Source of the DNA: Spirochaeta thermophila DSM 6192
Lineage (GTDB): Bacteria > Spirochaetota > Spirochaetia > Winmispirales > Winmispiraceae
DNA length: 64,000 nt
Direction of reading: 5' to 3'
Assembly (NCBI RefSeq): GCF_000147075.1
Contig: NC_014484.1
Location: 885,501 to 949,500 of the forward strand
Each line of letters opens with the position of its first letter. The stretch's first letter is position 1. The notes beneath the pieces are model-generated. The model did not search any database. It was given only the letters and a program-made list of their open reading frames with translations, and was not told where the DNA came from. Shown here one piece after another: positions 1 through 64,000 of this stretch. The position numbers and the translations under genes were made by a program.

Positions 1-152
1 GCGAAGAGGTCGAGGAAGGATCGGCCCTCCATGTTCCCCAGGGAGGAGAAGAGGGCCTCGCGCATGCGGGCCATGGCGGGGCGGATGATGCCGGGGGGGC
101 ATAGAACGGTGCGGCCTTTGTGGATGCCGCCGGTGATGCGCATGGGTTTCAT
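1..152 (-). CDS. rsmD: RsmD, 16S rRNA (guanine966-N2)-methyltransferase, N-terminal part
   Basis: This is the first 50 codons of a gene that runs off the left edge of the window. The protein begins MKPMRITGG and continues with a segment like the RsmD N-terminus: RITGG..KGR, then RPAMARMREALFSSL (family form RPTTDRVREALFNIL), then the start of the LDLF strand that leads into the SAM-binding site. RsmD methylates G966 of 16S rRNA in the assembling 30S subunit. The ATG at 152 follows AGGAGG by about five bases, and that ribosome-binding site overlaps the recG stop, so the gene is probably translated with recG at the end of the dnaE-yggT-recG operon. The catalytic motif lies outside the window. 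Confidence 0.85.
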   Translation of the reverse strand, partial: MKPMRITGGIHKGRTVLCPPGIIRPAMARMREALFSSLGNMEGRSFLDLF

Positions 153-161
153 GGGTGCCTC

Positions 162-2213
162 CTAGAGGGCGGGTTCCTTGTCGGTCCGTTCGATGAGGGT
201 GCGGATGAGGGTGTGTTCGGGCCTGAGGAGGCCGGGGTCCCTCGCGAGGAGGGCCTCCACGTCCTTCCGCACCTCGTGCATGAGGGGGGCGTCCCGGGTG
301 AGGTGGGCGATCCGGAGCCTGAGGTGGCCGGCCTGGATCGTGCCGTCGAGGAGGTCGCCGGGGCCGCGTATCTCCAGGTCCTTCTCGGCGATGAGGAAGC
401 CGTCGGTGGTTTCTTTCATGGTGCGGAGTCGGGCCTTTGCCTCTTCGGTGAGGTCGGGGCTGTAGACGAGGAAGGCGTAGGATTGGCGGTCGCTTCGCCC
501 TACTCTCCCACGAAGCTGGTGGAGGGTGGCGAGGCCGAAGCGTTCGGCGTGTTCGATGACGATGCAGGTGGCGGTGGGAACGTTCACCCCCACCTCGATG
601 ACGCTGGTGGCCACGAGGATCCGGATCGTTCCCTGCATGAACTCCCGCATGATGCGTTCCTTCTCTTCGTCGGGGATGCGGGAGTGGATGAGGGCGACCT
701 TCCACCGGGGGTATCGGCGGCGCAGGAACTCGACCATGGATTCGGCGTTGCGCAGCTCGAGCTTCTCGGATTCGCCGATGAGGGGGTAGACGAAGTAGGC
801 CTGATGTCCCTTCTCGAGCTCCTTCTCGACCCAGGTGTAGACCTTTTCCTCTTTGCCGAGCACGGCGAGGTGGGTGCGGACGGGTTTTCGGCCGGGGGGC
901 ATGGTCTTGATGGTGCTCATGTCCATGTCGCCGTAGAGGGTGAGGGCCATGGTGCGGGGGATGGGGGTGGCGGTCATGAGGAGGAGGTCGGGGTGGGAGG
1001 CCTTCTCGAGGAGTCGGGCGCGTTGTGAGACGCCGAACTTGTGCTGTTCGTCGATGATGACGAGTCGGAGGTTGCGGTAAGCCACGTCGTCGCTGAAGAG
1101 GGTGTGGGTGCCGATGACCAGGTCGACTTCGCCGCGGAGGATGGCGGAGAGGAGGGTGCGGCGGGCGGCGGGTTGGAGGGTGCCGGCGAGGAGGGCGGTG
1201 CGGATGCCGAAGGGGGAAAGGAGGGTGTGGGCGGTCTCGGCGTGCTGAAGGGCGAGGAGCTCGGTGGGGACCATGAAGGCGACCTGGTGTCCGGCTTCGA
1301 TGTAGGGGAGGGCGGCGAGGAGGGCGACGAGGGTCTTGCCGCTGCCGACGTCGCCCTGAAGGAGGCGGGCCATGGGGCGGGGGCTCGTGGTGTCGGCGTA
1401 GATCTCCTCGAGGGCCTTCTCCTGGTCAGGGGTGAGGGGGAAGGGGAGGGAGCGTCGGACGCGTTCCTGGAGGGTGCGGGGGAAGTGGACGGGGGCCTGA
1501 AGCTGGGTCTTTCGTTTCATGGCCGCGCGTACCACGATGACCTGGAGGAAGAAGAGTTCCTGGTAGATGAGGCGGGTGCGGGCGCGGGTGAGGGCGGCCC
1601 GGTCGGGGGGGAAGTGGATGGCGGCGAGGGCCTCGGGGAGGGGGGGGAGGGAGCGGGCTGCGAGGAGCGAGGGGGGGAGGGGGTCGTCGAGGAGGGGGAG
1701 GTACTGGCGGAGGGCGGCCTGCACGGCGGAGCGGAGGATGGTTTGGGGGAGGTCCTCGGTGGTGGGGTAGATGGGAAGGATCTTCCCGAACTCCTTCGGG
1801 CTCTCGGTGTAGGGTTCGATGATGAAGCGTGTGGACTGGAGCTTCCCGTAGCGCATCTCGAACTGGCCGCTCACGAAGACCTTCATCCCCGGGGAGAACT
1901 TCCGGGAGAGGAAGTTGCGGCCGAAACAGACGAGGGCGGCGAGCTCGGTCCCGTCGTTGATGAAGATGCGGAGTACGGGGTTGGAGGGCTTCCCTATGTA
2001 GTCCATGAGGGTGATGGTGGCCACGGTGGTGGCCTTGCCGGTGGCGTGGGCCTCGGCGAGGGAGGTGAAGGTGCTGCGGTCCTCGTAGTCGCGCGGGTAG
2101 TGCTGGAGGAGGTCGCCCACGGAGCGTATGCCGAGCTTGTGGAAGTGCCGTGCGGTCTTGCCTCCTATGCCGGCGAGGGTGGTGATGGGGGCGCTGATGT
2201 CCTCCAGGAGCAT
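162..2213 (-). CDS. recG: ATP-dependent DNA helicase RecG
   Basis: A 683-residue protein, normal for RecG, which reverses stalled replication forks and migrates branched DNA. The N-terminal wedge/OB region (about residues 1-240) begins with the helix-hairpin-helix-like segment ITTLAGIGGKTARHF. The SF2 motor follows: Walker A GDVGSGKT near 287-294, the DEQH box near 388-391, motif III MTATPIP, and motif VI with QLRGRVGRS. The gene sits ten bases downstream of the yggT-like gene and its stop overlaps the rsmD ribosome-binding site, so it is inside a housekeeping operon. All recognised helicase motifs are present. Confidence 0.97.
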   Translation of the reverse strand: MLLEDISAPITTLAGIGGKTARHFHKLGIRSVGDLLQHYPRDYEDRSTFTSLAEAHATGKATTVATITLMDYIGKPSNPVLRIFINDGTELAALVCFGRNFLSRKFSPGMKVFVSGQFEMRYGKLQSTRFIIEPYTESPKEFGKILPIYPTTEDLPQTILRSAVQAALRQYLPLLDDPLPPSLLAARSLPPLPEALAAIHFPPDRAALTRARTRLIYQELFFLQVIVVRAAMKRKTQLQAPVHFPRTLQERVRRSLPFPLTPDQEKALEEIYADTTSPRPMARLLQGDVGSGKTLVALLAALPYIEAGHQVAFMVPTELLALQHAETAHTLLSPFGIRTALLAGTLQPAARRTLLSAILRGEVDLVIGTHTLFSDDVAYRNLRLVIIDEQHKFGVSQRARLLEKASHPDLLLMTATPIPRTMALTLYGDMDMSTIKTMPPGRKPVRTHLAVLGKEEKVYTWVEKELEKGHQAYFVYPLIGESEKLELRNAESMVEFLRRRYPRWKVALIHSRIPDEEKERIMREFMQGTIRILVATSVIEVGVNVPTATCIVIEHAERFGLATLHQLRGRVGRSDRQSYAFLVYSPDLTEEAKARLRTMKETTDGFLIAEKDLEIRGPGDLLDGTIQAGHLRLRIAHLTRDAPLMHEVRKDVEALLARDPGLLRPEHTLIRTLIERTDKEPAL

Positions 2214-2220
2214 GGCGGCT

Positions 2221-2811
2221 CTAAAAGGGAAGGAGGATGAGGGCTCGGGTCACGAGGGAGACGAGGGCGTTCCCTGCGAGGTTGAGGAGGAGGAAGAGCA
2301 CCCCGGTGATGAGGAGTCCCGTGCGGTATGAGAGGGGTCGGGAGGTACGCCAGAAGAAGTGGGAGACCGAGTAGGTGAGGGGGGAGAGGATGTTGTCGAG
2401 CGTGAACCAGAAGGGCCCCACGGAATTGGCGCGGAAGGCGATACCAAGGAGTCGGACGGCAATGAGTATCACGAAGAACATGAGGATGAAAGAGACCGCG
2501 AACCAGAGTCCCCCTACGATGATCGAAAGGATCTGTCCTACGTAGATCCGTCCCGTGCGGGCGAGACTCAGGAAGATGTTCCCCAGCACCGAGAGGGCGA
2601 GGAGGGCGATGATGGGGGAAAAGTCGAAACGTTCGGTCCGGAGGAAGCCGATCCTCCTGAAGAGGGCGAGGTAGGGGTCGGTGATCCGATAGAGCAGGAA
2701 CAGCGCCTCCCCTCCCGAGGGGTAGAACCAGGAGAGGAGTATCCGAATGATGAGTATCAGACTGTACAGTGTGACGAGGGCGGAGAGGGTATAGAGTATC
2801 GTCGCGATCAT
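2221..2811 (-). CDS. YggT family integral membrane protein
   Basis: A 196-residue, very hydrophobic protein with four or more predicted membrane segments. It contains two YggT repeats: an N-terminal one (ILYTLSALVTLYSLILIIRI, then a SWF, RITDPYL and F-R-G pattern) and a second, more diverged one from about residue 100. The first repeat has the typical 'TDP.L..FR' signature after the first helix. YggT proteins are inner-membrane proteins of poorly defined role, linked in other bacteria to envelope or division functions and osmotic shock. AAGGAGG precedes the ATG. It lies between dnaE and recG, 27 bases after dnaE, and is probably co-transcribed with both. Exact function unknown. Confidence 0.85.
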   Translation of the reverse strand: MIATILYTLSALVTLYSLILIIRILLSWFYPSGGEALFLLYRITDPYLALFRRIGFLRTERFDFSPIIALLALSVLGNIFLSLARTGRIYVGQILSIIVGGLWFAVSFILMFFVILIAVRLLGIAFRANSVGPFWFTLDNILSPLTYSVSHFFWRTSRPLSYRTGLLITGVLFLLLNLAGNALVSLVTRALILLPF

Positions 2812-2838
2812 GACATCCTCCTTTCGATCTTCATGGGC

Positions 2839-5800
2839 TCACTGGACCCATATCTCTTGCACGTACTCCTCTCTCCGGAGCTGATCGAGCAGGTCCCTCG
2901 AAGGCGATGTGGTGATGTGGACGGACGCCTTCACCACCTGTTCTTTTCCCGAGGAGAGGGGTACGTGGAGGAACACCTGACAGCGGCCGCGGTGCTTGAG
3001 GATGAGTTCCCGGATCTTGAAGAGGTGGTCTTCCGGTACCTGGGGACTTGCGAGCCTGATGTGGACTTCCTGTGCGCCCACGGGGGGCAGGTCCTTCGGA
3101 TCGAGCATCTCTTCCACGATGAACTTGTAGTCATCACGGTTCCTCTCCACACGTCCCCTGCATGCGACCACGGTGTCCGGGACGAGGGGGGAGGAGAGTG
3201 CCTCGTATACGTTGGGGAAGAAGACCGCCTCGATGCTCCCTCTGTAGTCCTCGATGGTACCGAAGGCCATGCGGTTCCCCTTCTGGGTCGTGATTTCGCG
3301 TACGGTCTTGAGGACTCCCATGAGCTGGTAGGTCCTCGAGGGATCGGTCCTCTCCGGATGGGAGAGATCGAGGTTCACCCCCTTCTCCCATATCTCGCGC
3401 AGGTGGTCGAGGGGATGGGATGAGAAGTAGAAACCGAGAAGTTCCCGCTCGTAGCGGAGCTTCTCCATGGTGTCCCAGTCTTCCACAGGGGTGAACTGGA
3501 ACTCTTCCCGGATCTGGGTTTCGGTCTCCTCGAAGAGGAAGCCCTGAGAGGCCTCCTGCTGCTCCTTTATGCGGTTCACGTGGGCGAGAAGGGCCTCCAG
3601 GTTGTGCATGAGTTCCGCCCGGTTGGGATGGAGGCTGTCGAAGACCCCTGCCTGGATGCATGTCTCGATCACCTTCCGGTTGACGGTGCGCAGATCCACT
3701 CGGAAAAGGAAGTCGATGAACGAGGTAAAGGGTCCTTCCTTCCGCTTGCCGAGGATCTCCTCCACTGCAGCGGTCCCCACGTTCTTTATGCCCACGAGGC
3801 CGTAGACGATCTTCCCGTCCCGGACCGTGAAGTAGCGTTCGGAGGCGTTGATGTCGGGAGGGAGGACCTCTATGCCCATCGCCCTGGTCTCGCCGATGTA
3901 TTGGGCGAGCTTGTCCGGGTTGCCGATCTCGTTCGTGAGGTTCGCGGCCATGAACTCCGCGGGATAGTGGGCCTTGAGGTAGGCGGTCTTGTAGGCGAGT
4001 ACGGAGTAGGCTGCGGCGTGGGACTTGTTGAACCCATAGCCTGCGAAGGGGATGAGGAGATCGAAGAGTTCCTCGGCGAACTGGCGGGAGTAGCCCTGGG
4101 CCACCGCCCCTGTGATGAACTTCTCCTTCTCCTTCGCCATGACCTCGGGCTTCTTCTTCCCCATGGCCCGGCGGAGGATGTCGGCTCCGCCCAGGGTGTA
4201 GCCCGCGATCTTCTGGGCGATCTGCATCACCTGTTCCTGGTAGACGATGACCCCGTAGGTCTCCTTGAGGATGGGTTCGAGGTCGGGGTGGGGGTAGGTG
4301 ATCTTCCGTCTGCCCTGTTTCGCCTCGATGAACTGGTCGATGAACTGCATGGGCCCGGGCCGGTAGAGGGCGTTGAGGGCGATGAGTTCTTCGATGCTCT
4401 CCGGTTTCGCCCTGCGGAGGATGTTCTGCATACCCTCACTCTCGAACTGGAAGACGCAGGTGCTCTTCCCCTCGGCCAGGAGCTGGAAGGTCTGTGCGTC
4501 GTCTTCTGGTATGCGTTCCGTATCGAAGTCGGGAGTGTGCGTGCGGACGAGCTCCTCGGTGTGGGTGATGAGGGTGAGGGTCTTGAGTCCGAGGAAGTCC
4601 ATCTTCACGAGCCCGCAGTCCTCGAGGTGTTCCATGGAGTACTGGGTGGAGATGTCGCCAGTCTTGGGATCCCGGTAGAGGGGCACGTAGTTGGTGAGGG
4701 CTTCCCGGCCGATCACGATACCCGCCGCATGGGTGGATGCGTGACGGCTGAGGCCCTGGAGCACCGAGCCTATCTGGAAGAGGCGCGTGTAGGTCTCGTC
4801 CTCCTCGGCGAGGCGGGCGAGTCTCGGTTCCCTCTGGATGGCCTCCTCGACCGATGATGCATCGCCCATGAGCTTGGTGAGTTCGTTCGCCTCGGCGAAG
4901 GGGATCCCGAGCACCCGGGCCACGTCCTTGATCACGGCCTTGGGCTTGAGGGTCCCGAAGGTGATGATCTGAGCGACCCGGTCCTTTCCATACTTCCGGG
5001 TCACGTAGTCGATCACCTCTTCGCGGCGCGCGTAGCAGAAGTCTATGTCGAAGTCGGGCATGGAGATCCGTTCGGGGTTGAGGAATCGCTCGAAGAGGAG
5101 GCCGTACTTGAGCGGGTCGATGTTGGTGATGCCCAGGGCATAGGCCACGATGGATCCGGCCCCGGACCCTCGACCCGGGCCCACGGGGATGCCCTGTTCC
5201 TTTGCGAAATGTACGAAGTCCCACACGATGAGGAAGTATCCGGTGAAGCCCATCTGGATGATGATGGACAGCTCGAGGTCGGCCCGCTCGCGGATCTCTC
5301 GCGTGATCTGATGATACCTCTTCTTGAGGCCCTCGTAGGTGAGGTGTCTCAGGTAGGCCTCGGGCGAGTCGAATCCCTCGGGGATATGGTATTCGGGGAG
5401 GAGGGGACCGGGGAATGGTATCTCGAAGGCGCAGCGTTCCGCGATCCGTACGGTGTTCTCCAGGGCCTCGGGGATGTCCTCGAAGAGGCGGGCCATCTCC
5501 TCGGGCGACTTGAGATAGAACTCCTGGGTCTCGAACCGCATCCTGTCCTGGTCTGAGAGCTTCTTGTTCGTGCCGATGCAGAGGAGCACCTCGTGGGCCT
5601 CGGCGTGTTCCCTGAGGAGGTAGTGCACGTCGTTGGTGGCCACCAGGGGGATGTCGAGCTCCTTCGAGAGTTCCACCAGGGTCTTGTTGACGCGTTTCTG
5701 CTCGGGGAGGCCGTGATCCTGGAGTTCCAGGTAGAAGCGGTCGGGGCCGAAGAGGTCCCGGTAGAACCGGGCGCGCTCGCGGGCTTTGTCGATCTGGCGG

Positions 5801-6249
5801 CCGAGGATGAGGGAGGGAATCTCTCCCCCGAGGCAGGAGCTCAAGGCGATGAGCCCTTCGTGATGTGCGGCGAGGAGTCCGTCGTCGATACGGGGTTTGT
5901 AGTAGAAACCAGTGAGGTAGCTCTCGGTCACGAGCTTGAGGAGATTGAGATACCCGGTGTAGTTCTCGGCGAGGAGGATGAGGTGGTAGTTGGCCGCGTG
6001 GTCTTGATCCTTGAGGGTGCGGGATTCCGGGGCCACGTAGCATTCGCATCCGAGGATCGGGGTCACTCCTGCCGCCCTGGCCTTCTTGTAGAACTCTATC
6101 ATGCCGAAGAGGTTGCCGTGATCGGTGAGGGCCACGGCGTCCATGTCGAGTTCCTTCACCCTCTTGACCAGGTCCCCTGTCTTGATGGAACCGTCGAGCA
6201 GGCTGTAGTCGCTGTGTACGTGGAGGTGCACGAACGGATGGGTGCTCAT
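2839..6249 (-). CDS. dnaE: DNA polymerase III alpha subunit DnaE
   Basis: The replicative polymerase catalytic subunit, 1136 residues, the usual size for DnaE1-type enzymes. Visible parts in order: N-terminal PHP domain (HLHVHSDYSLLDG, residues about 8-20), the palm with the catalytic PDFDIDF motif near residue 400 and GPGRGSGAGS before it, the thumb/fingers with GYGFNKSHAAAYS, tandem helix-hairpin-helix, and a C-terminal OB fold (GVLKTVREITTQKGNRM) followed by a tau-binding tail. The ATG at 6249 has no good Shine-Dalgarno sequence. A promoter just upstream would put the transcript start within about two bases of the ATG, so this may be a leaderless mRNA. First gene of the dnaE-yggT-recG-rsmD operon. 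Confidence 0.98.
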   Translation of the reverse strand: MSTHPFVHLHVHSDYSLLDGSIKTGDLVKRVKELDMDAVALTDHGNLFGMIEFYKKARAAGVTPILGCECYVAPESRTLKDQDHAANYHLILLAENYTGYLNLLKLVTESYLTGFYYKPRIDDGLLAAHHEGLIALSSCLGGEIPSLILGRQIDKARERARFYRDLFGPDRFYLELQDHGLPEQKRVNKTLVELSKELDIPLVATNDVHYLLREHAEAHEVLLCIGTNKKLSDQDRMRFETQEFYLKSPEEMARLFEDIPEALENTVRIAERCAFEIPFPGPLLPEYHIPEGFDSPEAYLRHLTYEGLKKRYHQITREIRERADLELSIIIQMGFTGYFLIVWDFVHFAKEQGIPVGPGRGSGAGSIVAYALGITNIDPLKYGLLFERFLNPERISMPDFDIDFCYARREEVIDYVTRKYGKDRVAQIITFGTLKPKAVIKDVARVLGIPFAEANELTKLMGDASSVEEAIQREPRLARLAEEDETYTRLFQIGSVLQGLSRHASTHAAGIVIGREALTNYVPLYRDPKTGDISTQYSMEHLEDCGLVKMDFLGLKTLTLITHTEELVRTHTPDFDTERIPEDDAQTFQLLAEGKSTCVFQFESEGMQNILRRAKPESIEELIALNALYRPGPMQFIDQFIEAKQGRRKITYPHPDLEPILKETYGVIVYQEQVMQIAQKIAGYTLGGADILRRAMGKKKPEVMAKEKEKFITGAVAQGYSRQFAEELFDLLIPFAGYGFNKSHAAAYSVLAYKTAYLKAHYPAEFMAANLTNEIGNPDKLAQYIGETRAMGIEVLPPDINASERYFTVRDGKIVYGLVGIKNVGTAAVEEILGKRKEGPFTSFIDFLFRVDLRTVNRKVIETCIQAGVFDSLHPNRAELMHNLEALLAHVNRIKEQQEASQGFLFEETETQIREEFQFTPVEDWDTMEKLRYERELLGFYFSSHPLDHLREIWEKGVNLDLSHPERTDPSRTYQLMGVLKTVREITTQKGNRMAFGTIEDYRGSIEAVFFPNVYEALSSPLVPDTVVACRGRVERNRDDYKFIVEEMLDPKDLPPVGAQEVHIRLASPQVPEDHLFKIRELILKHRGRCQVFLHVPLSSGKEQVVKASVHITTSPSRDLLDQLRREEYVQEIWVQ

Positions 6250-6257
6250 GACCCTAC

Positions 6258-6286
6258 ACTATATCCCGAAACCGGGGGGCGTGCAA
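6258..6286 (-). promoter_or_regulatory. Candidate sigma70 promoter of dnaE, leaderless geometry
   Basis: On the minus strand, TTGCAC (6286-6281), a 17-base spacer, and TATAGT (6263-6258). Only eight bases separate the -10 box from the dnaE ATG, so transcription should start at about 6251, one or two bases before the start codon. The -10 box is a good match (5 of 6) and the -35 box a weak one. Confidence 0.55.
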
Positions 6287-6371
6287 CATGGGAGGCTGCA
6301 GAGAGGAGGCCGAGCCCGGCCGCCATGTGTGTAATGTGTTTATCGGTATGAAGATATGACCGTGAGATCGC

Positions 6372-7226
6372 TCAGGCATAGCTCACGTTGAGGAGGAAGG
6401 TGTGGAGGAGGTGCAGGGCCTGCCGCTGTTCGTGGGGGGAGAGGCCGTACTGCTCCTGGGCGATGAGGGCCTCGGCTTCGTCCAGGGTGCGTGTCATCTC
6501 CCGTTCCGGAAGGGGGAGACGTTGGCCGGAGAGGAGTCCTTCCAGGTCGGCCATCCGGATGGGGAGGGGGTGTCGGGTGTGGAAGGCCCATCGGATCTCC
6601 TCGAGGAGGGAGCCCTCGCTCCGGGCGAGGCCGTAGAGGGTGAGTGGACGATCCATGCGGTGGGGCGGCGTGGCGGAGAAGAGGTGGGTGTGGGTCCAGG
6701 GGACTCGGGGGATGCGGATCCGGGTGAGGATCTCGTCTTCGTGGAGGAGGCTGAAGCCCTGCTGATTCCTGATGGCGGAGACGGGAATCCACCTGCTCCT
6801 CGTGGATGTGCGGATCTCGACCACCGCGTCGAGGAGGATGAGGGCGGGCGAGATCCCGAGGCTCCTGTCGGGTATGGTGAGGTTGCCGCCCATGGTGGCG
6901 TTCCACCTGACGGTGGGGGGGGCCGCGAGGAGGAGGGCCCGGGTGAGGAGGGGGGGGAGGACGGCGCGGGCCACGGTGGAGAGATGGCCCTGGCTCACCA
7001 TGGCGCCTATCTCCAGATACCGTTCCGTGCGGATGATTCGGCTCAGTTCCGAGACCCGCTGGAGCGTGATGATGGGTCCCTGGAAGCGGGTCCAGGTGCC
7101 GCTCATGGCGAGGTAGGTACCCCCTGCCATAAGGACGGCCTCGGGGCGCTTCCGGGCGAGGAGGAGGGCGTCTTGCAGGTCTTGGGGATAGTAGATGGCG
7201 ACGCCGGAGTGTCTAGTGGTGTCCAT
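6372..7226 (-). CDS. FAD-binding subunit of xanthine dehydrogenase/CO dehydrogenase family
   Basis: A 284-residue protein of the molybdopterin-dehydrogenase FAD subunit family (XdhB/CoxM type), which passes electrons between the iron-sulfur subunit and FAD. The two flavin-contacting motifs are recognisable: MAGGTYLAM near residue 33 (family AGGTDL) and TMGGNLT near residue 110 (family TIGGNI). The C-terminal CO_deh_flav_C-like region is present. The start overlaps the end of the iron-sulfur subunit gene by 14 bases, so the two are translationally coupled. It is the last gene of a five-gene operon that begins with sugar-nucleotide enzymes. Because the molybdenum subunit is atypical, the substrate, and whether the complex is a hydroxylase at all, are open. 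Confidence 0.85.
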   Translation of the reverse strand: MDTTRHSGVAIYYPQDLQDALLLARKRPEAVLMAGGTYLAMSGTWTRFQGPIITLQRVSELSRIIRTERYLEIGAMVSQGHLSTVARAVLPPLLTRALLLAAPPTVRWNATMGGNLTIPDRSLGISPALILLDAVVEIRTSTRSRWIPVSAIRNQQGFSLLHEDEILTRIRIPRVPWTHTHLFSATPPHRMDRPLTLYGLARSEGSLLEEIRWAFHTRHPLPIRMADLEGLLSGQRLPLPEREMTRTLDEAEALIAQEQYGLSPHEQRQALHLLHTFLLNVSYA

Positions 7227-7698
7227 ATCGCCTCTGCCTGAATCGGAGGGCCTTCACGAGGGCCCGGGTATACTCCTCTGGGGTGATGCACGTGCAGGGA
7301 AACCGTTCCACGTGTTCCCTCATGCCCCTGGGGTCCGTCTGATGGTGCTCGGCGTATACGAGGAGACTGTGACCGAGGAGGATGCGGGAGGGGGCGCAGT
7401 GCCCGCAGGGGAAGACCTTCTCGGCGTGGAATCCCTTCTCCAGATCCACGTAGTCGGGGGTGGAAGAGAAGCCTGCGATCGTGAGGATACGACGCTGTTG
7501 TACCGAGAAGAGGGGGACCATGCAGGCGAGGGAGAAGACGTCGTCGATGAGCACCCCGCATCGTCCGCAGTAGCCGCTACCGCACGACCCCTTCACCGCG
7601 GTGATCCGGAGTTCACTCTTGAGGAAGGAGTGCAGGTCCATGAGGGGATCCACCTCCTGTTGAAGGTGGACGTGATCGAGCTCACAGGTGAGCAACAT
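7213..7698 (-). CDS. [2Fe-2S] iron-sulfur subunit of xanthine dehydrogenase family
   Basis: A small iron-sulfur subunit of 161 residues from the chosen start. Both [2Fe-2S] clusters appear intact: the plant-ferredoxin-type set CGSGYCGRC with a later SLACM cysteine, and the helical-domain set PCGHC followed by PCTC. The ATG at 7698 is chosen over an in-frame ATG at 7740 because GGGAG lies about nine bases upstream and the protein then begins MLLTCELDHVHL, close to the usual strand order. This start lies 17 bases inside the end of the molybdenum-subunit gene. The electron-transfer subunits are thus better conserved than the catalytic one. Confidence 0.87.
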   Translation of the reverse strand: MLLTCELDHVHLQQEVDPLMDLHSFLKSELRITAVKGSCGSGYCGRCGVLIDDVFSLACMVPLFSVQQRRILTIAGFSSTPDYVDLEKGFHAEKVFPCGHCAPSRILLGHSLLVYAEHHQTDPRGMREHVERFPCTCITPEEYTRALVKALRFRQRRYGHH

Positions 7699-9685
7699 GG
7701 TGCTCTTCTCCCTGGATGAGGGTGGTTGAGCCCTCCCCATGGAGCTGGAGGAGGGCGAGATCGAGGGCGGGTGGGATGAGGGCGAAGGGGAGGTTCCCCG
7801 CGGGGAGAGGGACCGTGTTCTGGGAGGGGAAGAAGTGTATCTCTATGTTCGGAAGGGAGACGTCGGGAGAGAGATCGCTTCCCCACGAGGAGCGTCTCAT
7901 CGAAAGGGCCGTCAGGGTGTTCTGGATGAGGGTCCGCCTGAGGCCCTCGGGAGAGAGGATCCGTCCGGCATCGATGCAGAGCCAGATCTTCACGATCCGA
8001 GGGACGGGGGTGAGCGGGGTGGCCCGCACCTCCACCATGCCCACGCCCCATGCCTTTTCACTGGGAGGGAGGAGGTGATATCCCTGGGTGGTGGGTTTGA
8101 CCCTCGTCCCCCTCGCATAGACCGAGAGGTGGATGGGGAGGGGGGTACGGAATCGTTTCTGCTGGAGTTCCCTGCATGCCCTCACCAGGAGCCCGGTGAA
8201 GAGCCTCACGTTTCTCCCCATGGATGAGGGGCCTCCTGCGGGAAGGTCGGAGGTCCCCTCGAACGAGAAGGTGATCTTCCCCTCCGATATGCCGGTGTAC
8301 TCCTTGATGAGGGATGTCCAGACCTCACGTAGTTCCGGATGTTGCGGGAGGTGGGTGCTTCGTACTACGAGCGTTCCGTCGGTCTCCAGAGAGAGGGAGA
8401 GGGCGGCGCGTCGCCACCTCTCGGGGAACGAGAAGAACCCGTGCCAGAGGCCTGCGACCGCGAGACCCATGCCTCTCCTCGGTTCGAAGGGGAGGGCCTC
8501 TCTCTTTGATGCGAGGCGTTCGACCGTGAACTTGCGCGGGAAGTCGGCTTTCCGGGTGGCTTCCCGGACGAGGGTACGAAGCGCGTCGAAGGAAGGGTCT
8601 CCCCGGAGGTGTGTGAGCCTCCACTCCTCGGGAGAGACCCCGGCCTTGAGTGCCAGGTGGTTCATCATGTCCTCCACGGCACGGGCGATGGGCACATCTC
8701 CCAGGCCGGCGAAGAACCCAGTGGGAAGGAGGTTCGTCCGGACGGCGCGTATGGTGAGCCGCATGCTCTTCCATCGGTAGAGGGAGAGGATGGCGGAGAA
8801 TGCCCGATCGACCATCTCCCTGCTGAAGGGCGCGATGTACCCTGCATCGATGGAGATGAGGAGGTCGACCTTCCTCACGGCGTTCCGGGCGATCCAGGCG
8901 GTGTACTGGAGAAGTACCGAGGGGGCCTTGCTGCCGTAACGGCTCATCTCGTGGGGGGATAGGTGCAGCCTACACGGGCGCCCCGTTGTGCACGTGACGA
9001 AGGCCGCATAGGCGGAGCAGAGGAGGGGTGTGAGGACGTCCGCATCGTAGAGATGTTCCTCCCTGAAGAGGTGCACGTGGATCTTGGAGGAGGGCTTGCC
9101 GCACACATGGGCGACGGTGTCTCGGACGAGCGAGGGCCACGGACATGTGGTGGCGATGTGGAGTACTCCGTCAGCGAGGTAGGCGACGATGGTCTCCTCG
9201 CGAAGTGGCGGCAGGGACTCGGACGGGACGAGGATGCGGCCTTGTACGATCTCCGTCTCCGGTTCCTCCTCCCAGGGACCCCGTGTGGCGGTTCGAACGT
9301 GCGCGATCTGGTGTCCCAGGGCCTCTTCCGGCGAGACGGTGGCGGGGAGTTCCTCGTACGTCACCTGTATCCTCGAGAGGATCTCCCGCATCTCCCGGGA
9401 GGAGGGTGCGACGACGAGGAGGATGGGTTGTCCTTCATAGAAGACCTTGTCTTCCGCGAGGAGAGGGATCTCTTCATCGAGGATGGTGAGGGTGGGGCGG
9501 GGGAGGTCGGGTGCCCGGATGATGCCGATGGTGGAGGGGAGGTCCTGAGGGGGCTGGATCTCCTTGATCTTTGCGTGGGCCCTGGTGGACCTGAGGATGC
9601 CCACGTGGAGCATCCCGGGGAACGAGAGGTCGAGGGGATGAGCGGCCCCTCCGGTGAGTACGGTCCTCAGATCCCTGAGCATCAT
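7682..9685 (-). CDS. Divergent molybdopterin-binding subunit of xanthine dehydrogenase family
   Basis: A 667-residue relative of XdhA/CoxL large subunits, about 100 residues shorter than usual. The N-terminal ald_Xan_dh_C-type domain is clear (PGMLHVGILRSTRAHAKI, then LAEDKVFYEGQPILLVVA, then VTYEELPA). In the molybdopterin domain, the position before TGRPCRL that normally holds GGGFGGK reads LFREEHLYD; the position of RGFGAPQ reads GFFAGLGD; and the C-terminal GVGE glutamate segment reads PAGNLPF. These are alignments by eye. The protein may be a non-catalytic or altered spirochetal variant. It overlaps the upstream aminotransferase gene by four bases (ATGA) and the downstream iron-sulfur gene by 17. 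Confidence 0.8.
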   Translation of the reverse strand: MMLRDLRTVLTGGAAHPLDLSFPGMLHVGILRSTRAHAKIKEIQPPQDLPSTIGIIRAPDLPRPTLTILDEEIPLLAEDKVFYEGQPILLVVAPSSREMREILSRIQVTYEELPATVSPEEALGHQIAHVRTATRGPWEEEPETEIVQGRILVPSESLPPLREETIVAYLADGVLHIATTCPWPSLVRDTVAHVCGKPSSKIHVHLFREEHLYDADVLTPLLCSAYAAFVTCTTGRPCRLHLSPHEMSRYGSKAPSVLLQYTAWIARNAVRKVDLLISIDAGYIAPFSREMVDRAFSAILSLYRWKSMRLTIRAVRTNLLPTGFFAGLGDVPIARAVEDMMNHLALKAGVSPEEWRLTHLRGDPSFDALRTLVREATRKADFPRKFTVERLASKREALPFEPRRGMGLAVAGLWHGFFSFPERWRRAALSLSLETDGTLVVRSTHLPQHPELREVWTSLIKEYTGISEGKITFSFEGTSDLPAGGPSSMGRNVRLFTGLLVRACRELQQKRFRTPLPIHLSVYARGTRVKPTTQGYHLLPPSEKAWGVGMVEVRATPLTPVPRIVKIWLCIDAGRILSPEGLRRTLIQNTLTALSMRRSSWGSDLSPDVSLPNIEIHFFPSQNTVPLPAGNLPFALIPPALDLALLQLHGEGSTTLIQGEEHHVAHL

Positions 9686-10875
9686 GGCCTTTTCCTGTAG
9701 GCGGCGTCTCCCGTCTCCAGGACCGAACGGATCACGTAGTCCACCTCTTCGTCCGAGAGACCGGGATAGAGGGGAAGGCTGAAGGACCGCTGGTACACCT
9801 TCATGGAGACGGGGAAATCATCCGGCGAGAGGTGATAGCGTTCGCGGTAGTAAGGCATGAGGAAGAGAGGGATATAGTGGACCGATGTGCCGATACCCCG
9901 CCGGGTGAGGCTTTCGACATACTCATCCCGGGTGATGGAGAGGAGATCCTCCCTGATCCCAAGTATGAACAAGTGCCAGGCGTGTTCCTCCGGGGCGTCG
10001 GGAAGTATGAGGTAGTCCCTGGTGGCGAAGGCCTCCAGGTAGCGGAGGGCGATCCTCTTCCTCTCCTCCCTGAGCTTCCAGGCCTTGCGGAGCTGCACCC
10101 GGCCTATTGCGGCGAGGATGTCGGGCATGTTGTACTTGAATCCCGGTTCCACCACCTCGTAGTACCACGCGGCCCCGGCCGTTCGATAGCGATTCCATAC
10201 GGGCCTGTCGATCCCATGGAGCCTCATGAGCCTCACACGCCTCGCATACACCTCGCTCGCGGTGACCACCATGCCCCCCTCACCCGTGGTGATGGGCTTG
10301 GTGGCGTAGAAGGAGTAGACCCCCAGATCCCCGATGGTGCCGAGCGTCCCCAGCGGGGTCTCCACTGGAAAGGCATGAGCAGCGTCCTCCACCACCGCGA
10401 CTCCGACGGTGCGTGCGATCTCGAGGAGCTCCGCCATCCGGGCCCCGCGTCCTGCGAGGTGCACCGGCAGGACGACCTTCGCCTTTCGAACCACCACGGG
10501 GTCCTTCAGTGCACGTTCCACTTCACGGGGATCGATGGTGAGGGTCTTCTCATCGATGTCGCAGAAGAGGACCTCCGCCCCGAGGTAACGGGCAACTTCG
10601 GCCGTGGCGGTGAAAGTGTAGGGGGTGGTGATCACCAGATCCCCTTCCCGGACACCCACGGCCTCGAGGGCCAGGTGGAGCCCCGCGGTCGCCGACTGTA
10701 CTGCGCACGCATGCGGAACTCCCACTGCCTTGGCGAATTCCTCCTCGAAGGCGAGGGCCTCCTTCCCCGTGGTGAGCCAGCCGCTCCGTAGGACCCTGAG
10801 CACCGCCTCTTCTTCCTCCTTCCCTATGTGGGGCCGGGCGAACGGAATGGTGTAGGAGGGGGATGCCTCGCTCAT
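9682..10875 (-). CDS. DegT/DnrJ/EryC1/StrS family PLP-dependent sugar aminotransferase
   Basis: A 397-residue fold-type I aminotransferase of the DegT family, which transfers an amino group from glutamate to keto-sugar nucleotides for surface polysaccharide, glycoprotein or lipid sugars. Visible features: RPHIGKEEEEAVLRVLRSGW at the N-terminus, the PLP-contacting SATAGLHLAL stretch near residue 61, VEDAAHA near 162, and the Schiff-base lysine in YATKPITTGEGG (K193). It overlaps by four bases with the upstream FlaA1/CapD-like gene, consistent with successive steps (4,6-dehydration, then 4-amination). The same four-base overlap links it to the downstream molybdenum subunit gene, an unexpected partner. 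Confidence 0.92.
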   Translation of the reverse strand: MSEASPSYTIPFARPHIGKEEEEAVLRVLRSGWLTTGKEALAFEEEFAKAVGVPHACAVQSATAGLHLALEAVGVREGDLVITTPYTFTATAEVARYLGAEVLFCDIDEKTLTIDPREVERALKDPVVVRKAKVVLPVHLAGRGARMAELLEIARTVGVAVVEDAAHAFPVETPLGTLGTIGDLGVYSFYATKPITTGEGGMVVTASEVYARRVRLMRLHGIDRPVWNRYRTAGAAWYYEVVEPGFKYNMPDILAAIGRVQLRKAWKLREERKRIALRYLEAFATRDYLILPDAPEEHAWHLFILGIREDLLSITRDEYVESLTRRGIGTSVHYIPLFLMPYYRERYHLSPDDFPVSMKVYQRSFSLPLYPGLSDEEVDYVIRSVLETGDAAYRKRP

Positions 10876-12350
10876 GCCGAACGCCCCACCAGCACCCGAT
10901 AGGAGGAAAAGTATCTCGCGAGTACCTCCGTGAGGTGCTCCCTGTTCCGGTAGAGGTACTCCTTTCCCGGTACCCGGAAACAGATGGGCCGGAGCTCCTC
11001 GACGATCCTCTCCACCGGGAGGTTCGCCCCGCCGTTCCTCACCACCTGGAGGATCCCGGGATAGGGGGTGGGCTTGAGTTCCTCGTCCTCTGCGGTGAGG
11101 GTTTCGTGTTCCTTCTCTCCAGGACGAAGACCGATGTACTCGATGGGGATGTCACGGTGGGGTTCGAACCCGTAGAATCTGATCATCTGTTCGGCGAGGT
11201 CCTGGATCCGGATGGGCTTTCCCATGTCGAGGACGAAGAGCGCGCCCTTCTCCGTGACCCCTCCCGCCTTGAGGATGAGGGATGCCGCTTCCGGTATGGT
11301 CATGAAGAAGCGGGTGGTGCCGGGGGTGGTGATGGTCACGGGTCCTCCGGTGAGGATCTGTTCCTTGAAGAGCGGCATGATGCTCCCCCGGGATCCGAGT
11401 ACATTGCCGAACCTGACCACCATGTAGGCACAGACCTCCCCATCGCCGGAGAGCACGATCTCCTCGGCGATCCGTTTCGAACAGCCGTACACGCTCACCG
11501 GGTCGGCCGCCTTGTCGGTGGAGACGAAGACGAACCGTTGCGTCCCGGCGGCACGGGCCGCATCCACGAGGTTCCTGGTGCCGAAGACATTGTTCTTGAT
11601 GGCCTCCACCGGGTTCGCCTCCATGAGCGGCACGTGCTTATGGGCAGCACAGTGGAAGACCACGTCGGCCCTGAGGCGCTCGAGGATGTAGAACATGAAG
11701 TCCCTGTCCTGGAGCTCCCCGATGATGGGGACCACCGCGGCCTTCTCCCCGACCCCTTCCTTCTGCAGGAGGCGGAGCTCCCGGTCGATCTCGTAGATGC
11801 TGTTTTCCCCATGGCCGAGGAGGTAGAGGCGCTGCACCCCTCCGAAGAGGAGCTGGCGCGCGAGCTCGCTCCCGATGCTTCCCCCCGCCCCGGTGATGAG
11901 GACCCGCTTCCCCCGAAGGTACCTGAGGGCCTCGGAGAGATTGATGGTGAGGGGCTCCCGGGGGAGGAGGTCGACGGGGTCTATCTCCTTTGTCTGGATG
12001 AGATGTGCCTCGCCGTCAAGGATCTGGGATATGGTGGGGAGGATGCGGATGCGGCTGAAGCCGGCCTGCTTGAGGGCCTCGTAGATCCCCTTGAGGACCA
12101 TGCGCGAGGCACCCGGCATGGCGATGAGGGCCTCGTCGTGAGGTCTATTGCCGAGGACGGGCAGGACGTCTCGTATGGGACCCAGCACCGGAACCCCCAT
12201 GAGTTTCGTGCCGATCTTCCCGGGGTCGTCATCCAGAAAAGCCGCCACGGATCCGAAGATGCCCTTCTCCTGGATCTCCTTCGCAATGGCCGTACCGGCC
12301 AGCCCTGCGCCTATGATGTAGATTCGCGATGAACCCGTCGTCTTTCTCAT
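10872..12350 (-). CDS. FlaA1/CapD-type nucleotide-sugar 4,6-dehydratase, soluble short form
   Basis: A 492-residue polysaccharide-biosynthesis SDR. An N-terminal Rossmann-like domain (IYIIGAGLAGTAIA, residues 10-23) precedes the extended-SDR catalytic domain with TGAGGSIGS at 153-161, STDKAADP and VYGCSKR. Long CapD/PglF/WbpM relatives carry four N-terminal membrane helices and often Met in place of the catalytic Tyr. This one has no membrane helices and keeps Tyr-x-x-x-Lys, as in FlaA1-like enzymes. It probably makes a 4-keto-6-deoxy-HexNAc nucleotide that the neighbouring aminotransferase uses. Ribosome-binding AGAGAGG lies seven bases before the ATG. First gene of the minus-strand operon that ends with the xanthine-dehydrogenase-like trio. 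Confidence 0.88.
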   Translation of the reverse strand: MRKTTGSSRIYIIGAGLAGTAIAKEIQEKGIFGSVAAFLDDDPGKIGTKLMGVPVLGPIRDVLPVLGNRPHDEALIAMPGASRMVLKGIYEALKQAGFSRIRILPTISQILDGEAHLIQTKEIDPVDLLPREPLTINLSEALRYLRGKRVLITGAGGSIGSELARQLLFGGVQRLYLLGHGENSIYEIDRELRLLQKEGVGEKAAVVPIIGELQDRDFMFYILERLRADVVFHCAAHKHVPLMEANPVEAIKNNVFGTRNLVDAARAAGTQRFVFVSTDKAADPVSVYGCSKRIAEEIVLSGDGEVCAYMVVRFGNVLGSRGSIMPLFKEQILTGGPVTITTPGTTRFFMTIPEAASLILKAGGVTEKGALFVLDMGKPIRIQDLAEQMIRFYGFEPHRDIPIEYIGLRPGEKEHETLTAEDEELKPTPYPGILQVVRNGGANLPVERIVEELRPICFRVPGKEYLYRNREHLTEVLARYFSSYRVLVGRSA

Positions 12351-12405
12351 ACGGCCGCCTCTCTCGATCGAGGGTCTCCGGACCTGTCCATACCTTCATG
12401 ACCTG

Positions 12406-12431
12406 TGATATAGTGTACATAGAGAGTACAC
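12406..12431 (+). promoter_or_regulatory. Candidate extended -10 promoter with overlapping inverted repeat
   Basis: On the plus strand, TGATATAGT (12406-12414) fits an extended -10 box (TGn plus TATAGT) with no clear -35. The predicted start near 12421 falls inside the inverted repeat GTGTAC-N7-GTACAC (12413-12431), which could be an operator. It would drive the RlpA/SPOR gene, leaving a leader of about 95 bases. The divergent gene at 12350 may share control. Confidence 0.4.
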
Positions 12432-12472
12432 GAGAAGGTCTCGCCCTTCAACTCATCTCTTTACATGTTAAG

Positions 12473-12496
12473 CTATCGGTTTTTTTCTTCCGATAG
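12473..12496 (+). other. Stem-loop in the 5' leader of the RlpA/SPOR gene
   Basis: CTATCGG and CCGATAG form a perfect 7-bp stem around a T-rich 10-base loop, ending eight bases before the AAGGAG ribosome-binding site at 12505. The U-run is inside the loop, so it is not a normal terminator. It could affect translation or mRNA stability. Confidence 0.45.
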
Positions 12497-12516
12497 ACAA
12501 GAGTAAGGAGAGATCC

Positions 12517-14232
12517 ATGGATCGGAAAACCCTGCTCCTCATGATATTCATAGGCGGTTTCGCGTGGACGAGCGTGGCCTCCCAGAACGTGTGGCAGGGG
12601 ACCGCCACCGTCTCGCGGTACGGCGACTTCCCCGCCGGCGGGTACTACGCTGCATCGAACGCGTTTCCGCCCAACACCTTGGTCGAGGTGACCAACCTCG
12701 AGAACAGTGCCACGATCACCGTGATCGTGACCCAGCCCTTGAAAGAGGAAGGACTCCTCCTCCTCCTCTCCGGGGATGCGGCCCGCGCCCTGGGCATCCC
12801 CTCGGGCACCATCGCCAGGGTGAGGGCGGTGGAGAAGTCCAGGGTCACGGCGGGTACAGCATCCGGAGGAGCAGGAATCACGTCCGACATCGATTTCAAT
12901 CCCGGAGCCACCATCCCCGAGAGCGCCCTCAGGCCCACCCCCACCCCCACCCCCGTCACCCCTCTCCCCACCCCGCGCCTCCAACCCGGCTCCGTCCCCC
13001 TCACCGCCTCCCTCCTCGAGCCCTCCCCACCCGCACCGGTCCCCACCACGCCCTCCACCCCCGCACCGACCCCCACCCCCGCCCCCGAACCCGTCCGCAC
13101 CGAACCCACACCGGCCGCCACCCTCGCCCCCACACCCGCGCCGGCCCCCACCCCGACCCCCGCCCCCGAACCCGCCCGCACCGAACCCACCGCACCCCCC
13201 ACCCCCACCCCCACCCCCACCCCCACCGTCCCCGTCCTCACCCCCACCACCCCCCCCACCGAACCCCTCCTCGCCCAGCTCTCCTCACGCACCCCCTCCA
13301 AACCCCTCCGACTCCCCCCCCGCACCGAGAACCCCTTCCTCTTCCTCACCGAACCCGAGACCACCCTCGACCTCTCCGAAGCCGAGATCGAACTCCTTGA
13401 GGAACCCGAACCCCCTGCCGAGGTCACCACGAGCACGCCGCAACCCACCCCCACACCGCAGCCCACCCCGACCCCTGCCCCCACCCCGACACCCGCATCC
13501 GCACCGAGCCCCCTCATCGCCCTCACCCCGCCCCGGCCCCTCACCCCCACCCCCACCCCCACCCCCACCCCCACCCCCATCCCCCTCGACGACCCGCCTC
13601 CCGTCCCGTCCCCTCAGCTCGCACCCGAACCACCCCATGCCCCCTCCCTCGCCTTTGCCCCACCCCTCCTCGAACCTGCCGCACCCGCACGCGATGAGGC
13701 CCTCGTGGAGACCCTCACCCCCCCCACCATACCCGACACCGCCCTCGTCGTCCCCCAGGAAGAACCCACCCTGGCCGAGGCCCCACCCACTCCCACCCCC
13801 ACCCCGATCCCCCCTGAAGGAGAGGTGGAACTGGCCCTCGTTCCCGCCGAGGAACGCCCCCCCGTCGCCCCTACCCCGAGTCCCGAGGAAGAGGCCATCG
13901 AGCGCATCATCGAGCAGCTCCCCCCCGCCCCCACACCCACCCCCACACCCGCCCCTGTGGTGTCCGAGACCAGTCTTCCCCTTGTCGATTCCCTCGATCC
14001 AGGTGCATATTACCTCCAGATAGGGGCCTTTCGACGCCCCCAGACAGCCCTGCACCTGGTACAGAGGATCCGCGCCACCTATCCGGTGGTCGCCTATCCC
14101 TCAGTGGGGCCGGAAGGCACGACCCTCTACCGCATCCTCGTCGGCCCATTAAGCGAGGACGAGAGCGGCACCCTCCTGTACTGGTTCAAGGCACAGGGCT
14201 TCAGAGACGCTTTCATCCAACGGGGGAGGTGA
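12517..14232 (+). CDS. Secreted protein: RlpA-like domain, long Pro/Thr tract, C-terminal SPOR domain
   Basis: A 571-residue envelope protein. Residues 1-22 are a signal peptide (LLLMIFIGGFAWTSVAS). Residues about 25-110 look like a double-psi beta-barrel of the RlpA kind: GTATVSRYGDFPAGGYYAAS, then LVEVTNLENSATITVIVTQP. Residues about 135-480 are low complexity, rich in Pro-Thr and Pro-Ala-Pro. The last 80 residues are a SPOR domain (YYLQIGAFRRPQTA, then RILVGPLSEDE), which binds glycan strands stripped of peptides at division sites. The gene probably makes a septal or cell-wall-associated protein whose flexible arm spans the periplasm; whether the barrel has transglycosylase activity is unknown. 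AAGGAG lies six bases before the ATG. It overlaps ligA at its end. Confidence 0.82.
   Translation: MDRKTLLLMIFIGGFAWTSVASQNVWQGTATVSRYGDFPAGGYYAASNAFPPNTLVEVTNLENSATITVIVTQPLKEEGLLLLLSGDAARALGIPSGTIARVRAVEKSRVTAGTASGGAGITSDIDFNPGATIPESALRPTPTPTPVTPLPTPRLQPGSVPLTASLLEPSPPAPVPTTPSTPAPTPTPAPEPVRTEPTPAATLAPTPAPAPTPTPAPEPARTEPTAPPTPTPTPTPTVPVLTPTTPPTEPLLAQLSSRTPSKPLRLPPRTENPFLFLTEPETTLDLSEAEIELLEEPEPPAEVTTSTPQPTPTPQPTPTPAPTPTPASAPSPLIALTPPRPLTPTPTPTPTPTPIPLDDPPPVPSPQLAPEPPHAPSLAFAPPLLEPAAPARDEALVETLTPPTIPDTALVVPQEEPTLAEAPPTPTPTPIPPEGEVELALVPAEERPPVAPTPSPEEEAIERIIEQLPPAPTPTPTPAPVVSETSLPLVDSLDPGAYYLQIGAFRRPQTALHLVQRIRATYPVVAYPSVGPEGTTLYRILVGPLSEDESGTLLYWFKAQGFRDAFIQRGR
12934..13960 (+). repeat. C-rich Pro/Thr coding repeat, includes CCCACC hexamer arrays
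   Basis: About 1 kb of the RlpA/SPOR gene is built almost entirely from CCC and ACC codons. Near-perfect hexamer arrays (unit CCCACC) lie at about 13195-13226 and 13543-13578, giving runs of C5 separated by single A bases. The minus strand therefore carries tandem GGGGGT tracts able to form G-quadruplexes. The hexamer unit keeps frame, so array length could vary without breaking the protein. Confidence 0.85.
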
Positions 14233-16253
14233 TGACCGAACAGGAAGCCAAGAAGGAGATCGACCGTCTCGTCGAGCTCCTCCAGCGTGCGGACTACGAG
14301 TACTACGTCCTCGGCCGCCCCCACCTCACGGATCAGGAGTACGACAGCCTCTTCGATCGCCTCAAAACTCTCGAGGCCCAATTCCCGCACCTCAAGCGAG
14401 CTGACTCACCCACCCAGCGTGTAGGTTCCGACCTCACCGTCGACTTCCCCGAAGTCGCACACACCATCCCGGTCCTGAGCCTCGACAAGGCCTACACCGA
14501 GACCGAAGTCCTCTCCTGGATCGAGAAGACAGAACGCGCCGCGGGACGACCCCTCGGATGTGTCATCGAAGAGAAGATCGATGGCGTCTCCCTCGTCCTC
14601 TACTACCGGGGCGGGATCCTCGACAGAGCCGTCACCCGCGGCAACGGAAGGGTGGGGAACGACATCACCCCCAACGCCAGGACCATCAGACAGATCCCCC
14701 TCCGCATCCCCGAGACCGGGGAGGTGGTCGTGCGCGGTGAGGTCTACCTCCCCCTCCAGTACTTCGACGAGATCAACGCCCGGATGGAAGTCCCCTACGC
14801 CAATCCACGCAACCTCGCAGGCGGCGTCCTGCGCAGGAAGAACAGCGCCGAAGTCGCCCGGGTACCCCTCCACTTCCTGGCCTACGACGGCTACCTCCCC
14901 TTCCCGGTCGCCACCTACACGGAGAGCCTCGACCTCCTCATCGAGTGGGGCTTTCCCGTCAACCCACGACACGAGCGCATCCCCGCCGGCACACCCGACC
15001 GGGCCGAGCGCATCCGCGCCTTCATCGAGAAGGAACGCACCGAGCGGGCGACCCTCGACTACCAGATCGACGGCCTCGTCTTCAAGGTGAACGAGCTCGA
15101 CGTCCGGGACCGCCTCGGGTACACTGGCCACCACCCCCGGTGGGCCATCGCCTACAAGTTCGAGGCCCCCCAGGCCGTCACCGAGCTTGTGCGGATCGAC
15201 GTCCAGGTGGGACGCACCGGCCGTGTGACCCCGGTCGCCAGGCTCAAGCCCGTGGAGCTCTCCGGCTCCACCATCTCCAACGTCACCCTCCACAACGAGG
15301 ACTACGTCCAGGCCCTCGAACTCGCGCCCGGCGACCTCGTGGCCATCTCCAAACGCGGCGACGTGATCCCCGCCATCGAAAAGGTGGTGGAGAAGAACGA
15401 GGAGGGCGTACCGGTCTGGCGCATGCCCGAACACTGCCCCGAATGCAGCTCCCGTCTCGAACGAAGGGGTGCCCACCACTTCTGTCCCAACCGGTCGTGC
15501 CCTGCCGTGATCACGGGCAGGCTCAAGTTCTTCGTGAGCCCCAAGCAGATGGACATCCGCGTCCTGGGGAACGAGACCATCGACTTCCTGGTGGAGAAAG
15601 GCTACATCAGGCGTATCCCCGACCTCTACACCTTCGACTACCGGAGACTGCTGGACGAACCCGGCTTCGGAGAGAAGAAGATCAACCTGATCGTCCAGGG
15701 CATAGAGGAGAGCAAGCGACGGCCCTTCTCCACCGTGCTCGTGGCCCTCGGGATCCCCGATGTGGGACCGAGCGTGGTGGAGACCCTCATAAGGGGCGGC
15801 ATCACGGGCATCGACCGGCTCCTGGAGATCGCGGACAGAGGCGACGTCGATGCCCTCACCCGCCTCGAAGGCATAGGGGAGAAGACCGCCCGGCAGCTCA
15901 TAGAGACACTGCGGGACCCCGAGTGGCGGAAGGAGATCGAGGAACTCAGGAAGGCGGGCCTCTCCTTCGAGGAGGAGCGACCCGAAGCGGTCTCCGGCGG
16001 CCCCTTCGAAGGCCAGGTCTGGTGTGTGACGGGGAGCTTCCGGCACTTCACCCCCAGGAGCAGGGCAGAGGAGCTCATCTCCTCCCTCGGCGGCAGGGTG
16101 GTAAGCAGCGTCTCCTCCAAGACCACCCACCTCCTCGTGGGCGAAAACCCCGGCTCCAAGCTGGAGAAGGCCCGTTCCCTCGGGGTACAGCTCGTCACCG
16201 AAGACCAGTTCATCGAGATGCTCAAAGGCGCGGGAGTGGATCCACTCGGTTGA
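14232..16253 (+). CDS. ligA: NAD-dependent DNA ligase LigA
   Basis: A 673-residue bacterial ligase with the whole family layout: Ia domain (YYVLGRPHLTDQEYD), adenylation domain with the nucleotide-accepting lysine in EEKIDG (K115), OB fold, four-cysteine zinc finger (CPEC...FCPNRSC, about residues 400-425), helix-hairpin-helix repeats, and a C-terminal BRCT domain (about 590-670). It seals nicks in replication and repair. The ATG at 14232 shares one base with the stop of the preceding gene (TGATG), and GGGGGAGG lies only two to three bases before it, so re-initiation by translational coupling is likely. A GTG one codon earlier (14229) is a possible alternative start. Confidence 0.97.
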   Translation: MTEQEAKKEIDRLVELLQRADYEYYVLGRPHLTDQEYDSLFDRLKTLEAQFPHLKRADSPTQRVGSDLTVDFPEVAHTIPVLSLDKAYTETEVLSWIEKTERAAGRPLGCVIEEKIDGVSLVLYYRGGILDRAVTRGNGRVGNDITPNARTIRQIPLRIPETGEVVVRGEVYLPLQYFDEINARMEVPYANPRNLAGGVLRRKNSAEVARVPLHFLAYDGYLPFPVATYTESLDLLIEWGFPVNPRHERIPAGTPDRAERIRAFIEKERTERATLDYQIDGLVFKVNELDVRDRLGYTGHHPRWAIAYKFEAPQAVTELVRIDVQVGRTGRVTPVARLKPVELSGSTISNVTLHNEDYVQALELAPGDLVAISKRGDVIPAIEKVVEKNEEGVPVWRMPEHCPECSSRLERRGAHHFCPNRSCPAVITGRLKFFVSPKQMDIRVLGNETIDFLVEKGYIRRIPDLYTFDYRRLLDEPGFGEKKINLIVQGIEESKRRPFSTVLVALGIPDVGPSVVETLIRGGITGIDRLLEIADRGDVDALTRLEGIGEKTARQLIETLRDPEWRKEIEELRKAGLSFEEERPEAVSGGPFEGQVWCVTGSFRHFTPRSRAEELISSLGGRVVSSVSSKTTHLLVGENPGSKLEKARSLGVQLVTEDQFIEMLKGAGVDPLG

Positions 16254-16262
16254 GAAAGGGAA

Positions 16263-16299
16263 GGGGCCCTCGCCTCACGGGAGGAGGCTTCCGGGCCCC
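16263..16299. terminator. Hairpin between convergent ligA and GH4 genes
   Basis: GGGGCCC (16263-16269) pairs with GGGCCCC (16293-16299), and a smaller CCTC/GAGG stem sits inside the loop. It lies ten bases after the ligA stop and faces the end of the GH4 gene. There is no strong U-run on either side, so it may be a bidirectional or RNA-end-protecting structure. Confidence 0.5.
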
Positions 16300-16339
16300 A
16301 TCGTCGACCTGACCTCTTCGCTTTCCGGTTCTTTCCCCC

Positions 16340-17722
16340 TCACCAGCCGGGCATCGAGGGTGTGAGCCGCTCGAGCATGAGTGAGAAGAGCCTCTCGGCC
16401 TCGCTCGGGGAGAGGTGTGCCGCGAGCGGGTCTGCGCAGAAGGCCCTGAAGGCGAGTTCGGGATCTCGTTGGAGACCGGCCCTGAGGATGGTCTCCTGCT
16501 GGGCTGCATGGGAGGCGAGGAAGGCCAGGAGGGAGGAGGGAAGGGCCCCGGCCTGGACGGGCTGGACCGAGTCGTACCTGAAGAGGGCGTTGGTCTCCAC
16601 CACCGTGTCCGGCGGGAGATTGGCGATCTGTCCTCGGTTGGGAAGGTTCACGTTGCTCACCGTCTCCTCCACCCCTGCGATGGCCTTCAGCATGAGGACC
16701 CCTTCCTCTCCCGAGGCTGCGAGCTCTACCTCTTCCTCGCCGGAGGCGAGCCTCCGCGCCCGCGCCTCGAGCGACTTCTGATTCTCAACCCGCCAGGAGA
16801 CCGGGGTGAGACTGAACTTCCAGGAGCGCACGGTCTCGGGGTCCTTCAGGTACCAGGATGCGGGGAAGAACTCCGCGAGGTGCCTGTCCCCTGCCGCCGC
16901 GATGAGTCCGAACCGCAGGAAGAGGTCGAACTTCACCTTGTGGGCGCTCGTGAAGTAGTCGTTCTCCCAGGTGCGTTCGCCCCCTGTCTCGAACCCCTCC
17001 TCCCTGTGACGCTCCGCGAAGCGCCGGTACATCGGGAGGAGATCCACGTCCCGGAACGAAGCCCTGTCGATCCACGTACAGTGGTTCAGCCCCAGGACAT
17101 TGATGTGGATCTCCCTCCGGTGCGGAGGATCCTGGACGAGCCCCTCGTGGGCCGCCATCGAGGCGAGGAGCTCCTGGGTCCCGAAGACCTCATGACAGCA
17201 TCCGAAGGCCTTCACCCCCGGAAAGACCTCGTAGAGGGTCCTGACGCAGATCGCCATGGGATTGGTGTAGTTGATCACCCATGCCGCCGGCGCCCATGTC
17301 TCGATGGCCTGTGCGAATTCCTCGTAGAGGGGAATGGTCCTCAGGGCCCTGAACAGGCCGCCCGGTCCCGTGGTGTCACCCACCGACTGGTAGATCCCGA
17401 AGGCCTCGGGCGCATGGACATCCACCTCCATCTCCTTGAAGGTGCCGGGCATGATGGAGATGATCACCACATCCACACCCTCGAGCGCCTCCTTGAGGCT
17501 CGTCCTGACCTCGTAGCGCCACTTCCCCTTCACATCGGGCCGGGCGGAGAGTCGGTTGCCGATCCGTTCGTTGAGGCGCGCCGCCTCCTGATCGATGTCG
17601 TAGAGGCGGACCCTCCCGGTGAGGGCGGGTTCGAGTGCGAGATCCGCCATGAGCTTCCACGCCCACCCGCGTGATCCCCCTCCTATGTAGGCGATGTCGA
17701 GCGATTGCGGTATGTGACTCAT
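16340..17722 (-). CDS. Glycoside hydrolase family 4, probable alpha-galacturonidase
   Basis: A 460-residue GH4 enzyme, a family that uses NAD+ and Mn2+ for a redox-assisted elimination mechanism. The N-terminal Rossmann motif is IAYIGGGSRGWAW; further motifs are NYTNPMA, the metal-site CCHEVFG and LNHCTW. The ATG at 17722 is chosen because GGAG is six bases upstream and its ATGA overlaps the GH105 stop by four bases; a longer in-frame reading to 17785 would add 21 unlikely residues. GH4 includes alpha-glucosidases, alpha-galactosidases and alpha-galacturonidases. The coupling to GH105 makes alpha-galacturonidase on imported pectin fragments the best guess. No signal peptide, so cytoplasmic. 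Confidence 0.88.
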   Translation of the reverse strand: MSHIPQSLDIAYIGGGSRGWAWKLMADLALEPALTGRVRLYDIDQEAARLNERIGNRLSARPDVKGKWRYEVRTSLKEALEGVDVVIISIMPGTFKEMEVDVHAPEAFGIYQSVGDTTGPGGLFRALRTIPLYEEFAQAIETWAPAAWVINYTNPMAICVRTLYEVFPGVKAFGCCHEVFGTQELLASMAAHEGLVQDPPHRREIHINVLGLNHCTWIDRASFRDVDLLPMYRRFAERHREEGFETGGERTWENDYFTSAHKVKFDLFLRFGLIAAAGDRHLAEFFPASWYLKDPETVRSWKFSLTPVSWRVENQKSLEARARRLASGEEEVELAASGEEGVLMLKAIAGVEETVSNVNLPNRGQIANLPPDTVVETNALFRYDSVQPVQAGALPSSLLAFLASHAAQQETILRAGLQRDPELAFRAFCADPLAAHLSPSEAERLFSLMLERLTPSMPGW

Positions 17723-18750
17723 GCGTGCTCCTTTCCCTGTTGAAGTAGAGATGAGAGGAAGACGAGGGCCAGTCCCTGCCCCCATCCCTGTACACGTTTT
17801 TTCGGGATCCGTTTGTATGCCTCCACGTCCCTCATCACCGCGGTGCCGGCGGAGACGTTCCGCACCGAACCGTCGGGTCCTATGTTGTCGAGTATGCCCT
17901 TCAGGGCGCGTACCACATACTTTCCGTGGAGGGGGTGGCCGTAGAGCACGAGGGCCGCGGCGATGCCCGCGGAGGCACTCGTCTCCGGGTAGGAAGAAGG
18001 ATCGGTGAGCACCGTGTGCCAGAGCCCTTCCTCGGATTGGAGTCTCACCAGGGCGCTCAGGAGGTCCCTGAGGGCCCCGTCGATCTGCATGAACATGGGG
18101 TAGGTGTAGTCGATGAGTCTGAGGGCCTCCGCCATGGTGAGGGCGGCCCAGGCGTTCCCCCTCCCCCAGAAGGCCCCTGAGAGATGGGTCCCCGAGAGGT
18201 TGTCCCAGGCGTGGTAGAAGAGGTTGGTGGTATCGTCCTGGAGGAGTTCCTCGTGCCAGTAGTACTGGGAGAGGGCGTCCTCGATGATCTCATCGTCCTG
18301 GAGCTTCACCCCCACCCGGAGGAGGAAGTAGGCGGCCATGAAGAGGGTGTCCACCCATGCCTGCTCCGGGAAGTCGTTCTTGGTGGACACCGTGTGTTGG
18401 AGCACCCCCTCCCCGAACCGGGGGGCCTCCTCCCTGAGGTAGCGGACCTTCTGCATCACGAGGTCCATGTACCGGGTCTCGCCCGTGGCTTCGTGAAGGG
18501 TGAGGAGGGTGTGGCCCATGGCGCAGGCGTTCACGGTGAAGGGAGGGAGCCCCACTTCGAGATACTCGTCCACCCACCGGATGAGGGCCTCGAGGTACTC
18601 GTCCTTTTTCGTGGCCTCCCAGGCCCTGCAGATCCCGTGGAAGGCCACTCCCGCGGGCCAGTCCCAGGTGAAGTCCACGTTCATGGTCCTCTTCACCACA
18701 CGGTCGATGACGTCTCGCAGCGTCTCTGTATCGATCGTCGTCATGTCCAT
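17719..18750 (-). CDS. GH105 unsaturated rhamnogalacturonyl hydrolase (YteR/YesR-like)
   Basis: A 343-residue (alpha/alpha)6-barrel protein that hydrolyses the unsaturated galacturonyl end left by rhamnogalacturonan or pectin lyases. Recognisable pieces: WDWPAGVAFHGI near the N-terminus, the WVDTLFMAAYFLL segment with the putative catalytic Asp, FYHAWDN, and FWGRGNAWAA, all matching the YteR pattern. No signal peptide is present, so the enzyme acts on imported oligomers. It starts just inside the end of the permease gene and overlaps the GH4 gene by four bases, placing it in a binding protein-permease-permease-GH105-GH4 operon. The pairing with GH4 points to complete breakdown of RG-I disaccharide units. 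Confidence 0.9.
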   Translation of the reverse strand: MDMTTIDTETLRDVIDRVVKRTMNVDFTWDWPAGVAFHGICRAWEATKKDEYLEALIRWVDEYLEVGLPPFTVNACAMGHTLLTLHEATGETRYMDLVMQKVRYLREEAPRFGEGVLQHTVSTKNDFPEQAWVDTLFMAAYFLLRVGVKLQDDEIIEDALSQYYWHEELLQDDTTNLFYHAWDNLSGTHLSGAFWGRGNAWAALTMAEALRLIDYTYPMFMQIDGALRDLLSALVRLQSEEGLWHTVLTDPSSYPETSASAGIAAALVLYGHPLHGKYVVRALKGILDNIGPDGSVRNVSAGTAVMRDVEAYKRIPKKRVQGWGQGLALVFLSSLLQQGKEHA

Positions 18751-18754
18751 GGTC

Positions 18755-19603
18755 TCATCCTTTCAATCCGGAGACTGTGATCCCCTCGACGAGGTATCGC
18801 TGGAAGAACATGAAGATGAGGAAGATGGGGACGAGAGAGAGGGTCCCCATGGCGAAGATGGCGGCCCAGTCCGTGGAGGTGGTGGGATCCGAGAACATCC
18901 GCAGGGCGAGCGATACGGTGTAGTGCACGGGCCTGTTGAGATAGAGGAGGGGTCCGAGGAAGTCGTCCCACTTCCAGTAGAACTGGAAGATGGCGCTGGT
19001 CACCAGGGCGGGGCTCATGAGAGGGAATATGATGTGTCTGAAGGTGGTGAACCTGCTGCACCCGTCGATCTTCGCCGATTCGTCCAGTTCGAGGGGAATA
19101 CCCCTTATGAACTGGATCATGAGGAAGATGAAGAAGGGCTGACCGAAGAAGGTGGGTACGATGAGGGGGGCGAAGGTGTTCACCCACCCCAATTTGAAGA
19201 AGAGAATGTACTGAGGGATCATCACGATCTGATAGGGGAGCATCATGGTGAGGAGCATACAGGTGAACCAGAAGGCCCGTCCCCGGAAGCGGATGCGGGC
19301 GAATCCGTAGGCAACCAGTGAGGACGAGAGGAGGGTACCCACGGTCGCCATGGTGGAGTAGAAGAAGGAGTTCCCGAAAAAGGTGGCGAACGAGACCCCG
19401 CCCACCCCCTTCCACCCCCGCACGTAGGCCTCGAAGGAAGGGACACGGGGAATGAGCGAAGCCGAGGCGAAGATCTCGGAGTTCTCCTTGAGGGAGCTTG
19501 CGATCATCCAGAGCACCGGATAGATCATCACGTACCCCAGGAGTATCACCACCGCATGGGTGAGGACCGAACGAAGGATCCTTGTCGTCTGCCTGTAGTT
19601 CAT
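18755..19603 (-). CDS. Sugar ABC transporter permease, MalG type
   Basis: A 282-residue inner-membrane subunit with about six membrane helices. The EAA loop that docks on the ATPase reads LELDESAKIDGCSRFTTFRH, in the usual place before the last helices. It belongs to the carbohydrate uptake-1 (CUT1) class. AAGGAGG precedes the ATG, which directly follows the stop of the other permease. No ATPase gene is present in this operon, so a shared MsmX-type ATPase elsewhere is likely. Neighbouring GH105 and GH4 suggest oligo-rhamnogalacturonan as cargo. Confidence 0.92.
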   Translation of the reverse strand: MNYRQTTRILRSVLTHAVVILLGYVMIYPVLWMIASSLKENSEIFASASLIPRVPSFEAYVRGWKGVGGVSFATFFGNSFFYSTMATVGTLLSSSLVAYGFARIRFRGRAFWFTCMLLTMMLPYQIVMIPQYILFFKLGWVNTFAPLIVPTFFGQPFFIFLMIQFIRGIPLELDESAKIDGCSRFTTFRHIIFPLMSPALVTSAIFQFYWKWDDFLGPLLYLNRPVHYTVSLALRMFSDPTTSTDWAAIFAMGTLSLVPIFLIFMFFQRYLVEGITVSGLKG

Positions 19604-20533
19604 CTATCCCTCCTTCGCTTCATAGTGCACCCAGAGATACGAAGACTTGAAGATGAGCGCGGTGAAGACCGCGATGATGAGGAGGAGCACCCATGCCATG
19701 GCGGATGCGTATCCCATCTGATAGAACTCGAAGGCCTTCTTGTAGAGCTGAAGGGCGTAGACCAGGGTGCTGTTCATGGGATCCCCTGAGGGACCTCCCA
19801 CTATGTAGGCCTGGGTGAAGATCGTGAAGCCGTTGATGAGCTGCATCACCAGATTGAAGAAGATGAGAGGGGTGAGTTGGGGGATGGTGATGTGTATGAA
19901 GCGCTGGAAGGGATTCGCGCCGTCTATGTGTGCGGCCTCGTAGTAGCTCCGGGGTATCTGCTTGAGGCCGGCGAGGAAGATGAGCATGGAGGATCCGAAC
20001 TGCCAGGCGGCGAGGAGGATGAGCGTGAGGAGGGCGGTCCTCGGGTTTCCTATCCAGGAGACCTCCGAGTGTATACCCAGGGAGCCGAGGATCATGTTGA
20101 CGATGCCGTCCTTCATGAAGATCCGTCGCCAGAGGACCGCCACGGCCACGCTCCCCCCGATGAGCGAGGGGATGTAGTACACGGCCCGGTAGAACCCCAC
20201 GAATCTCAGGTTCATGTTGAGGAGCATCGCCACCGCCAGGGCGAAGGCGAGCCTCAGTGGCACGGAGACGAAGGCGTACTGAAAGGTGACCCCGAGGGAC
20301 TTCCAGAAGAGGTCGTCCCTGAGGAGGGCCCGGAAGTTGGAAAGGCCGGTGAAGACGGGCGGCGAGAGGAGGTCGTAGTCGGTGAAGGCGAAGTAGAGGG
20401 ATGCGAGGATGGGGAAGAAGGTGAAGGCGAAGAATCCCACCAGCCAGGGGGAGATGAAGGCGTAGCCTTCGAGGGTGTCGCGAAGGCGCGTCCTTCTCTC
20501 CCGTGAGGGATACCGAGTGGTAACGGATGTCAT
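19604..20533 (-). CDS. Sugar ABC transporter permease, MalF type
   Basis: A 309-residue CUT1 permease with six membrane helices. Features: ISPWLVGFFAFTFFPILAS as the first helix, the family's F-x-G-L-x-N-F segment (FTGLSNF), and the EAA loop IPRSYYEAAHIDGANPFQR. The ATG has AAGGAG seven bases upstream. It forms a pair with the adjoining MalG-type permease. A strong hairpin separates it from the binding-protein gene, which should keep permease expression below that of the binding protein. Confidence 0.92.
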   Translation of the reverse strand: MTSVTTRYPSRERRTRLRDTLEGYAFISPWLVGFFAFTFFPILASLYFAFTDYDLLSPPVFTGLSNFRALLRDDLFWKSLGVTFQYAFVSVPLRLAFALAVAMLLNMNLRFVGFYRAVYYIPSLIGGSVAVAVLWRRIFMKDGIVNMILGSLGIHSEVSWIGNPRTALLTLILLAAWQFGSSMLIFLAGLKQIPRSYYEAAHIDGANPFQRFIHITIPQLTPLIFFNLVMQLINGFTIFTQAYIVGGPSGDPMNSTLVYALQLYKKAFEFYQMGYASAMAWVLLLIIAVFTALIFKSSYLWVHYEAKEG

Positions 20534-20551
20534 GTGATCGCTCCTTCAAAA

Positions 20552-20577
20552 GGGGTCTGCCGAAGCCGGCAGACCCC
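20552..20577 (-). terminator. GC-rich hairpin between binding-protein and permease genes (attenuator-like)
   Basis: A perfect 11-bp stem (GGGGTCTGCCG with CGGCAGACCCC) and a 4-base loop. On the transcribed minus strand it is followed by TTTTG, so it can act as a partial terminator or as 3'-end protection for the binding-protein mRNA. Confidence 0.75.
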
Positions 20578-20612
20578 TGGTTCTGCGTGGTTGTACAGGA
20601 GACCGCGTCGGG

Positions 20613-21911
20613 CTACTTGTTCCTCGCGAGGATCTCGTTGGCCTGATCCATGAACTTCTTTGCTGCGGTCTTGGGATCGGTGACTCCGTAGAGCACCTCC
20701 TGGGTGATGGTCCTGAAGAGCTTCACCACCTCACCCGCGCCGGGAGGATCGGGAGGATCGATGGGGCTGTTGTGCCCCTTGCCCACGAGCTCGATGTACT
20801 CGAAGACCTGGCGGTTCACGGGATCCACGATGGCCTTGAGCGCATCCCTCACGGCCGGGACGATGGGAATCCCCCGTTCCGCGAGGAGGATCTTGTTGGC
20901 CTCGATGTCGGTGACGAAGAAGTTGACGAACCTGGCGGCCTCCTCCTTCAGCTCAGAGGACTGGGCGACCGAGAAGAACATGGAAGGTTTGAAGTACGTG
21001 CCGGGGCGCTTCGCACCGGGCAGGTAGGGAGGAAGGGCCACCCCGATGGGCCGCTTGGCCGCCGCCGCGGCGGAGACCACCTGGTTGCTCCAGAGGAACT
21101 CGACCCACGACCTTCCGCGGGCGAAGGCCCCCTCCTCCGGCGTGGTGCTCACGAAGGCCTCGTCGGGCCGTATGAGCACCCCCTTCTTTAGGAGCCGCAG
21201 CTGTACCTCGAAGAATGTCTCGAGGACTGCGGGATCGGTGAATCCCAGCGATGCCCCGGTGGCGGGATCGAAGAAGGATGCGCCCGTCTGTCTCAGCATG
21301 TTCTCGAAGGCGTGGCGTGGATCCGTGGTGGAGAAGGGGATGGTCTGGACTCCCGTCTTCTCGTAGATGGTCACGGCCATGGCCTCGAAGTCGTCGATGG
21401 TCCAGGTGGGTGAGGGCTCCGTGAGACCTGCCCTCTGGATCACCTCGGGATCATAGATGAGACACCACGAGTTGGTTCCCAGGTTGATACCGTAGAGCTT
21501 GTCCCCCACCTTGCCGCCGAGGATGAGGTTCTCGTCCACCCCTTTGAGGTCTATGACCCCGGAGTCCACGAAAGGCGTGAGATCGGCCAGGAGGTTCTTT
21601 CCCCCGTACTGCCTGATGTAGGAGTAATCCATCTGGATGATGTCGGGGAGATCGTTGGCCGCAGCCTGTGCGGCGAGCTTGTCCCAGTATCCCACCCATC
21701 CGGTCGTCTCCGTGAGGATGTTCACCTCGGGATGTCGACTCTTGTAGAGCTCGACCACCTTGATGGTACGTTCGTCCCTGGTGGGATTCCCCCACCAGGC
21801 GAGGCGGAGGGTGATTCCTTTTCCCTCTTCTTCGCCCGTCCCCGATGCGCCGAGGGGAAGCCCGGCGAGGAGCACGAGGACGAGGAACAGTAACATGCCT
21901 TTGCGTCTCAT
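20613..21911 (-). CDS. Extracellular solute-binding protein family 1 (oligosaccharide)
   Basis: A 432-residue periplasmic binding protein that captures sugar oligomers for the adjoining permeases. It has a signal peptide (LLFLVLVLLAGLPLGASG) with no lipobox cysteine. The mature part begins GTGEEEGKGITLRLAWWGNP, the typical first beta-strand of this family. The ATG at 21911 is chosen over that at 21926 because the AGGAGG ribosome-binding site lies between them, six bases before the former. The gene is divergent from the DeoR-type regulator, with a good promoter in between. Cargo is probably a rhamnogalacturonan oligosaccharide, judged from GH105 and GH4 downstream. Confidence 0.92.
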   Translation of the reverse strand: MRRKGMLLFLVLVLLAGLPLGASGTGEEEGKGITLRLAWWGNPTRDERTIKVVELYKSRHPEVNILTETTGWVGYWDKLAAQAAANDLPDIIQMDYSYIRQYGGKNLLADLTPFVDSGVIDLKGVDENLILGGKVGDKLYGINLGTNSWCLIYDPEVIQRAGLTEPSPTWTIDDFEAMAVTIYEKTGVQTIPFSTTDPRHAFENMLRQTGASFFDPATGASLGFTDPAVLETFFEVQLRLLKKGVLIRPDEAFVSTTPEEGAFARGRSWVEFLWSNQVVSAAAAAKRPIGVALPPYLPGAKRPGTYFKPSMFFSVAQSSELKEEAARFVNFFVTDIEANKILLAERGIPIVPAVRDALKAIVDPVNRQVFEYIELVGKGHNSPIDPPDPPGAGEVVKLFRTITQEVLYGVTDPKTAAKKFMDQANEILARNK

Positions 21912-21974
21912 TCCATTCCTCCTCATGGTCGTATGGGATGATGGAGAAAGCAGCGAATGGCTTTCTCTCCTTCG

Positions 21975-22002
21975 ATTGTATCATATGAAACGAAAGAGTC
22001 AA
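21975..22002 (-). promoter_or_regulatory. Sigma70 promoter of the RG-oligosaccharide uptake operon
   Basis: On the minus strand, TTGACT (22002-21997), a 16-base spacer and TACAAT (21980-21975). It lies in a conspicuously AT-rich patch; transcription should start near 21968, leaving a leader of about 57 bases before the binding-protein ATG. Confidence 0.7.
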
Positions 22003-22042
22003 GAAAAAGATTCAAAAAAATAATGAAGGTCCCAGGGGGTGT

Positions 22043-22066
22043 GCACGTGAGCCCGTTGGCCCGTGC
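22043..22066. promoter_or_regulatory. Inverted repeat between divergent promoters
   Basis: GCAC and GCC arms pair with GGC and GTGC around a CGTT centre. It sits midway between the two divergent promoters in a 278-base intergenic region and may be an operator for the DeoR-type regulator, though the arms are short. Confidence 0.25.
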
Positions 22067-22124
22067 GGGTACGAATACGCAGGGCCGCGGGAGGGCTGAA
22101 ACAGGACGCAGTGTGTCTGCCCTC

Positions 22125-22152
22125 TTGATTTTTTTGTGGAATATGGTAAAAT
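22125..22152 (+). promoter_or_regulatory. Sigma70 promoter of the DeoR regulator and deoxysugar operon
   Basis: TTGATT (22125-22130), a 16-base spacer and TAAAAT (22147-22152). The predicted start near 22159 gives a leader of about 30 bases before the ATG at 22190. No other promoter as good was seen until the binding-protein gene at 35473, so a long transcript is plausible. Confidence 0.65.
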
Positions 22153-22189
22153 CGAAAAGAAATAGAAACCATAATGAAAGGTGAAGTGC

Positions 22190-22948
22190 ATGGCACTTGA
22201 AGACCTTGCCGAACGGCAGCAGCAGATCCTCACCCTCCTGGCGGAGAATGGTTCCCTCTCGGTCGGTGATCTCGCACGGCGTTTCGGTGTGTCGGAGGTG
22301 ACCATCCGGAGCGATCTCAAGAGCCTCGAGGAGCGGGGCCTTGTGAACCGCACGAGGGGTGGGGCGACGCCCGCCCTCCATCGCAGCATCCTGGAGCGGA
22401 TGCGTCTCCGTACCGAGGAGAAACATCGGATCGCCCGGGCCGCGAGTTCCTTTGTCGAGGACGGGATGGTGGTGATGATAGAGGCCGGGACCACGACCGC
22501 CCTCATCGTCCGCTACCTGGTGGGGAAGAGGGATGTGCACATCGTGACCAACTCGACCCTCGTCTTCTCCTATGCCCGCCTCAATCCCTCGCTGAGGATC
22601 ACGGTGGTGGGGGGGGAGTTCAGGCGGGAGACGGAGTCCATGGTGGGGCCCATCGCGCTCTCCACCATACAGCGCCTCCACGTGCCGCTCGCCTTCGTGG
22701 GTACCGACGGCTTCTCCCTCGAGAGGGGTATGACCACCCACCTGTTCGAGGGAGCCGAGATCGTGAAGACCATGCGGCAACACTCAGTGAAGACCATCCT
22801 CGTGGCGGACTCTTCCAAATACGGGAAGGTGGGCTTCGTCCACGTCCTCCCGCTCGAGGAGATAGACGTGGTGATCACCGATGCGGGGCTCCCCGGGGAC
22901 GCGCGGGAGGAGCTGCGGGAGGCTGGGGTTGATCTCATTATCGTGTAA
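22190..22948 (+). CDS. DeoR/GlpR family transcriptional regulator
   Basis: A 252-residue repressor-type protein. The N-terminal DeoR winged helix (ERQQQILTLLAENGSLSVGD, then FGVSEVTIRSDLKSLEERG) precedes the sugar-phosphate-sensing DeoRC domain with IEAGTTTALIV, TNSTLV, VVGGEFR and VADSSKYGK. DeoR proteins sense phosphorylated sugars; DeoR-type RhaR proteins control rhamnose genes in Bacillales. AAGG lies about eight bases before the ATG; an in-frame GTG at 22181 is a less likely start. It heads the deoxysugar operon and is divergent from the RG-oligosaccharide operon, so it may control both. The inducer is likely a ketose phosphate made by the operon's kinase, by inference. Confidence 0.93.
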   Translation: MALEDLAERQQQILTLLAENGSLSVGDLARRFGVSEVTIRSDLKSLEERGLVNRTRGGATPALHRSILERMRLRTEEKHRIARAASSFVEDGMVVMIEAGTTTALIVRYLVGKRDVHIVTNSTLVFSYARLNPSLRITVVGGEFRRETESMVGPIALSTIQRLHVPLAFVGTDGFSLERGMTTHLFEGAEIVKTMRQHSVKTILVADSSKYGKVGFVHVLPLEEIDVVITDAGLPGDAREELREAGVDLIIV

Positions 22949-22959
22949 GGAGTTGAGAA

Positions 22960-24210
22960 ATGGCTCATGAAGTGGTGATGCCGAGATTCGGAAGCACCGT
23001 GGAATCGGCGGTGATCGTGGAGTGGAAGGTGAAAGAGGGGGATACGGTCGCCGAAGACACGGTACTCTGCGAGGTCGAGACGGACAAGGCCACCTTCGAG
23101 GTGCGTGCGGGCAAGTCCGGGACGGTGCTCCGCCTCCTCCACGCCGAGGGGGAAGACGTGCCGGTGCTTTCACCCCTCGCCCTCATAGGAGAACCCGGGG
23201 AGGAGATCTCCTCCGAGGCCGTTCCCCAAGAGGGGCCGTCCCGTGAGGAGGCGCCCGAAGACCGGGCTCCGGAACCGCAGGAGAGGTCCTCCGTCCCGTC
23301 CCGGGGGGAGGGGAGGGAGGCGGGTCGCATCTATGCGAGCCCTCGGGCCCGCCGTCTCGCCGAGAAGGAAGGGGTGGATCTCTCGGGGATGAGGGGGTCG
23401 GGGCCGAGAGGACGGATCATGGAGCGGGACGTGAGGGCGGTGATCGAACGGAGGGGAAGGGGGGTGGCTCCCGAGGGGGGCGACGTGCGGCCCCGGCCGG
23501 CGGAGACGGGTGTGCAAGGCCGTCCCCTCTCGGGGATACGCCGGGTCATCGCACAGCGGATGCGGGAGTCGCTCTCCCAGACGGCCCAGTACACCATCAC
23601 CATGCGGGCCCCTGCCCGGGCCCTCCTCTCGTTCCGGAGGCGGTGCAAGGAGTCGGGGGACCCGGAGCTTTCGTCCATCACCATCAACGATCTCATCCTC
23701 TACGCCGTCTCGAGGGCCCTCCTGCCGGACTATCCCATGCTCAACGCCCACTACGACGGTACGTCCCTCGTCCTTCATCCCTCTGTCCATCTCGGGGTGG
23801 CGGTGGATACCGAGCGGGGGCTCGTGGTCCCGGTGGTGCGTGATGCCGCCTCGCTCTCCCTGTTGGAGCTCTCCAAGAGGGTGAAGGAGCTCTCCCGGGC
23901 GGCCCTGAGGGGTGATCTCGATCCCGATCTCATGAAGGGGTCCACCTTCACGGTCACCAACCTCGGCCCGCTGGGGGTCGAGACCTTCACTCCCGTGCTC
24001 AACTATCCCGAGGTCGCCATCCTGGGGGTGGGCGGCATCGTGCCCACGCCGGTGTATCGGGACGGGGATATGGAGGAGGTGGTCCATGAACCTCGACTCG
24101 TACTGAGCCTCACGTGTGACCACCAGGTGGTGGACGGCGCGCCCGCCGCGCGCTTCCTGAAACACCTGTGCGGGGTCATAGCCGACATAGATCTGTGGCT
24201 CGCCCGGTGA
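22960..24210 (+). CDS. 2-oxo acid/acetoin dehydrogenase complex E2, dihydrolipoamide acyltransferase
   Basis: A 416-residue E2 with all parts: lipoyl domain (residues 1-80; lipoyl lysine K43 in ETDKA), a flexible acidic Pro/Glu linker, the E1/E3-binding peripheral domain (residues about 120-160: [24 protein letters not shown]), and the trimeric catalytic domain (about 190-416) with DHQVVDG carrying the active-site His388. It accepts an acyl group from the E1 thiamin intermediate and passes it to CoA. Eleven bases separate it from the DeoR gene and 37 from the E1 gene. No E3 is encoded in the window, so lipoamide dehydrogenase must come from elsewhere. Context favours an acyloin-type substrate over pyruvate. 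Confidence 0.9.
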
Positions 24211-24247
24211 GCCCCGGAGCGCCTATCCTACATGGAAGGAGTGGAAG

Positions 24248-26704
<2,457 letters not shown>

Positions 26705-28066
26705 ATGAGGATGGAGCCGCACTTTCGAAAGAAGGAAACCCTCAGGGAGAGGATCAATTCCCCCGGGATCCGGGAGGAAGAGCGTCTCGAGGCCCTCTCT
26801 CTCTACCTCGAGGAACATGGGCTCGAGGGGAGGAGAGGCAAAGAAGTGAACAATCACATCCACACCTGTTACAGTTTCAGCCCGTATACCCCTTCCATGG
26901 CGGCCTTGAGGGCTGCGGAGGCAGGGCTTGCAGTGGCGGGATCCGTGGATCACGATTCCCTCGCGGCCGCGGAAGAGATGGTGGAGGCGAGCGGCCTCCT
27001 GGAGCTTGGAGGTATCGTGGGCTTCGAGCTTCGGGTGAGCTTTCGGAACACACCGTTTGGAGATCGAAAGCTCAACAATCCCGATCTCGAGGGTGTGGCC
27101 TACATCACGGTGCAGGGCATACCGTCCGGGAAGTGGAAAGAGGCGGAACCCATCCTCGGCCCCGTGAGGGAGGCGAGGGTACGGCGTACCAAACGGATGG
27201 TCGCGCGGTTGGGCGCACTTCTCGAGGAAAAGGGGATGCCCGGTCTCCAGTGGGAAGAGGTGGTCTCCCTCTCCTGCCTACCACAGGGGGGAACCATCAC
27301 GGAGCGACACCTCCTCATGGCGCTCGCCCACAGGTTCGTACGCACCTACGGAAGAGGTGGGCGCCTCGTCGAGGGACTTGTCCGGGAGTGGGGTCTCGAT
27401 CCCGGTTCGAGGCTCGCCGCGTATCTTTCCGACCCGGAGAATCCTTATCTGGAATACGATCTTCTCGGCGTGCTCAAGGCCTACTTCCTCGAGCGCATCT
27501 ACGAGTCTCCCGATGAGGATGAGTGCCCTCCGGTGGAGAGGGTGCTCCCGGGGTTGCGCGACCTCGACGGTGTGGTGGCCTACGCCTACCTGGGGGACGT
27601 GAAGGAATCCCCCACCGGCGACAAACGTGCCGAGACCTTCGAGGACGCCTTCCTCGACGAGCTCATTCCCTTTCTCAAGGATCTGGGTTTTCAGGCGGTC
27701 ACCTACATGCCGCCTCGGAACACGAGGGTCCAGCTCGAGAGGGTACAGGCCCTCTGCAGGAGGTATGAGCTCCTGGAGATTTCCGGTGTGGACATCAACA
27801 GTCCCCGCCAGTCGTTCAACTGCCCCGAGATACTCGGACCCGAGTACCGACATCTCATCGATACCACCTGGGCCCTCGTGGGACATCAGCGTGTCGCGGA
27901 TCTCGACCCCTCCTATGGCCTCTTCTCCAGCGGAGGGCCTTTCTCCCGGCTCCCCTTTGGCCGGAGGATCGAGGCCTACGCCCGGGTGGGACGGGAAGCG
28001 GTCGGGTTGCGGTCGGGAGAGGATGTGGCCGCTCTCGTCGAGAAGATGAAACGGGAGGTGCTATGA
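26705..28066 (+). CDS. PHP-domain phosphoesterase-like protein
   Basis: A 453-residue protein with an N-terminal PHP metal site: NNHIHTCYSFSPYTPSMAAL (His51, His53) and VAGSVDHDSLAAAEEM, matching the family's HxH and DHD motifs. Later segments include IVGFELRVSF, YMPPRNTR, ISGVDINSPRQSF and DTTWALVGH, which likely supply the remaining metal ligands. PHP proteins hydrolyse phosphoesters, for example histidinol phosphatase and nucleoside bisphosphate phosphatases. The start codon is immediately after the E1 stop, and the end overlaps the SDR gene by four bases, so it is tightly coupled to the pathway. A phosphosugar phosphatase role is plausible, but no specific substrate can be named. Confidence 0.75.
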   Translation: MRMEPHFRKKETLRERINSPGIREEERLEALSLYLEEHGLEGRRGKEVNNHIHTCYSFSPYTPSMAALRAAEAGLAVAGSVDHDSLAAAEEMVEASGLLELGGIVGFELRVSFRNTPFGDRKLNNPDLEGVAYITVQGIPSGKWKEAEPILGPVREARVRRTKRMVARLGALLEEKGMPGLQWEEVVSLSCLPQGGTITERHLLMALAHRFVRTYGRGGRLVEGLVREWGLDPGSRLAAYLSDPENPYLEYDLLGVLKAYFLERIYESPDEDECPPVERVLPGLRDLDGVVAYAYLGDVKESPTGDKRAETFEDAFLDELIPFLKDLGFQAVTYMPPRNTRVQLERVQALCRRYELLEISGVDINSPRQSFNCPEILGPEYRHLIDTTWALVGHQRVADLDPSYGLFSSGGPFSRLPFGRRIEAYARVGREAVGLRSGEDVAALVEKMKREVL

Positions 28067-29226
28067 GTCTGTCAGAATCGATGCGGAGGGTGCTCCCGTA
28101 TATCCGTGGAATGCTTATAGGGAGCACCGGAAGACCGGTCCGACTCGTCCCGGTGGTGGATCCGCCTGGTGTTCCTTTCGAGATCGACCTTTCGGAGATG
28201 GGAGAGATCGAGGAGGAGAGGCTCCTTCGGTCCCTCTCCGCGCTGATCGAGGGACGGAGGGATGAGCTCGCCGGATCCCTCTCCCTGTTCGTGCGGCTTC
28301 CTGAGGAGGAGCGGTGTTTCCGTGTGGAGAGACGGGGCGGAGGTCCCGGGAGAGGTGAGCCGGGATCCCCCTACGAGGGGCTCTCGACCGAGGGAAGGGA
28401 GGATGTCGTGAGGGGAAGGGTAGCGGTGGTCACCGGGGGTGCGCAGGGCTTCGGGGAGCAGATCGTGCGGGGGCTCTGTGCCTCGGGTGCGTACGTGTGC
28501 ATCGCCGATCTCAACGGAGAAGGTGCGGAGCGCCTCGCCGACGAGATCAACGCCGAGGCGGGGGAACCTGTCGCGTGGGCCGTCCAGGTGAACGTGGCCG
28601 ACGAGGGTTCGGTGGAGGGGCTCTTTGCCCGGATCGTGGAGGAGGCGGGGGGCCTGGATCTCTGCGTGAGCAATGCGGGTGTGTTGCGGGCCGGCAGTGT
28701 CCTCTCCCAGTCGTCCGGGGACTTCCGGTTCGTCACCGAGGTGAACTATGTGGCGTTCTTCCTGGTGACGAAACATGCGGCCCGGATCATGCGGGCCCAG
28801 CACCTCCTGGCTCCACGGTGGTACACCGACATCGTACAGATCAACTCCAAGTCTGGGCTCGCGGGATCGAACAAGAACGGGGCCTATGCCGGGAGCAAGT
28901 TCGGCGGCATCGGTCTCGTCCAGAGCTTCGCCCTCGAGCTGGTTGAGTACCACATCAAGGTGAACGCCATCTGTCCGGGCAACTTCTTCGATGGTCCCCT
29001 CTGGTCCGACCCGGAAAAGGGGCTCTTCGTGCAGTACCTCCGGGCCGGGAAGGTCCCGGGGGCCAGGACGGTGGATGATGTGCGACGCTACTACGAATCG
29101 AAGATCCCCATGGGAAGGGGATGTACCGGACCCGACGTGATGCGGGCCCTCTACTATATCGTGGAGCAGGAGTATGAGACCGGCCAGGCCCTTCCGGTGG
29201 CGGGTGGACAGGTGATGCTCCGCTAG
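28063..29226 (+). CDS. SrlD-like sorbitol-6-phosphate 2-dehydrogenase with N-terminal extension
   Basis: A 387-residue SDR. Residues about 118-387 closely resemble SrlD/SorD (D-glucitol-6-phosphate 2-dehydrogenase): VTGGAQGFG near 123-131, IVQINSKSG with the catalytic Ser, YAGSK with Tyr and Lys, PMGRGC, and the C-terminus PVAGGQVMLR. SrlD oxidises the C2 hydroxyl of an alditol 6-phosphate to a ketone with NAD+. The first 117 residues are extra compared with the 260-residue family members and resemble nothing I recognise. The gene overlaps the PHP gene by four bases and is followed 12 bases later by the kinase. With the SorE-like enzyme it forms the two-step ketose-phosphate epimerisation known from L-sorbose catabolism. 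Confidence 0.85.
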   Translation: MSLSESMRRVLPYIRGMLIGSTGRPVRLVPVVDPPGVPFEIDLSEMGEIEEERLLRSLSALIEGRRDELAGSLSLFVRLPEEERCFRVERRGGGPGRGEPGSPYEGLSTEGREDVVRGRVAVVTGGAQGFGEQIVRGLCASGAYVCIADLNGEGAERLADEINAEAGEPVAWAVQVNVADEGSVEGLFARIVEEAGGLDLCVSNAGVLRAGSVLSQSSGDFRFVTEVNYVAFFLVTKHAARIMRAQHLLAPRWYTDIVQINSKSGLAGSNKNGAYAGSKFGGIGLVQSFALELVEYHIKVNAICPGNFFDGPLWSDPEKGLFVQYLRAGKVPGARTVDDVRRYYESKIPMGRGCTGPDVMRALYYIVEQEYETGQALPVAGGQVMLR

Positions 29227-29238
29227 AGGAGACGGTGT

Positions 29239-30759
29239 ATGGACTACGCAATCGCAGTGATTGATATCGGCATGACCAACAAGAAGGTCTCGGTCTTCGA
29301 TGACAGGCTCAACCTCCTCGAAGCCGCCCATCGGACCTTCCCCCCCGTACGGGTGGATGGAATCGAGACGCACGACCTTGCAGGTATGGAAGAGTGGTTT
29401 CTGGAGGAGCTCTCCCGATACGCCGATCGGTTTCCCGTGAAGGCGGTGGCAGTGACGGCCCATGGGGCCACCGCGGTGTGCGTGGACGAGCAGGGGGAGC
29501 CGTGCGTCCCCTGCGTCTACTATACCCACGAGCCCGGTCCCGGGTTCCACAGGGAGTTCTTCGAGCGGTTCGGAGATCCCCTCGACCTCCAGCGACGGAC
29601 GGGTACGGCCGAGTTCAAGGCGCTCATCAATCTCGGGAAGGGGCTCTATTTCGTGAAGCAACGCTTTCCGGAAGGATGGGCCCGTACGAAGTGGATCCTC
29701 TCCTACCCACAGTATTGGGGGTACAGGCTGACCGGGCGAATAGGGGCGGAGTGGACCTACCTGGGATGTCACACCTATCTCTGGGACTTTCTCACCGGAG
29801 AGTACTCCGAGGTGGCCCGTTCCATGGGCATCCTGCCCCTCCTCCCCCGGGAGATACGAAGACCGTGGGACAGCCTGGGAACCGTCTCGGAGGCCGTGAG
29901 CGATCGAACGGGTCTGGCCCCTGATACGATCGTCACCCTGGGGATACACGACTCCAACGCATCCCTCCTCCCGTATTTCGTCACGGAACGGGTGGGCGAG
30001 TTCGTCCTCAACTCCACGGGCACCTGGTGTGTACTCATGAACCCCACTGATCGTTACCGTATGGAAGAGGAAGAGCTCGGCAAGGTGGTGTTCTACAACA
30101 TCTCGGCCATGGATACCCCGATCAAGACCGCGATATTCAGGGGAGGGGCCGAGTACGAGGCGTACAGGGAGCTCATCAGTAGGTATGCCGCGCTCGATGA
30201 GGATCCGGATTTCATACCCATGGACTACGTGGACTTCCTGCGAAGGTCGGATACCTTCATCCTCCCCGAGCTCATCCCCGGTTCCGGCCAGTTTCCCGGC
30301 TCGCCTCCGGGTATCGTCGAGGGGGGACGGTGGTTCCCCTATGAAGAGATCGTACGGGGTGGGAGGGTCCCTCCCGTGCTTCGCGAAGGGAAGAGGGCCT
30401 ACACGGCCCTGACGGTCTCCCTCGTGTTGCAGACCCTCGTCGCACTCCGGAGGATAGGCCTGCGAAAGGGACAGAAGGTCTTCATAGAGGGAGGATTCCG
30501 GAGGAACCAGGCCTATTGCCTCCTCCTCTCATCGGCACTTCCGGATCATCCGGTCTACCTTTCGGATCTCACGGAGGCGACGAGTTTCGGAGCAGCCATG
30601 ACGGGGCGGATGGCGCTCACCGGCAGCGGTATCGAGGAGCTCTCCGGTGACACCTCGATACGGTACACCGAACTGGAGAAACACGACGTGCCCGGCCTCA
30701 AGGAGTATGAACAGGCCTGGCTCGATCTCATAGCACAGCACACAGAGAAAGAGAGGTGA
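29239..30759 (+). CDS. FGGY-family carbohydrate kinase, candidate deoxyketose (rhamnulose) kinase
   Basis: A 506-residue sugar kinase with the two-domain FGGY/actin-like fold. Motifs: IAVIDIGMTNKKVSVF (phosphate 1), NSTGTWCVLMN near 255 (phosphate 2), and FIEGGFRRNQAYC near 415 (adenosine). It looks closer to the rhamnulokinase/fuculokinase-YgcE branch than to xylulokinase or glycerol kinase, but the sugar cannot be fixed by eye. It is the only sugar kinase in the window, while RhaM, RhaA and a RhaE-type aldolase are encoded at 40-43 kb, so it probably makes L-rhamnulose 1-phosphate for both that aldolase and the SorE/SrlD pair next to it. Confidence 0.8.
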   Translation: MDYAIAVIDIGMTNKKVSVFDDRLNLLEAAHRTFPPVRVDGIETHDLAGMEEWFLEELSRYADRFPVKAVAVTAHGATAVCVDEQGEPCVPCVYYTHEPGPGFHREFFERFGDPLDLQRRTGTAEFKALINLGKGLYFVKQRFPEGWARTKWILSYPQYWGYRLTGRIGAEWTYLGCHTYLWDFLTGEYSEVARSMGILPLLPREIRRPWDSLGTVSEAVSDRTGLAPDTIVTLGIHDSNASLLPYFVTERVGEFVLNSTGTWCVLMNPTDRYRMEEEELGKVVFYNISAMDTPIKTAIFRGGAEYEAYRELISRYAALDEDPDFIPMDYVDFLRRSDTFILPELIPGSGQFPGSPPGIVEGGRWFPYEEIVRGGRVPPVLREGKRAYTALTVSLVLQTLVALRRIGLRKGQKVFIEGGFRRNQAYCLLLSSALPDHPVYLSDLTEATSFGAAMTGRMALTGSGIEELSGDTSIRYTELEKHDVPGLKEYEQAWLDLIAQHTEKER

Positions 30760-30763
30760 GTGT

Positions 30764-32026
30764 ATGAAGACCAAGGCGGTACGCCTCTATGGTGTCATGG
30801 ATCTGAGGCTCGAGGAGTTCGAGCTCCCGGAACCCAAGGACGATGAGATACTCGCCCGGGTGGTCTCCGATTCCATCTGTATGTCGAGCCACAAGCTGGC
30901 GATGCAAGGGGAGGCCCACAAGCGGGTGCGCCACGATCTCAAGAAAAATCCCGTCATGATTGGGCACGAGTTCTGTGGTGTGATAGAGAAGGTGGGAAAG
31001 AAGTGGGCGCACAAGTACAGAGAGGGTGACAAGTTCGCCATCCAGCCGGCCCTCAATTACAAGGGGACGCTCTGGGCGCCGGGGTATTCCTACGAATACA
31101 TAGGAGGAGACGCCACGTACGTCATCATCCCCAACGAGGTGATGGAGATGGACTGCCTCCTTCCCTACACGGGGGAGGCCTTCTTCCTGGGATCCCTCGC
31201 CGAGCCGGTCTCTTGCATCGTGGGGGCCTACCACGCGCAGTATCACACCCATCCCGGCTCCTATCACCACGAGATGGGGGTGAAGGAGGGGGGGAGCCTC
31301 GCCCTTCTGGCGGCTGCAGGACCCATGGGGCTCTGCGCGATAGACTATGCCATCCATGGTCCGAGGCGGCCCCGACGCGTGGTGGTCACTGACATAGATC
31401 AGCGGCGGCTCGATCGTGCAAAGGAACTCATTCCTGTGGAGGAGGCCCGCAAGGAGGGTGTCGATCTCCTCTATGTGAACACCTCGGGTGCGGAAGACCC
31501 GGCGGACCTCCTCAAGGGACTCAACGACGGGCAGCCCTATGACGACGTGTTCGTCTTCGCTCCGGTGAGGGCCGTAGTGGAGCTGGGGGACCGTCTGCTG
31601 GGACCCGACGGGTGTCTCAATTTCTTCGCCGGCCCCACCGATCCCGAGTTCAAGGCGGAGCTCAACTTCTACAAGGTGCACTACGAAGGCCACCATCTCG
31701 TGGGAACCTCGGGCGGCAACACCGACGACATGCGAGAGGCCCTCGCCCTCATCAGCGAGGGCAGGCTCAATCCGGCGGCCATGATCACCCACGTGGGGGG
31801 CCTCAACGCGGTGATCGATACCACACTCAATCTGGACAAGATTCCGGGTGGAAAGAAGCTCATCTACACCCACAAGAGACTCGATCTGGTGGCCATAGAG
31901 GACTTCGAGGAGAGGGGAAAGTCCGATCCTTTCTATGCCGAGCTCGCGAAGATCTGTGCGCGACACCACAACCTCTGGAACAAGGAAGCAGAAGACTACC
32001 TTCTCGCCCACGCGCCCGACATCTGA
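30764..32026 (+). CDS. SorE-like L-sorbose-1-phosphate reductase, Zn-dependent
   Basis: A 420-residue medium-chain dehydrogenase. It strongly resembles Klebsiella SorE as I remember that sequence: DDEILARVVSDSICMSS near the N-terminus with a zinc Cys, MIGHEFCG, NEVMEMDCLL, GPMGLCAIDYAIHGP (nucleotide site), DGCLNFFAGPTD, GTSGGNTDDMR, and the C-terminus YLLAHAPDI. SorE reduces the C2 ketone of L-sorbose 1-phosphate to D-glucitol 6-phosphate. No PTS genes or other sorbose genes are present, so the substrate here is more likely another ketose 1-phosphate, such as L-rhamnulose 1-phosphate made by the kinase five bases upstream. Together with the SrlD-like gene it would move the keto group along the chain. 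Confidence 0.85.
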   Translation: MKTKAVRLYGVMDLRLEEFELPEPKDDEILARVVSDSICMSSHKLAMQGEAHKRVRHDLKKNPVMIGHEFCGVIEKVGKKWAHKYREGDKFAIQPALNYKGTLWAPGYSYEYIGGDATYVIIPNEVMEMDCLLPYTGEAFFLGSLAEPVSCIVGAYHAQYHTHPGSYHHEMGVKEGGSLALLAAAGPMGLCAIDYAIHGPRRPRRVVVTDIDQRRLDRAKELIPVEEARKEGVDLLYVNTSGAEDPADLLKGLNDGQPYDDVFVFAPVRAVVELGDRLLGPDGCLNFFAGPTDPEFKAELNFYKVHYEGHHLVGTSGGNTDDMREALALISEGRLNPAAMITHVGGLNAVIDTTLNLDKIPGGKKLIYTHKRLDLVAIEDFEERGKSDPFYAELAKICARHHNLWNKEAEDYLLAHAPDI

Positions 32027-32042
32027 TCAGAGGGAGGAACCC

Positions 32043-33971
32043 ATGAGGATGCGCCTGAAGTTCGGTCTCATCACGCTTCTCGTCTTCATGGGGTTCCTCT
32101 TCGTCATCGTCCTCAACTTCGTCATCCTCGCCCGTATCGAGTCGATCACCGAGGTGGCACGGACTTCAGATCGACTCCTGGACGAGGTGAGGAGACTTCG
32201 AAATCGGGTGAAAGAGACCATGATCGCTGCCTTCTCTCCCGGAATCTACGGGAGCCTGAAGGACGTGGTCTACTTCGATCCTCCCGTATCCCTCGTGAGG
32301 AACCTCCGGAGTGAGAGCGAGGGCTTTTTCTCGCGCCTCTCGGGGTTCCTCGAGAGTGCCCCGCTCCAGAGACTGGTACGCCAGGGGATGCTCCAGAACG
32401 AGTACGAGACCGCCCTCATCATGAAGGACAAGGCGGCCTCCCGGCTTCGGGAGTTCTGCGAAGGGATGGAGCTCTTGCAGGAACGGGATCTCTTCGCTGA
32501 TCCTACGCTCTACGCCACCATCCAGTCTTCGACGGACCCGAGGCTCATACGCATCTTCAGCACGGCCCGCGAGACCTCCTACTACCTGGTGAACAGCTTC
32601 GAGGGCTACCTCGGTTACTTCACCGAGGCCCTGGAGGAGGAGGCGCTGCGGAGCAAATACGTGCTCAGGGCTTCCCTCCTTGCCTTCTCGTTCCTCAGTG
32701 TGCTCCTCACCACGGTGGTGCTCACCGTGTTCTCCAGGAGGATCGTAGGCCGGCTGCGCGCCGTGGAAAGCGCCATCAGGGATCTCGCGGGGGGGAGGCT
32801 CTCCGTCTCGCTGGACTTTCGCTCGGGCGACGAGTTCGAGGATCTTGCGGCCAATTTCCGGAGGTATGCGGGACTCTTCGAGCAGAACATCCGCCGGATG
32901 GTGGAAGTGGTACGGGAGGTGGCCACGGAGGCGGTGGCCTACGAGAACAGGATCACGGCCTACGAGCCGGACAAGCTCAAGGGCCTCCTCTCCTATGTCC
33001 ACCGTGTGCTCGTCGAGTACATAACAAGGGAGGAATCGATCGATGCCGCGGGGATCGCATTGCCCGGGAAGAATGGGTGTACCTGGTCCGTCTACGAGGG
33101 TGATCCTTCGTTCCGGGATGAGGTGGGAGGACTCCTCGGGACCATGGAAACGGAACCACCACACGGCGGCGTGCTCCTCGAGGCAAGCGCCGGGATACAT
33201 CTTCTCGTGGGGCACGTGGGGATCGGGGAGAGGAGCTTCGGTCTCCTCGTCCTGGTCGCGCGGAGGGAGTTCAGCGACCTGGAGCGCATCAGGTTCGAGA
33301 ACTTCCTCGAACTCGGTGCGCTCACGATCGACAACGCGCTCAAGTATCAGGAGCTTCTCGAGCGGAAGCACATGGAGTACGAGACGCTCCAGTCGCAGAT
33401 AAGCCCCCACTTCCTCTTCAACGTGCTCACCTGCCTCCTCGCTCTCAACAGGATGAAGGAGCATGTGGCCGTGGAGCAGGCGATCTTTTCCCTCAAGGGC
33501 CTTCTCCGCTACACCATCGAGAGCAAGGCCGTGGTCCCCCTTCGGGATGAGTTGGGTTTCATCGAGGACTACCTGCGGCTCCAGCAACTCCGCTTCGGAG
33601 AACGGCTTTCATGGGAGATCCTGTTCCCCCGAGAGGCCGATGGACTTCCCTTCCCTAAGCTCCTCCTCCAGCCCCTCGTGGAGAATGCGGTGGTCCACGG
33701 GCTCGAGGATGTTTCGGAGGGAGGACACATCTGGATCAGGGTCACGGTGGGGGGAGGATTCCTCCACATCACGGTGGAGGACGACGGCAGAGGGTTCCAC
33801 ATGAAGACGATGAAGGAAGGGGTGGGGCTCGCCAACGTGAGGAGGAGGTTGCAGCTCCTCTTCCAGCACGCTCGTCTCGAGATCTCCTCGTCCCCCGGAA
33901 AGGGCACGGTCTCCATCGTCTCTATCCCTTTGAAGGAGCTCAAGAGGATCCATGCGCATACTCATCGCTGA
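32043..33971 (+). CDS. Sensor histidine kinase, YesM/LytS-like (His_kinase family)
   Basis: A 642-residue membrane sensor. The first helix is at about residues 7-29 and a second near 215-235, enclosing an extracytoplasmic sensor; a HAMP region follows, then a GAF-like segment, the dimerisation/phosphorylation motif QISPHFLFNVL near 455, and the ATPase with LVENAVVHG, DDGRGF and GVGLANVRRRL. The ATG at 32043 is used because GGAGG is five bases before it; a longer reading would begin inside the SorE-like gene. The end overlaps the response-regulator gene by 20 bases. Position suggests sensing of rhamnose or a rhamnosyl oligomer, perhaps through the binding protein encoded next. Confidence 0.92.
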   Translation: MRMRLKFGLITLLVFMGFLFVIVLNFVILARIESITEVARTSDRLLDEVRRLRNRVKETMIAAFSPGIYGSLKDVVYFDPPVSLVRNLRSESEGFFSRLSGFLESAPLQRLVRQGMLQNEYETALIMKDKAASRLREFCEGMELLQERDLFADPTLYATIQSSTDPRLIRIFSTARETSYYLVNSFEGYLGYFTEALEEEALRSKYVLRASLLAFSFLSVLLTTVVLTVFSRRIVGRLRAVESAIRDLAGGRLSVSLDFRSGDEFEDLAANFRRYAGLFEQNIRRMVEVVREVATEAVAYENRITAYEPDKLKGLLSYVHRVLVEYITREESIDAAGIALPGKNGCTWSVYEGDPSFRDEVGGLLGTMETEPPHGGVLLEASAGIHLLVGHVGIGERSFGLLVLVARREFSDLERIRFENFLELGALTIDNALKYQELLERKHMEYETLQSQISPHFLFNVLTCLLALNRMKEHVAVEQAIFSLKGLLRYTIESKAVVPLRDELGFIEDYLRLQQLRFGERLSWEILFPREADGLPFPKLLLQPLVENAVVHGLEDVSEGGHIWIRVTVGGGFLHITVEDDGRGFHMKTMKEGVGLANVRRRLQLLFQHARLEISSSPGKGTVSIVSIPLKELKRIHAHTHR

Positions 33972-35379
33972 CGACGAGCCTCTGGCCCGATACACCATAC
34001 GAAGCCTCATCGAGGAAGTCGGCCATCCTCGGGTGGAATGCATCCTCGAGGCGGCGGACATCCGGGAACTGAAAGAGACGGCCTTCTCGAGAGAGGTGGA
34101 TATCGTCTTCCTGGACATAAAGATGCCTGGTGGGAGCGGGTTGGACGCCATGACGAGGATCCTGAGAGAGCGGAGCGATATCCTCTTCGTGGTCGTCACC
34201 AGCTATGCGGATTTCGGGTTCGCAAAGACCGCGCTCGAGCTGGGTGCCCGGGGATACCTCCTCAAGCCCCCTTCCAGGGAGGAGGTCGAGGCCCTGCTCG
34301 GGCGGCTCGAGGAGACCCTCACCAGGCGAAGGGGCGAAAGGCGGAAGGTTTTGCACCAGTGGTTCGTGGATCTCCATGTCCTTCCTCACTCCGCCGCGAG
34401 TTCTCATTCGAGCTTGCCGGACGGGATCCCGGAGCATCCGATCCCCTTGTTCCTCTTTCACCCTGCGCTCTCCTATCCGAAGTGCAAGGAGCCCTTCGAA
34501 GCCGAGGGGGAGAGGCTCCTGGCCGAGGGAGACATGCTCCTCCATTTCCCCTCGCCCTATGGGGTGGACCTCTGTCTCTTCCGCAGGGACGAGGGGACGG
34601 TACAGTCGACCCTCCTCCATCTCGTGCACCGCCTACCCGAGTGGTGTCCTGAGGTCGATCCCCTCCTCCTGGTGGGTGGGGCAGCCTCGTCATCCCGTGA
34701 CGTGGCGGAGTTCTACGGGGAGGCGGTACGTCTGCTTCCGTTCGTCGCCTTGTTCCCTTCCGAGCGTATCCTTCCGCTGAGGGTGCTCCAGGACGCCTCC
34801 CGCACCCTCCTCCTCGGAGACCGGGAGACGTTCGAGACCCTCTTCTCGATCGTACGGGCCCTCGTGGAGCGCAACGAGGTGGGATTCCTCGATGCGGTGG
34901 AACACCTCGTCTCGCGACTGCCCCATCTGGAGGGACGCATCCTCTCCTACGTGGAGCAGTTCCTCCGTCGGTACATGGGTATCGAACGGCCTGCGTCGAG
35001 CCTCACCGCCGCGGATTTCTCGTCGTGTCCTCTCGCCTCCAGGATGGGGATGCGATCCCGGGATGAGGACCACGATCCGGTGCGGAGGGCCCTCGCCTTC
35101 GTCAAAGAACACTATACCCGGCCGCTTTCTGTCTCCATGGTGGCATCGTACCTCAATCTCACCCCCAACTACTTCAGTTTCCTCTTCCATCGACGGACCG
35201 GCAAACGCTTCTCCGAATACCTCATGGAGCTGCGTCTCATCAAGGCGAGGGACTTCCTCCTTTCGGGATATTCGGTGAAGGAGGCGGCCCTGGCCGTGGG
35301 GTATGCGAGCGTACGCCACTTCTCCCGCATGTACCGTCGGTTCTTCGGGAGATACCCCTCCGAGGAGGCAAGATCGTAG
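33952..35379 (+). CDS. AraC-type response regulator, YesN-like
   Basis: A 475-residue response regulator. The receiver domain begins MRILIADDEPLARYTIRSL, with the phospho-acceptor Asp in VFLDIKMPGGSG and the switch lysine in YLLKPP. A long middle region of unknown fold precedes the C-terminal AraC DNA-binding domain (about residues 375-472) with two helix-turn-helix units: LSVSMVASYLNLTPNYFS and VKEAALAVGYASVRHFSR. The partner kinase is encoded upstream with a 20-base overlap. The likely target is the promoter of the rhamnose importer operon 90 bases downstream. Confidence 0.93.
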   Translation: MRILIADDEPLARYTIRSLIEEVGHPRVECILEAADIRELKETAFSREVDIVFLDIKMPGGSGLDAMTRILRERSDILFVVVTSYADFGFAKTALELGARGYLLKPPSREEVEALLGRLEETLTRRRGERRKVLHQWFVDLHVLPHSAASSHSSLPDGIPEHPIPLFLFHPALSYPKCKEPFEAEGERLLAEGDMLLHFPSPYGVDLCLFRRDEGTVQSTLLHLVHRLPEWCPEVDPLLLVGGAASSSRDVAEFYGEAVRLLPFVALFPSERILPLRVLQDASRTLLLGDRETFETLFSIVRALVERNEVGFLDAVEHLVSRLPHLEGRILSYVEQFLRRYMGIERPASSLTAADFSSCPLASRMGMRSRDEDHDPVRRALAFVKEHYTRPLSVSMVASYLNLTPNYFSFLFHRRTGKRFSEYLMELRLIKARDFLLSGYSVKEAALAVGYASVRHFSRMYRRFFGRYPSEEARS

Positions 35380-35433
35380 AAAAAGGCACCATCCTGTGAG
35401 TTCCTGACACTTCTGGGGTTACGAGAGCGGGGG

Positions 35434-35457
35434 TATGATGGGGTGGAACACATTCCA
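35434..35457 (+). promoter_or_regulatory. Candidate -10 box and palindrome upstream of rhamnose importer
   Basis: TATGAT (35434-35439) is a fair -10 box, but the best -35 candidate at normal distance (TTCTGG) is poor, as expected for an activator-dependent promoter. The palindrome TGGAA-CACA-TTCCA (35444-35457) lies at the predicted start site and just before the ribosome-binding site, so it could be a second, repressing operator. Confidence 0.4.
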
Positions 35458-35472
35458 ATTCAGGAGGGTCGT

Positions 35473-36498
35473 ATGAAACGACTGATCACGGTACTGGTAG
35501 CCATGAACCTCCTCACCACGGCGCTGTTCGCGAGTGGGGCAGGGGAGCAGGCGGGTGCGGCCGCGGGCAAGAAGCTCCGGATCGCACTCGTGGTGAAGAA
35601 CCTCGGGAACGGCTTCTTCGAGGCGGCGCGGGACGGCGCCCTGGAGGCCGCCAAGGAATTGGGAGACGTGGAGATCATCTATCAGGGGCCCAGCTCTCCC
35701 ACGGCCGAGGGGCAGATCGAGATCATCGAGAACCTCATCGCCACCAGGGTGGACGGGATCGCCATCTCGGCGAACGATCCCGATGCCCTCGTGCCTGTGC
35801 TGAAGAAGGCGATGGCACAGGGGATCAAGGTGATCTCCTTCGATTCCGGCGTCTCCGAGGGCGGACGGATCCTCCATCTCGCTCCTTCGGACACCGAGCT
35901 GATAGGGCGCAGTCAGGTGAGGCTCATGGGTGAGCTCATCGGTTGGGAAGGGGAGATCGCCATCCTCTCTGCCACGGCCCAGGCCACGAACCAGAATGCC
36001 TGGATCGAGTACATGAAGAAGGAGCTCGCCGAGAACCCGCAGGCCAAGAACATGAAGCTCGTGGCGGTGGTCTACGGTGACGACCTCTCCGACAAGTCGT
36101 ACCGGGAGGCCTTGGGCCTGTTCAAGTCGTATCCCAACCTCAAGGGTATCATCGCCCCCACCACGGTGGGTATCGCGGCTGCGGCCAAGGCCATCCAGGA
36201 TCAGGGACTCACCGGCAAGATCCAACTCACCGGACTCGGGCTTCCTTCGGAGATGAAGGCCTACATCCTCTCCGGCGTGTGTGAAAAGATGGCCCTGTGG
36301 AATCCGATCGATCTCGGTTACAGCTCCACCTACATCCTCTACAACCTCATCAAGGGAAAGAACACCGGCGCCGTAGGCGACGTGTTCTCCTGCGGGAGGA
36401 TGGGCGAGATCAAGGTGGGACCGGGCGGCGTGGCGGTCATGGGAGAGCCGTTCGTGTTCACCAAGGACAACATCGAGAAGTTCGCCGCGATGTTCTAG
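35473..36498 (+). CDS. Sugar-binding protein of rhamnose-type (CUT2) ABC importer
   Basis: A 341-residue periplasmic binding protein of the ribose/rhamnose class (Peripla_BP_4). Signal peptide residues 1-21 end in LFASG without a lipobox cysteine. The mature part has LRIALVVKNLGNGFFEAARD, then DGIAISANDPDALVP and KVISFDSGV, typical of this family. The ATG at 35473 has GGAGGG close upstream; an earlier in-frame ATG at 35443 lies over the promoter region and is rejected. It is the first gene of an operon encoding an ATPase, two permeases, RhaM, an aldolase and RhaA, which identifies L-rhamnose as the probable cargo. Confidence 0.92.
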   Translation: MKRLITVLVAMNLLTTALFASGAGEQAGAAAGKKLRIALVVKNLGNGFFEAARDGALEAAKELGDVEIIYQGPSSPTAEGQIEIIENLIATRVDGIAISANDPDALVPVLKKAMAQGIKVISFDSGVSEGGRILHLAPSDTELIGRSQVRLMGELIGWEGEIAILSATAQATNQNAWIEYMKKELAENPQAKNMKLVAVVYGDDLSDKSYREALGLFKSYPNLKGIIAPTTVGIAAAAKAIQDQGLTGKIQLTGLGLPSEMKAYILSGVCEKMALWNPIDLGYSSTYILYNLIKGKNTGAVGDVFSCGRMGEIKVGPGGVAVMGEPFVFTKDNIEKFAAMF

Positions 36499-36520
36499 GT
36501 TCTACAGAGCGGCCCGTTGC

Positions 36521-36551
36521 AAGGCCCGGAGGAAGTGTCGCTCCGGGCCTT
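36521..36551 (+). terminator. Hairpin between binding-protein and ATPase genes (attenuator-like)
   Basis: A perfect 11-bp stem (AAGGCCCGGAG with CTCCGGGCCTT) and a 9-base loop, followed by TCTTC. It should reduce read-through or protect the 3' end of the binding-protein message. Confidence 0.75.
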
Positions 36552-36579
36552 TCTTCGAGATTCGTAGGAAGGAGCGAAC

Positions 36580-38088
36580 ATGGAAACACCTTTGCTGGAA
36601 CTGAAGGACGTCTCCATGATGTATCCGGGAACCCTCGCCCTCGATGGGGTCTCGTTCAGGATACGTCAGGGAGAGGTCCACGCACTCATAGGGGAGAACG
36701 GGGCGGGCAAGTCCACGCTGGTGAAGATCATGAGCGGAGTACTCACTCCCACGAAAGGACGGATCTTCCTCGAGGGAAAGGAAGTGGCGTTCGGATCCCC
36801 CCTGGATGCCCAGAAGGCCGGTATCGCGGTGATCCACCAGGAGGCTGCGGTGTTCCCCGACCTCTCGGTGGCCGAGAACATCTTCATGAGCAGTCCCGTG
36901 TATGCCGGGCGGGTTCCCCTCCTCTCGTGGAAGGAGATGCACCGCAGGGCGGCCGCTATCCTCGAGGAACTGGGTGTGCCCCTGGATACCCGGACGCCCG
37001 TGAAGGACCTCTCCACGGCTGAGCGCCAGCTGGTGGAGATCGCGAAGGCCCTCACCCACAGGGCGAGGATCGTGATCATGGACGAACCCACCAGTTCCCT
37101 CTCGGCACGGGAGGTGGAAGACCTCTTCGGGATCATCAGGGATCTCAAGGCATCCGGTACGGGCGTGGTCTTCATCTCCCACAAGTTCGAGGAGATCGAG
37201 GAGATCGCCGACCACTTCACCGTGCTCCGCGACGGACAATACGTGGGGGAAGGTGAGGTCCGGGAGACGTCCAGGGAGGAGATCATCAGGATGATGATCG
37301 GGAGAAAGATCGAACAGTACTATCCCGAGCGGAACTCCCGGCCGGGTGAGGTCGTACTGGAGGTGAGGAACCTCTCGAGGGAAGGGGTGTTCCACGATGT
37401 CTCGTTCGAGGTGAGGAGGGGAGAGATCCTGGGATTCTTCGGACTCGTGGGATCCGGGAGAACCGAGGTGATGCGGTGTATCGCGGGGGTAGATGCGTGG
37501 GGCAGCGGCGAGGTGAGGTTTCGGGGCGAGACGGTGCGATTCCGGTCTCTCCGGGAGGCGATGAGGCGCGGTATCGTGTACGTACCCGAGGACAGGCAGC
37601 TGCAGGGGTGCATCCTCAACATGAGTATCTGCGAGAACATCACGCTTCCCCTCCTCACGGCGCTCCACAAGAGGGGATGGATCGATCGTGCACGTGAGCG
37701 TCGTTTCGCAGAGGAGTATGCGAAGCGGCTCGAGGTGAAGGCCCCCCACGTACACGTGTGGGTGAATGCCCTCTCGGGTGGGAACCAGCAGAAGGTGGTG
37801 TTGGCGAAGTGGCTCGCCGCACAGCCCTCCCTCCTCATCCTCGACGAGCCCACCAGGGGTATCGATATCGCCACCAAGGCCGCGGTCCATGCCCTTGTCG
37901 CGGATCTCGCGGCTCAGGGGCTTGCGGTCCTCCTCGTCTCTTCCGAGCTTCCCGAGGTTCTCGGTATGGCCGACCGGGTGGTGGTGTTCCACGAAGGGAA
38001 GGTCACAGGGGTCTTCGATGCACGGGCGTGTACTTCGGAGGAGATCATGAGAGCGGCCCTCGGGCACGGTGAAAGGGGTGTGGTATGA
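36580..38088 (+). CDS. Sugar ABC importer ATP-binding protein, duplicated (RhaT/RbsA type)
   Basis: A 502-residue double ATPase of the CUT2 class. First half: Walker A GENGAGKST, Q-loop VIHQEAAVFPDLS, signature LSTAERQ, Walker B VIMDEPTSSL. Second half: altered Walker A GLVGSGRTE, signature LSGGNQQK, Walker B LILDEPTRGID. The degenerate second Walker A is normal for this family. It powers the rhamnose importer made of the flanking gene products. AAGGAG precedes the ATG; the end overlaps the first permease gene by four bases. Confidence 0.95.
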   Translation: METPLLELKDVSMMYPGTLALDGVSFRIRQGEVHALIGENGAGKSTLVKIMSGVLTPTKGRIFLEGKEVAFGSPLDAQKAGIAVIHQEAAVFPDLSVAENIFMSSPVYAGRVPLLSWKEMHRRAAAILEELGVPLDTRTPVKDLSTAERQLVEIAKALTHRARIVIMDEPTSSLSAREVEDLFGIIRDLKASGTGVVFISHKFEEIEEIADHFTVLRDGQYVGEGEVRETSREEIIRMMIGRKIEQYYPERNSRPGEVVLEVRNLSREGVFHDVSFEVRRGEILGFFGLVGSGRTEVMRCIAGVDAWGSGEVRFRGETVRFRSLREAMRRGIVYVPEDRQLQGCILNMSICENITLPLLTALHKRGWIDRARERRFAEEYAKRLEVKAPHVHVWVNALSGGNQQKVVLAKWLAAQPSLLILDEPTRGIDIATKAAVHALVADLAAQGLAVLLVSSELPEVLGMADRVVVFHEGKVTGVFDARACTSEEIMRAALGHGERGVV

Positions 38089-39071
38089 GAGTGCCGAGAG
38101 TCATGAAAACCCGTGAGTTCACCCTCTTCGTGTTTCTCGTGGTCTTCGTGGCAGTGGTAGGGATGCGGTCCCCTCGTTTCCTCGCCGCGGAGAACATCTA
38201 TGACGTGCTCAAGGATTCGTCGGTCCTGATCCTTGCCTCCCTCGCCCAGTTCCTGGTCCTGCTCACCGGGGGGATAGATCTCTCCATCCCTTCCACCATG
38301 GCCCTCACGGGGATGTTGCTCGGTATGTTCAATATCGCGGTGCCGGATCTCCCCTTCTATGTCTACGTGGGTGGTGCTCTTTTCCTCGGATTCGTTCTGG
38401 GGAGTTTCAACGGGATCGTGGTCTCGAAGTTGAGGGTTCCTCCCATCATCACCACCCTCGGTACCCTCGCGATGTACCGGGCCCTGGTCTTCCTCGTGTC
38501 GGGTGGGGAGTGGGTGAGCGCCCACGAGATGTGCGAGAGTTTCGTCTCCATACCCGAGGTGCGATTTCTGGGAATCCCGGCCATCATCTGGTATGCCCTC
38601 ATCGTCTTCCTCCTGGTGACGTTCTTTCTCACGTACACGTGGACCGGGCGCTCCATCTACGCCACGGGCGACAACAGAAACGCGGCCCGGCTCGTAGGGA
38701 TAGATACCAGGAAGACGGATTACCTCGTGTTCATGCTCAGCGGGGTGATCTCGGGGCTCGCCGGTCTTCTCTACGTGACCCGGTATGCGGCGGCCCAGAC
38801 CGACAGCGCGACCGGATACGAGCTGCAGGCCGTGGCGGCCTGTGTCATCGGCGGGGTGAGTGTCTTCGGGGGATCGGGGACGAGCACGGGGGTGCTCCTC
38901 GGGGCCCTCTTCCTGGGACTCCTCTACAACGCGCTCACCCAGATCAACATCTCGCCCTTCTATCAAATGCTCGTGCAGGGGATCGCCATCCTCATCGCCA
39001 TCCTCGCCAATACCTTTGCGGAACGCTCGCGGGCCGAAAGGCTCCTCAAGACATGGAGGCACCGGGTATGA
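38085..39071 (+). CDS. Rhamnose-type ABC importer permease 1 (RhaP-like)
   Basis: A 328-residue CUT2 permease with eight to ten membrane helices. It shows the family's GGIDLSIPSTMALTGMLLG segment, LRVPPIITTLGTLAMYRAL, and GDNRNAARLVGIDTRKTDY before the last helices. CUT2 permeases usually occur as a pair or homodimer; here a pair is encoded. Four-base ATGA overlaps on both sides show strict translational coupling with the ATPase and the second permease. Confidence 0.93.
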   Translation: MRVPRVMKTREFTLFVFLVVFVAVVGMRSPRFLAAENIYDVLKDSSVLILASLAQFLVLLTGGIDLSIPSTMALTGMLLGMFNIAVPDLPFYVYVGGALFLGFVLGSFNGIVVSKLRVPPIITTLGTLAMYRALVFLVSGGEWVSAHEMCESFVSIPEVRFLGIPAIIWYALIVFLLVTFFLTYTWTGRSIYATGDNRNAARLVGIDTRKTDYLVFMLSGVISGLAGLLYVTRYAAAQTDSATGYELQAVAACVIGGVSVFGGSGTSTGVLLGALFLGLLYNALTQINISPFYQMLVQGIAILIAILANTFAERSRAERLLKTWRHRV

Positions 39072-40072
39072 AGAACGTGCGACAGGGAATTCACATCGGA
39101 GCCGTACTACAGAGATGGGAGGTCATCCTCTCCCTCCTCCTCCTCGCCATCATGGTGGTGAACGGGATCCTGAGTCCGTACTTCTGGGATGTCCGGAATC
39201 TCTTCAATACCACCTTCAATTTCACGGAGAAGTCCATCATCGCCCTCTCGATGGCCCTGGTGATCATCACGGGGTCCATCGACATCTCGGTGGGGTCGAT
39301 CGTGGCCCTCTCCTCTTTCTGTATGGGATTGGTGGCCTCATATGGAGCTCCTGTCCCCGTGATCGTGCTCGTGGGGCTCCTGGTCGGCACGGCGGCCGGC
39401 ATGCTCAACGGGTTTCTCGTGGGCTACCTGAGGATCCCGGCGATCGCCGTGACCATAGGGACCATGTCCTTTTTCCGTGGGATCCCCCAGGGCATCCTCG
39501 GCGACAAGGCATTCACGACCTATCCGGAGGAGTTCGCGTGGCTGGGCCAGGGATATGTCGGGGGGACGCTCGTCCCCTTCCAGCTCGTCCTCTTTCTCGC
39601 CCTCGCCCTGATGGTGGGGCTCGTGCTCCACTACACGGTCTTCGGGAGGATGGTCTACGCGGTGGGGCGTAACGAGGTCGCGGCCGTGTTCTCCGGCATA
39701 CCGTCGAAGCGGGTGAAGTTCGCGGTCTTCACCCTCAACGGGCTCTTCTCGGGGATCTCCTCCGTGTTGCTCACGAGCAGGATACTCTCCACCCGACCGA
39801 ACATCGCGCAAGGCTTCGAGCTCGAGGCGATCACCATCGCGGTCCTGGGTGGGGTGGCGATCACCGGCGGATTCGGTGGAATCCCGGGTGTGGTGATCGC
39901 CAGTTTCGTGATAGGATTCATACGCTTCGGGATGGGCCTCATGAACGTCCCGGGCCGGGTCATGAACCTGGTGACCGGTGCGCTCCTCATCGTGGCCATC
40001 GTGATCCCGGAGTTCATGGCGTTCGTGAAGAGAAAGAGAGCATCAGAGATCGTGGAAGGAGGGCAGGTATGA
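39068..40072 (+). CDS. Rhamnose-type ABC importer permease 2 (RhaQ-like)
   Basis: A 334-residue CUT2 permease. Features: TGSIDISVGSIVALSSFCMG, LRIPAIAVTIGTMSFFRGI, GRNEVAAVFSGIPSKRVKF, and the glycine-rich LGGVAITGGFGGIPGVV. The ATG at 39068 overlaps the preceding stop by four bases; the reading frame is open far upstream, but that part is a shadow of permease 1. It overlaps rhaM by four bases. Confidence 0.93.
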   Translation: MKNVRQGIHIGAVLQRWEVILSLLLLAIMVVNGILSPYFWDVRNLFNTTFNFTEKSIIALSMALVIITGSIDISVGSIVALSSFCMGLVASYGAPVPVIVLVGLLVGTAAGMLNGFLVGYLRIPAIAVTIGTMSFFRGIPQGILGDKAFTTYPEEFAWLGQGYVGGTLVPFQLVLFLALALMVGLVLHYTVFGRMVYAVGRNEVAAVFSGIPSKRVKFAVFTLNGLFSGISSVLLTSRILSTRPNIAQGFELEAITIAVLGGVAITGGFGGIPGVVIASFVIGFIRFGMGLMNVPGRVMNLVTGALLIVAIVIPEFMAFVKRKRASEIVEGGQV

Positions 40073-40383
40073 GACGACACGCCTTCGTGATGCAGCTCAA
40101 GCCGGGCTGCGAGGAAGAGTACAAGCGCCGCCACGACCGAATTTGGCCGGAGCTGAAGGACGAGCTTCGAAAGGCGGGCATCTCGGACTACACCATCTAT
40201 CTGGACCGGAAGACGTATCGGCTCTTTGCGGTCCAGCGTCTCGCGGATGACGAGCGGACGGCGGCTCTCCCCCAGCAACCGATCATGAGGCGGTGGTGGG
40301 AGTACATGAAGGACCTCATGGAGACCAATCCGGACGACTCCCCTGTGGTGGAGCCGCTCGAAGAGATGTTCCACATGGATTAG
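40069..40383 (+). CDS. rhaM: L-rhamnose mutarotase RhaM
   Basis: A 104-residue protein matching RhaM along its full length: RHAFVMQLKPGCEEEYKRRH, IWPELKDELRKAGISDYTIY, QPIMRRWWEYMKDLMETNPD and EPLEEMFHMD at the C-terminus. It interconverts alpha and beta anomers of L-rhamnose, feeding the isomerase. This is the strongest single indicator that the operon handles rhamnose. Four-base overlap with permease 2; the aldolase gene follows ten bases later. Confidence 0.97.
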   Translation: MRRHAFVMQLKPGCEEEYKRRHDRIWPELKDELRKAGISDYTIYLDRKTYRLFAVQRLADDERTAALPQQPIMRRWWEYMKDLMETNPDDSPVVEPLEEMFHMD

Positions 40384-40393
40384 GGGAGGGAGG

Positions 40394-41542
40394 ATGAGTC
40401 TGCAGGCCCTGGTGAAGCTTTCCCGTCTGTATGGTGCGGATCCCGAGTTCGTGCTCGCGGGGGGAGGGAATACCTCCTGGAAGGACGAGGCCCTCCTCTA
40501 TGTGAAGGCCTCGGGGGTCTCCCTCGCCACGATCGACGAGACGGGGTTCGTGAGGCTCACGCGGGCGTGCCTCGAGAGGATACTCTCCAGGACGTTTCCG
40601 GAGCGCGTGGAGGAACGAGAACGTGAGGTGGTGGCGGCACTCCTGGACTGCCGGATACCGGGAGAGGAAAAGCGTCCCAGCGTGGAGACGTTGCTCCATC
40701 ATGTCATCCCCTACCGGTACGTGGTGCACACCCATCCTGCGCTGGTGAACGGGGTGCTCTGTAGCCTGGAAGGGGAGCGTATCGCGAGGGAACTCTTCGG
40801 TGAGGAAGCCCTCTGGATGCCCTACACCACCCCTGGATACGTGCTTTCCAGGGAGTTCCACCGTGTGGTGGCGGGATGGCAGGGTGGGGAACTCCCCCGG
40901 ATCGTCTTCCTCCAGAACCATGGGGTGTTCGTGAGCGAGGACTCGCCCGAAGGAGTGATCGGTCTCTACACCCGTCTCATGGAACGGATACGCCCCCTCT
41001 TTCCGCACGTGCCCCCTCCCTTCGGGGGCGTGATACAGCCGCTCGAGGGAGAGATCCCGGGGATGCTCGAGCGTATCGTGCAGGAGGTGAGCGCCGGTAC
41101 CTCCGAGGGGGTGTACCTCATGAGCCGCGACCCTGTGTTCGAGGCCTGCCTTGCCGCCGAGGAGGGGATGGAGGGGGTGAAGGGGGCCTTCACCCCCGAC
41201 CACATCGTCTACGCGGGCCCGGCTCCTCTCTTCCTCCCCACGCGAGGGGGAGTCCCCGAGGAGGAAGAGGCTCGTGCCCGGACGAGGGGGTATCTCGAGG
41301 AGTATGGCGTGCTACCCCGGATCTTCCTCCTCCAGGGGGAAGGGGTGGTCGCCCGTGCCTCCTCGGAGAAGGCGGCCCGGACGGCCCTCCTCCTCTTCCA
41401 TGATGCGCGTCGGATCTCTCTCTGTGCCCAGACCCTGGGTGGTCCGAGGTTTCTCGCGAGGGAGGACGTGGAATTCATACTCAACTGGGAGGCGGAACGT
41501 TTCCGCTCCCGCGTAAGTCTCGATCAGGGAGGAAACAGATGA
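40394..41542 (+). CDS. Class II aldolase, stand-alone RhaE-type L-rhamnulose-1-phosphate aldolase
   Basis: A 382-residue class II (zinc) aldolase/adducin-fold protein. Visible: LAGGGNTSWKD with the phosphate-binding loop, VKASGVSL, the zinc ligands in YVVHTHPALV, and LQNHGVFV. It resembles the N-terminal aldolase half of the bifunctional RhaEW protein (aldolase plus lactaldehyde dehydrogenase), but the roughly 300-residue SDR half is missing. The expected reaction is L-rhamnulose 1-phosphate to dihydroxyacetone phosphate plus L-lactaldehyde. No dedicated lactaldehyde reductase or dehydrogenase was recognised in the window. It overlaps rhaA by four bases. Confidence 0.8.
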   Translation: MSLQALVKLSRLYGADPEFVLAGGGNTSWKDEALLYVKASGVSLATIDETGFVRLTRACLERILSRTFPERVEEREREVVAALLDCRIPGEEKRPSVETLLHHVIPYRYVVHTHPALVNGVLCSLEGERIARELFGEEALWMPYTTPGYVLSREFHRVVAGWQGGELPRIVFLQNHGVFVSEDSPEGVIGLYTRLMERIRPLFPHVPPPFGGVIQPLEGEIPGMLERIVQEVSAGTSEGVYLMSRDPVFEACLAAEEGMEGVKGAFTPDHIVYAGPAPLFLPTRGGVPEEEEARARTRGYLEEYGVLPRIFLLQGEGVVARASSEKAARTALLLFHDARRISLCAQTLGGPRFLAREDVEFILNWEAERFRSRVSLDQGGNR

Positions 41543-42801
41543 CATCGAACGACAGAGTTGAACGGGCCTTCGAAGAGGCGAAGGCTCGGTACGCGGACCT
41601 CGGTGTGGACGTCGAGGCCGCGGTGAAGAGGTGTGCGGAGATCCCCGTCTCCATCCACTGCTGGCAGGGCGACGATGTGGTGGGGCTCGAGGGTAAGGAT
41701 GCGCTCACGGGTGGGGGTATCCTCGCGACCGGCAACTACCCGGGAAGGGCGCGGAGTGGCGACGAGCTCCGCCAGGATGCGGCCAAGGCCTTCTCCCTCG
41801 TCCCGGGGACGAAGCGATTCAACCTCCACGCGATGTATGCGGAGACCGAGGGGAAGCGGGTGGACAGGGACGCCCTCGAACCGAAGCACTTCGAGAAGTG
41901 GGTGGAGTGGGCCAAGTCTTTGAGGATAGGGCTCGACTTCAATCCCACCTTCTTCTCCCATCCTCTGGCGGATTCGGGGTTCACCTTGAGCCATCCCGAC
42001 AAGGAGATCCGGGCCTTCTGGGTGAGGCACGCGGTCGCCTGCGAACGGATCGCCGCGTATTTCGCCTCTGAGCTGGATGGGGTGTGCATCAACAACCTCT
42101 GGATCCCCGACGGATGGAAGGACGTCCCTGTCGACAGACTGGGACCCAGGGAGCGGCTCCTCGCATCGCTCGACGAGATCTACGGGGAGCGTCTCCCGGG
42201 CGTGATCGACACGGTGGAATCCAAGCTCTTCGGTATCGGTTCGGAATCCTATGTGACCGGCTCGCACGAGTTCTATCTGGGCTATGCGGTGAGCCGGAAG
42301 GTGGGCGTGTGTCTCGACATGGGCCACTTCCATCCCACCGAGACGATCCACGACAAGATCTCCTCGCTCGTCCTCTTCGTCCCGCACGTGCTCATCCACA
42401 TGAGCAGGGGGGTGCGGTGGGATTCGGACCACGTGGTGCTCTTCACGGACGACGTGCGCGCGGTGGCCACCGAGATGGTGAGCCTCGGCATGTGGGACAG
42501 GATACACCTCGCCGTGGACTACTTCGATGCGAGCATCAACCGAATCCTCGCGTGGGTGATCGGTGCCCGGGCCGTGCAGAAGGCCCTCCTCTCGGCCTTC
42601 CTCGAACCGGTGGGCCGTCTCGAGGAGCTCGAAGCGGAGGGGCGACTCGGTGAGCGGCTCGCCCTCATGGAGGATGTGAAGAGCCTCCCGTTCGCCGCGG
42701 TGTGGGATTACTACTGTCGCTCCCAGGATGTGCCCCTCGATGTGGAGTGGATCCGCGAGGTGGAGGCCTACGAGAGACAGGTGCTTTCGAAGCGGACCTG
42801 A
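41539..42801 (+). CDS. rhaA: L-rhamnose isomerase RhaA
   Basis: A 420-residue isomerase matching E. coli-type RhaA closely: PVSIHCWQGDDVVG, GGILATGNYPGRAR, RFNLHAMYAE, GLDFNPTFFSHPLAD, ESKLFGIGSESY, CLDMGHFHPTE and VRWDSDHVVLF. It converts L-rhamnose to L-rhamnulose using Mn2+ and a second metal; the metal ligands in DMGHFHP and DSDH are kept. It follows the aldolase with a four-base overlap and ends the metabolic part of the operon; the chemoreceptor gene follows 13 bases later. Confidence 0.96.
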   Translation: MTSNDRVERAFEEAKARYADLGVDVEAAVKRCAEIPVSIHCWQGDDVVGLEGKDALTGGGILATGNYPGRARSGDELRQDAAKAFSLVPGTKRFNLHAMYAETEGKRVDRDALEPKHFEKWVEWAKSLRIGLDFNPTFFSHPLADSGFTLSHPDKEIRAFWVRHAVACERIAAYFASELDGVCINNLWIPDGWKDVPVDRLGPRERLLASLDEIYGERLPGVIDTVESKLFGIGSESYVTGSHEFYLGYAVSRKVGVCLDMGHFHPTETIHDKISSLVLFVPHVLIHMSRGVRWDSDHVVLFTDDVRAVATEMVSLGMWDRIHLAVDYFDASINRILAWVIGARAVQKALLSAFLEPVGRLEELEAEGRLGERLALMEDVKSLPFAAVWDYYCRSQDVPLDVEWIREVEAYERQVLSKRT

Positions 42802-42814
42802 TGAAGGAGAGAGG

Positions 42815-43108
42815 ATGAAGATCCGCAGCAAGCTCTACGGGTTGGTGGGTGGATCGCTTCTCGTACTCGTCCTCGCGGGAGGCGTCTACCTCGCCCTCCT
42901 CTCTCCCCAGGAGCGGATAGAGGAGGAGCGACGCACGCTCGATGAGCTCTCGACGGCGCTCCTCTCCCTCCAGGTGGAGGTGAACAGGCTCGATACTCTC
43001 CGGTTTTCGATGGGGCGTGAGCATCTCGCCTCCCGCCTCAAGGAGCTGGATGCCGCCTTTCAGGCCGTACGGGGATCACCTTCGTCCGGGAACAGAACGA
43101 AGCGGTGA
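42815..43108 (+). pseudogene. Methyl-accepting chemotaxis protein, N-terminal fragment before a frameshift
   Basis: Ninety-seven codons with the first membrane helix (GLVGGSLLVLVLAGGVYLALL) and the start of a sensor domain, then a frameshifted tail ending at TGA. GGAGAGAGG precedes the ATG. After FQAV the frame breaks near the GGGG run at 43071-43074: one more G would give RGITFVREQNEAVRES and join the next fragment without a stop. It is therefore the front part of one chemoreceptor gene, broken by a one-base loss, a programmed -1 shift or a sequencing error. Confidence 0.8.
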
Positions 43109-44664
43109 GGGAATCGCTCGAGGCCATCGAGGCGCTTCAGGAGATCATCCTGGCAAATCTCGCCGAGGTGCAGGGGCTCTACGATGAGCTCTACCGGTGG
43201 GCCGGGCGTCTCTACGGGGTGGGTGACTCGGTGTATCCCAAACAGTTCTATGTGATACCACCGGTCACCGGCGGGGAGGAGGAAAGGGAGGAGGCCCTCG
43301 TCCAGCTCTCCTTCTTCGACAACGCCCTCACCGGATTGGATGGGAGCGTGGAGACCTCCCTCTCCGTGCTCGAGGAGCAGACCGATCTCATCGACGGCCA
43401 GATCAGGGCCCTGCGCCAGCAGGCGTTCTCGTCCTCCCTCGTGGTGGTGGGGATCATGGTGACGGCGATCCTCCTCGTCCTCGTCCTCACGGCCCGGGGT
43501 ATGGCCCGGCGTATCTATGGGATGCTCAGAGGGATAGGGAGGCTCAAGGAGGGCCGCCTCTCGGTCGCCTTCGACACACGGGGGAACGACGAGCTCGCGT
43601 CGATCGGCCGCAGCATGGAGGAGTTCACCCGTGTGCTCCGCGCGGTGGTGGAGAGTATGAGCGATACCGTGTCCGCGAGCAGGGAGGTGAGGGAGTCCTT
43701 GAGCGGGGCCTCTGTGGAGACGAATGCTGCGCTCGAGAAGGTCTCCGCGGCGGTCAAAGGGGTGGAGGAGAAGATGGTGTATCTGGAGGAGACCGCCAGG
43801 GCCACCGCCGCTGCGGTGACCTCCATCGTGGAGGCCGTGGATCGGCTCAAGGAGCAGATACAGGTGCAGGCTTCCATGGTGGAACAATCCACTGCAGCCG
43901 TGACCGAGGTGATCACCACCATAGGGTCGATGGCCGCCATCGCCAGGGAACACACTTCGTTGGGAGAGGATCTGGTACGGATCTCGAAAGAGGGAAAGGA
44001 TGTCTTCGAGTCCGGATTCAGGAAGATGGAGGCGGTGGTGGAGATGGCCGGAAGGATAGAGGAGATGAGCAGGATCATCGGGAACATCGCATCCCAGACC
44101 AACCTTCTGGCCATCAATGCCGCCATCGAGGCGGCCCATGCAGGAGACGCGGGGAAGGGGTTCGCGGTGGTGGCCGAGGAGGTGAGGAAACTGGCGGAGG
44201 CATCGAGCAAGAGCTCGAGGGAGATCGCGGATTCGATACGGGAGATCACCGGTGCCATCGAGGGTGCCCGTGCGGGTATCTCGGACACCCGTGAGAGTTT
44301 TTCCCTGCTCGGGGAGAAGATCGAGGAGGTGTCCGCTGCGATCGTGCAGATCGCGGGGAACCTCCAGGAGGCAGGAACCGGGAGCCAGCAGATTCTCTCC
44401 GCGGTGACGACATTGAGGGACACCAGCAATGAGATACATGAGGATTCCCTTCAGGTGGCCGAGGAGACACGGAGGATCTCCGCCTCGGTCTCTGCGCTCG
44501 AGGAGGTGGTCGAATACGTGACCTCCGCCATGGGGCGGGTGGAAGAGGATCTCCGGGAGGTCCTGGATGCTTCCCGCAAGGCCTCGGATCTCGTCGTGAT
44601 CCTCTCCGAACGGGAGACCTCCCTGGAGGAGCGGTTGAGTTATTTCAAGACTGAGGAGTCATAA
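43105..44664 (+). CDS. Methyl-accepting chemotaxis protein, main fragment (sensor end, HAMP, signalling domain)
   Basis: A 519-codon frame beginning at GTG 43105 that continues the preceding fragment. It holds the second membrane helix (LVVVGIMVTAILLVLVLTARG, about residues 113-133), HAMP, long coiled-coil methylation regions, and the conserved hairpin tip INAAIEAAHAGDAGKGFAVV with AEEVRKLAE. Chemoreceptors relay ligand signals to CheA/CheW. Position directly after rhaA suggests chemotaxis to rhamnose or a rhamnosyl oligomer, perhaps through the periplasmic binding protein. Expressed alone, this fragment would lack the first helix and most of the sensor, so function depends on how the frameshift is resolved. 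Confidence 0.88.
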   Translation: MRESLEAIEALQEIILANLAEVQGLYDELYRWAGRLYGVGDSVYPKQFYVIPPVTGGEEEREEALVQLSFFDNALTGLDGSVETSLSVLEEQTDLIDGQIRALRQQAFSSSLVVVGIMVTAILLVLVLTARGMARRIYGMLRGIGRLKEGRLSVAFDTRGNDELASIGRSMEEFTRVLRAVVESMSDTVSASREVRESLSGASVETNAALEKVSAAVKGVEEKMVYLEETARATAAAVTSIVEAVDRLKEQIQVQASMVEQSTAAVTEVITTIGSMAAIAREHTSLGEDLVRISKEGKDVFESGFRKMEAVVEMAGRIEEMSRIIGNIASQTNLLAINAAIEAAHAGDAGKGFAVVAEEVRKLAEASSKSSREIADSIREITGAIEGARAGISDTRESFSLLGEKIEEVSAAIVQIAGNLQEAGTGSQQILSAVTTLRDTSNEIHEDSLQVAEETRRISASVSALEEVVEYVTSAMGRVEEDLREVLDASRKASDLVVILSERETSLEERLSYFKTEES

Positions 44665-44684
44665 CCGAGGATGTGTGGAGGGAC

Positions 44685-46508
44685 ATGAGGTTCCAGACCA
44701 GGCTCTTCATGGGGTACTCCCTGCTCATCGTGGTCCTCGTGGTGATCCTCACCGCGGGGTTCTACCTCTACGCCCGGGGGCTCTTCGAACGCAACGCGGT
44801 CGAAACGTCGAGGTTGCTCGTCTCCAAGGTAGGCTCCCAGCTCGACGCGATGTGGTATTGGATGGACTTCGTCCTTCTCACCCTTCTGTCGGATGCCTCT
44901 TTCAAATCCGCGGTCACCACGCTGCACACACTCCCCAGGGACGATCCTTCCAACAACCCCTTCCTCAACGATGCCATGTGGACCATCCGGCGGTTCTTGC
45001 TCTCGTACGTCTTTCACAAGGCCTTCCACGCCGTGATCTTCCTGAACGGTCAGGGTGATCTTTTCTCGAGCAATTTCATGGCACACTCAAGCGGGCTCAA
45101 TAAGGGAGGGCTGCCGAATGAGATCGCCGCCCTCCTCCCCCATGAGCTTGGGGGCTCCCCTTTCTTCCTCCTCCCCCCTTTCCAAGATCCATGGACAGAG
45201 GATCATCTCGAGGTTTTCGGCATGGGCCGGACCATATGGGATACCGGAGGTGAGAAGGCTTGGCTCGTAGTCCTGAAACCGATAAGAGATCTGGAGCTCC
45301 TGATCCGTCCTTCGCTTTCTCCCTACACTTCGGTGATCATTGCGTGGCGGGGGATGCCGTTTTTCTCATCTCCCAGTCGTTCGCCGATTTCCTCCACTCT
45401 CCTCACCTTCTACAGTGGGATCGTAGAGGAGAAAAGGGAGGAGTTCGTCTCCAATCCCACTACAGGAAGGAGAGAGCTCGTACTCTCATATGAGTCACAG
45501 ATCGCCGGCTTGAGGGTCTTCTGGATCCTCGAGAGGGATGCACTGCTCAGACCACTTCGCTTCACCTCCTTTATCGCTGCGATGATGGCCCTGAGCGTGG
45601 TCGCGATTTCCCTCCTATTCAATCTCCTCTTCACTCGTTCCCTCACACGGCCGCTCCGTATGCTTAGGGAATGGATGGAGGGCACCGAGGTGAAGACCCT
45701 CACGCCCCCCTCGATCCGACGCATCGAGACCTCTCACGACGAGGTGATGGAGCTGGTGGAGGCCTTCAGGGATCTCACCTATCGACTCGACGACTCCATA
45801 CGGAGAGAACTCCAGCTTCGGACATCCTGGATGCAGACCAAACTCGATCTGGTGTACTCGCAGGTGAACCCTCACTTCCTCTATAATGTCCTCAACGTGA
45901 TCTCCCAGAGGGCCTTCCAGGTGGGAGATGATATCATTCCCACGGTGTGTGACGGCATCGCCGCCATGCTTCGATACGCCTCGGCCCAGGATCACATGGT
46001 GCTCCTGAGGGAGGAGCTCGAGTACCTGCGCCACTACCTCTTCATAATGAAGCTGAGACTCGAGGATGCCTTCGAGTGGAGGGTCGAGGTGGAGGATGGG
46101 CTCCTCGGTGTACGGGTGCCGAGGATGATCCTTCAGCCGCTCGTCGAGAACGCCGTCAAGTACAGGAAGAGGAAGGAACGGCTCGTCGTCCGCGTGGAAG
46201 GAGTGAGGGGGCGAGGGGCCTCCTGGCTGGTGCGTGTCTCGGACAACGGTATGGGGATGACTCCCGAGAAGATGGAAGAGGTGCGGAGGGCTTTCGCCCT
46301 GGTGGCCCTGCACCTCGACAGGGGGGAAGAGCTTCCCTCGGTCTCGGCTCCAGGAGGGACGGGGCTCGTCAATCTCTACACCAGGCTCTATGTGGTCTTC
46401 CGGGACCGACTGGTATGGCGGATGGAGAGTAACGTACGTGAGGGTACCCTCGTGGAAATAGGAGTGAAGGAGGACGGCGGTGATCAGGGTGATGGTGATC
46501 GACGATGA
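44685..46508 (+). CDS. Sensor histidine kinase, YesM-like (second copy)
   Basis: A 607-residue sensor: helix one (LFMGYSLLIVVLVVILTAG), a 250-residue extracytoplasmic sensor, helix two near 285-305 (AAMMALSVVAISLLFNLLF), HAMP, QVNPHFLYNVLNVI with the phosphorylated His, and an ATPase with LVENAVKYRKR, SDNGMGM and GTGLVNLYTRL. An in-frame GTG at 44673 is an alternative start; the ATG is favoured by GGAGGG just upstream and by the usual MRFQTRLF beginning. It overlaps the response-regulator gene by 29 bases. Likely signal: the sugar taken up by the importer encoded downstream, by inference. Confidence 0.9.
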   Translation: MRFQTRLFMGYSLLIVVLVVILTAGFYLYARGLFERNAVETSRLLVSKVGSQLDAMWYWMDFVLLTLLSDASFKSAVTTLHTLPRDDPSNNPFLNDAMWTIRRFLLSYVFHKAFHAVIFLNGQGDLFSSNFMAHSSGLNKGGLPNEIAALLPHELGGSPFFLLPPFQDPWTEDHLEVFGMGRTIWDTGGEKAWLVVLKPIRDLELLIRPSLSPYTSVIIAWRGMPFFSSPSRSPISSTLLTFYSGIVEEKREEFVSNPTTGRRELVLSYESQIAGLRVFWILERDALLRPLRFTSFIAAMMALSVVAISLLFNLLFTRSLTRPLRMLREWMEGTEVKTLTPPSIRRIETSHDEVMELVEAFRDLTYRLDDSIRRELQLRTSWMQTKLDLVYSQVNPHFLYNVLNVISQRAFQVGDDIIPTVCDGIAAMLRYASAQDHMVLLREELEYLRHYLFIMKLRLEDAFEWRVEVEDGLLGVRVPRMILQPLVENAVKYRKRKERLVVRVEGVRGRGASWLVRVSDNGMGMTPEKMEEVRRAFALVALHLDRGEELPSVSAPGGTGLVNLYTRLYVVFRDRLVWRMESNVREGTLVEIGVKEDGGDQGDGDRR

Positions 46509-47964
46509 GCCTCCGGCGAGGAGGTTCCTCAAGGGGCTCATCGAGGGGATGGAGGGGTTCGTCCTGGTGGGAGAAGCCGAGGACGGGGCGGAGGCCCTCT
46601 CCAGGATCAGGGTACTCGATCCCGATCTCGTCATCACCGATGTGAAGATGCCGGTGATGGATGGTATTGATCTGGCGCATACCCTCGTGAGGGAACATCC
46701 CCTCATCCCCTTACTCGTGGTCTCCGCCTATGACGACTTCGAGTATGTCGAGGAGCTCCTTCACACCGGGGTGGTCCACTACCTGCTCAAGCCGGTGAAT
46801 CCCGAGCGCATGCGGAAGACGCTCGCCGAGATGATACCTTCTCTCCTCAATGCCCGACGTAGAAGGCAGGAGGATGCCCTCCTGGCCTCTCTAGTGGGAG
46901 AGAAGACGGAGATCGCCCCAGTGCGAGCTCGACATCTCTGGATGGCTCTTGCGAGACTGGGTTCTCCCCCTCTCAGGTATCGTCTTTCCACGCCTCGGAC
47001 TATCCAGGACGTGGATCTCAGGGATCCCGAGACCGGCTCAGCGATCTTTGTCTTCCAGGGGCGTGATGTCGATGAGTACCTCTATCTCTCTCCGCCGGAG
47101 GTCTCTTTCGCGAGGTTCTCCCAGTTCGTGAGTAGTCATTTCGGTGGATGCAATCCTCATCGAAAAACCCGCACCCTCATCCTTCGCTCTTCACTCGTCA
47201 CCCCTGAGGATCTTCCTCGTGCGGCCGTAGATCTCTACAAGGCTCTCGACGAACACGTGGTGCTCGGACGCTCCCGCTTCCTTCGGTACGAGGATCTCAC
47301 TTCTGAGGATGCAGCTAATCCAACTCCTGTCCCGCCTGGAGAGGATATCGTCTTGTTCATGCAGACCGATCCCGGACGAGTTCCAGGATGGTTCGAGTCC
47401 GCCGGCAGAGCCTTCGAGGAGCACGAGGTCCCCTTCGGACGGGTGATCTCCTGGGTAAGGGGCCTCCTTGCCGAGCTGCCTTCTCTCCTTCCGGGTGAGC
47501 GGCCGGTCCCCACAGGCGAAGAGGTGCTCGATCTCGCATCGTCGTGCGATTCGTATCCCGAGTTGTGTAGGACGCTCGCTTCCCGCGTGGTTCCCGGGGA
47601 TGTGAGGCTCGAAGATGTCGATCTGGCAGGGGCCCCTGCAGTGTTCGCGGAAGTCTGTGCATATCTTAGGAAACACTTCCGCGAACGACTCTCACCCGGA
47701 GAGGTGGCCCGAAAGTTCAGGATATCGGAATCGTACCTGAGGAAGCTCTTCCGCGAGTACAAGGGTGCGTCATTCAAGGACTACCTCACCTCGCTCAGGA
47801 TAGAGGAGGCGAAGCGATTGCTCTCCCTCACACCCCCACTGCCCGTCAAGGCGGTGGCCTCCTCGGTGGGTTTCAAGGACGAGTTCTACTTCAGTCGGGT
47901 TTTCAGGGAACGCACAGGCATCTCTCCCACTGCATACCGCGGGATTGCCGGAAAGTCCATGTAG
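46480..47964 (+). CDS. AraC-type response regulator, YesN-like (second copy)
   Basis: A 494-residue regulator starting at GTG with AAGGAGG six bases before it. The receiver has VMVIDDEPPARRFLKGL, the phospho-acceptor Asp in VITDVKMPVMDG, and YLLKPVNP. After a variable middle part, the C-terminal AraC domain shows LSPGEVARKFRISESYLRKL and VKAVASSVGFKDEFYFSRVF with the closing GISPTAYR. The expected target is the importer/GH78 operon starting 77 bases downstream. Its middle part uses visibly more T- and A-ending codons than its neighbours, which may mark recent transfer. Confidence 0.93.
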   Translation: MIRVMVIDDEPPARRFLKGLIEGMEGFVLVGEAEDGAEALSRIRVLDPDLVITDVKMPVMDGIDLAHTLVREHPLIPLLVVSAYDDFEYVEELLHTGVVHYLLKPVNPERMRKTLAEMIPSLLNARRRRQEDALLASLVGEKTEIAPVRARHLWMALARLGSPPLRYRLSTPRTIQDVDLRDPETGSAIFVFQGRDVDEYLYLSPPEVSFARFSQFVSSHFGGCNPHRKTRTLILRSSLVTPEDLPRAAVDLYKALDEHVVLGRSRFLRYEDLTSEDAANPTPVPPGEDIVLFMQTDPGRVPGWFESAGRAFEEHEVPFGRVISWVRGLLAELPSLLPGERPVPTGEEVLDLASSCDSYPELCRTLASRVVPGDVRLEDVDLAGAPAVFAEVCAYLRKHFRERLSPGEVARKFRISESYLRKLFREYKGASFKDYLTSLRIEEAKRLLSLTPPLPVKAVASSVGFKDEFYFSRVFRERTGISPTAYRGIAGKSM

Positions 47965-48040
47965 GTGTGTCGATTCGTCCATGGTCCTCTCTCGGAAGGG
48001 TGGTAGGATGAGTGTAACAAACCATTTCCAGGAGGACAAT

Positions 48041-49348
48041 ATGAGATGGAAGACGATGCTTCTGCTCGTCATCATGGGGATGACCCTCCTCCCGATCTTC
48101 GCCTCAGGAGAGGGCGAGGGTCCTGCCTCCACCTCTCCGGGAGGAGCCGAGCCGGTGGAGATCACCCTGCTCATCGACAACCAGAGCCCTCTCGATGGGC
48201 TCAAGGCCGTTGCTGCTGCAGCCGAGGAGAAGCTGGGCATAAAGGTCACCTTCGAGTTCAGACCGGGCGGACCGGAGGGAGAGAACTATCTCAAGACCCG
48301 GCTTGTCGCAGGGGATATGAGTGATCTTTCATACTTCAACTCCGGTTCCCTCTTTCTCGCCCTCAACCCTCCACAGTACTTCGTCGATCTCACCGATGAG
48401 GCCTTCATGGACCCGGTGATAGCTACCTTCAAGCAGGTCGTGAGTGTGAATGGGCGGGTCTACGCCGCTCCTGCGGGTGAGATAACGGCAGGGGGATGGT
48501 TCTACAACAAAAAGGTGTATGAACGTCTCGGACTCGAGGTGCCGCACACCTGGCATGAACTCATGGCGAACTGCGAGAAGATAAAGGCGGCCGGGATCCC
48601 GCCCATCGCGGCTTCCTACAAGGACTCCTGGACCAGCCAGCTCATCCTCCTTGCCGACTACTACAACGTTCAGCGGGCCTATCCTGACTTCCACGAGGAC
48701 TATACCGCCCACCGTGCGGGTTTCGCCGACACCCCTGCTGCACGCAGAGGGTTCGAAAAGCTTCGGGAGGTCTACGAGAGAGGGTTCCTGAGTCCTCATC
48801 CCGCCTCCACCACGTATGAGAATGCCCTCCTCATGCTCGCGAACGGGGAGGCGGCCCACTACCCCATGGCCACCGTTGCGCTGGCCAACCTTCAGGCCGT
48901 GGCTCCGGACAAGGTGAGCGACATCGGATTCTTCGGACAGCCGGGAGATGATCCTTCCGATCACGGGGTCACTATCTGGCTCCCTGCAGGACTCTCCATC
49001 TGGAAGGGAAGCCATCACATCGATGAGGCGAAGCGGTTCCTGGCCTTCTTCCTCTCACAGGAAGGCCTCGATACCTATATGAGGGCGCAGAAGCCCTTTG
49101 GGCCCTTTCCCATTCAGGGGATTTCCCTCCCCGACGACATCTTTCCTGCGACGAGGGATCTCCTTTCCTACATAGATGCGGGAAAGACCGCTCCTGCACT
49201 CGAGTTCATATCTCCCATCAAGGGGCCGAACCTCCCTCAGATCTGCGTCGAGGTAGGGTTGGGACTCAAGAGCCCGGTCGATGGTGCCCGCGAGTACGAT
49301 CGAGACGTGGAGAAGCAGGCGAAGCAGCTCGGTCTCCCCGGCTGGTGA
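48041..49348 (+). CDS. Extracellular solute-binding protein family 1 (rhamnosyl oligosaccharide?)
   Basis: A 435-residue binding protein. The signal peptide (MLLLVIMGMTLLPIFASG) has no lipobox Cys; the mature protein starts EGEGPASTSPGGAEPVEITL. GGAGG lies five bases before the ATG at 48041; the frame is open earlier, but that stretch overlaps the regulator gene's end and its ribosome-binding region. Family 1 proteins bind oligosaccharides for CUT1 permeases, which follow. Because the operon ends with a cytoplasmic alpha-L-rhamnosidase, the cargo is probably a rhamnose-bearing oligosaccharide. Confidence 0.92.
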   Translation: MRWKTMLLLVIMGMTLLPIFASGEGEGPASTSPGGAEPVEITLLIDNQSPLDGLKAVAAAAEEKLGIKVTFEFRPGGPEGENYLKTRLVAGDMSDLSYFNSGSLFLALNPPQYFVDLTDEAFMDPVIATFKQVVSVNGRVYAAPAGEITAGGWFYNKKVYERLGLEVPHTWHELMANCEKIKAAGIPPIAASYKDSWTSQLILLADYYNVQRAYPDFHEDYTAHRAGFADTPAARRGFEKLREVYERGFLSPHPASTTYENALLMLANGEAAHYPMATVALANLQAVAPDKVSDIGFFGQPGDDPSDHGVTIWLPAGLSIWKGSHHIDEAKRFLAFFLSQEGLDTYMRAQKPFGPFPIQGISLPDDIFPATRDLLSYIDAGKTAPALEFISPIKGPNLPQICVEVGLGLKSPVDGAREYDRDVEKQAKQLGLPGW

Positions 49349-49363
49349 TGCCCTTGGTATCCG

Positions 49364-49388
49364 GGCCCTCTGCCACTGGCAGGGGGCC
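49364..49388 (+). terminator. Hairpin between binding-protein and permease genes (attenuator-like)
   Basis: An 11-bp stem (GGCCCTCTGCC with GGCAGGGGGCC, one T-G wobble) and a 3-base loop, 16 bases after the stop of the binding-protein gene. No strong U-run follows, which favours 3'-end protection over full termination. Confidence 0.65.
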
Positions 49389-49437
49389 ACTCCCTCCACT
49401 ACGAGACGTTGTGTGACTCCAGCGACAAGGAGAATCG

Positions 49438-50295
49438 ATGAGAACGAGAATCTACAGCTACTGGTTCATTCTCCCGGGGATGGTCATCTACGGGCTCTTC
49501 TTCCTCTTCCCTGTGCTCATTTCCTTTCCATTCAGCTTCACCCGGTGGACCCTTACCGACTGGTATTTCACCGGGCTGGACAATTTCAGGATGTTCTTCT
49601 CGGAGCCTTCTCTCAGGATAGGGTTCATCAACACTTTCATCTATGCCGTGCTCACGAGCGGTCTCAAGACCGTACTCGGGTTCATCTTCGCCGCCTATCT
49701 CGTGGCGAGACCCCTGGGTTCGGGTTTTCTCCAGTCGATCACCTTCTTTCCTTCCATCATAAGTACGGTGGCCGTGGGTGTGACATTCAGCGGCCTCATG
49801 CACCCCGCCTTTGGTCTCATAAACAAGGCCTTGGCGTTCATCGGTATCCCCGGTCCCGACTGGTTGGGGGATCCCCACCTCGCACTCCTCTCGGTGAGTC
49901 TGGTGGACGTGTGGCGAGGGGTAGGGATAGCCACCGTGATCTACATCGCCGGGATAAGGTCGATCCCTCGCAGTTACTATGAGGCGGCCATGATCGATGG
50001 AGCGACCTCAGGCCAGCGGCTTCTCTCCATCACCCTTCCCCTCTCGCGGCCTGCCATGAATACCGTGATCCTGCTCTCCTTCATAGGGGGCCTCAGGACC
50101 TTCGACCTGATCTGGGTCATGACGAGAGGAGGTCCGGGATTCTCCTCGGATCTCATCGCCTCCATTATCTACAAGCAGTACCAGTCGGGGTTCTACGGCC
50201 TGTCCACAGCGGGAAACGTGATACTCTTCATCTTTATCGCGCTCCTCGCAGTGCCGCTCAACAGAGTGCTCTCTAAGTCGGAGGTGAGTCTATGA
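49438..50295 (+). CDS. Sugar ABC transporter permease, MalF type
   Basis: A 285-residue CUT1 permease with six membrane helices and the EAA loop IPRSYYEAAMIDGATSGQRL. AAGGAG precedes the ATG. It overlaps the partner permease by four bases. As in the other oligosaccharide operons here, no ATPase is encoded nearby. Confidence 0.92.
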   Translation: MRTRIYSYWFILPGMVIYGLFFLFPVLISFPFSFTRWTLTDWYFTGLDNFRMFFSEPSLRIGFINTFIYAVLTSGLKTVLGFIFAAYLVARPLGSGFLQSITFFPSIISTVAVGVTFSGLMHPAFGLINKALAFIGIPGPDWLGDPHLALLSVSLVDVWRGVGIATVIYIAGIRSIPRSYYEAAMIDGATSGQRLLSITLPLSRPAMNTVILLSFIGGLRTFDLIWVMTRGGPGFSSDLIASIIYKQYQSGFYGLSTAGNVILFIFIALLAVPLNRVLSKSEVSL

Positions 50296-51119
50296 GAAAG
50301 ATACACAGGCGCATGCTCGAGTTCCTGGTGGTAGTAATCTTCACTGTGGCATTCGGGGTGCCGTTTCTCTTCGTGATTTTCAGTGCAGGCAAGAGTACGG
50401 CCGAGGCGGCGACCATGGCCTTTTCTCTCCCCTCGTCCCCACAGTATCTGGAGAACTTCAGGGAGGTCTTCAGGGCAGGGGGGGGGATGGTCCTGAGGGG
50501 ATTCTACAACAGTGTACGACTCACGATCTTCACCATACTGGTACTCACGGTGGTGAGTGCCATGACCGGGTTCGTGTTGGAGCGAAGGCGGGAACGGGTA
50601 GGCTCTCTCATCCTGTTTCTCATCATGACGGGCCTCATGCTCCCTCCTGCGGTGGTGCCGACCATATGGATCCTCAAGGGATTGGGCCTCTACCCGACGC
50701 TCCTGAGCATGGTGATGATAGAGGTGGCCCTCGGGTTTCCCTTCGCCGTGCTCCTTTACAGGGCCTTCATGATCTCAATCCCCCGGGATCTCGACGAGGC
50801 CGCCCTCATCGACGGATGTGGTCCGCTTTATCTCTTCTTCCGTATCATCTTCCCGCTCCTCAAGCCGGTGAGTGTCACCATCATCATCCTCACGAGCATC
50901 AACGTCTACAACGACTTCGTGAATCCACTCTATTTCCTTCCAGGGGCGGAGAATGTCACGATCCAGCTGAGCCTCTACAATTTTCAGACTCAGTTCCACA
51001 CCAGATGGAATCTGCTGTTCGCTGATGTCCTAGTCATCGCCGTCCCGCCGTTCCTTTTCTATCTCTTTTTCAGAAGACAGATAGTGGAAGGTATGGTGGC
51101 AGGGGCCATAAAAGCATGA
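50292..51119 (+). CDS. Sugar ABC transporter permease, MalG type
   Basis: A 275-residue CUT1 permease with six helices and the EAA loop IPRDLDEAALIDGCGPLYLF. GGAGG lies seven bases before the ATG. It ends inside the leader of the alpha-L-rhamnosidase gene, so uptake and cytoplasmic rhamnose release are expressed together. Confidence 0.92.
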   Translation: MRKIHRRMLEFLVVVIFTVAFGVPFLFVIFSAGKSTAEAATMAFSLPSSPQYLENFREVFRAGGGMVLRGFYNSVRLTIFTILVLTVVSAMTGFVLERRRERVGSLILFLIMTGLMLPPAVVPTIWILKGLGLYPTLLSMVMIEVALGFPFAVLLYRAFMISIPRDLDEAALIDGCGPLYLFFRIIFPLLKPVSVTIIILTSINVYNDFVNPLYFLPGAENVTIQLSLYNFQTQFHTRWNLLFADVLVIAVPPFLFYLFFRRQIVEGMVAGAIKA

Positions 51120-51130
51120 AGGAGGAAGGT

Positions 51131-53821
51131 ATGGTCCATGTCTACGATGTCATGTGTGAGGGACAGAGGTTCCCTCTGGGTCTGTCCACCGCCCGTCCCC
51201 GGTTCTCCTGGAGGATCGGTGCGGCCGAGGGGGTGGGAGATCTGTTCCAGGAGGCCTTCCAGATCCAGGTGGCGCTGGATGAAGGATTCACCTCCCCTGT
51301 GTGGGACAGCGGGATGGTACACGAGGGAAGATCGCAGTGGGTCGACTATGGGGGACCTGAGCTCTCCCCTTGCACTCGATATTATGTCCGGGTTCGGGTG
51401 AAGCCTATTGGAGGGGAGCTCTCCCCATGGAGCGATGCCACATGGTTCGAGACAGGTCTCCCCGAGTGGACGGCCCCGTTCGTGAGTCCCGAGCCTGTGG
51501 AGCGTGTGGGACGGTCTTCCAGGCCGCGGTACGTGCGCCGGGAGTTTTCGATCGACAGGTCCGTTGCTGGGGCCAGGCTCTACGCCACGGCCCTCGGACT
51601 GTACGAGCTCTCCATCAACGGCCGGAGAGTGGGGGACTCGTTCTTCACTCCGGGGTGGACCTCCTACCGACGCAGGCTCCTCTACCAGACTTACGACGTG
51701 ACGGACTACCTCAGGCCTGGAAGGAACGTGGTGGCGGGGATAGTGGCGAACGGCTGGTACAGAGGAGAGCTCACCTGGTTCCTCGAGAGGAACCTGTACG
51801 GCCGGGAGATCGCCCTCTCCGTGGACCTCAGGTGGAAGGAGGAGGGCGGTGAGGGGCGGCTCGTGACCGACTCCACGTGGAGGTCCTCAGACGGTCCGCT
51901 CGTGTATGCGGAACTCTATCATGGTGAGGTCTACGACTCCCGTCTCGAGGTACCGGGGTGGGACCTGCCGGGATTCGACGACGGGGAGTGGGAGGAGTGC
52001 CGGGTTCTCGAGATCTCGGGGCGTGCAGTCGAGGCGCAGGAGGCCCCTCCCGTTCGTATCCATGAGCGACTGGCCCCTGTCCGCATCATCACCACGCCCC
52101 GTGGTGAGAAGGTGCTCGATTTCGGGCAGAACCTCACCGGATGGGTCCGGTTCAGGGTGAGGGGGAGGAGCGGTGATCGTGTGAGGCTCCGTCACGCCGA
52201 GATTCTCGACAAGGAGGGCAATTTCTACACCGACAACCTGAGGAAGGCGCGGAACATCGTAGAGTACGTCCTGAAAGGTGAGGGGGAGGAAGAGTTCTCT
52301 CCGAGGTTCTCCTTTCAGGGGTTTCGTTATGTGTGCGTGGACGAGTGGCCGGGTGAGATCAATCCTTCCGATTTCACGGCCGAGGTGCTCCACTCGGACA
52401 TGGAGCCCCTCCTCGAGTTCAGGTGTTCGCACGAGCCCCTGAACCGGCTCCACCACAACATACAGTGGAGCTGGAAGGGGAACAGCCTTGCGATTCCCAC
52501 GGACTGCCCCCAGAGGGATGAGCGGCTGGGATGGACCGGTGATGCGGCCATGTTCGTGGGGACGGCTACCTACCTCTCCGATGCGCGATCGTTCCTTCTC
52601 CAATGGCTCGTGGACATGACACTCGATCAACGGCGCGATGGTGCGGTTCCGTTTGTGGTGCCTGACGTGCTCTCCCTTCTCGAGCAGCAGGATCCCAACT
52701 TCCGGGAGCCGCCTTTCGGCTCTGCCGGATGGGGGGATGCGATCACCATCTGCCCCTGGACCCTCTACCGGCGATACGGTGACAGGCGGATACTCGAACG
52801 CCTGTACCCTGCGATGCAACGCTGGGTGGAGTACATGAGGGCACAGGCGAGGGAGGGACTCGTCTGGGAGCGCGGCTTCCACTTCGGGGACTGGGTCGCC
52901 CTCGATGCCGAGGAGGGGAGTTACGTAGGGCTCACCCCCCTCCCGCTCATCGCCACGGCCTTCTATGCCCTCTCCACGGAGATCCTCGCCCGTACCGCAG
53001 GTGTGCTCGGTCTGGAAGAAGACGAGCGCCGGTACAAGGACCTCCACAAGCGGATCGCGGCGGCCTGGTGCCGTGAGTTCTTCACCGGGGAGGGAAGACT
53101 CCGGGTGGAGACGCAGACAGGCTACACCCTCGGCCTGGCCTTCGGCCTCGTCCCGGAATCGGCCCGGGAGGAGGCAGCGGCGCGTCTCGCGGACCTCGTG
53201 CGGGAGAAGGGGCACCTCACGACGGGGTTTCTCGGGACCCCGTTCCTCCTCCGCGTACTCTCCGATCACGGCTATACGGACCTCGCCTATACCCTCCTCC
53301 TCAGGGACGAGTATCCGTCCTGGCTCTACGAGGTGAAGGCGGGCGCCACCACCATATGGGAGCACTGGGACGGGATCAAGCCCGACGGCACCATGTGGAG
53401 CCCGCAGATGAATTCCTTCAACCACTACGCCTACGGCGCGGTGGGAGAGTGGATGTACGCGGTGATGGGGGGTATCCGGGCCGAGGATGGAGGGCCGGGG
53501 TTCTCCTCGTTCTCGCTCGAACCGCTTCCCGGTGGAGACGTGAGGGAGTGTTCTGTCCACTACAGGAGTCCCTACGGTTTGATCGCTTCATCGTGGACCA
53601 TCGAGGACGGCCGGATGCACTGGGTATTCGAGGTGCCCCCCAATACGAAGGCCACGGTGAGGCTCTGGGGGGTGGAAAGCCGTTCGGTCGAGGGGGCAGC
53701 GAAGCTCGGATTGCAGGATCGTATCGAAGATGGTGGCCCCTGTGCCGCGGCACAGGTCGGCTCCGGCAGGTACGAACTCATCTGCCCTGTCCCGGTGAGG
53801 CGGTTCCGGAGTATGACCTGA
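51131..53821 (+). CDS. Alpha-L-rhamnosidase, GH78
   Basis: An 896-residue GH78 enzyme that releases terminal alpha-L-rhamnose. The N-terminus VMCEGQRFPLGLSTARPRFSW matches the family's first beta-domain; the rhamnosidase N domain follows at about 150-320 (YATALGLYELSINGRRVGD, FTPGWTSYR), then a concanavalin-like domain, the (alpha/alpha)6 catalytic domain (about 425-780) and a C-terminal beta domain. Catalytic-site motifs are DCPQRDERLGWTGDA and TTIWEHWDGIKPDG. The ATG at 51131 is chosen because GGAGG lies five bases upstream; an ATG at 51116 overlapping the permease stop would add five residues. No signal peptide, so cytoplasmic; it feeds RhaA. Confidence 0.94.
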   Translation: MVHVYDVMCEGQRFPLGLSTARPRFSWRIGAAEGVGDLFQEAFQIQVALDEGFTSPVWDSGMVHEGRSQWVDYGGPELSPCTRYYVRVRVKPIGGELSPWSDATWFETGLPEWTAPFVSPEPVERVGRSSRPRYVRREFSIDRSVAGARLYATALGLYELSINGRRVGDSFFTPGWTSYRRRLLYQTYDVTDYLRPGRNVVAGIVANGWYRGELTWFLERNLYGREIALSVDLRWKEEGGEGRLVTDSTWRSSDGPLVYAELYHGEVYDSRLEVPGWDLPGFDDGEWEECRVLEISGRAVEAQEAPPVRIHERLAPVRIITTPRGEKVLDFGQNLTGWVRFRVRGRSGDRVRLRHAEILDKEGNFYTDNLRKARNIVEYVLKGEGEEEFSPRFSFQGFRYVCVDEWPGEINPSDFTAEVLHSDMEPLLEFRCSHEPLNRLHHNIQWSWKGNSLAIPTDCPQRDERLGWTGDAAMFVGTATYLSDARSFLLQWLVDMTLDQRRDGAVPFVVPDVLSLLEQQDPNFREPPFGSAGWGDAITICPWTLYRRYGDRRILERLYPAMQRWVEYMRAQAREGLVWERGFHFGDWVALDAEEGSYVGLTPLPLIATAFYALSTEILARTAGVLGLEEDERRYKDLHKRIAAAWCREFFTGEGRLRVETQTGYTLGLAFGLVPESAREEAAARLADLVREKGHLTTGFLGTPFLLRVLSDHGYTDLAYTLLLRDEYPSWLYEVKAGATTIWEHWDGIKPDGTMWSPQMNSFNHYAYGAVGEWMYAVMGGIRAEDGGPGFSSFSLEPLPGGDVRECSVHYRSPYGLIASSWTIEDGRMHWVFEVPPNTKATVRLWGVESRSVEGAAKLGLQDRIEDGGPCAAAQVGSGRYELICPVPVRRFRSMT

Positions 53822-53886
53822 TCCCGCCGAGGAAGCACCCCTCACGCCACCTGAGAGGGGCCTGTTCCTCTTTCAAGCGACGGGGA

Positions 53887-53907
53887 GAGGGGAGACCTTC
53901 TCCCCTC
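53887..53907 (+). terminator. Rho-independent-type terminator after GH78
   Basis: A perfect 9-bp stem (GAGGGGAGA with TCTCCCCTC) and a 3-base loop, followed by TTCATGTTT. A weaker CCCCTC/GAGGGG stem lies just before it. It separates the rhamnosidase operon from the Lpl-type operon. Confidence 0.7.
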
Positions 53908-53952
53908 TTCATGTTTATGAAAAAAAGCACGCTTTTCCAAAGAAATGTATCC

Positions 53953-53980
53953 TTGACGGGAGCCGTATCTATGATATCCA
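53953..53980 (+). promoter_or_regulatory. Candidate promoter of the Lpl-type importer operon, leaderless geometry
   Basis: TTGACG (53953-53958), a 16-base spacer and TATCCA (53975-53980); an alternative -10, TATGAT, is at 53970-53975. Either places the start within 0-5 bases of the ATG at 53987, which has no usable Shine-Dalgarno sequence. Confidence 0.5.
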
Positions 53981-53986
53981 AGAGGT

Positions 53987-54925
53987 ATGCATGTACGCAA
54001 CACGAGACGAGAGACATCATTCGGGACCCTCCTGAGGCGTATCGCAGGATCGTGGCAGCTGTATGTCCTTATCTTGCCCGCCTTCCTGTACATCCTGATC
54101 TTCAGGTACGGGCCCATGTACGGCTTGCAGCTCGCCTTCAAGTCGTACAACGTGCGGCTCGGCATCACGGGAAGCCCCTTCGTGGGGCTGGAACACTTCC
54201 GCAGGTTCCTCTCGTACTACCGCTTCGGTGAGATCTTCTCCAACACGATCATCCTGGGACTCTACAAGCTTGCGGTGGGCTTCCCCATCCCCATCCTCCT
54301 GGCCCTCTCGATCAACGAAGTCCGTTCCCCCGGGATAAAACGTTTCCTCCAGACCGTGACCTATGCCCCTTATTTCCTCTCGGTGGTGGTGGTGGTGGGG
54401 ATCGTGTATCAGCTCTTCTCGCCCCACTATGGGATCCTTACGGGCCTCATACGGAGTCTCACCGGTAAGACCATCAACATCATGGGCACCCCGGAAGCCT
54501 TTCGTCATGTCTTCGTCTGGACCGATGTGTGGCAGCTCATGGGCTATCAGGCCATCCTCTATCTCGCGGCCCTCTCGGCGGTGCCCCCTGAACTCTACGA
54601 GGCGGCCGCCATCGACGGGGCTTCGAAGTTCCAGCGCCTCCTCCACATCGACATCCCCTCGCTCCTTCCCACCGCCACGGTGCTCTTCATACTGGAGGTG
54701 AGCCGTATCATGGACATATCGTTCGAGAAGGTGATCCTTCTCCAGACTCCGCTCAACCTCCGTGTCTCCGAGGTGCTCACCACCTATGTCTACAAGGTGG
54801 GAATTCTCGAAGGCTATTTCGACTTTGCGACGGCCATCGGCCTCTTCAACTCGATCATCAATCTGGTCCTCGTGGTGACCATGAATACCATAGCCCGAAA
54901 GTGGGGGGAATCCAGCCTATGGTGA
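53987..54925 (+). CDS. LplB-type polysaccharide ABC transporter permease
   Basis: A 312-residue CUT1 permease of the LplB/YtcP group. Its first helix is LYVLILPAFLYILIFRYGPM with the group's typical YGPMYGLQLAFKSY, followed by FVGLEHFRRFL, and the EAA loop PPELYEAAAIDGASKFQR. Members import polymers or oligomers of uronates and hemicellulose in Bacillus and Paenibacillus. There is no good ribosome-binding site (GAGG is one base from the ATG), and the putative promoter suggests a leaderless mRNA. It overlaps the second permease by seven bases. Confidence 0.92.
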   Translation: MHVRNTRRETSFGTLLRRIAGSWQLYVLILPAFLYILIFRYGPMYGLQLAFKSYNVRLGITGSPFVGLEHFRRFLSYYRFGEIFSNTIILGLYKLAVGFPIPILLALSINEVRSPGIKRFLQTVTYAPYFLSVVVVVGIVYQLFSPHYGILTGLIRSLTGKTINIMGTPEAFRHVFVWTDVWQLMGYQAILYLAALSAVPPELYEAAAIDGASKFQRLLHIDIPSLLPTATVLFILEVSRIMDISFEKVILLQTPLNLRVSEVLTTYVYKVGILEGYFDFATAIGLFNSIINLVLVVTMNTIARKWGESSLW

Positions 54926-55827
54926 AGCACACATCTCATCCTTCGCTCCGGTCCACCGGGGCGGACAAGGTCTTCGACGTGGTGAACGGTCTCTTTCTCA
55001 CGGTGATCGCCGTGGTGGTGATCTATCCTCTGGTGTACGTGGTGAGCGCGTCTTTCAGTTCTCCGGGCGCGGTCTCGAGGGGAGCGGTGATCCTCTGGCC
55101 CGTAGAACCCTCTCTGGAAGGATACAAGGCCGTCTTCAAGTACGACACCGTGATCACGGGATACCTCAATTCCCTCTTCTACATGGGGGTGGGCACCTTC
55201 ATCAACCTCGTGGTCACCATGACCGCAGCCTATGCTCTCGCCCAGAGGGAGCTCCTCGGGAGGACCGCCATCATGGTGTTGTTCACCTTCACGCTCCTGT
55301 TCTCCGGTGGGATCATTCCCTTCTACCTTGTGGTGAAGAACACCATAGGCCTGAACAACAGGCTCGACATGGTGATCCCCAACGCCATGTCGGTGGCCAA
55401 TCTCATCATCGCCCGTACCTTCATCCAGCAGAATCTCCCTTCGGACCTCAGGGAGGCGGCCCGTATCGATGGGAGCGACGATTTCTATTTCTTCTTTAAA
55501 ATTGCTCTTCCCCTTTCCGCCCCGATCATCGGCGTACTCACCGTGCTCTATGCGGTGGGACACTGGAACTCGTTCTTCTATCCGTTCATCTTCCTCTCTT
55601 CGAAGGAATTGTTTCCGCTTCAGATCGTGCTGCGCAACATCGTGCTCATGAACGAGATGGGGGTGGACTCGTACCAGAACGTGGAGTACGCGGCGCGGGT
55701 GGCGGGCCTGAACGACCTGCTCAAGTTCTCGCTCATCGTGGTGGCGAGCCTGCCGGTGCTGGTCATCTATCCCTTTGTTCAACGCTACTTCGTGAAGGGG
55801 ATCATGATCGGCTCGATAAAGGGCTAG
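54919..55827 (+). CDS. LplC/YtcP-type polysaccharide ABC transporter permease
   Basis: A 302-residue permease. Recognisable parts are FLTVIAVVVIYPLVYVVSAS, TLLFSGGIIPFYLVVKNTIG, the EAA loop LPSDLREAARIDGSDDFY, and the closing QRYFVKGIMIGSIKG. The ATG at 54919 has GGGGGGA eight to nine bases upstream. It is followed by a 17-bp palindrome and then by the binding-protein gene, so gene order is permease, permease, binding protein, unlike the other operons here. Confidence 0.92.
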   Translation: MVKHTSHPSLRSTGADKVFDVVNGLFLTVIAVVVIYPLVYVVSASFSSPGAVSRGAVILWPVEPSLEGYKAVFKYDTVITGYLNSLFYMGVGTFINLVVTMTAAYALAQRELLGRTAIMVLFTFTLLFSGGIIPFYLVVKNTIGLNNRLDMVIPNAMSVANLIIARTFIQQNLPSDLREAARIDGSDDFYFFFKIALPLSAPIIGVLTVLYAVGHWNSFFYPFIFLSSKELFPLQIVLRNIVLMNEMGVDSYQNVEYAARVAGLNDLLKFSLIVVASLPVLVIYPFVQRYFVKGIMIGSIKG

Positions 55828-55829
55828 AC

Positions 55830-55846
55830 CCATGTCGTCGACATGG
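55830..55846. promoter_or_regulatory. Perfect 17-bp palindrome between permease and binding-protein genes
   Basis: CCATGTCG-T-CGACATGG begins three bases after the permease stop and ends before the GGAGG of the binding-protein gene. It could be a DNA operator for an internal promoter or an RNA stem that protects or processes the binding-protein message. No similar sequence was noticed elsewhere in the window. Confidence 0.5.
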
Positions 55847-55877
55847 AAGCGAACATTCAAGATGCAGGAGGTCTATC

Positions 55878-57539
55878 ATGCGGCATCGAATCGTGAGTAT
55901 CGCTCTCCTGTTGCTCCTGGCGGTGGCGGTGCTTCCCGCTGCAGGACAGGGGGAGCGACAGGCCGCCCAGAAGGTGAAGATCACCCCTCCGGGTGAGCTT
56001 CCCATCGTGGAGGAACCCGTGACGCTCAGCGTCTTCATCCCGAGCGTGGGATTCATTCAGGACATGAAGACGAATCCGATGGCCCAGTGGGTGGAGCAGG
56101 AGACCAACGTCAAGATCGAGTGGATCGAGACGAGCAAGGTGGATGCGCGCACCAAGCTCTCGGTGATCCTCGCTTCGGGTGACTATCCGGATATCATATT
56201 CGGATGTACCGATTCGGCCCTCAGCAAGCAGGATGTCTATCGGTACGCGAGGCAGGGGCTCTTCCTCCCCCTCACCGATCTCATCGAGAGCCAGGGGTAC
56301 TTCATCAAGGAACTCTTCGAGGCCGAGCCGTGGGTGAAGGACGCCATCACCTATCCCGACGGCGAGATCTACAGCCTCCCGGCCGTGTTCACGGACGACT
56401 ACCACATGACCATGCGCCAGAAGTTCTGGATCAACAAGGCCTGGCTCGACAGGCTCGGGCTCAAGATGCCCACCACGATCGATGAGTTCTACGCGGTCAT
56501 GAAGGCCTTCAAGGAAAAGGATGCGAACGGGAACGGCGATCCCAACGACGAGATCCCGATGACCGGGGCCAAGCGCCACTTGGAGGACCTCGCCATGTGG
56601 ATCATGAACGCCTTCATCCCGGCGGGTGGTCAAGATGATTCAGGTGATGCGCTCCTGAACTGTTACGAATTCATTATCGACGGAAAGGTGGTCTTCACCG
56701 CGAACAAGCCCGAGTTCAGGGAAGGACTCCGCTTCCTCAGGAAGCTCTACCAGGAGGGTCTGTTCGACGTGGCTGCGCTCACTCAGGACCGCTCACAGGT
56801 GAAACCTCTGATCGAAGGGAAGGTGAACAGGATCGGAGGATATGCCTCCCACCATCCGGCCAACATGTGCAGCCTCTCCGGGGATCCTGCGGCGCCCATG
56901 CACCAGTTCACCGCACTCCCGCCCATCAAGGGACCGCAGGGCAAGGCCCACACACCCTGGTTCATCGATGCGGTGATCCGTCCCGTGGAGTTCGTGATGA
57001 CCAACAACTGCGAGTATCCGGAGGTCGCCTTCAGGTGGGCCGACCACTTCTACCGCCTCGAGACCGCCCTCCACGACAAGGGGGTCGAGGGAGTCCACTG
57101 GGCCAAGGTCGATCCCTCGGAGAATCTCGTGGCGATCAACGGTGAGCCCGCGAAGTACAAGTACCTCAAGCCACTCACCCCGGACGACAACGCCCAGATC
57201 AACATGGGGCCGGGATGGACGCGGAATCTGAAGAACGAGTTCGCGAAGTCCGAGGGCTTCTCCTACGAGGAACTCCTCTACAACGCCACCCTGCTCTACG
57301 AACCCTACAAGGTGAGGCGGTATCCCTATGCCACCGCTTCGATCGCTGAGGAGAACCTCACCGAGTTCATCGACCTGAGGAGAACCATCCATACCTATGT
57401 GGGTGAGGCCATCGACAGATTCATCGTGGGTGATCTCGACGTGGAGAAGGACTGGGACGCCTATCTCAAGGAGCTCGAGAGCCTGGGTCTCCCGCGGTTC
57501 ATGGAAATCCTTGAAGAAGGATATTACACTTCGAAATGA
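55878..57539 (+). CDS. LplA/YtcQ-type extracellular solute-binding protein
   Basis: A 553-residue binding protein, in the size range typical of LplA. The signal peptide (ALLLLLAVAVLPAAGQG) has no lipobox cysteine. Mature features: VTLSVFIPSVGFIQDMKTNP, DYPDIIFG, the EF-hand-like loop DANGNGDPNDEIP that often binds calcium in this family, and a hydrophobic C-terminal lobe. GGAGG precedes the ATG. The adjoining AraC sensor-regulator and the GH43 gene suggest arabinosyl or xylosyl oligomers as cargo. Confidence 0.93.
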   Translation: MRHRIVSIALLLLLAVAVLPAAGQGERQAAQKVKITPPGELPIVEEPVTLSVFIPSVGFIQDMKTNPMAQWVEQETNVKIEWIETSKVDARTKLSVILASGDYPDIIFGCTDSALSKQDVYRYARQGLFLPLTDLIESQGYFIKELFEAEPWVKDAITYPDGEIYSLPAVFTDDYHMTMRQKFWINKAWLDRLGLKMPTTIDEFYAVMKAFKEKDANGNGDPNDEIPMTGAKRHLEDLAMWIMNAFIPAGGQDDSGDALLNCYEFIIDGKVVFTANKPEFREGLRFLRKLYQEGLFDVAALTQDRSQVKPLIEGKVNRIGGYASHHPANMCSLSGDPAAPMHQFTALPPIKGPQGKAHTPWFIDAVIRPVEFVMTNNCEYPEVAFRWADHFYRLETALHDKGVEGVHWAKVDPSENLVAINGEPAKYKYLKPLTPDDNAQINMGPGWTRNLKNEFAKSEGFSYEELLYNATLLYEPYKVRRYPYATASIAEENLTEFIDLRRTIHTYVGEAIDRFIVGDLDVEKDWDAYLKELESLGLPRFMEILEEGYYTSK

Positions 57540-57551
57540 ACCATGCGTCCT

Positions 57552-57580
57552 GGGCAAGGGGACTCGTGTTCCCCTTGCCC
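57552..57580 (+). terminator. Hairpin after the LplA-type gene (terminator/attenuator)
   Basis: A perfect 11-bp stem (GGGCAAGGGGA with TCCCCTTGCCC) and a 7-base loop, followed by ACTATCTTTTG. It lies 12 bases after the binding-protein stop and before the regulator gene. Confidence 0.75.
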
Positions 57581-57610
57581 ACTATCTTTTGAATCCTCAC
57601 AAGGGGGACG

Positions 57611-59893
57611 ATGCGCGACAACGAACGACTTTCGTGGAACATCTTCCTGCGGTTCATCGTGAGCAATCTCATGATCCTCTTTCCCGCCTTGGTGGGGAGC
57701 GTGGCGGCGTATATCCTCGCCTCCAGGACCATGTTCGAGGTGGCCGACAATATCGCCCGGATCCAGCTCGAGCGCACCGCCGCCGATCTCGATCTCAGAT
57801 TCCAGGATTTCGAGAAGGCGGTCACGGCCTTGAGCAGCGACTACGAAGTGAACTGGTACCTCAACCATCCCGGTGGATTCACCGGTGCGGAGCTCTACCA
57901 TACGAGACGTGTCTCTCGTAGGCTCTCGTCTCTCCATCTCGGGATGGAGTTCCTCGAGCGGATCTTCATCTACCTCGAGAGGAGCGGTCTCGTCGTCTAC
58001 GAGAACGGTTTCGCTCCCTACGACCTCTTCTACACCACCCTTTTCGAGGTGGAAGGATATTCGGCCCAGATGTGGCTCTCCTTGATGGGGGAGGTGAACG
58101 CCAGAGAACTGCCTTCCTTCTTTCCGGGCTCCTACAAGGTGAGCGGCGGCCACTACGTACCGGTCCTGTTCTTCCTCAGGTCCCTCGGTACGGGGACCTA
58201 CAGGAGGGGGGTCCTCGTGGCGATCTTCAACAAAGAGCTCCTCGCGCGACGCCTGTCACCTCTCCCCGAGAGCTACGGGGGAGGGGTGATGGTGGTCGAT
58301 GGGGGAGGGAGGGTGGTGGTTTCCAGCGGGGTCCCCCTCCCCGTGGAGGAGGTGCGAGGTGCGATGAGGGAAGGGAGGAAGGAGATCCGGGTGGGAGGGG
58401 AGCGTTTCAAGATATATTCCCATCGTTCCGGATTCATGGACTGGCACTACATCGCGGTGGTGAACACCAAGAAGGTGAACGCACCGCTTTCCTCGGCGAG
58501 GGGGGTCTGGCTCCTCCTCGTGTTGCTCGGCTGTGTGGGTGGAGTGAGCTTCGCCTATGGAGTGGCCTTCTCCAATTCGAGGCCCTTGAGCAGGATAGTA
58601 CGCCGTATCCCCCAGGGGGTGGGGGGATCGTTCCGGGGTCTCACCAGCGTCTACCAGGAGGTGGAGGAGGCCCTCGTACACCTCTCCGAGAGGGCGCACG
58701 AGCTCGAGGCGGAGAGTGACCGGAAGAATCGTCTCTTCCGGGATTATTTCTTCCAGATCCTCCTCAGAGGGGGATACGAGGACCGAGAGATCTGGAGGAA
58801 GGATGCGGAGAGGTTCGGCATCGGTTTCCTTAGCGGCAGATATCTCGTGATCGCGGTGGGGACGAGTCCGCTCGAGTTCGGGGGCATGGGGGCCGAGGCG
58901 CTGGATCAGGTGGAAGCCCTCCTGGAACAGAGGGCGGGAGAGGGGGAGCACTGCCTCCGGATGCCGTCGGGGATCCTGGCGGTGGTGAAACACCTGCCAG
59001 GAGGGGGAGAGTGCAGGCGGGAGGTGGAGGAGTGGGTGCGCACCTCCCTGGAGGGGCTGCCGGAGCGCCTCTCTCGACTCCTCCTCTTCGGTGTGGGTTC
59101 CCCGGTGGAGGATCCCTTCCTCCTGCCCCTCTCTTTCGGGGAGGCGAAAGCGGCGCTGGAGGCAATCCCACCCGAAGGGAGGACCTCGATTCAGTTCTAC
59201 GAGGATCTCCACCCCGCCCCTTTGGGCTACTGGTATCCCCTCGATGTGGAGGAGGCCCTCATTCGGGCGGTGAGGGGGGGGAACAGGGACCTCCTCGTCT
59301 CCCTGCTCTCGGATCTCTGGAGGGAGAACTTCCAGGAGCGGACCCTGGTGGGGCTCGAACTCCAGAACTTCTTTCTCGCACTACGGGGTACGATGCTCAG
59401 GGTGGTCAACGAGAACGGGCCGCCCTCTCCTGATATCCTCGCACTGCTCGAAGCCCCTCCCAGGGGAGGGGACGAGGAGGAGGGGATCCGCTGGGTCACC
59501 GATGTCTTCACCAGGATCCTGGAGATGAGGAATCGTGAGAAGAGGAGCCACAACGAGACCCTCGCCCTCCAGATCGAGGGGTATCTCCGGGATCATTTCG
59601 ACGACCCTTCGCTCTGCCTTTCCTCGATTGCAGAGAGGTTCCACCTCTCGGAGAGCTACCTCTCCTCTTTCTTCCGGGAGCAGCGCGGCGAGTATCTCTC
59701 CGGCTACCTGCTCAGACTCAGGATGGAACGGGCGGTGGACCTCCTGGTGCACACCAGGATGCCGGTGGAGGAGGTGGCCCGTCGCTGTGGGTACACCAAT
59801 GTCTCTTCGTTCAGGAGGGCCTTCAAGCGCATGTTCGGCGTCTCACCCCATCGTTATCGGGACGAACATGCAGGGTCTTCCATCTCGCAGTGA
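57611..59893 (+). CDS. Membrane-bound AraC-family regulator (YtdP-like, Cache-type sensor)
   Basis: A 760-residue one-component regulator. Membrane helices lie near residues 13-36 (FIVSNLMILFPALVGSVAAY) and 298-318 (WLLLVLLGCVGGVSFAYGV), enclosing a periplasmic sensor. The long cytoplasmic part ends in an AraC domain (about 660-755): LCLSSIAERFHLSESYLSSF and VEEVARRCGYTNVSSFRRAF, closing with GVSPHRYR. Such proteins regulate neighbouring LplABC operons in Gram-positive bacteria, so the target is probably the operon just upstream and the GH genes downstream. GGGGGACG precedes the ATG. Confidence 0.9.
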   Translation: MRDNERLSWNIFLRFIVSNLMILFPALVGSVAAYILASRTMFEVADNIARIQLERTAADLDLRFQDFEKAVTALSSDYEVNWYLNHPGGFTGAELYHTRRVSRRLSSLHLGMEFLERIFIYLERSGLVVYENGFAPYDLFYTTLFEVEGYSAQMWLSLMGEVNARELPSFFPGSYKVSGGHYVPVLFFLRSLGTGTYRRGVLVAIFNKELLARRLSPLPESYGGGVMVVDGGGRVVVSSGVPLPVEEVRGAMREGRKEIRVGGERFKIYSHRSGFMDWHYIAVVNTKKVNAPLSSARGVWLLLVLLGCVGGVSFAYGVAFSNSRPLSRIVRRIPQGVGGSFRGLTSVYQEVEEALVHLSERAHELEAESDRKNRLFRDYFFQILLRGGYEDREIWRKDAERFGIGFLSGRYLVIAVGTSPLEFGGMGAEALDQVEALLEQRAGEGEHCLRMPSGILAVVKHLPGGGECRREVEEWVRTSLEGLPERLSRLLLFGVGSPVEDPFLLPLSFGEAKAALEAIPPEGRTSIQFYEDLHPAPLGYWYPLDVEEALIRAVRGGNRDLLVSLLSDLWRENFQERTLVGLELQNFFLALRGTMLRVVNENGPPSPDILALLEAPPRGGDEEEGIRWVTDVFTRILEMRNREKRSHNETLALQIEGYLRDHFDDPSLCLSSIAERFHLSESYLSSFFREQRGEYLSGYLLRLRMERAVDLLVHTRMPVEEVARRCGYTNVSSFRRAFKRMFGVSPHRYRDEHAGSSISQ

Positions 59894-59903
59894 AGGAGTG
59901 GCG

Positions 59904-60791
59904 ATGAAACGTGACGATATCCAGATACGAGACCCCTATATCCTCTGTGAGGACGGGCTCTACTATCTCTACGGTACCACGGATCCCGATCCCTGGAGAG
60001 GGGAGGGGGTCGGATTCGATGTCTATGTGAGCCGGGACCTCGAGGAATGGGAAGGGCCTCATCCTGCGTTCCGGCCGCCCGGACGGTTCTGGGGTCGCTT
60101 CAACTTCTGGGCCCCCGAGGTACACGTGTACGGTGGGGCCTACTACCTCTTCGCTTCGTTCAAGGCGGAAGGACACTGCAGGGCCACCCAGGTATTCCGC
60201 GCCACCTCACCGCTCGGGCCGTTCCGCCCCCACTCTCCCGATCCGCTCACTCCCCGAGGGTGGGAGTGCCTCGACGGCACGCTCCACGTGGAAGGGGGGC
60301 AGCCCTGGATGGTCTTCTGCCGGGAATGGGTGCAGGTGCACGACGGCGAGATCTGGGCGGTTCGACTCTCGGAGGACCTTCTCACCGCGGTGGGCGTCCC
60401 GGTGCTCCTCTTCCGCGCCTCCTCGGCGTCATGGCCCGCTCCACTGGAACGGAGGGACGGCTCGGGAAGGCACGACGCGAGGGTGACCGACGGCCCCTTC
60501 CTCTGGAGGGGTCCGAGCGGTAGGCTCTACCTCCTCTGGTCGAGTCTGGGCAGCACCGGCTACGAGATGGGGGTGGCCGTCTCCAGGACAGGAAAGGTCG
60601 AAGGCCCGTGGATCCATGAGCCAGAACCGCTCCTCGTCGGGGATCGCGGGCACGCCATGATCTTCCGAACCTTGGATGGGAGGTGGTCTCTCGCCTACCA
60701 TCACCCCAACCGGACACCGGAGGAGCGGTTCCACTACGTCGAGGTCGAGGAGAGCGAGGAGGGGCTCCGACTGAAGGGGGAGGAACACTAG
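59904..60791 (+). CDS. Glycoside hydrolase family 43 (arabinofuranosidase/xylosidase-like)
   Basis: A 295-residue five-bladed beta-propeller hydrolase. The catalytic base is Asp10 in IQIRDPYIL; FNFWAPEVHVYGGAYYLF and GTLHVEGGQPWMVFC (the putative acid Glu) fit the GH43 pattern, and RGHAMIFRTLDGRWSLAYHH is near the end. Members remove arabinose or xylose from hemicellulose and arabinan. AAGGAG lies five bases before the ATG. There is no signal peptide, so it acts on imported oligomers. It is directly followed by the unassigned hydrolase gene. Confidence 0.88.
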   Translation: MKRDDIQIRDPYILCEDGLYYLYGTTDPDPWRGEGVGFDVYVSRDLEEWEGPHPAFRPPGRFWGRFNFWAPEVHVYGGAYYLFASFKAEGHCRATQVFRATSPLGPFRPHSPDPLTPRGWECLDGTLHVEGGQPWMVFCREWVQVHDGEIWAVRLSEDLLTAVGVPVLLFRASSASWPAPLERRDGSGRHDARVTDGPFLWRGPSGRLYLLWSSLGSTGYEMGVAVSRTGKVEGPWIHEPEPLLVGDRGHAMIFRTLDGRWSLAYHHPNRTPEERFHYVEVEESEEGLRLKGEEH

Positions 60792-62843
60792 ATGGCCATA
60801 CGGCGAAAGGACGTGGTCCGCAGGCACAATCCGGTGCTGCATCGGCCGGATCCTCTCTCGCCCCTCACGGTGGGAAATGGGGAGTTCGCCTTCACCGCCG
60901 ATATCACCGGGCTCCAGACCTTCCCCGTTCCGAAGGGGGGCATACCCCTCTGCACCATGGCCCAGTGGGCCTTCCACTCGTATCCCGATCATCCCCGTGA
61001 GGACCTCCGGCTCACGTACCACCAGAGCGGGTCGAGGGTGGTGGGCTACATGAGCGAGGCCACAGGGCAGGAGGATGTCTACACGGCCCTGAGGATCAAT
61101 CCACATCGGTTCCACCTGGGGACGCTGGGATTCCTCTTCGGAAAGGGTCTGCGCGCTGGATCGATGGGGGAGGATGGGTGCTCTCTCTTGCGCTCGCCTC
61201 GCCAGGAGCTCGACTTGTGGACCGGCTCCCTCCACAGCTCCTTCCTGCTGGAGGGATCTCCGGTGGATGTCTCCACGGTGGTACACCCCTCGCGTGATCT
61301 CGTGGCGGTGAGGGTGGAGGCCCCCCGGCTCCTCGAGAGGAGGAAGATCGCCCTCAGGCTCGCCTTCCCCTATCCTTCACATGGGATGGAGGGGGCCCAC
61401 TGGGATTCGGAGGATCGACACCGCACGGAGGTGGTCCGCTCCGGGGCGGGGGATGCCCTTCTCCTCCGTCATGTCGACGAGACCGTGTACTTCGTACAGC
61501 TCAGGTGGAAGGGGGGAGGGCGACTCTTCCGGATGCGTCCCCATCTCTACGTGCTGCAGGGGGAATCCTCGCCCCTCGAGGTGAGCGTGGAGTTCGCTCC
61601 TGTCCTCCCCCGAACCCCATGTCCGGGGTGGACGGAATGTGCCGACGCCGCTTCTGCCTTCTGGGAAGAGTTCTGGAGCACCGGTGGGATGATCGACTTC
61701 TCCCGAAGCACCCATCCCGGCGCTCGGGAGCTCGAGCGGAGGGTCGTCCTCTCCCGGTATCTCACGGCCGTGCAGTGCGCGGGCTCGCTCCCGCCCCAGG
61801 AGACCGGCCTCACCTGCAACAGCTGGTACGGAAAGTTCCATCTCGAGATGCACCTGATCCACGCCGGGCACTTCGTCCTCTGGGGACAACCACACCTCCT
61901 GGAGAGGAGCCTCTGGTGGTACCGGCGCATCCTCCCCGAGGCCGTGGCACACGCCGCCTCCCAGGGATACGAAGGGGCGAGATGGCCGAAGATGACCGAT
62001 CCTTCGGGCAGAGAGAGCCCTTCTCCCATCGGTGTGTACCTCTGCTGGCAGCAACCCCATCCCATCATGTATGCGGAACTCCTCCGGAGGGCCTTTCCCT
62101 CCAGGCCCGTGGTGGAGGAGTACGCCGAGATCGTCTTCCAGACCGCCAGGTTCATGGTGGACTTTCTGCAGTGGGATGGGCGGCGCTACAATCTCGGGCC
62201 ACCCCTCATCCCGGTCCAGGAGACGCATCGTCCCATCGAGACCCTCAACCCGGTCTTCGAACTCGCCTACTGGAGGTGGGCGCTGGAGACAGCCCGTGAA
62301 TGGATGCGCATGTCGGGACGGGAGACTCCTCCCGAATGGGAGCGGGCGCTGTCCCTCCTCGCCCCGCTTCCCGTGAGCGGAGGGGCCTTTCCTGCCCACG
62401 AACGGTGTAGCACCACGTGGACCGAGCACAACCGGGATCATCCCTCCATGCTCTTCCCCCTCGCCCTGCTGCCGGATCCGCCGGTGGACAGACAGGTGGT
62501 CCGTCGGACCCTCGGGCTGGTGCTTTCCACCTGGGACTTCCCCAGTATGTGGGGATGGGACTTCCCTTTCCTCGCCCTCGTGGCGGCCCGGGTGGGGGAA
62601 GTGGAACGGGTTCCGGGACTCCTCCTCATGGAGTCGCCCAAGAACACCTATCTCCCCAACGGTCACAACTACCAGGGGCCCGACCTGCCCGTGTATCTTC
62701 CCGGTAACGGCGCGCTCCTGTGGGCCGTGGCCCTCATGGCGGGGAAGGACGGAGCAGGGGAGGCGAGGGGCTTTCCCGCTTCCATGGGATGGATGGTCGA
62801 GGTGGAAGACCTCCCGGGCGTATCTTTTATAAGAGAATTTTAA
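60792..62843 (+). CDS. Unassigned six-hairpin ((alpha/alpha)6-barrel) glycosidase-like protein
   Basis: A 683-residue cytoplasmic protein without a signal peptide. The first half looks like a beta-sandwich (LTVGNGEFAFTADITGLQTF near residues 25-44); the second half resembles an (alpha/alpha)6 barrel with TCNSWYGKFHLEMHLIHAGH near residue 350, ETHRPIETLNPVFELAYWRW near 477, WTEHNRDHPSML, WGWDFPFLALVAA and GNGALLWAVALM. This arrangement occurs in GH65- and GH95-like enzymes. Candidate acids are the Glu in FHLEMH and that in WTEHNRDH. I do not recognise a characterised family member. It starts right at the GH43 stop, so it likely works on the same oligosaccharides. Confidence 0.65.
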   Translation: MAIRRKDVVRRHNPVLHRPDPLSPLTVGNGEFAFTADITGLQTFPVPKGGIPLCTMAQWAFHSYPDHPREDLRLTYHQSGSRVVGYMSEATGQEDVYTALRINPHRFHLGTLGFLFGKGLRAGSMGEDGCSLLRSPRQELDLWTGSLHSSFLLEGSPVDVSTVVHPSRDLVAVRVEAPRLLERRKIALRLAFPYPSHGMEGAHWDSEDRHRTEVVRSGAGDALLLRHVDETVYFVQLRWKGGGRLFRMRPHLYVLQGESSPLEVSVEFAPVLPRTPCPGWTECADAASAFWEEFWSTGGMIDFSRSTHPGARELERRVVLSRYLTAVQCAGSLPPQETGLTCNSWYGKFHLEMHLIHAGHFVLWGQPHLLERSLWWYRRILPEAVAHAASQGYEGARWPKMTDPSGRESPSPIGVYLCWQQPHPIMYAELLRRAFPSRPVVEEYAEIVFQTARFMVDFLQWDGRRYNLGPPLIPVQETHRPIETLNPVFELAYWRWALETAREWMRMSGRETPPEWERALSLLAPLPVSGGAFPAHERCSTTWTEHNRDHPSMLFPLALLPDPPVDRQVVRRTLGLVLSTWDFPSMWGWDFPFLALVAARVGEVERVPGLLLMESPKNTYLPNGHNYQGPDLPVYLPGNGALLWAVALMAGKDGAGEARGFPASMGWMVEVEDLPGVSFIREF

Positions 62844-62849
62844 AAATAC

Positions 62850-62878
62850 TTGCTATAATCCTGATTCCGGGGTATACT
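62850..62878 (+). promoter_or_regulatory. Candidate promoter of the GH10 xylanase gene, leaderless geometry
   Basis: TTGCTA (62850-62855), a 17-base spacer and TATACT (62873-62878), in an AT-rich 42-base gap. The predicted start at 62885 is one base before the ATG. An overlapping TATAAT at 62854-62859 could give a 20-base leader, but that leader has no ribosome-binding site either. Confidence 0.6.
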
Positions 62879-62885
62879 TGTCCCC

Positions 62886-64000
62886 ATGATGAAGACAAGT
62901 ACGGGAAGTACACACCCTGTACCAAGAGGTGCCATCCTCATCATGGCCTTCCTGGTGGGGCTGGGGGTCCTCCATCCCGCGGGTATGAAGGAGCGTTCCA
63001 TGGCGTATGCCCCTCTCAAAGAGGTATATAAAGACTACTTCTCCATCGGTGCTGCGGTGAAGCTGGGCGAGTACAACAGCACGCCCTTCTACCAGGCCTA
63101 CGGAGAGGATGTGCTTCAGCACTTCGACTCGTTCACCGCAGAGAACGGGATGAAGCCCGAGAACGTCTACCGGAATGGCACCTACGACTTCACCTACGGC
63201 GACAGGCTCGTCCGATACGCCCGGGAGCATGGGGCCGTGGTGAGAGGCCACACCCTCGTGTGGCACAACCAGACCTCCTCCCTCATCCCACGCCCGCTCC
63301 CCAAAGAAGAGGCACGGCGGCTCCTCGAGGAGTACATCAGCACTGTGGCGGGCCATTTCCGGGGGGGGATCCATGCCTGGGACGTGGTGAACGAGGCGGT
63401 GGGTGACGGCTCGCAGTGGCGCACCTCTTCTCCCTGGTACCAGTCGTATGGAGGGCCCGAGTACATCAGGGAGGCCTTCGAGTATGCGCGGATGGCGGAT
63501 CCCGACGCCAGGCTCTTCTACAACGACTACAACGTGGTCCAGCCCGCAAAGAGGGCACGGATCGTCCGCATGATCGAGGAGCTCGATCTCGTCGAGGCCG
63601 GTCTCGACGGCATAGGGATCCAGGCCCACTGGAACCTCCAGTGGCCCTCTGCCGAGGAGATCTCCAGGACGATCGAGACCTTCGCCTCCATGGGGCTTGA
63701 GGTGCACATCACCGAGCTCGACATCGACTGCTACAACGGCAACCCCGCGGCCCCGGAGATGGCGTACACATCGGAACTCGAAGAGAAGCTCGCCCGTCGC
63801 TACGCGGAGATATTCGAGGTCCTCAGGCGACACAAGGGCGAGGTCACATCGGTCACGTTCTGGGGTATCGCGGATCCCGATTCGTGGCTCAACGGGTTCT
63901 CGGGAGGACGCTTTCTTGAAAAGCGAAGGGAGAACTATCCCCTGCTCTTCGACGGAAAGGGCGATCCCAAGGAGGCCTTTTTCTCGATCATCAACTGGTA
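62886..64000 (+). CDS. Endo-1,4-beta-xylanase, GH10, 3' end outside the window
   Basis: The first 371 codons of a GH10 xylanase that hydrolyses xylan backbones. An N-terminal hydrophobic stretch (GAILIMAFLVGLGVLHPAG, about residues 16-34) is a likely signal peptide or anchor, so this is the window's only clearly exported glycosidase. The TIM barrel shows FDSFTAENGMKPENVY, RGHTLVWHNQ, the acid/base Glu in WDVVNEAVGD, NDYNVV, and the nucleophile Glu in HITELDID; VTFWGIADPDSWL is close to the end. It is preceded by a promoter but no ribosome-binding site. ATG 62886 or the adjacent ATG at 62889 may be used. Confidence 0.94.
   Translation, partial: MMKTSTGSTHPVPRGAILIMAFLVGLGVLHPAGMKERSMAYAPLKEVYKDYFSIGAAVKLGEYNSTPFYQAYGEDVLQHFDSFTAENGMKPENVYRNGTYDFTYGDRLVRYAREHGAVVRGHTLVWHNQTSSLIPRPLPKEEARRLLEEYISTVAGHFRGGIHAWDVVNEAVGDGSQWRTSSPWYQSYGGPEYIREAFEYARMADPDARLFYNDYNVVQPAKRARIVRMIEELDLVEAGLDGIGIQAHWNLQWPSAEEISRTIETFASMGLEVHITELDIDCYNGNPAAPEMAYTSELEEKLARRYAEIFEVLRRHKGEVTSVTFWGIADPDSWLNGFSGGRFLEKRRENYPLLFDGKGDPKEAFFSIINW

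Follow-up and report, generated by a model that had tools for sequence, protein, structure and literature searches.

A selective loss of the hydroxylase site from the molybdenum-subunit-like protein (MoL) of a three-subunit complex of the xanthine dehydrogenase (XDH) type is well supported, both in the window (the whole stretch of 64,000 nucleotides of Spirochaeta thermophila DSM 6192 analysed here) and throughout the class Spirochaetia. The original prediction, made from the sequence of the window, had proposed such a loss of classic hydroxylase chemistry, and the comparative evidence extends it to a whole class of bacteria. The complex is very probably not a molybdenum hydroxylase, and the best explanation, which we consider probable, is that of a molybdenum cofactor (Moco)-free, flavin-centred complex of XDH architecture, which derives from a canonical XDH of spirochaetes and is linked to a pathway for amino-sugar nucleotides.

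The Moco site of the molybdenum-subunit-like protein

MoL is encoded by an intact reading frame on the reverse strand (7682..9685), open over 667 amino acids, and has the large-subunit architecture of the xanthine oxidase family, with a hammerhead and two MoCoBD domains recognised by Pfam and in a structure model (MoCoBD_1, 87.9 bits; hammerhead domain, 59.4 bits; MoCoBD_2, 24.8 bits, below its cut-off of 27). No NCBIfam XDH, AOX or CODH cut-off is reached, all of them lying far above the scores of the protein (92.6 vs 783.65 for PucD, 56.3 vs 780 for XdhA and 47.7 vs 991 for CoxL). In phmmer alignments, MoL is collinear with relatives of known structure, bovine xanthine oxidase among them, and a profile-profile alignment joins it to the canonical subunits over 684 columns (100%, E 2e-140). 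Three alignments (MAFFT and profile-profile) agree on the placement of the motifs.

In these alignments, the Moco segments GGxFGGK, RGFG, GQG and GQxxGG..QG are all absent from MoL. The place of GGGFGGK is taken by LFREEHLYD (residues 206-214, 9044..9070, reverse strand, as for all segments below), the canonical motif facing EHLYDAD at residues 210-216, and that of RGFG by GFFAGLGD (residues 323-330, 8696..8719), where RGFG faces AGLG and the catalytic-pocket arginine has become A326. The GQG pterin loop corresponds to HPE (residues 449-451, 8333..8341) and the GQxxGG..QG pterin loop to residues 584-595 (7901..7936), while the GxGE segment is replaced by PAGNLPF (residues 628-634, 7784..7804), in which LPAGN faces KGAGE and N631 stands at the position of the catalytic glutamate. 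The disappearance of GGGFGGK, of the RGFG-type arginine and of the GVGE glutamate, anticipated by the original prediction, is thus confirmed by all three alignments, and the three replacement segments that it named do lie opposite the canonical motifs.

Structure prediction, one of the checks proposed, returned a complete XDH large-subunit fold. The AlphaFold2 model, built on 51 sequences of which one is a canonical protein (L152), has a pLDDT of 87.1 and a pTM of 0.88; it most closely matches the xanthine oxidoreductases of cattle and rat (Z 33.5, rmsd 3.0 Å, 645 aligned residues, 18-19% identity), with a TM score of 0.83 in Foldseek. By this prediction, the protein keeps the architecture but has lost the Moco site. 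When the positions invariant in 18 sister canonical proteins are used as reference, mean retention in the family is 0.30 in the Moco segments (30 positions) and 0.44 elsewhere (93 positions; p 0.03), an excess of loss that is only modest because positional conservation is low throughout. At key side chains loss is near-total, with a retention of 0.04 at the second glycine of GGxFGGK, 0.06 at the RGFG arginine and 0.03 at both the GQG and the GQxxGG glutamine. Other residues are conserved in the family only, namely W183, E290, R384, C504, RFRxPLPI (511-518) and Q647. W183 occupies the position of a canonical cysteine beside the pocket glutamine, and E290 a position that, on the phmmer alignment, we count as bovine Ser876 of the substrate funnel. 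Their conservation suggests that some feature inside or close to the former pocket is under selection.

Distribution, Moco supply and origin of the family

A contig scan with MoL as a single protein found no relatives, while a match was found in 53 of 60 relatives, and a pattern search, based on a 7-row alignment since a 33-row alignment was too divergent to yield patterns, added 73 named loci, 72 of them spirochaetal. Profile matches occur in 353 of 395 genomes; as canonical paralogues are matched too, the family itself is present in that number at most. No match was obtained by profile search in one family of genomes (f19), which we take to be the Borrelia group. A genome of 1,139,633 bases (G076), presumably that of Treponema pallidum Nichols, carries the cassette CapD-DegT-MoL-FeS-FAD at about 84-91 kb, which we equate with TP0077-TP0081. 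A Selenomonas match (L152) was rejected as a member, being a canonical XDH throughout, and the phylum-level matches outside the class (L197-L202) were all canonical among those read. Judged from the sequences, the proteins form an orthologous family running through nearly all members of the class Spirochaetia, including T. pallidum, which causes syphilis.

The census comprised 113 non-redundant loci and the window, with the canonical L152 counted in the totals. The full GGxFGGK motif is found among the 113 loci in L152 alone and in no member of the family, and canonical paralogues of the same class keep it, so that its loss in the window is not a matter of chance; canonical paralogues in other classes of the phylum retain it too. 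The RGFG arginine occurs in about 7 (at most 8) rows, L152 included, and the GxGE glutamate in 40 of 114 aligned rows.

Profile searches of the 2.47 Mb single-contig genome to which the window belongs found no MoaC, MoeA, MoaA C-terminal domain or XdhC_CoxI, for which the same models were positive in 11, 11, 11 and 4 of 14 control genomes, respectively, and only one MoCoBD_1 gene was present in its 2,472,645 bases. Among 47 genomes with the family, MoaC was detected in 18, and neither MoaC nor MoeA in 29. Absence of the pathway is no proof in itself that molybdenum is absent, because ten genomes that lack MoaC/MoeA contain canonical XDH paralogues in which GGxFGGK is intact, as RGFG and GxGE usually are too. 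Since these paralogues are intact where MoaC and MoeA are missing, and the family lacks the motifs in Moco-making genomes as well, the loss is to be ascribed to the family rather than to the genomes that carry it, and its explanation as a by-product of genome-wide Moco loss was rejected. The canonical paralogues with intact GGxFGGK in spirochaete genomes in which neither MoaC nor MoeA was found (L184-L194) are orphan molybdoproteins that may scavenge Moco. Two of these loci also contain fused XdhD-like proteins of 958-990 amino acids without GGxFGGK or RGFG (L184 from 8211, L187 from 8177), which may represent another family in which the Moco site has changed.

In a maximum-likelihood tree, obtained by a quick search and with some long branches, a single branch (SH-aLRT 99) parts the family from all canonical proteins, XdhA and PaoC of E. 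coli among them. If the tree is rooted on the canonical side, the members come together in one clade, whose neighbour is the canonical spirochaetal XDH of the same gene order. A single origin would follow, in which the family diverged in an ancestor of the Spirochaetia from a canonical three-subunit XDH of order MoL-FeS-FAD, losing the pterin/molybdenum site and keeping the fold and the FAD site. Between the two genomes of Winmispira, the genus in which S. thermophila is now placed, dN/dS is 0.20 for MoL, 0.11 for FeS and 0.16 for FAD, with values of 0.03-0.15 for the neighbouring genes; purifying selection on the trio persists. Lineage-specific decay was discarded as an explanation, given that purifying selection acts on the genes and that the whole family shares the loss.

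Partner subunits and gene cassette

The 2Fe-2S subunit lies at 7213..7698 (reverse strand; the listed reading frame starts at 7740, the common start of the family being the ATG at 7698) and contains all eight cysteines of two 2Fe-2S clusters. The FAD subunit (6372..7226, reverse strand; FAD_binding_5), assigned by Pfam, alignment and predicted fold, contains AGGT and TMGGN, so that both partners retain their cofactor motifs in the window, as originally predicted. The model of the FAD subunit (pLDDT 90.5) matches the flavoproteins of CO dehydrogenase and XDH from end to end (Z 27.6, 2.6 Å, 272 residues); the C-terminal region, left unassigned by Pfam, is covered as well.

Across the family, the FAD motifs are found in about 103 of 108 rows (~95%) and all eight Fe-S cysteines in 88 of 112, giving an order of persistence FAD > Fe-S > molybdenum (none). 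Whole or partial loss of the cysteines affects L040, L048, L063, L077, L078, L125, L129, L133, L178, L179, L183 and a few others, a T. socranskii-like group with a one-residue shift (CC for CxC) having been scored as partial loss although it may still bind a cluster. Both clusters are gone in two complete genomes, G028 (L048) and G146 (L183), with genes and synteny kept; in these single-contig genomes nearly all eight cluster cysteines are missing from an FeS gene that still stands between MoL and FAD. T. pallidum (L178) has lost one cluster, the ferredoxin-like one next to FAD. In the XDH architecture this cluster sits between FAD and the Mo-proximal cluster, which makes the normal electron path unlikely there. 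Retained electron transfer, the further suggestion of the original prediction, therefore holds for this genome and not as a trait of the family, given that Fe-S ligands have been lost, wholly or in part, in T. pallidum, L048, L063, L125 and L183 while the three genes were kept. On the motif census, it is the FAD site that appears as the cofactor site persisting across the family.

Some observations go beyond the original prediction: the dehydratase and aminotransferase neighbours are fixed, Moco synthesis is absent, and the change is old and shared. MoL is preceded by a DegT/ArnB-like sugar aminotransferase (9682..10875, reverse strand) and this by the first gene of the cassette, a CapD/PglF-like UDP-sugar 4,6-dehydratase (10872..12350, reverse strand), with scores of 260 bits of DegT against ArnB and 247 bits of CapD against WlaL (PglF). 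CapD/DegT and DegT/MoL overlap by 4 bases (ATGA) and the MoL/FeS and FeS/FAD overlaps are longer; owing to these overlaps, the five genes CapD-DegT-MoL-FeS-FAD are probably transcribed together. The assignment of DegT as a PMP/Fe-S 3-dehydratase of the E1-E3 type was not supported, given the aminotransferase lysine context (FYATKPITTGEGG) and the best match to ArnB.

The order MoL-FeS-FAD is found in all 46 loci of relatives compared (L033-L078), and CapD-DegT lies directly ahead of MoL in 31 of them and in the window. In the remaining 15 loci the two genes do not both adjoin the trio, and several treponeme-like families have it without adjacent CapD-DegT, so that the tie to a sugar pathway cannot be absolute. 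The usual surroundings are dnaE-yggT-recG behind the cassette (in the window, dnaE at 2839..6249 on the reverse strand, then yggT at 2221-2811 and recG at 162-2213), and, on the opposite flank, ligA and a gene for a SPOR-domain protein. In most relatives a NusG paralogue (RfaH/LoaP-like, with NusG and KOW domains) directly precedes CapD (L035, 3788-4333; L039, 4793-5341), a place at which it is not found in the genome of the window. At 12517-14232 the window encodes a SPOR-domain-like protein, divergent from CapD, with a very long Pro/Thr-rich middle of low complexity. In one locus (L038, G007), in-frame stops interrupt CapD and the DegT gene is broken next to an intact MoL-FeS-FAD, owing to either gene decay or assembly errors.

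Function of the complex and its known relatives

In the explanation that we favour, the FAD subunit would be the working redox centre, and the persistence of its motifs makes it probable that FAD is the functional cofactor. MoL would serve as a scaffold and/or a substrate-binding partner with a remodelled pocket, to which the remaining Fe-S clusters may pass electrons from FAD, although they are dispensable in evolution. In most species the complex would be accessory to a CapD-DegT pathway making a 4-amino-4,6-dideoxy-sugar nucleotide. This functional tie, suggested by synteny and weakened by several treponeme-like families in which the trio persists with no CapD-DegT beside it, is put forward tentatively.

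A complex acting solely as a structural or regulatory scaffold, which performs no redox chemistry and holds or regulates partners such as CapD/DegT while the remaining cofactors merely stabilise it, would suit the kept synteny in genomes that have lost both Fe-S clusters (G028 and G146, loci L048 and L183) or one of them (T. pallidum, L178), and has a precedent in NuoG of complex I, where the Moco fold is kept without Moco (PMC5123574). It seems unlikely, since FAD motifs in ~95% of the family and Fe-S ligands in most members exceed the needs of a pure scaffold. We are more doubtful that the former pocket now houses a different cofactor or a substrate, making MoL a new enzyme that acts, for example, on a sugar nucleotide with electrons from FAD/Fe-S. 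The family-only residues (W183, E290, R384, C504, RFRxPLPI, Q647) and the cassette shared with CapD and DegT speak for it, but the Fe-S chain is broken in several lineages, other loci have the trio without CapD/DegT, and the new residues include no invariant set of catalytic appearance. Still more doubtful is the full version, in which the old molybdenum pocket is now the active site of a Mo-free flavin/Fe-S complex catalysing a redox reaction on the CapD/DegT-derived amino-sugar nucleotide throughout the Spirochaetia, T. pallidum included.

That the complex is still a molybdenum enzyme, its substitute residues binding Moco obtained by scavenging, is very unlikely. The overall fold is unchanged in the model, some members of the family have kept GxGE and a K/GK remnant, and there are many reports of orphan molybdoproteins in organisms that have no Moco pathway (PMC6147048); nonetheless, all pterin-contact loops have changed together, also in Moco-making genomes, none of the residues now at the former ligand positions stands out as newly invariant, and XdhC is absent from the genome of the window. 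A decaying pseudogene or a sequencing artefact can practically be dismissed: MoL is indeed the fastest-evolving gene of the operon, but intact frames over about 100 genomes, the dN/dS of 0.20 and the conserved synteny refute decay, and the gene is retained in the 1.14 Mb genome of T. pallidum.

Compared with known systems, the complex shares its three subunits and their folds with the xanthine oxidase family (XdhA/XdhC/XdhB, CoxL/S/M, PucD/E/C), and its gene order MoL-FeS-FAD with the canonical spirochaetal XDH operon, but differs from that family in having no Moco site, no XdhC in the genome of the window and a best NCBIfam score of 92.6 vs 784 bits. The adjacent CapD and DegT genes resemble bacillosamine-type pathways, in which a PglF/CapD dehydratase is combined with a PglE/ArnB-like aminotransferase; we know of no such pathway in which genes three to five are an XDH-like trio. 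A comparable case is the C-terminal domain of NuoG, whose molybdoenzyme fold no longer holds Moco but has been retained in a different role (PMC5123574), although NuoG belongs to the Mo/W-bisPGD superfamily and has a known place in complex I. Orphan molybdoproteins, too, are xanthine oxidase-family proteins in genomes without a Moco pathway, but no sequence feature marked such proteins in their survey (PMC6147048), whereas a clear one marks the spirochaete family.

T. pallidum TPASS_0079 and TPASS_0081 have been listed as xanthine dehydrogenase molybdoproteins (PMC4403809; correction PMC5951579), names that are probably misnomers; on the function of TP0077-TP0081 we found annotation papers only and nothing published on what these genes do. 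A complex usually annotated as a molybdenum hydroxylase has thus probably been turned into something else, and the minimal genome of a pathogen keeps this five-gene cassette. The family provides a class-wide sequence feature that would mark Moco-less relatives of xanthine oxidase, and would be to the xanthine oxidase family what NuoG is to its own superfamily.
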